NCBI GenBank assembly: GCA_016762995.1
Contig: JAESUT010000221.1
Location: 1-14,258 of the forward strand
Length of the DNA: 14,258 bases
Source: Gammaproteobacteria bacterium
Lineage (GTDB): Bacteria > Pseudomonadota > Gammaproteobacteria > Pseudomonadales > Pseudohongiellaceae
Direction of reading: 5' to 3'
Below the pieces are notes generated by a model, which saw nothing but the letters and a program-made list of their open reading frames with translations, was not told where the DNA came from and did no database searches. A program made the position numbers and the translations under genes. Of the stretch, positions 1 to 14,258 are shown in pieces. The first letter of the stretch is position 1. Every line of letters begins with the position of its first letter.

Positions 1-1
1 G

Positions 2-217
2 GCCGTGGGCGGCGCTGCCTATTTGGTTTCCAAAGCAATCCGCAAAGCAAGAATTGTTGCCTTCGAGGATCTAGGCATGGAGGCTATCCATGAATTCACA
101 GTCGAAGAAATGCCGGTAACTGTAGCGGTAGACGTGAATGGCACATCGGTTCACCAAACCGGTCCGGCAATCTGGAAAAAGAAAATTGCGGAAGAGCATG
201 CCATTGAAGTGAAATAG
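2..217 (+). CDS. Class I fumarate hydratase, C-terminal end (partial)
   Basis: These 71 codons are open at the window edge and match the C-terminal end of the iron-sulfur, class I fumarases that interconvert fumarate and malate in the citric acid cycle. Recognisable family stretches are GGAAYLVSKAIRKA, FEDLGMEAIHEF and MPVTVAVDVNG followed by GTSVHQTGP. The rest of the roughly 500-residue protein, including the cluster cysteines, must lie upstream of base 1, so any in-frame GTG or ATG here is not a real start. The frame ends at TAG 215-217 and looks intact. Part of this segment recurs in decayed form near 2103-2230. The assignment to class I fumarase is firm; whether the gene is fumA- or fumB-like cannot be told from this end. 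Confidence 0.9.
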   Translation, partial: AVGGAAYLVSKAIRKARIVAFEDLGMEAIHEFTVEEMPVTVAVDVNGTSVHQTGPAIWKKKIAEEHAIEVK

Positions 218-343
218 TGGGCTGGAAGCAATGAGGGGCAAAGGAAATATTGGAACACGAAACGCTGGCTGCTAGATTTAATGGATGCGTTGCCCTGAGC
301 AGTTGAATTCATAGCAAAAAGCGGGCGTTTTCAAACGAGGGTA

Positions 344-390
344 GTAGAGCAGAAGTTTGAACACATTCGTGTCGGTGGTTCGACTCCGCA
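344..390 (+). pseudogene. tRNA-Phe-like 3' fragment, degenerate
   Basis: The block has the exact spacing of a tRNA from the 3' side of the D arm to the end of the T arm: GTAGAGCA (344-351), a 17-nt anticodon arm (352-368) with loop TTGAACA and anticodon GAA (359-361), variable loop GTGTC (369-373), and a T arm with loop TTCGACT (379-385). Anticodon GAA and the GTGTC variable loop both fit tRNA-Phe. It is not a working tRNA. Two of five anticodon-stem pairs fail, the outer T-stem pair fails, and I see no matching 5' D-stem, acceptor stem or 3' CCA in place. This could be an attachment-site scar or a relic of a lost tRNA gene. The comparison with tRNA-Phe is from memory, so confidence is moderate. 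Confidence 0.45.
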
Positions 391-392
391 GT

Positions 393-605
393 TCACACTT
401 CCGCCACACTTGTATTGATTCGTCCGTAGTAGTTTTTCCGGAAGTGATTCACTGCAGCTTCTACTTCCTGTTCTTCCGCTTTTAGGTCATCAATTGAAAT
501 AATCAGAAATGGCGTATCGGCAGCCCCTACCGCGCTGAGTGCTTCGGGTTGCTGTTCGTCGCCAAAGTATACAGGCCTGCCTTCCGCACGCTCGAGAACA
601 ACCAA
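393..605 (-). pseudogene. Fragment of KefB/KefC-type K+ efflux antiporter (RCK/TrkA-N domain)
   Basis: The 70-residue frame reads VVLERAEGRPVYFGDEQQPE, then ALSAVGAADTPFLIISIDD. This resembles the NAD-binding RCK_N (TrkA-N) domain of CPA2 antiporters, where a strand ending in a Glu/Asp is followed by a 'V.YGDA...LL..AGA....' stretch and a hydrophobic strand ending in acidic residues. Intact KefB/KefC proteins are about 600 residues with a dozen membrane helices. Here the membrane part, the Rossmann glycine motif and the C-terminal end are missing. The only possible start is TTG at 605 with no Shine-Dalgarno, and an in-frame stop lies 12-15 bases further upstream. It is therefore most likely a decayed remnant. 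It abuts the tRNA-like fragment, which supports a scar made of broken pieces. A small expressed protein is possible but unlikely. Confidence 0.55.
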
Positions 606-1015
606 AGTGTAATGAACTTAAACTACCATTAACACGACAACAGCAATCAAAAGAGGGAGAGGGTTACGCAAAAACAGCTCAAGATTTAGAGTCAAATCCA
701 TGGATATGAAACATGGAAGGGGACACCGGTCATTTAGTAATTTAACGAGTACATTTGGGTTGCGAAAATCTCTTAAGTTATGAAGTAATCAGAGCCCCTT
801 CTCTTGTCCCGTTATTATTTTTCTTTGCGCCACTAAGATTTTTTCGTGTTAGGGCAGGCTAAATACTTTGGCAGAATTCTTGTCCTAGATCAGCTAGCTT
901 GACGATATCAGTTGGGCAGTCTCTCTGAACTGATAGACTAAACATGTAAGGTAGAGATAATATATCACTTAGCTTACTGGCTAGTTATCAACACATTTCA
1001 AGAGGGTTACAATAT
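606..1015. other. Gene-free, AT-rich stretch upstream of the first usp gene
   Basis: No convincing coding frame is seen on either strand over about 410 bases. Two things stand out. A string at 714-735 beginning TGGAAGGGGACACC resembles sequences I associate with the edges of REP-type transposase genes. A perfect 8-bp inverted repeat (906-913 and 928-935) lies about 80 bases before the usp start. The stretch looks more AT-rich than the flanking core genes, in keeping with decayed accessory DNA. Confidence 0.5.
906..935. promoter_or_regulatory. Inverted repeat upstream of usp1 (candidate operator)
   Basis: TATCAGTT (906-913) and AACTGATA (928-935) are perfect 8-bp inverted arms separated by 14 bases. 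The repeat ends 80 bases before the ATG at 1016. The geometry suits a dimeric regulator, but no regulator is identified. It does not fit the FNR/Anr consensus TTGAT-N4-ATCAA that controls many usp genes. The nearby TTGACGATATCAG is only a loose resemblance with the wrong spacing. Confidence 0.3.
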
Positions 1016-1411
1016 ATGTATAAAACTATTCTTTGTGCTATCGAAGCCTCCCCAGAAGGGAAAAAGGTACTAACTAAGGCTTCTCAGCTAGCCGAACTTT
1101 ACGGCAGTGAACTTATGGTGGTGAGCGTTCTCCCCTATACATTGCTCCCGAGTAACCTGCAAAAGAAACTGAAAGATGAGATATCTCCATTGATAGAGAA
1201 AATCATCGCACCTTTTGGTATCCCTAGAAAAAACTGCTATATCAAAGTTGGCAAGCCGTACGCGGTCATCTGCAAAGAAGCTGGCAGAAGGAAAGCTGAC
1301 CTTATTGTTCTTGGAACGCATTCGAAGAAAGGTTTGCAGTCGGCAGTAGGCTCAACAGCTACTGGCGTGGCTAATAATGCTAGATGCGATGTGACTCTAT
1401 TTAGGCTATAG
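1016..1411 (+). CDS. Universal stress protein, UspA family, with degenerate ATP loop
   Basis: This 131-residue single-domain Usp protein is cytoplasmic, with no signal peptide or membrane segment. The family fold is seen in the first strand YKTILCAIEAS (2-12), the strand ADLIVLG (94-100) and the C-terminal CDVTLFRL. Canonical ATP-binding members carry G-2x-G-9x-G-S/T. Here the loop from G100 has Ser103 in place of the second glycine and is one residue shorter before G112-S113. It therefore resembles the non-nucleotide-binding UspA/C/D group more than the ATP-binding group. The ATG is preceded by AAGAGGG at a spacing of 9. It lies 160 bp before a second usp gene on the same strand. Usp proteins protect during starvation or oxygen stress by mechanisms not fully known; the specific role here cannot be told. 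Confidence 0.9.
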   Translation: MYKTILCAIEASPEGKKVLTKASQLAELYGSELMVVSVLPYTLLPSNLQKKLKDEISPLIEKIIAPFGIPRKNCYIKVGKPYAVICKEAGRRKADLIVLGTHSKKGLQSAVGSTATGVANNARCDVTLFRL

Positions 1412-1479
1412 ATCGCAGTGATTCAACAGAGGGTGATAATGAGTTATTCCGAAACGTTGCAGATAGGCTGTCATTTTCA

Positions 1480-1500
1480 GTGATAAGAAAAATTTATCAC
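1480..1500. promoter_or_regulatory. Inverted repeat between the two usp genes (candidate operator)
   Basis: GTGATAA (1480-1486) and TTATCAC (1494-1500) are perfect 7-bp inverted arms around a 7-base AT-rich spacer, 72 bases before the second usp ATG. It is too AT-rich and lacks a T-run, so it is not an intrinsic terminator. A binding site for a dimeric regulator of usp2 is possible. It shares the TGATA/TATCA core with the repeat upstream of usp1, but in the opposite arrangement. Confidence 0.3.
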
Positions 1501-1571
1501 GATATGTAGATATTCCTTTCTGAACAGGGAAACACTAAGCTGTTATTATTTTAAGTACCCTTGGAGAGAAA

Positions 1572-2042
1572 ATGACAGACATTAGCCACATACTTGTTCC
1601 GACTGATGGCTCGGATGGAGCGTTACATGCAGCCGAGCTGGCTGGCAATCTTGCTAGGTCACTAGATGCAAAAGTCACCCTGCTCTATGTACAAGATGAG
1701 GCCCACATTTTGTCAGATGCCTGGGCCGCCAGCAATCTTCCAGTCGGTGGGGCAGATAATTCGAGTTCGGTCGAGAAAGTTCGGAGTTCTCTTGAGAAGT
1801 ATGCGCATGAGAATGAGCTGCCCGCCACTGCAGAGGCGCTCGGTAAGTTAGCAAAAGAGCCAGATGCTGTCGTCACATGGGGACATTCATCGGAAGAAAT
1901 ATGCCGATATGCTAATAATCACAGCGTCGATCTTATCGTGATTGGATCACATGGCCGATCCGGGCTGAAGCGCGCTTTTCTCGGCAGCGTTAGCCAAGCA
2001 GTTGCAAATCAAGCATCCTGCCCTGTTACACTAGTCAAATAA
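1572..2042 (+). CDS. Universal stress protein, ATP-binding type
   Basis: This is a 156-residue single-domain Usp protein. The nucleotide-binding strand and loop begin with HILVPTDGSDGA (6-17). The C-terminal loop G125-S-H-G128, nine residues, then G138-S139 is the complete G-2x-G-9x-G-S motif, so ATP binding is expected. A family-typical ASCPVTLVK end closes the fold. The insertion around residues 48-66, rich in Ala, Gly, Asn and Ser, is the variable loop. The start is ATG 1572 with GGAGAG five bases upstream. It differs clearly in sequence from the preceding usp gene, so the two are not a recent tandem duplication. The pair may act as different Usp classes under one stress response, but each could have its own promoter. 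Confidence 0.93.
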   Translation: MTDISHILVPTDGSDGALHAAELAGNLARSLDAKVTLLYVQDEAHILSDAWAASNLPVGGADNSSSVEKVRSSLEKYAHENELPATAEALGKLAKEPDAVVTWGHSSEEICRYANNHSVDLIVIGSHGRSGLKRAFLGSVSQAVANQASCPVTLVK

Positions 2043-2102
2043 TAGGATGCTAATACGGCTCACATTCGAATACAGAAGAAGTCAATCTCATAGCAGAAAA
2101 CA

Positions 2103-2230
2103 ATGACCGCCCTTAGCGGCGTCTGTACGGCTTTTTGGTTTCCAAAACAATTCGTAAGGCAAAAACCGTAACCTTCGAGGCCCTGGGCATGGAGGCTATC
2201 CATGAGTTCACAGCCGAAGAAATGCCGTTA
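2103..2230 (+). pseudogene. Decayed duplicate of the class I fumarase 3' end
   Basis: Bases 2135-2230 align without gaps to bases 23-118 at an offset of 2112, with 15 mismatches in 96 positions (84% identity). The translations share LVSK.IRKA, then LGMEAIHEFT and EEMP. Upstream the match continues through GCGGCG (2116-2121) but with a net 5-base insertion, which breaks the reading frame, and TAG stands at 2114 in the later frame. The similarity ends at 2227-2230, only two or three bases from the convergent fabY stop codon, so the last 30 or so fumarase codons are absent. Differences fall at all codon positions, consistent with loss of selection. It is a relic of a duplicated or second fumarase gene and not a functional gene. 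Confidence 0.85.
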
Positions 2231-2232
2231 TA

Positions 2233-4152
2233 TCAGTCACACATATCTTCGTAGGGGTTATCGAGTTGTAAGGATATTTCCCGTGTCAGTCCGGCTACGG
2301 AAAGGCTGCCGTCGGCTAGCTCGATAGACTCACTGCCCAGCACATTATGATCGAACTTATAGATCGTACGATTCTCACCTGCCAACGCTGAGTCATCATA
2401 CTCTTGTGAGGCCTGCGCCACGGTTTCATTGAGAGCCTTGTACTTGCTGATCGCCTTCTCTCCGTGCCGTTTTGTTAGCATCTTCTCTACAATATGTGGC
2501 GCGAGTATCGAGGCGCTCGCATTGTTGCCACCGAACCCTTTCGAATTAATGATGACAGCATCCATGGCCTGCTTGCCTACGTCTCGGTGCTTAAGAAGGA
2601 TCTCGATGCTGCGGTGATCAACGTCGTCAGCGATCTCATCTACAGTAAGAATGCCTGGAATAATTCCCTCAGCCCAAACACCAAGACTCGCGGCGATTTG
2701 ATCGCCCGAGGAGGAGGCTAGAGAATGACCGATATAAGATTTCACGGCGGCGACTGGCCAGCCTTGAATGCCGAAGGTCTCAGCTATGCGGTTAATGATA
2801 TGGGATTCGGTCTGTCGGTTCTGTAGCGTGCCGGTGCCGTGTGCTTGCACGTAGCTGCGAGTCGCTAGGCCCTTCTGCCCGATGATGTTTTTCGTAGCCG
2901 CTGCGGCCTTTGCCAACGAGATGTAATTGCCCAAACCTGGGCTGGCTATAGATTTTTTGAAGCCGTCGGCGTTGATAAATACATCGTTAACGCCGCCATA
3001 GATATTGGCACCAAGCTCTAGCGCTAATTCATCGTCGAAAAGCACGATACACTGCGCCGATTCCGCGAGAGTAAATCCGGCGTTGTACCCAAAGGGTCTG
3101 CACGCGCGGCGAAAATCGGGTGTCTCATTCGCTGATAATTTGTCGAGTTGCCGCAAACTAGCGTCATCGGCCAATGCGCCCATTGTAGCAAAACCGTCGA
3201 AGATCTCCGGCACCAAAGGCGCTTCGCTAGTGCCGACGAGAACAACTCTGTGGCTTCCCGATTGTATGTCGCGAATACCCTGGCGAAGGTTGTACAAGAA
3301 TGTGGCGCAGGCAGCCACGTTGGTGCCAGTTGTCCCTAAATTCCCTAACAAATAGGCATTTATGAAGTCAGCTGGCATCTCGGCATAACCTAAGGGAAGT
3401 TGTTTCGAGGTGACTTTCTTGCCGAGTAGGCGTGCCTGCATCATGCCGCCGTAGCCGTTGTAATCGAGTTGGCCCATTCCGCTGCCGGCGTAGACGGCAA
3501 TCTGATCGGCAGCAACATGCTGCTTCACGGTCTCCCAGTCGATGCCCATGGAATTAATCGCATCGGATGCTGCATATACGGTTAGCTGCAATCCCCGTGG
3601 ATGATTTCTTGCAGGATACAAGGCAGCAGGATCAAAGCCCGATGGCAATTGTCCTGCGCTATGTATGGCAATCTCGCGGCTGCATTTCAGCGACACTTCG
3701 AAGTTTTCTGCTGTGCTTATTTGAACTCGACCTTCCAGGTCAGCATCTGAGACCTTCCATCCAGTAGGCAGTGGTGTGGGTAAATCTTTTTTGCGTAAGG
3801 TAAATTTTAGAGCTTGATCCGATGTGGAGCCCAAGGTGGCATTTCTTAGATAGGGCAAGAGGTCAGGCTCGAATAGGTTGTTTTCCAGCCCTCGAATTAG
3901 CGTGCCCTGCTTTAGAGCTGGGCCTAGCTGACTAAGATATTCATCGAGATTGACTTCGACTCCGCTGCCGTCAGTCCATTTACCGCCGCTTTTCTTGAGC
4001 TGTCCAGTAAGTGCCGCGAGACTGTTGTAAGTGGTCTGCACCTGAGACGAGGGCAGGGCATCAATGACCATGCGCCTGTAGCCGTGATGGCCAGAGCTGC
4101 GACCTGCCGCATTGATCCCGCCGAATCCTGTGATCACCGGTAATCTTGCCAT
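2233..4152 (-). CDS. fabY: Beta-ketoacyl-ACP synthase, FabY type
   Basis: The 639-residue protein matches in length and motifs the FabY condensing enzymes described in Pseudomonas aeruginosa. There FabY starts fatty acid synthesis by condensing acetyl-CoA with malonyl-ACP in place of FabH. A divergent N-terminal region (1-180) precedes the thiolase fold. The Cys-His-His triad is visible: Cys282 in NVAACATFLYN, His438 in VQAHGTGTLQ and His476 in KSYIGHSLAS; a glycine-rich GFGGNNAS follows near 550. It is cytoplasmic, with no signal peptide. ATG at 4150-4152 follows AAGGAAAG at a spacing of about 6. It is a single gene, divergent from the beta-lactamase-fold gene (281 bp shared upstream region) and convergent with the fumarase relic. 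I did not see a fabH here, but the window is too small to say the cell lacks one. Confidence 0.92.
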   Translation of the reverse strand: MARLPVITGFGGINAAGRSSGHHGYRRMVIDALPSSQVQTTYNSLAALTGQLKKSGGKWTDGSGVEVNLDEYLSQLGPALKQGTLIRGLENNLFEPDLLPYLRNATLGSTSDQALKFTLRKKDLPTPLPTGWKVSDADLEGRVQISTAENFEVSLKCSREIAIHSAGQLPSGFDPAALYPARNHPRGLQLTVYAASDAINSMGIDWETVKQHVAADQIAVYAGSGMGQLDYNGYGGMMQARLLGKKVTSKQLPLGYAEMPADFINAYLLGNLGTTGTNVAACATFLYNLRQGIRDIQSGSHRVVLVGTSEAPLVPEIFDGFATMGALADDASLRQLDKLSANETPDFRRACRPFGYNAGFTLAESAQCIVLFDDELALELGANIYGGVNDVFINADGFKKSIASPGLGNYISLAKAAAATKNIIGQKGLATRSYVQAHGTGTLQNRQTESHIINRIAETFGIQGWPVAAVKSYIGHSLASSSGDQIAASLGVWAEGIIPGILTVDEIADDVDHRSIEILLKHRDVGKQAMDAVIINSKGFGGNNASASILAPHIVEKMLTKRHGEKAISKYKALNETVAQASQEYDDSALAGENRTIYKFDHNVLGSESIELADGSLSVAGLTREISLQLDNPYEDMCD

Positions 4153-4362
4153 TGTTCTTTCCTTCTGGGGGTCTTGTATTGAGCTTTAGACTGGAAGCAT
4201 AGTAATAAATGCCCCTAGTAAGACTATAGTGGGCTATTCCGTTAAAACTTTAGGCCATATTGGACAGTAGCTAGGTCATAATGGTCAGAAAGTTTTCGCT
4301 AGTAGAAGAATAGGCTACGTGTGGTGGGGGTTATGAGCTGTTCGGCTGCAGTGTTGAACAAC

Positions 4363-4391
4363 TTGCATAAAACCTGTGCCACACATAGCAT
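4363..4391 (+). promoter_or_regulatory. Candidate sigma-70 promoter of the metallo-hydrolase gene
   Basis: TTGCAT (4363-4368) and TAGCAT (4386-4391) are separated by exactly 17 bases, and lie 42 bases before the ATG at 4434. Each hexamer departs from consensus, so this would be a modest promoter. The remainder of the 281-bp space between the divergent genes must also hold the fabY promoter, which I could not place. Confidence 0.35.
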
Positions 4392-4433
4392 GACGGCATA
4401 AAAACCAAACCATCAATATTCCTTGGAGGAATC

Positions 4434-5303
4434 ATGAATATCAAAAAGCTAGCCACCACATGTCTACTGCTGAGCGGAATCAGTGCTGCAGCTACCGTTC
4501 TGGCTCAAAATGATCGATTCGCAAATGTAACTATCGAGACTGTGCCGGTAACTGGCAATATCTCGATGTTGGTTGGATCAGGTGGCAACATTGGTGTGTC
4601 AACAGGTGTTGATGGCATATTGATCATCGATGATCAGTACGCGCCTTTGGCGGCAAAAATCCGTGCAGCTCTTGCGCAATTAGGCTCCGATACGCCGAAG
4701 TTTCTTCTCAATACACACTTTCATGGCGACCACACCGGTGGTAATGCAGACTTCGGTGCGGCGAGTATCATCATCGCTCATGAGAACGTGCGCGGCAGGT
4801 TAGTAGCTGCAGATTCGCCGAGTACAGCTTTACCGGTAATCACCTTCGATGATGATGTCACTGTTCATTTTAATGGCGAGAACATTACGTTGATCCACAT
4901 GCCAAGAGGCCACACCGATACCGATAGTGTCGTGATGTTTGAAGACAGCAACGTCATCCATATGGGTGACCATTTTTTCAATGGTGGCTTTCCCTTCGTC
5001 GACCTAGCTAGCGGTGGCACCGTTCAAGGTTATGTTATTAACTTGGAAAAGGCGCTGTCGTGGATAGACGATGACACGTCGGTGATCCCAGGTCATGGAC
5101 CGCTAGGCACGAAAGCCGATCTGCTAGCTTTTTACAACGTGGTGAAAGACACATCGACGACTATTCGTGTGATGAAATCACAAGGTGTGAGTGTAGAAGA
5201 GGCTGTCGCTGAGGGCTTGGGCGGCGAATACGAATCTTGGGGGCAGGGGTTCATCAACGAACAGCGTTGGATAGAAACTGTCTATGCAAGTTATCCTCGA
5301 TAA
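4434..5303 (+). CDS. Exported metallo-beta-lactamase-fold hydrolase
   Basis: This 289-residue protein has a signal peptide: KK near the N-terminus, a hydrophobic stretch, and a likely cleavage at VLA-Q (24/25), so it probably acts in the periplasm. The dinuclear zinc site of the superfamily is complete: H95-F-H97-G-D99-H100, then His160 in PRGHTDTD, Asp179 in MGDHFF and His221 in IPGHGP. The layout is that of the broad MBL-fold group that includes SoxH-like and quinoprotein-relay proteins, and class B beta-lactamases share it too. The substrate cannot be inferred; a true beta-lactamase is possible but not the default reading. The start follows a strong TGGAGGA at 5-base spacing. The next gene on the strand encodes a peptidoglycan-type peptidase 77 bp later, with a hairpin between them. 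Confidence 0.88.
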   Translation: MNIKKLATTCLLLSGISAAATVLAQNDRFANVTIETVPVTGNISMLVGSGGNIGVSTGVDGILIIDDQYAPLAAKIRAALAQLGSDTPKFLLNTHFHGDHTGGNADFGAASIIIAHENVRGRLVAADSPSTALPVITFDDDVTVHFNGENITLIHMPRGHTDTDSVVMFEDSNVIHMGDHFFNGGFPFVDLASGGTVQGYVINLEKALSWIDDDTSVIPGHGPLGTKADLLAFYNVVKDTSTTIRVMKSQGVSVEEAVAEGLGGEYESWGQGFINEQRWIETVYASYPR

Positions 5304-5345
5304 CTGGAATTCAGCTAGCAAATACCCTTTAGTATTATGGAGCTC

Positions 5346-5370
5346 GCCTCGCCAAAACTTTTGGCGAGGC
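5346..5370 (+). terminator. 12-bp perfect hairpin between the hydrolase and peptidase genes
   Basis: GCCTCGCCAAAA (5346-5357) pairs perfectly with TTTTGGCGAGGC (5359-5370) around a single C. It starts 42 bases after the upstream stop codon. No T-run follows, so it is a weak intrinsic terminator at best. It ends 10 bases before the next ATG, and its 3' arm holds the only GAGG available as a Shine-Dalgarno. It may therefore instead, or also, control translation of the downstream gene. Confidence 0.45.
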
Positions 5371-5380
5371 ATCGCCTCTC

Positions 5381-5917
5381 ATGAACAATAACGACGAAAC
5401 GCAAACAAGATTGAAGCAATTGCACCATGCCTTGGGCATACCGCCTGACTACGCGGTAAGTTGCGCACTCCCATTGTGCCTAGAGCCCGCTTTACTGGTA
5501 GATACAGAACTCGACTTCTATAAACGTCAACAGCGACTAACGCCTGCAGCATTCACTGCGTGGTCAGAAATGCGCGAGGCAGCAACGAGCCAGGGCATCT
5601 CATTGTTCCTGATTTCAGCCTTCCGTGGCTATCAATATCAGCATGATCTCATCGCAGGAAAGTTAGAGAAGGGGCAGGCGATAGATGCCATCCTGCGAGT
5701 GAATGCCGCTCCCGGTTACAGTGAGCATCACAGCGGTCGTGCTGTCGACCTTGGAACGATGGGCTGCGATGCGCTGAGCGAAAATTTTTCTAAAACTGAG
5801 GCGTATCAGTGGCTTACAGAACATTCGGCTAGCTATGGATTCTTCTTGAGTTATCCTATTGCTAACCCCTTCGGCATAGATTTCGAGCCTTGGCACTGGT
5901 GCTATAAAGAAGAATAA
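5381..5917 (+). CDS. M15B peptidase, VanY/LdcB-like D-alanyl-D-alanine (or L,D-) carboxypeptidase
   Basis: This 178-residue zinc peptidase belongs to the VanY/DdcY/LdcB family, which trims the peptide stems of peptidoglycan. The zinc motif S-x-H-x-x-G-x-A-x-D is complete from S114 to D123 (ligands His116, Asp123). The second motif EPWHW supplies catalytic Glu169 and zinc ligand His172. SAFRGYQYQ (79-87) is the usual substrate-pocket stretch. No signal peptide or membrane anchor is seen, so as read it would act in the cytoplasm, perhaps on recycled murein peptides; many relatives are exported. The start ATG 5381 has no free Shine-Dalgarno, only GAGG locked in the hairpin just upstream. Whether it prefers D,D or L,D bonds cannot be decided from these motifs. 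Confidence 0.85.
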   Translation: MNNNDETQTRLKQLHHALGIPPDYAVSCALPLCLEPALLVDTELDFYKRQQRLTPAAFTAWSEMREAATSQGISLFLISAFRGYQYQHDLIAGKLEKGQAIDAILRVNAAPGYSEHHSGRAVDLGTMGCDALSENFSKTEAYQWLTEHSASYGFFLSYPIANPFGIDFEPWHWCYKEE

Positions 5918-5977
5918 ATTTTTAGACAAACGCAAATGAAAGGGGTAATCTAGAAGTCGAACTACTAAGGAGAGGGG

Positions 5978-6205
5978 ATGTTCGAGAACTATCGCCTGGT
6001 GCACTTCCTAAAGCATTATCTAGATACGTCTGTATTTAGCTCCCTTACTCAAGCTCAATTTTCTACTCTTATTCCTAGTTCAATATCTAATTACTATTCG
6101 CTAGCAGCAACTGTTGTTTATTGCATTGCTGTGGCTATTCTCTCGCGCTTGAAAATTGATCGAGAACAAATTCACTACTGTCTAGGAGGGTATTATTTAA
6201 GTTAA
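5978..6205 (+). CDS. Possible small membrane protein, unknown function
   Basis: I do not recognise this 75-residue frame. It has one clear hydrophobic stretch at about residues 39-58 (YYSLAATVVYCIAVAIL), long enough to cross the membrane, followed by a short basic segment. In its favour is a strong AAGGAG five bases before the ATG, in the 60-bp gap after the peptidase gene. Against it are the lack of any known family, an AT-rich composition unlike its neighbours, and the short length. It ends 48 bp before the hpf start. It could be a small inner-membrane protein, or a chance frame in the hpf leader. Confidence 0.4.
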   Translation: MFENYRLVHFLKHYLDTSVFSSLTQAQFSTLIPSSISNYYSLAATVVYCIAVAILSRLKIDREQIHYCLGGYYLS

Positions 6206-6253
6206 GAATGTTTGCAATTCGCCATTTTTGAATGAAATCAGGAGAAGTAATTT

Positions 6254-6694
6254 ATGACTAATGAATTCCAAGTTGTGTATCACAATATAGATCAAACTGA
6301 AGCGATCAGCGACGCCGTACAAAAGCGGATAGACAAGCTGGAGCGTTATTGCGACCATATTATAAAAGGTCGAGTGGTATTGGATTCCCCGCATAACAAT
6401 CACCATAAGGGAAAGGTCTATTCAGTCACATTAGAGATTCATACGCCGGAGTTAGAGGTTCGAGTTAACCAAGATCAACATGACAACCACGCGCATGAAG
6501 ATCTGTATGTCGCAATCCGGGATGCCTTTAACGTGGCAGAGCGACAGTTCAAGTCCATCGACAAAAAGCACAGGGCAACACCGCTGCATCAAGAAATCGA
6601 AACAGTGGCGCCAGAAGCTTCTAATCCGGCTGCGAAGGAAGTGTTGGATGAGGAAGAAGTTATGGCCGAGATCAATAGCGAGGCTGCTGCCTAG
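6254..6694 (+). CDS. Ribosome hibernation-promoting factor, HPF/RaiA family
   Basis: The 146-residue protein has an N-terminal S30AE domain (about 1-105). Family landmarks are FQVVYHNIDQTEAI near the start, KLERYCDHI, the basic-histidine stretch HNNHHKGK (47-54) and HAHEDLYVAIRDAFNVAERQ. Such proteins bind in the decoding region of the 30S subunit and silence ribosomes in stationary phase or stress. The tail (about 115-146) is acidic and Ala/Glu-rich. The dimerising C-terminal domain of long HPF is absent, so this is a short-form relative of HPF or YfiA with an extra tail. GGAG stands about 11 bases before the ATG. A DUF1244 gene follows 47 bp later, and a single terminator ends the pair. Confidence 0.9.
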   Translation: MTNEFQVVYHNIDQTEAISDAVQKRIDKLERYCDHIIKGRVVLDSPHNNHHKGKVYSVTLEIHTPELEVRVNQDQHDNHAHEDLYVAIRDAFNVAERQFKSIDKKHRATPLHQEIETVAPEASNPAAKEVLDEEEVMAEINSEAAA

Positions 6695-6741
6695 GTTGTT
6701 AATTAATCAGGGCGGCAGTCAAAAAGGGCGGTAAAAAGCAC

Positions 6742-7035
6742 ATGGACGACGCAACAAGACAAGAAATTGAAGCGGCAACTTTTCGAAGACTGCTGCAACA
6801 TTTAGATAACAACAAGGATGTTCAAAATATTGATCTGATGAACCTTGCAAGCTTTTGTAGAAACTGCTTGTCGAAATGGTATGTGGCAGAGGCAGAGTCT
6901 CGCGGCACGGATATTGATTATGAAGCGGCACGAGAGATTGTCTATGGCATGCCTTACCCCGAATGGAAGTCCAAATACCAATCGGAAGCCAGTGCGGAGC
7001 AGTTGCGGAAATTCGATAGTCGACCAGTCGACTAG
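6742..7035 (+). CDS. DUF1244 family protein
   Basis: This 97-residue protein matches the DUF1244 family (PF06844) from memory: LASFCRNCLSKWY (35-47) with Cys39 and Cys42, then YGMPYPEWKSKYQSEA near the C-terminus. The family is small, cytoplasmic and of unknown function; the CxxC pair could bind a metal, but no other obvious ligands are seen. There is no signal peptide. The ATG has only a weak, distant GGGCGG upstream, and no better in-frame start exists before the stop at 6703, so translation may depend on the preceding hpf gene. The shared terminator supports co-transcription with hpf. Confidence 0.85.
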   Translation: MDDATRQEIEAATFRRLLQHLDNNKDVQNIDLMNLASFCRNCLSKWYVAEAESRGTDIDYEAAREIVYGMPYPEWKSKYQSEASAEQLRKFDSRPVD

Positions 7036-7055
7036 CTAGTTGCAATGCACATCGA

Positions 7056-7091
7056 GGGAAATCTCTGAGCGTACTTAGAGATTTCCCTTTT
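7056..7091 (+). terminator. Rho-independent terminator after the hpf-DUF1244 block
   Basis: GGGAAATCTCT (7056-7066) pairs perfectly with AGAGATTTCCC (7077-7087). Three further pairs (one of them G-T) extend the stem to 14 bp around a CGTA loop. TTTT follows at 7088-7091. It begins 20 bases after the DUF1244 stop. It also faces the convergent CDGSH-GltS gene ending at 7173, but the plus-strand T-run is the better one. Confidence 0.9.
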
Positions 7092-7172
7092 CCTTGTAAA
7101 TATTGGGTGATGCGCTAAATTCTGGCAGATTGGAAGTTAACTTGTCAGTATCCACTAAACACTTAAAGTGAT

Positions 7173-8735
7173 TCAAGGAAGCAGTTCTAGCCCCGAATAT
7201 TTGACGCCAGATAGCATCCCCATTTCTCTATGCCAGGTAGCCAAATCATTTTTATTGAATTTACTTAGATCATCATGGCCGCAGGCTCTAGACATAACCT
7301 GCATTAGTTCAACCGATGCTTCAAAAAAATTCTTCAACTGCATTGCGGATTTTTTTACATTGAGTCGTTGGCGTAAATCTGCCTTCTGTGTGGCGATACC
7401 TGCAGGACAATTGTTAGTGTTGCACATACGCGCTGCTACACAGCCTATAGACTGCATGGCACTGTTAGAGATAGCCACGCCATCTGCTCCTAATGCCAAT
7501 GCCTTTACAAAATCCATAGGCATTCGCAATCCGCCAGTTATAATTAGCGTGACCCGACCGCTGGCACCTTGCTCGTCTAGATACCTGCGTGCTCTTGCTA
7601 GTGCTGGAATAGTTGGCACGCTTATATGGTCTCTGAACATTTCTGGCGCGGCACCTGTGCCGCCGCCGCGGCCATCCAATATTATATAATCGGCACTAGC
7701 ATCAAGCGCGAATTGAATATCCGCTTCAATATGATTGGCACTCAGTTTGAAGCCAATGGGAATACCGCCGGTAATTTCTCTTACACGATCGGCAAAGCGG
7801 TTAAAATCACTTGCCGTGTTTAGGTCTTTAAACGTAGGCGGTGATATCGCCGGCTCGCCCTCGGGAATACCCCGCACCTGGGAAATTTTCCCGGTGTTTT
7901 TATTGCCCGGCAGATGACCGCCCGTGCCCGTCTTTGCACCTTGCCCTCCTTTAAAGTGGAACGCCTGCACATTTTCTAGAAGAGATTCGCGATACCCAAA
8001 CTGGGCGCTTGCCAGCTCATACAGATAGCGTGAATTTGCCTCCCGCTCCTCGGGCAGCATGCCTCCCTCACCGCTGCAAATACCTGTGCCAGCAAGTTCC
8101 GCCCCCATTGCAAGGGCTATCTTCGCTTCTTCCGACAACGCACCGAAACTCATGTCAGAGACAAATAAAGGAATCTTCAGCCTGAGTGGCTTCTTTGATT
8201 CTGGGCCAATGACGAGTTCAGTGGCAACCGGTGCATCTTCGAACAAAGGTTTTGTTGCCATTTGAGCCGTCATGATTTGCAGGTCATCCCAGTGCGGCAA
8301 TTTGTGACGCGGCACTCCCATTGAGGTCATGGGGCCATGATGCCCCATCTGTGTTAAGCCCTCACGAGCTAATTGATGTATGAACTCAACCGTTGGCTCT
8401 TCTTGAGTCGCGATAGCAACGGGCGCGCCGGAATCGCTAGCTTGAATACCCGGACCCTCTTTACCAACATCTTCTGCCTTAAATTTTTTATGTGTGCCAT
8501 CACAATACGGTGTATTGCTGGAATGCTTACAATTACAAAGATAAGCATCACCTTCCTCCTTTGCCGTGAAGCTTTTTGGAGTGAAGTTTGTTCCTTTATG
8601 TGAGCCATCACAAAAAGGCTGGTTGTTTGACCGCCCGCACATGCAATAGTAATTTTTTTCTCCTTCTTTCAAGGAGACTTTAACTGGCTTGTTATCCGCC
8701 ACTATGGGTTTACTTGCTGCTTGGGATTCACTCAT
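7173..8735 (-). CDS. Twin-CDGSH / FMN-dependent glutamate synthase domain fusion protein
   Basis: The 520-residue protein joins two iron-sulfur modules to a GOGAT-type domain. CDGSH domain 1 has ligands C31, C33, C42 and H46 (YYCMCGRSNNQPFCDGSHKG). Domain 2 has C67, C69, C78 and H82 (YLCNCKHSSNTPYCDGTHKK). Each should hold a [2Fe-2S] cluster. After a linker (about 85-115), residues 160-500 form the FMN-binding (beta/alpha)8 domain of glutamate synthase: VSDMSFGALSEEAK, KGGQGAKTGTGGHLPG, DGRGGGTGAAP. The [3Fe-4S] cysteines sit at C432, C438 and C443 in C-x5-C-x4-C spacing. The glutaminase and C-terminal beta-helix domains of GltB are absent, as in archaeal-type stand-alone GltS. No gltD partner is near. 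It is cytoplasmic. ATG 8735 has only a weak TGGAA upstream. Its true substrate is unknown. Confidence 0.92.
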   Translation of the reverse strand: MSESQAASKPIVADNKPVKVSLKEGEKNYYCMCGRSNNQPFCDGSHKGTNFTPKSFTAKEEGDAYLCNCKHSSNTPYCDGTHKKFKAEDVGKEGPGIQASDSGAPVAIATQEEPTVEFIHQLAREGLTQMGHHGPMTSMGVPRHKLPHWDDLQIMTAQMATKPLFEDAPVATELVIGPESKKPLRLKIPLFVSDMSFGALSEEAKIALAMGAELAGTGICSGEGGMLPEEREANSRYLYELASAQFGYRESLLENVQAFHFKGGQGAKTGTGGHLPGNKNTGKISQVRGIPEGEPAISPPTFKDLNTASDFNRFADRVREITGGIPIGFKLSANHIEADIQFALDASADYIILDGRGGGTGAAPEMFRDHISVPTIPALARARRYLDEQGASGRVTLIITGGLRMPMDFVKALALGADGVAISNSAMQSIGCVAARMCNTNNCPAGIATQKADLRQRLNVKKSAMQLKNFFEASVELMQVMSRACGHDDLSKFNKNDLATWHREMGMLSGVKYSGLELLP

Positions 8736-8736
8736 T

Positions 8737-8821
8737 CTATGTTCCAGGGAATACTTTGGGGGGGGTAATAGCGCATTTAATTATAGGAAACAGCTAGGTT
8801 TTTCTTTTTTGCTATGTTCCA
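8737..8821. promoter_or_regulatory. Upstream region of the CDGSH-GltS gene: -10 box and repeated 10-mer
   Basis: On the minus strand a perfect TATAAT lies at 8785-8780, 45 bases before the start codon; no good -35 box is at the expected distance, so an activator may be needed. The 10-mer CTATGTTCCA occurs twice on the plus strand, at 8737-8746 (touching the start codon) and 8812-8821, 75 bases apart. The second copy also forms an inverted repeat, GCTATG-N10-CATAGC (8811-8832). The AraC-type regulator gene just upstream is the obvious candidate to bind here, but this is inference. Confidence 0.35.
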
Positions 8822-8972
8822 TTTGGCATAGCCTCATCTTACAGGAGAGCTCCTTCAGGTATAAGCTTCGATTTCCCTGCCGAACCTTCGAAAATGCACC
8901 TGCCGATTCGACTTCCTAGTCTCCATCATTACATCCTAGGGTGACTACTTTATTCATCACTCTAGTTCGTTG

Positions 8973-9968
8973 CTACGTCTTCTCCGCTAGAAATAGCTTA
9001 TTGCGAACCAAGCTACGGTACTCTACCGGCGTTACAGTGGTTGCCTTCTTAAATAGGCTAGTGAAATAACTCGCATCCTGATAGCCGACCATATCGGCAA
9101 CTTCGGATACTGCGAGGTTACTCTGCTTTAACAACTCTTGGGCATGTTCGATTCTAAGGTTCTGTAAGTACTGCAGTGGTGAAGTATTGGTCGCGAGTTT
9201 GAATCGGCGGTTTAAGGACCGTACGCTGAGCTTAAACCTCTCCGCTAGGGCGCTTATAACCACGTCGGCTTGGTAGTTTTGGTCAAGCCACTCCTGTACC
9301 TTTATTATCTCTTCATCATGGTGACTACGCTGCTGATCTTCATTGAGGAGCAAGGATTCATAGGAGCGTTTCAACTCGTGGGTAAATTGCCGCGCTATTT
9401 CGCCGGCAATCGATTCGCCATACAGTTGCTCCACAAAATACAACATGATGTCGCGAAATGCGTTGATGCTGCCGGTGCAATAGAGTTTTTCATCGCTGGT
9501 GATGAAGCGTTTGCGCTGTAATTTTATGTCGGGGTAGCGCTCAATAAATTCATCAAAGAAACGCCAGTGGGTGGTAGCAGATTTGCCTTGAAGTAGGCCG
9601 GCCTCAGCGAGAAAAAAACTGCCGGTCACGATCGAGCAGAGTGTGCTACCGGCCGTGTGCTGCTGTACAAGCCAATTCATCATGGGCTTTAGTTTGAGGA
9701 GTGAGGATCTGGGGTTTCCCCAAATGCCTGGTACAAAGATAAGATCGCTGCTTATTATGCCGTCTAGCGTGGTCTGACAACTGATGCGCATGCCGCCACT
9801 GAGTGTAAGTTCGGTAGAGTCAGTGCCTGACGCCAATTCAATCGTAACGAGTTTGTCGAGTTGCCGTCTGGACCTTGCAATATCGTTAGCGGCACTCAGC
9901 ATCTCTAAGGGGATAGTAACGGTCGATCCCAGTGCCTTAGGTACGGCGATTATGGTTACGTGTTTCAT
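8973..9968 (-). CDS. GlxA-family transcriptional regulator (DJ-1/PfpI-like + AraC HTH)
   Basis: This 331-residue regulator has an N-terminal DJ-1/PfpI-like domain (about 1-190). Cys111 in STLCSIVTGSFFLAEAGLL sits where the class I amidotransferase-like nucleophile lies; these domains usually sense ligands and do not act as enzymes. The AraC/XylS DNA-binding domain occupies about 225-325: ALAERFKLSVRSLNRRFK is the first helix-turn-helix, and VADMVGYQDASYFTSLFKK the second, with the typical GY.d.SyF..lFKk signature. The ligand is unknown; known relatives govern amino acid, betaine or carnitine use. The ATG 9968 lies 26 bp after greB, so it may be the last gene of the serA-serC-dinB-greB run. 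It precedes the CDGSH-GltS gene by 237 bp on the same strand, which makes that gene a plausible target. Confidence 0.9.
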   Translation of the reverse strand: MKHVTIIAVPKALGSTVTIPLEMLSAANDIARSRRQLDKLVTIELASGTDSTELTLSGGMRISCQTTLDGIISSDLIFVPGIWGNPRSSLLKLKPMMNWLVQQHTAGSTLCSIVTGSFFLAEAGLLQGKSATTHWRFFDEFIERYPDIKLQRKRFITSDEKLYCTGSINAFRDIMLYFVEQLYGESIAGEIARQFTHELKRSYESLLLNEDQQRSHHDEEIIKVQEWLDQNYQADVVISALAERFKLSVRSLNRRFKLATNTSPLQYLQNLRIEHAQELLKQSNLAVSEVADMVGYQDASYFTSLFKKATTVTPVEYRSLVRNKLFLAEKT

Positions 9969-9994
9969 AATCCAATCATCGGTGTTTTTTCTGT

Positions 9995-10489
9995 TCAGTA
10001 CTCAATAGCGAGGACATAGTAGACCTTGTGGCCGGTAGGAGAGTCTATCTCGATTTCACTGTCGACTTCCTTAGCCAAGAGCGCGCGACCTAATGGTGCA
10101 TCAATGCTGATATGGCCTTTCTGAGGGTCTAGTTCATCGGGGCCAACAATTTTATACCTGAGCGTGTTCTGATCTTCATCTTCGAGAGTGACGATTGCGC
10201 CGAAATAGATCTTGTCTTGATTTGACGGGGGCTCGGAAACTACCGTCATCTCCTCCAGCCGTTTGCTTAGGTACCTGACTCTGCTGTCAATTTCACGCAG
10301 ACGCTTCTTGCCATAAATGTATTCGGCATTCTCTGACCTATCGCCCTGTGCGGCGGCCTCGGAGACCGACTGGGTAATCACTGGGCGCTCGACCTTCCAG
10401 AGCTGATGTAGCTCTGCTTTCATTGCTTTCTCGCCCTCAGCGGTAATGTATTTTGCGCTAGGCGGTCGTGGTGGTCGGTATCTACTCAT
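9995..10489 (-). CDS. greB: Transcription elongation factor GreB
   Basis: The 164-residue protein enters the RNA polymerase secondary channel and stimulates cleavage of backtracked transcripts. An N-terminal coiled coil carries the tip acidic residues Asp50 and Glu53 in AAQGDRSENAEYIYGKKRLREID, which corresponds to D41/E44 of E. coli Gre factors. The YIYGKKRLREIDSR-RYLSKRLE stretch marks GreB rather than GreA. The C-terminal FKBP-like domain (about 90-164) has FGAIVTLEDED and DAPLGRALLAKEV. The ATG lies 4 bases after the dinB stop (TGAGCGCATG) and has no clear Shine-Dalgarno of its own, so translational coupling to dinB is likely. Confidence 0.95.
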   Translation of the reverse strand: MSRYRPPRPPSAKYITAEGEKAMKAELHQLWKVERPVITQSVSEAAAQGDRSENAEYIYGKKRLREIDSRVRYLSKRLEEMTVVSEPPSNQDKIYFGAIVTLEDEDQNTLRYKIVGPDELDPQKGHISIDAPLGRALLAKEVDSEIEIDSPTGHKVYYVLAIEY

Positions 10490-10493
10490 GCGC

Positions 10494-11579
10494 TCAGGAG
10501 TCCAGACCGAGATTTAATTGGTCTTTATCATTTTCTGTATTTGAATTATCTGTAAGTGGGATCAATCTGACGCCCATACCAAGCAATCGAACCGGTTTGT
10601 TGCCGCGGGCAAATCCTAGTTCGCAAAGCGCTCTATAATTATCGGCATCCGTTGTGGAGGATATCATTTCGACTGTAGTGCCTACGAAGTCATGGAATTT
10701 AATTTTCACAAATTGTTTTTGAATTTGGTAGCTGTCTTTGAGATTCAGCATTCGCTTAAGTAGCTGAGCTTCTAACGCAGGGAGTGCATTGAGACAGCTT
10801 TCTAGCGAGGGCAGATCCTCCGCAAAGGTGTTCTCCACACTAAGCGATTTACGAATGCGGTCAGTTTGCACGGCGCGGTCATCGATTCCCTGACTAAGAT
10901 TGTACAAGCGATCGCCGAATGAGCCGAAGTGTTTTCGGAGTTCTTCCTCGCCAAGTTGTCTAAGGTCTTCGCAACACTCCAAGCCTAGGCGCTTCATCTT
11001 AGCAGCAGTGACTTTTCCGACGCCGTGTAGTTTTTTAACCGGTAGAGTGGCGACGAATGCCGAGACTTGTTCGGGACGAATCACGAACTGTCCGTCGGGC
11101 TTTTCCCAGTCGCTGGCGATCTTGGCTAAAAATTTGTTCGGTGCGATGCCCGCTGAAATAGTTATGCCGACGGTGTCCTTTACTTCCTGACGAATTGCCT
11201 CGGCGATACGGGTGGCACTGCCAAGATAATGGCTGCAATCACTAACATCTAAAAAGGCCTCATCGAGTGAGAGCGGTTCTATCAACTCAGTATAGTGTCG
11301 AAAGACTTGATGAATGAGTTCGGAGGCAAGCCGATATTTTTCCATGTCGGGACGAATGATTATAAGGTCGGGACAGAGCTTGCGTGCCATGGCTGAAGCC
11401 ATCGCTGAATGAATGCCGAATTTTCTCGCTTCATAGTTGCAGGTTGCGACTACTCCACGGCGACTCGGCGAACCACCCACGGCAATCGGTAGATTGACTA
11501 ATTCTGGATTGTCGCGCATCTCTATTGATGCATAGAAGCAGTCGCAATCGCAGTGAATGATTTTTCGGGAAATACCCAT
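10494..11579 (-). CDS. dinB: DNA polymerase IV (Y family)
   Basis: The gene encodes a translesion polymerase of 361 residues from ATG 11577-11579. A TTG start at 11609 would add ten residues, but it lies within an inverted repeat and the family start fits the internal ATG. Palm motifs are KIIHCDCDCFYASIEMRD, with metal ligand Asp11 and steric-gate Tyr16, and LSLDEAFLD, with the second acidic pair. Helix-hairpin-helix LHGVGKVTAAKM and the little-finger domain (SVENTFAEDL...KFHDF) follow. The C-terminal QLNLGL is a good beta-clamp binding motif. The protein closely resembles Pseudomonas Pol IV. I see no CTGT-N8-ACAG LexA box in the 90 bases before the start. It lies between serC and greB, so it is probably read from the serA promoter, or controlled by the hairpin at 11592-11610. 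Confidence 0.94.
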   Translation of the reverse strand: MGISRKIIHCDCDCFYASIEMRDNPELVNLPIAVGGSPSRRGVVATCNYEARKFGIHSAMASAMARKLCPDLIIIRPDMEKYRLASELIHQVFRHYTELIEPLSLDEAFLDVSDCSHYLGSATRIAEAIRQEVKDTVGITISAGIAPNKFLAKIASDWEKPDGQFVIRPEQVSAFVATLPVKKLHGVGKVTAAKMKRLGLECCEDLRQLGEEELRKHFGSFGDRLYNLSQGIDDRAVQTDRIRKSLSVENTFAEDLPSLESCLNALPALEAQLLKRMLNLKDSYQIQKQFVKIKFHDFVGTTVEMISSTTDADNYRALCELGFARGNKPVRLLGMGVRLIPLTDNSNTENDKDQLNLGLDS

Positions 11580-11591
11580 GACAATTTCTAG

Positions 11592-11610
11592 TTTGGCAAT
11601 GCTTGCCAAA
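11592..11610. promoter_or_regulatory. Inverted repeat just upstream of dinB
   Basis: TTTGGCAA (11592-11599) and TTGCCAAA (11603-11610) are perfect 8-bp inverted arms around TGC. The repeat ends 12 bases before the likely dinB ATG. It could be an operator for an unknown repressor, or an RNA hairpin in the serC-dinB spacer affecting dinB translation, since no clear Shine-Dalgarno is visible there. It is not a LexA-type site. Confidence 0.4.
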
Positions 11611-11669
11611 ACTACAGCAGGCCCCCACAGAAGTAAATGCGGTAGGGCCCGCTGCGTGATCGCCTTTGT

Positions 11670-12758
11670 CTAGGCGTTGTTTTTTTCAAACTCTTGCATG
11701 AATTCAGCGAGAGCGATACAGCCTTCTCTAGGCATGGCGTTGTAGATCGACGCGCGCACACCGCCGACGTTACGATGACCCTTGAGGGCATACAGGCCTT
11801 TCGCCAATGCCTGCTCGAGGAAATCGCTTAGCAGGTCGTTGTTGGCTAGGTTAAACGTAACGTTCATAGTGGAACGGTGTGCCTTTTGAACAGCCGCTAG
11901 ATAGAAATCCGAGTTATCTATTACGTCATACAGAAGTGCCGATTTTTCATCGTTGCGGGCCTCCATCGCATCAAGGCCGCCTTCGCCTTTCAGCCATTCC
12001 AATACCAGTTTCATCATATAGATGGCGAAGGTGTTGTTGGTGTTTGCGAGGGAGTGCTTGTCTGCATAGGTCTTGTAGTTCAGCAGGGTGGGTGTTTCTG
12101 GTGTCGCGTGGCCCAGTAGGTCTTCGCGGATAATTACGCAGGCGAGGCCCGCAGGTCCCAGGTTTTTTTGTAAGCCGGCATAGATCACTCCAAATTGAGA
12201 GATGTCGAGCCTGCGGGAGAGTAACTCTGAGGTCATATCAGCAACGAGAGGAATCTCGCCAGTGTCGGGAAATTGCTGCCAGCGTGTTCCATAGATCGTG
12301 TTATTGCTGGTGATATGCACATAGGATGTGTCTGCATCGAGGCTAGCAACATCAAATTCAGGAATTCGATCGAAGTCTGTGTCCTCGCTGCTAGCAGCGA
12401 CAGTTACATTGCCATAGCGAGCGGCTTCTTTTCTAGCCAGGCCAGCGAAGTTGCCTGTTTCAACATAGGCCGCTTTCTTGGCAGGATTGCGACTAATTAG
12501 ATTCATGGGTATGGCGGAAAATTGCATCTGTGCGCCGCCGTGAACATAGAGAATCTTGTAGTTATCAGGAATATTCGCAAGTTCGGTTAACAGAGCATCA
12601 GCCGAATTGATTACATCCTCGAATTCTTTGGAGCGATGGCTGATTTCTATGAGACCAGTGCCCATGTCGCGATAATTTAGAAATTCCCGCTGTGCGATCT
12701 CCATCACAGCTGTTGGGAGCATCGCCGGTCCTGCGCCAAAATTAAAAACTCGAGTCAT
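11670..12758 (-). CDS. serC: Phosphoserine aminotransferase
   Basis: The 362-residue PLP enzyme converts 3-phosphohydroxypyruvate and glutamate to phosphoserine and 2-oxoglutarate; in many bacteria it also serves pyridoxal phosphate synthesis. Length and motifs match the E. coli enzyme: FNFGAGPAMLP at the N-terminus, EISHRSKEF, VHGGAQMQF, and the PLP lysine Lys198 in YAGLQKNLGPAG, at the same number as in E. coli. The C-terminal GHRNVGGVRASIYNAMP binds substrate phosphate. ATG 12758 follows a modest GGAA. It starts 35 bp after serA, forming a serine-synthesis operon; the third enzyme, SerB, is not in view. Confidence 0.97.
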   Translation of the reverse strand: MTRVFNFGAGPAMLPTAVMEIAQREFLNYRDMGTGLIEISHRSKEFEDVINSADALLTELANIPDNYKILYVHGGAQMQFSAIPMNLISRNPAKKAAYVETGNFAGLARKEAARYGNVTVAASSEDTDFDRIPEFDVASLDADTSYVHITSNNTIYGTRWQQFPDTGEIPLVADMTSELLSRRLDISQFGVIYAGLQKNLGPAGLACVIIREDLLGHATPETPTLLNYKTYADKHSLANTNNTFAIYMMKLVLEWLKGEGGLDAMEARNDEKSALLYDVIDNSDFYLAAVQKAHRSTMNVTFNLANNDLLSDFLEQALAKGLYALKGHRNVGGVRASIYNAMPREGCIALAEFMQEFEKNNA

Positions 12759-12793
12759 TGTCTTATTCCAATTGTGTGTCAGTTTGTGGTGAG

Positions 12794-13975
12794 CTAAAGC
12801 AGTGTAACTTTGATCACGTCTTCGATTTCTGAAATCGCGGTTAGTGCTTCTTCTGAAGGTCGCGCCTCTAAGTCGATTAAGTTGTAAGCAATATCATCGC
12901 GGCTCTTATTCAGCATATCCCTTACGTTGATATTCTGATCTGCGAGTACCGATAATATCTGACCAAGCATCTTAGGTACGTTGCGGTTGCAGATGGCCAG
13001 ACGAGTGCAGCTGCCTGCATCGGCAGTTCGATCTAAGGATGCTGCCGGAAAGTTGACCGAGTTTTTGATGTTGCCGTTTTCAAGAAAATCCATAAGCTGG
13101 TCTGCGGCCATGATCGCGCAGTTCTCTTCGGCTTCGTTAGTGCTGGCGCCGATATGCGGCATGGAAATCACATCTTCTCTGCCCATCAATTCGGGTCGAG
13201 GGAAATCGCTTACGTACTTGCCGAGCTTGCCAGATTCCAGAGCGTCGAGAAGGGCTTTAGAGTCGACGATTTCATCGCGTGCAAAGTTCAATAAGCAGGT
13301 GCCCTCTTTCATGGATGCGAAAACTTCCGCATTCATTAAGTCACGTGTCGCATCTAATACTGGCAAATGCAGAGAGATAAAATCGGAGCTGGCAACCAAG
13401 GCGGCAATGTTCTCTTTGCGGCGCACCTTACTTGGTAGGCGCCATGCGGCCTCTACAGAAAGGGCGGGATCGTAGCCTTGCACTTGCATACCCAGATCGA
13501 TCGCCATTTCGGCAACTAGAGAGCCTATCGCGCCCAGGCCTATCACGCCCAATGTCTTGCCGGCAATCTCACTACCCTTGAAGCGCTTCTTCTCACTCTC
13601 CATCAGCTTGGATAATTCGGCTTCGTCTTTGATTTCAGTCTGTGTGCTGGCAAACCCGATGCCTGGAACAATTCCTCGTGAGGCGAGCAAAAGTCCACAC
13701 AATACTAGCTCCTTAACGGCGTTAGCATTCGCGCCAGGTGTGTTGAATACGACGACACCTGCCTCTGTGCATGCATCGACAGGCACGTTGTTTGTGCCAG
13801 CACCCGCTCGAGCGACAGCTTTCAGGTCTGCATCTATAGTCGATGCATCTAATTTATGGCTTCGTAGCAGAATGGCATCGGCGCCAGTAATGTCTGCATC
13901 GACTTGAAATTCTGCATCACGGAAGCGCGTCAATCCCTTCGCTGAGATTGCGTTATAGGTCTTAATTTTGTGCAT
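12794..13975 (-). CDS. serA: D-3-phosphoglycerate dehydrogenase (short form with ACT domain)
   Basis: The enzyme oxidises 3-phosphoglycerate to 3-phosphohydroxypyruvate, the first step of serine synthesis. At 393 residues it is the short form: substrate-binding halves flanking a Rossmann domain with GLGAIG (146-151) and Asp169 for NAD. Catalytic Arg233 (NFARDEIVD) and His274 (MPHIGAST) are visible; the partner glutamate is likely in DFPRPEL. The C-terminal ACT domain (about 320-393, beginning after CTRLAICNRNVPKMLG) probably gives serine feedback control. No second regulatory domain is present. ATG 13975 has AGGAAA about 6 bases upstream. It is the first gene of the minus-strand run. Confidence 0.95.
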   Translation of the reverse strand: MHKIKTYNAISAKGLTRFRDAEFQVDADITGADAILLRSHKLDASTIDADLKAVARAGAGTNNVPVDACTEAGVVVFNTPGANANAVKELVLCGLLLASRGIVPGIGFASTQTEIKDEAELSKLMESEKKRFKGSEIAGKTLGVIGLGAIGSLVAEMAIDLGMQVQGYDPALSVEAAWRLPSKVRRKENIAALVASSDFISLHLPVLDATRDLMNAEVFASMKEGTCLLNFARDEIVDSKALLDALESGKLGKYVSDFPRPELMGREDVISMPHIGASTNEAEENCAIMAADQLMDFLENGNIKNSVNFPAASLDRTADAGSCTRLAICNRNVPKMLGQILSVLADQNINVRDMLNKSRDDIAYNLIDLEARPSEEALTAISEIEDVIKVTLL

Positions 13976-14258
13976 TTGATTTCCTGAGCTACGTTGCTTT
14001 GTATAGTCTGTTAGCTATCTGGTGTCGTTACAGCAGTGGTGAGCACCAGGCCGTGCCCGAAGGGCTGTAAGCCAGAGTGGTCATAGACTTGATCCGAGGC
14101 TCCCTAATTTTCACGTTGAGGGTGTATCATCAATGCTGATTTACTTGGACAGGAGGCAGTCTCTGAGCTGCGTCATCCTAAGAAATAACGCGGGCAATTA
14201 TGTCGTGATTCGCGCGGAAACTCCAGCCGGATTTCTGCAGACTTGCATCACCTTAGTA
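13976..14258. other. serA upstream region, with an uncertain partial frame at the window edge
   Basis: This stretch should hold the serA promoter and leader. I could not place a confident -35/-10 pair, and I do not recognise a riboswitch. A short near-palindrome TGGTG-AG-CACCA lies at 14037-14048, and a GCCC-GAA-GGGC hairpin near 14056-14066. A plus-strand frame starts at ATG 14133 with GAGGG about 10 bases upstream and stays open for 42 codons to the end. It has no recognisable family and may be either a divergent gene start or chance. Confidence 0.3.

Follow-up and report, generated by a model that had tools for sequence, protein, structure and literature searches.

The window considered in the current analysis, which is the whole stretch of 14,258 nt presented above, encodes a protein of 520 residues in which two CDGSH motifs precede a domain related to the FMN-binding synthase domain of glutamate synthase (GltS). 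The question raised by this locus is what kind of reaction such a protein may catalyse and what part the CDGSH pair plays in it. The CDGSH (NEET) proteins carry weight in iron and redox biology, and their physiological role as electron carriers is disputed. The features of the gene and its surroundings are as follows.

7173..8735, minus strand: type-5 CISD gene, 520 residues with an ATG start; tandem CDGSH and Glu_synthase FMN/[3Fe-4S] domain
8598..8648, minus strand: CDGSH motif 1, spanning residues 30-46, with C31, C33, C42 and H46 as ligands
8490..8540, minus strand: CDGSH motif 2, spanning residues 66-82, with C67, C69, C78 and H82 as ligands
8220..8408, minus strand: linker, residues 110-172, common to the Rieske form; holds M139-G140, the match to the 'SMG' (Met479) loop of GltS
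7278..8216, minus strand: Glu_synthase FMN domain, residues 174-486 (Pfam PF01645)
7407..7442, minus strand: [3Fe-4S] ligand segment, residues 432-443, with C432, C438 and C443
8973-9968, minus strand: GlxA/FtrA-like regulator (DJ-1_PfpI and AraC HTH), upstream of the type-5 gene on the same strand, 237 bases apart
4434-5303, plus strand: metallo-beta-lactamase-fold protein, at a distance of about 1.9 kb to the type-5 gene
7054-7089, plus strand: terminator-like hairpin of 16 pairs, separating the convergent DUF1244 gene from the 3' end of the type-5 gene

The interval 7173-8735 is a single open reading frame on the minus strand, the strand having been left unspecified in the initial annotation. 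Pfam assigns zf-CDGSH to two stretches of the protein (E 1.5e-18) and Glu_synthase to residues 174-486 (E 6.2e-95), with a weaker match to FMN_dh. Both motifs match the 17-residue CDGSH consensus and are separated by 19 residues. The eleven ligands named in the initial annotation, which are those listed above for the CDGSH motifs and the [3Fe-4S] segment, are all correct. The architecture it proposed, a CDGSH pair fused to an FMN/[3Fe-4S] Glu_synthase domain and devoid of a glutaminase domain or a local reductase, is also borne out, as Pfam assigns no N-terminal amidotransferase domain within the 520 residues and no GltD gene is encoded in the 14,258 nt. The domain order and the predicted cofactor sites can be read directly from the sequence. 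The AlphaFold2 model of the protein has a mean pLDDT of 88.2 and a pTM of 0.82; that of the Rieske form described below has a mean pLDDT of 67.0 and was set aside. No PDB chain among the fold matches listed spans both the CDGSH and the FMN parts, which is no argument for a new fold.

This domain organisation, a glutamate-synthase FMN domain preceded by tandem CDGSH motifs, has previously been referred to as type 5 CISD (Lin et al. 2011, PMC3174974). The two motifs of type 5 match the 17-residue consensus and have about 20 residues between them, and the 2011 list gives type 5 in 32 bacterial species including Vibrio splendidus. The window protein is a plain member of this type, no difference having been found from the description in the available text. 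Sengupta et al. 2018 (PMC5859297) place the same domain set, which occurs in proteobacteria and in some of the cyanobacteria, in Class II CDGSH with Glu_synthase/FMN_dh, and it is treated in phylogenetic terms only in the available part of that paper. The accessible sections of Lin et al. give no reaction for type 5, and Rieske or rubredoxin forms are absent from them.

The expectation in the initial annotation that related fusions probably exist is confirmed by type 5 CISD and by thousands of database relatives. A search for the architecture and its neighbours across genomes, which had been proposed there, recovers at least 8000 relatives at E <= 1e-10, with both Pfam domains in all 120 matches listed, and most type-5 loci are found to be without a recurrent neighbour. 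Of the genomes sampled, 72 of 369 in the window's class have a match at E <= 1e-60 and 51 of 398 in its phylum at E <= 1e-80, forms without CDGSH being counted too. Searches of the open-licence PMC literature brought up no biochemical study of a type-5 protein, and no published characterisation as an ordinary GltS, which had been named as speaking against the fusion being something else. The window protein is unremarkable within this known but uncharacterised family. The label 'glutamate synthase-related' given to this family in databases is probably wrong, and a reaction assigned to it would cover the thousands of members so labelled. Two relatives (P0207 and P0234), listed in the search with P0121 described below, are automatically named N-methylglutamate synthase subunit C (MgsC).

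All eleven ligands are invariant in an alignment (A1) of the window protein with 66 relatives that are 55-81% identical to it. In the larger set, gathered by the presence of at least one CDGSH motif so that relatives devoid of the domain fall outside the count, the complete set is found in 139 of 142 type-5 rows and 139 of all 143 rows. The four that fall short have an ambiguous base (L053), are truncated genes (L145 and L156) or represent a different protein, a CDGSH-Rieske-TPP fusion (L034). Lin et al. give 17% with one degenerate motif for types 5 and 6 taken jointly (PMC3174974). The loss of FMN-binding residues, named beforehand as counting against the reading, is not seen in the alignment, where the core residues of the FMN domain are kept.

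The protein resembles the GltS alpha subunit (GltB, Fd-GltS) in its FMN/[3Fe-4S] synthase domain and Met479 loop. It differs in lacking the glutaminase, the C-terminal beta-helix and the greater part of the central domain, in having a carrier fused at the N-terminus, and in the E1013 position being variable across the family. Residues E223, K262, Q265, K268 and R288 are common to the GltB of the same genome and are what we take to be the counterparts, in numbering and in role, of E903, K966, Q969, K972 and R992 of GltS, whereas the family-specific invariants H335, E337, D339 and R356 differ from that GltB. The position of Synechocystis E1013, where a Glu presumably serves in coupling to the glutaminase, is Ser309 in the window protein and Glu in 6 of the 67 rows of A1. 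The Met479 loop, kept as M139-G140, is thought to gate the transfer between [3Fe-4S] and FMN in GltS (PMC8097209). Its retention is new as far as the open-licence PMC literature shows.

The fold is that of the carboxylate-substrate FMN family that includes GltS and the lactate and glycolate oxidases. Flavocytochrome b2 and the FMN enzymes oxidising 2-hydroxy acids share the FMN barrel, at 13-19% identity in the fold matches of this group; flavocytochrome b2 has a heme carrier and no [3Fe-4S] cluster, whereas the window protein combines CDGSH with [3Fe-4S]. Fusions of Fer4 with GltS occur in archaea.

The host genome encodes a full gltB (contig C162, a frame of 1518 residues), closely followed by a gltD-like gene (C162:9721-11124) whose score of 328.7 bits falls short of the TIGR01318 cut-off, 482.95. 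An ordinary GltS is therefore unlikely and was rejected as the leading reading. Ammonia-dependent glutamate synthesis, one of the reactions offered in the initial annotation, is weakened as the leading reaction. A further Glu_synthase gene lies in pieces at two contig ends (C33, 8061-8777, and C130, 7347-7568), which are probably one gene split by the assembly. The host genome has no other CDGSH protein, two pirin genes, both away from the window, and no glutathionyl-hydroquinone reductase (GHQR) at E <= 1e-40.

The part of the current analysis that is new, as far as the open-licence PMC literature shows, is comparative: the slot of the CDGSH pair is also filled by other one-electron carriers. 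The nearest relatives devoid of CDGSH are 60-70% identical to the window protein from about residue 110 onwards and have a Rieske motif ahead of the core. Pfam assigns the Rieske domain in the close forms L157, L163 and L165, and also in L170, L172, L213 and L216; L160, whose start is cut off, is under the cut-off. The Rieske ligands C45, H47, C64 and H67 are invariant in all 13 rows of a second alignment (A2). A remoter group (L206-L210), with core identities of 39.7-42.1% to the window protein, has an N-terminal rubredoxin in all five proteins tested and two copies in L209. No N-terminal carrier domain is assigned by Pfam in L173, L174 and L175. The CDGSH form (L118) and the Rieske form (L169) are both encoded in one genome (G048).

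In two trees, of 96 and 58 rows and with long branches at the base as a caveat, the CDGSH and close Rieske forms group together with strong support, and the rubredoxin and distant Rieske forms branch outside this clade. For tree 1 the CDGSH rows were reduced from 143 to 70 by thinning at 86% identity, and L145, L155 and short cores were dropped; tree 2 retains 24 of those 70 and omits L052, L160 and also L216/L217, which duplicate the genes of L204/L205. A single clade of all Rieske rows is rejected (AU p 0.0009), and the Rieske domain has therefore been attached at least twice. For a single clade of all CDGSH rows rejection fails (AU p 0.225); the proposal that CDGSH is paraphyletic and was replaced by Rieske, suggested by tree 2, which nests the close Rieske clade within CDGSH, was set aside on this value and on an undecisive tree 1.

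The differing carriers in one place suggest that the CDGSH pair is the electron plug of the enzyme. As rubredoxin or Rieske domains fill the same N-terminal place in relatives, the relay becomes the best reading of the pair, and one that we consider likely; of the 'electron relay or redox sensor' of the initial annotation the first part gains strong, if indirect, support and the second is weakened. It is also the case, against a view confined to the relay, that CDGSH in other proteins acts in cluster transfer and sensing. The interchange of CDGSH, Rieske and rubredoxin on one enzyme core makes the question of the electron carrier directly testable.

Gene neighbourhoods were compared at 114 type-5 loci, which are the 119 collected less a duplicate (L136) and four whose target was lost in ORF calling (L054, L068, L073 and L083). 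Pirin, GHQR, cytochrome b561 or YceI is found within 4 genes at 19 of these (788 gene slots), and the same four families at a distance of 5-8 genes at 3 (521 gene slots). The loci per family within 4 genes are 12 for pirin, 12 for GHQR, 7 for cytochrome b561 and 6 for YceI. Genome-wide, the 114 genomes have pirin in about 100 places and GHQR in 41, and chance would give about 0.26 loci for pirin and 0.10 for GHQR, on the assumption of about 2,700 genes per genome and with loci that are phylogenetically non-independent. The remaining 95 loci, the window included, have none of the four families, and a conserved operon at every locus is thereby ruled out. No conserved reductase gene lies beside the type-5 gene among the 114 loci. 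This neighbourhood of part of the family is new as far as searches of the open-licence PMC literature show.

The usual order is exemplified by L128, in which a divergent LysR gene is followed by pirin, GHQR, cytochrome b561, YceI and type 5, with variants in L032, L043, L008 and L140; in L045 there is a 4-nt overlap at each junction between GHQR, type 5 and pirin. Pirin, YqjG/GHQR (E 5e-119) and YceI are identified by PDB matches, and cytochrome b561 and OYE by Pfam. The OYE of L056 has NemA as its best NCBIfam model, below the cut-off (366 against 403 bits). The pirin-like yhaK of E. coli is under the control of a LysR regulator, YhaJ, that responds to hydroquinone (PMC5031710). The LysR genes of the type-5 loci are not claimed as YhaJ orthologues, the best NCBIfam model of the two LysR proteins scanned being YafC at 244-248 bits against a cut-off of 470.

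Of 24 Rieske loci (22 distinct genes) searched by tblastn for the four families, two have any of them. L212 encodes cytochrome b561, YceI, pirin, a nitroreductase-like gene and the Rieske form. In L213 the Rieske form and an MsrA-like gene are followed, past a LysR gene, by cytochrome b561, YceI, nitroreductase-like, OYE-like, GHQR and pirin genes and a CDGSH protein. The MsrA, nitroreductase and OYE names at these two loci were assigned by eye. The Rieske form thus lies in clusters like those of the CDGSH form, and carriers were therefore exchanged on genes whose surroundings are alike.

At the window itself, the GlxA/FtrA-like gene was considered as a partner and rejected, as its cluster has members within a 4-gene range at 4 of the 114 type-5 loci, in scattered positions. 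Terminator-like sites in the region are not in excess (2, against a mean of 2.4 in shuffles). Genes of the MBL fold also occur in type-5 clusters elsewhere (L118:6706-7605 and L132:4782-5774). Proteins with Fer4_19 and CDGSH, assigned by Pfam at L056:9648-10280 and by eye at L132:3759-4394 and L213:15016-15654, lie beside or inside clusters of the type-5 or Rieske form and are candidate redox partners. Directly upstream of the type-5 gene of L062 a protein of 730 residues with OsmC and YcaO (5686-7878) is encoded, as are members of the same cluster in L065 and L070, all of them in Marinobacter.

Based on these comparisons, we lean slightly towards reading type 5 CISD as a stand-alone FMN/[3Fe-4S] oxidoreductase that is built on the GltS synthase domain and uses its tandem CDGSH as a one-electron port, with a net outward flow. 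The substrate would be oxidised (or reduced) at the FMN two electrons at a time, and single electrons would then pass past the Met139 loop to the [3Fe-4S] cluster, from there to the CDGSH [2Fe-2S] clusters, and on to an external partner or a quinone. The CDGSH pair would take the place of the beta-subunit clusters of GltS or of ferredoxin, and with a net flow from FMN to CDGSH the enzyme would be a dehydrogenase in the manner of flavocytochrome b2. Such a dehydrogenase, exporting electrons through CDGSH, is probably what the FMN oxidoreductase is.

The outward direction appears somewhat likely by analogy with the potentials of other proteins, because mitoNEET-type clusters lie near 0 mV (PMC9737848) and the FMN (Ox/Hq) and [3Fe-4S] of GltS at -240 and -280 mV, the latter rising to -190 mV with 2-OG (PMC8097209). 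This argument depends on the FMN potential, and a shifted one would undo it. MitoNEET, to which the window protein is likened by its predicted CDGSH [2Fe-2S] clusters, takes electrons from reduced flavin and passes them to CoQ (PMC8615162, PMC9737848); it is a single-motif dimeric membrane protein served by free flavin, whereas the window protein is a fusion.

The opposite direction, in which a cellular reductase loads the CDGSH pair and electrons reach the FMN through [3Fe-4S] for reductive amination or imine reduction, as in an ammonia-dependent synthase of glutamate or another amino acid, is considered unlikely. The core residues common to the host GltB and the same electron direction in GltS (PMC8097209) speak for it, but a carrier near 0 mV makes a poor donor for an FMN at around -240 mV, the 114 loci have no conserved adjoining reductase gene, the host has a complete-looking GltBD elsewhere, and the four family invariants differ from GltB. 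More doubtful still is the direct reduction of quinones, nitro- or other electrophilic compounds by the FMN or CDGSH. The neighbours of part of the family (YqjG-like GHQR, pirin, YceI, NemA-like OYE, nitroreductase and cytochrome b561) and the hydroquinone response of YhaJ-yhaK in E. coli (PMC5031710) would suit this activity, but those neighbours are missing at the window and at most loci, the fold belongs to a carboxylate-substrate family, and none of the NCBIfam regulator models listed reaches its cut-off with the LysR proteins. Improbable to a like degree is a CDGSH pair off the electron path, regulating the FMN domain as a redox or pH sensor or as a module of cluster donation or repair. 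Roles of this kind are described for mitoNEET (PMC9737848), but rubredoxin, which substitutes for CDGSH as Rieske does, is incapable of Fe-S cluster donation, and both ligand sets are kept in nearly all type-5 rows, although Lin et al. give the 17% cited above for types 5 and 6 jointly.

Returning to the outward relay, whether part of the family serves in quinone/electrophile or oxidative stress seems, from loci other than the window, evenly balanced. A wider formulation is put forward tentatively: a bacterial family of FMN/[3Fe-4S] dehydrogenases that arose from the GltS synthase half, with CDGSH, Rieske or rubredoxin as a repeatedly swapped outlet on a single catalytic core, CDGSH being a catalytic relay, and partly encoded in a quinone/electrophile stress operon (LysR, pirin, GHQR, NemA, cytochrome b561 and YceI).

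In L034 the gene preceding type 5 (5683-7929; P0121) encodes another fusion, of 748 residues, comprised of tandem CDGSH, Rieske and a TPP enzyme, the best PDB match of which is E. coli PoxB (E 1.3e-68). PoxB is a quinone-linked flavoenzyme. The CDGSH part of this fusion is 76% identical to that of the adjacent type-5 protein, the highest of the 67 compared, and one carrier part therefore serves two kinds of oxidoreductase. Searching with residues 1-210 of P0121 gave 1150 matches at E <= 1e-30, type-5 proteins included; many of the matches listed have the CDGSH-Rieske-TPP architecture, one being from a eukaryote collection, and versions of 868-882 residues have an extra Fer4_19 domain. Another group of proteins (P0193, P0196, P0197 and P0198), of 576-587 residues, combines CDGSH, Fer2 and Rieske with PF00211 (nucleotide cyclase), and from this domain content they are possibly redox-controlled cyclases.
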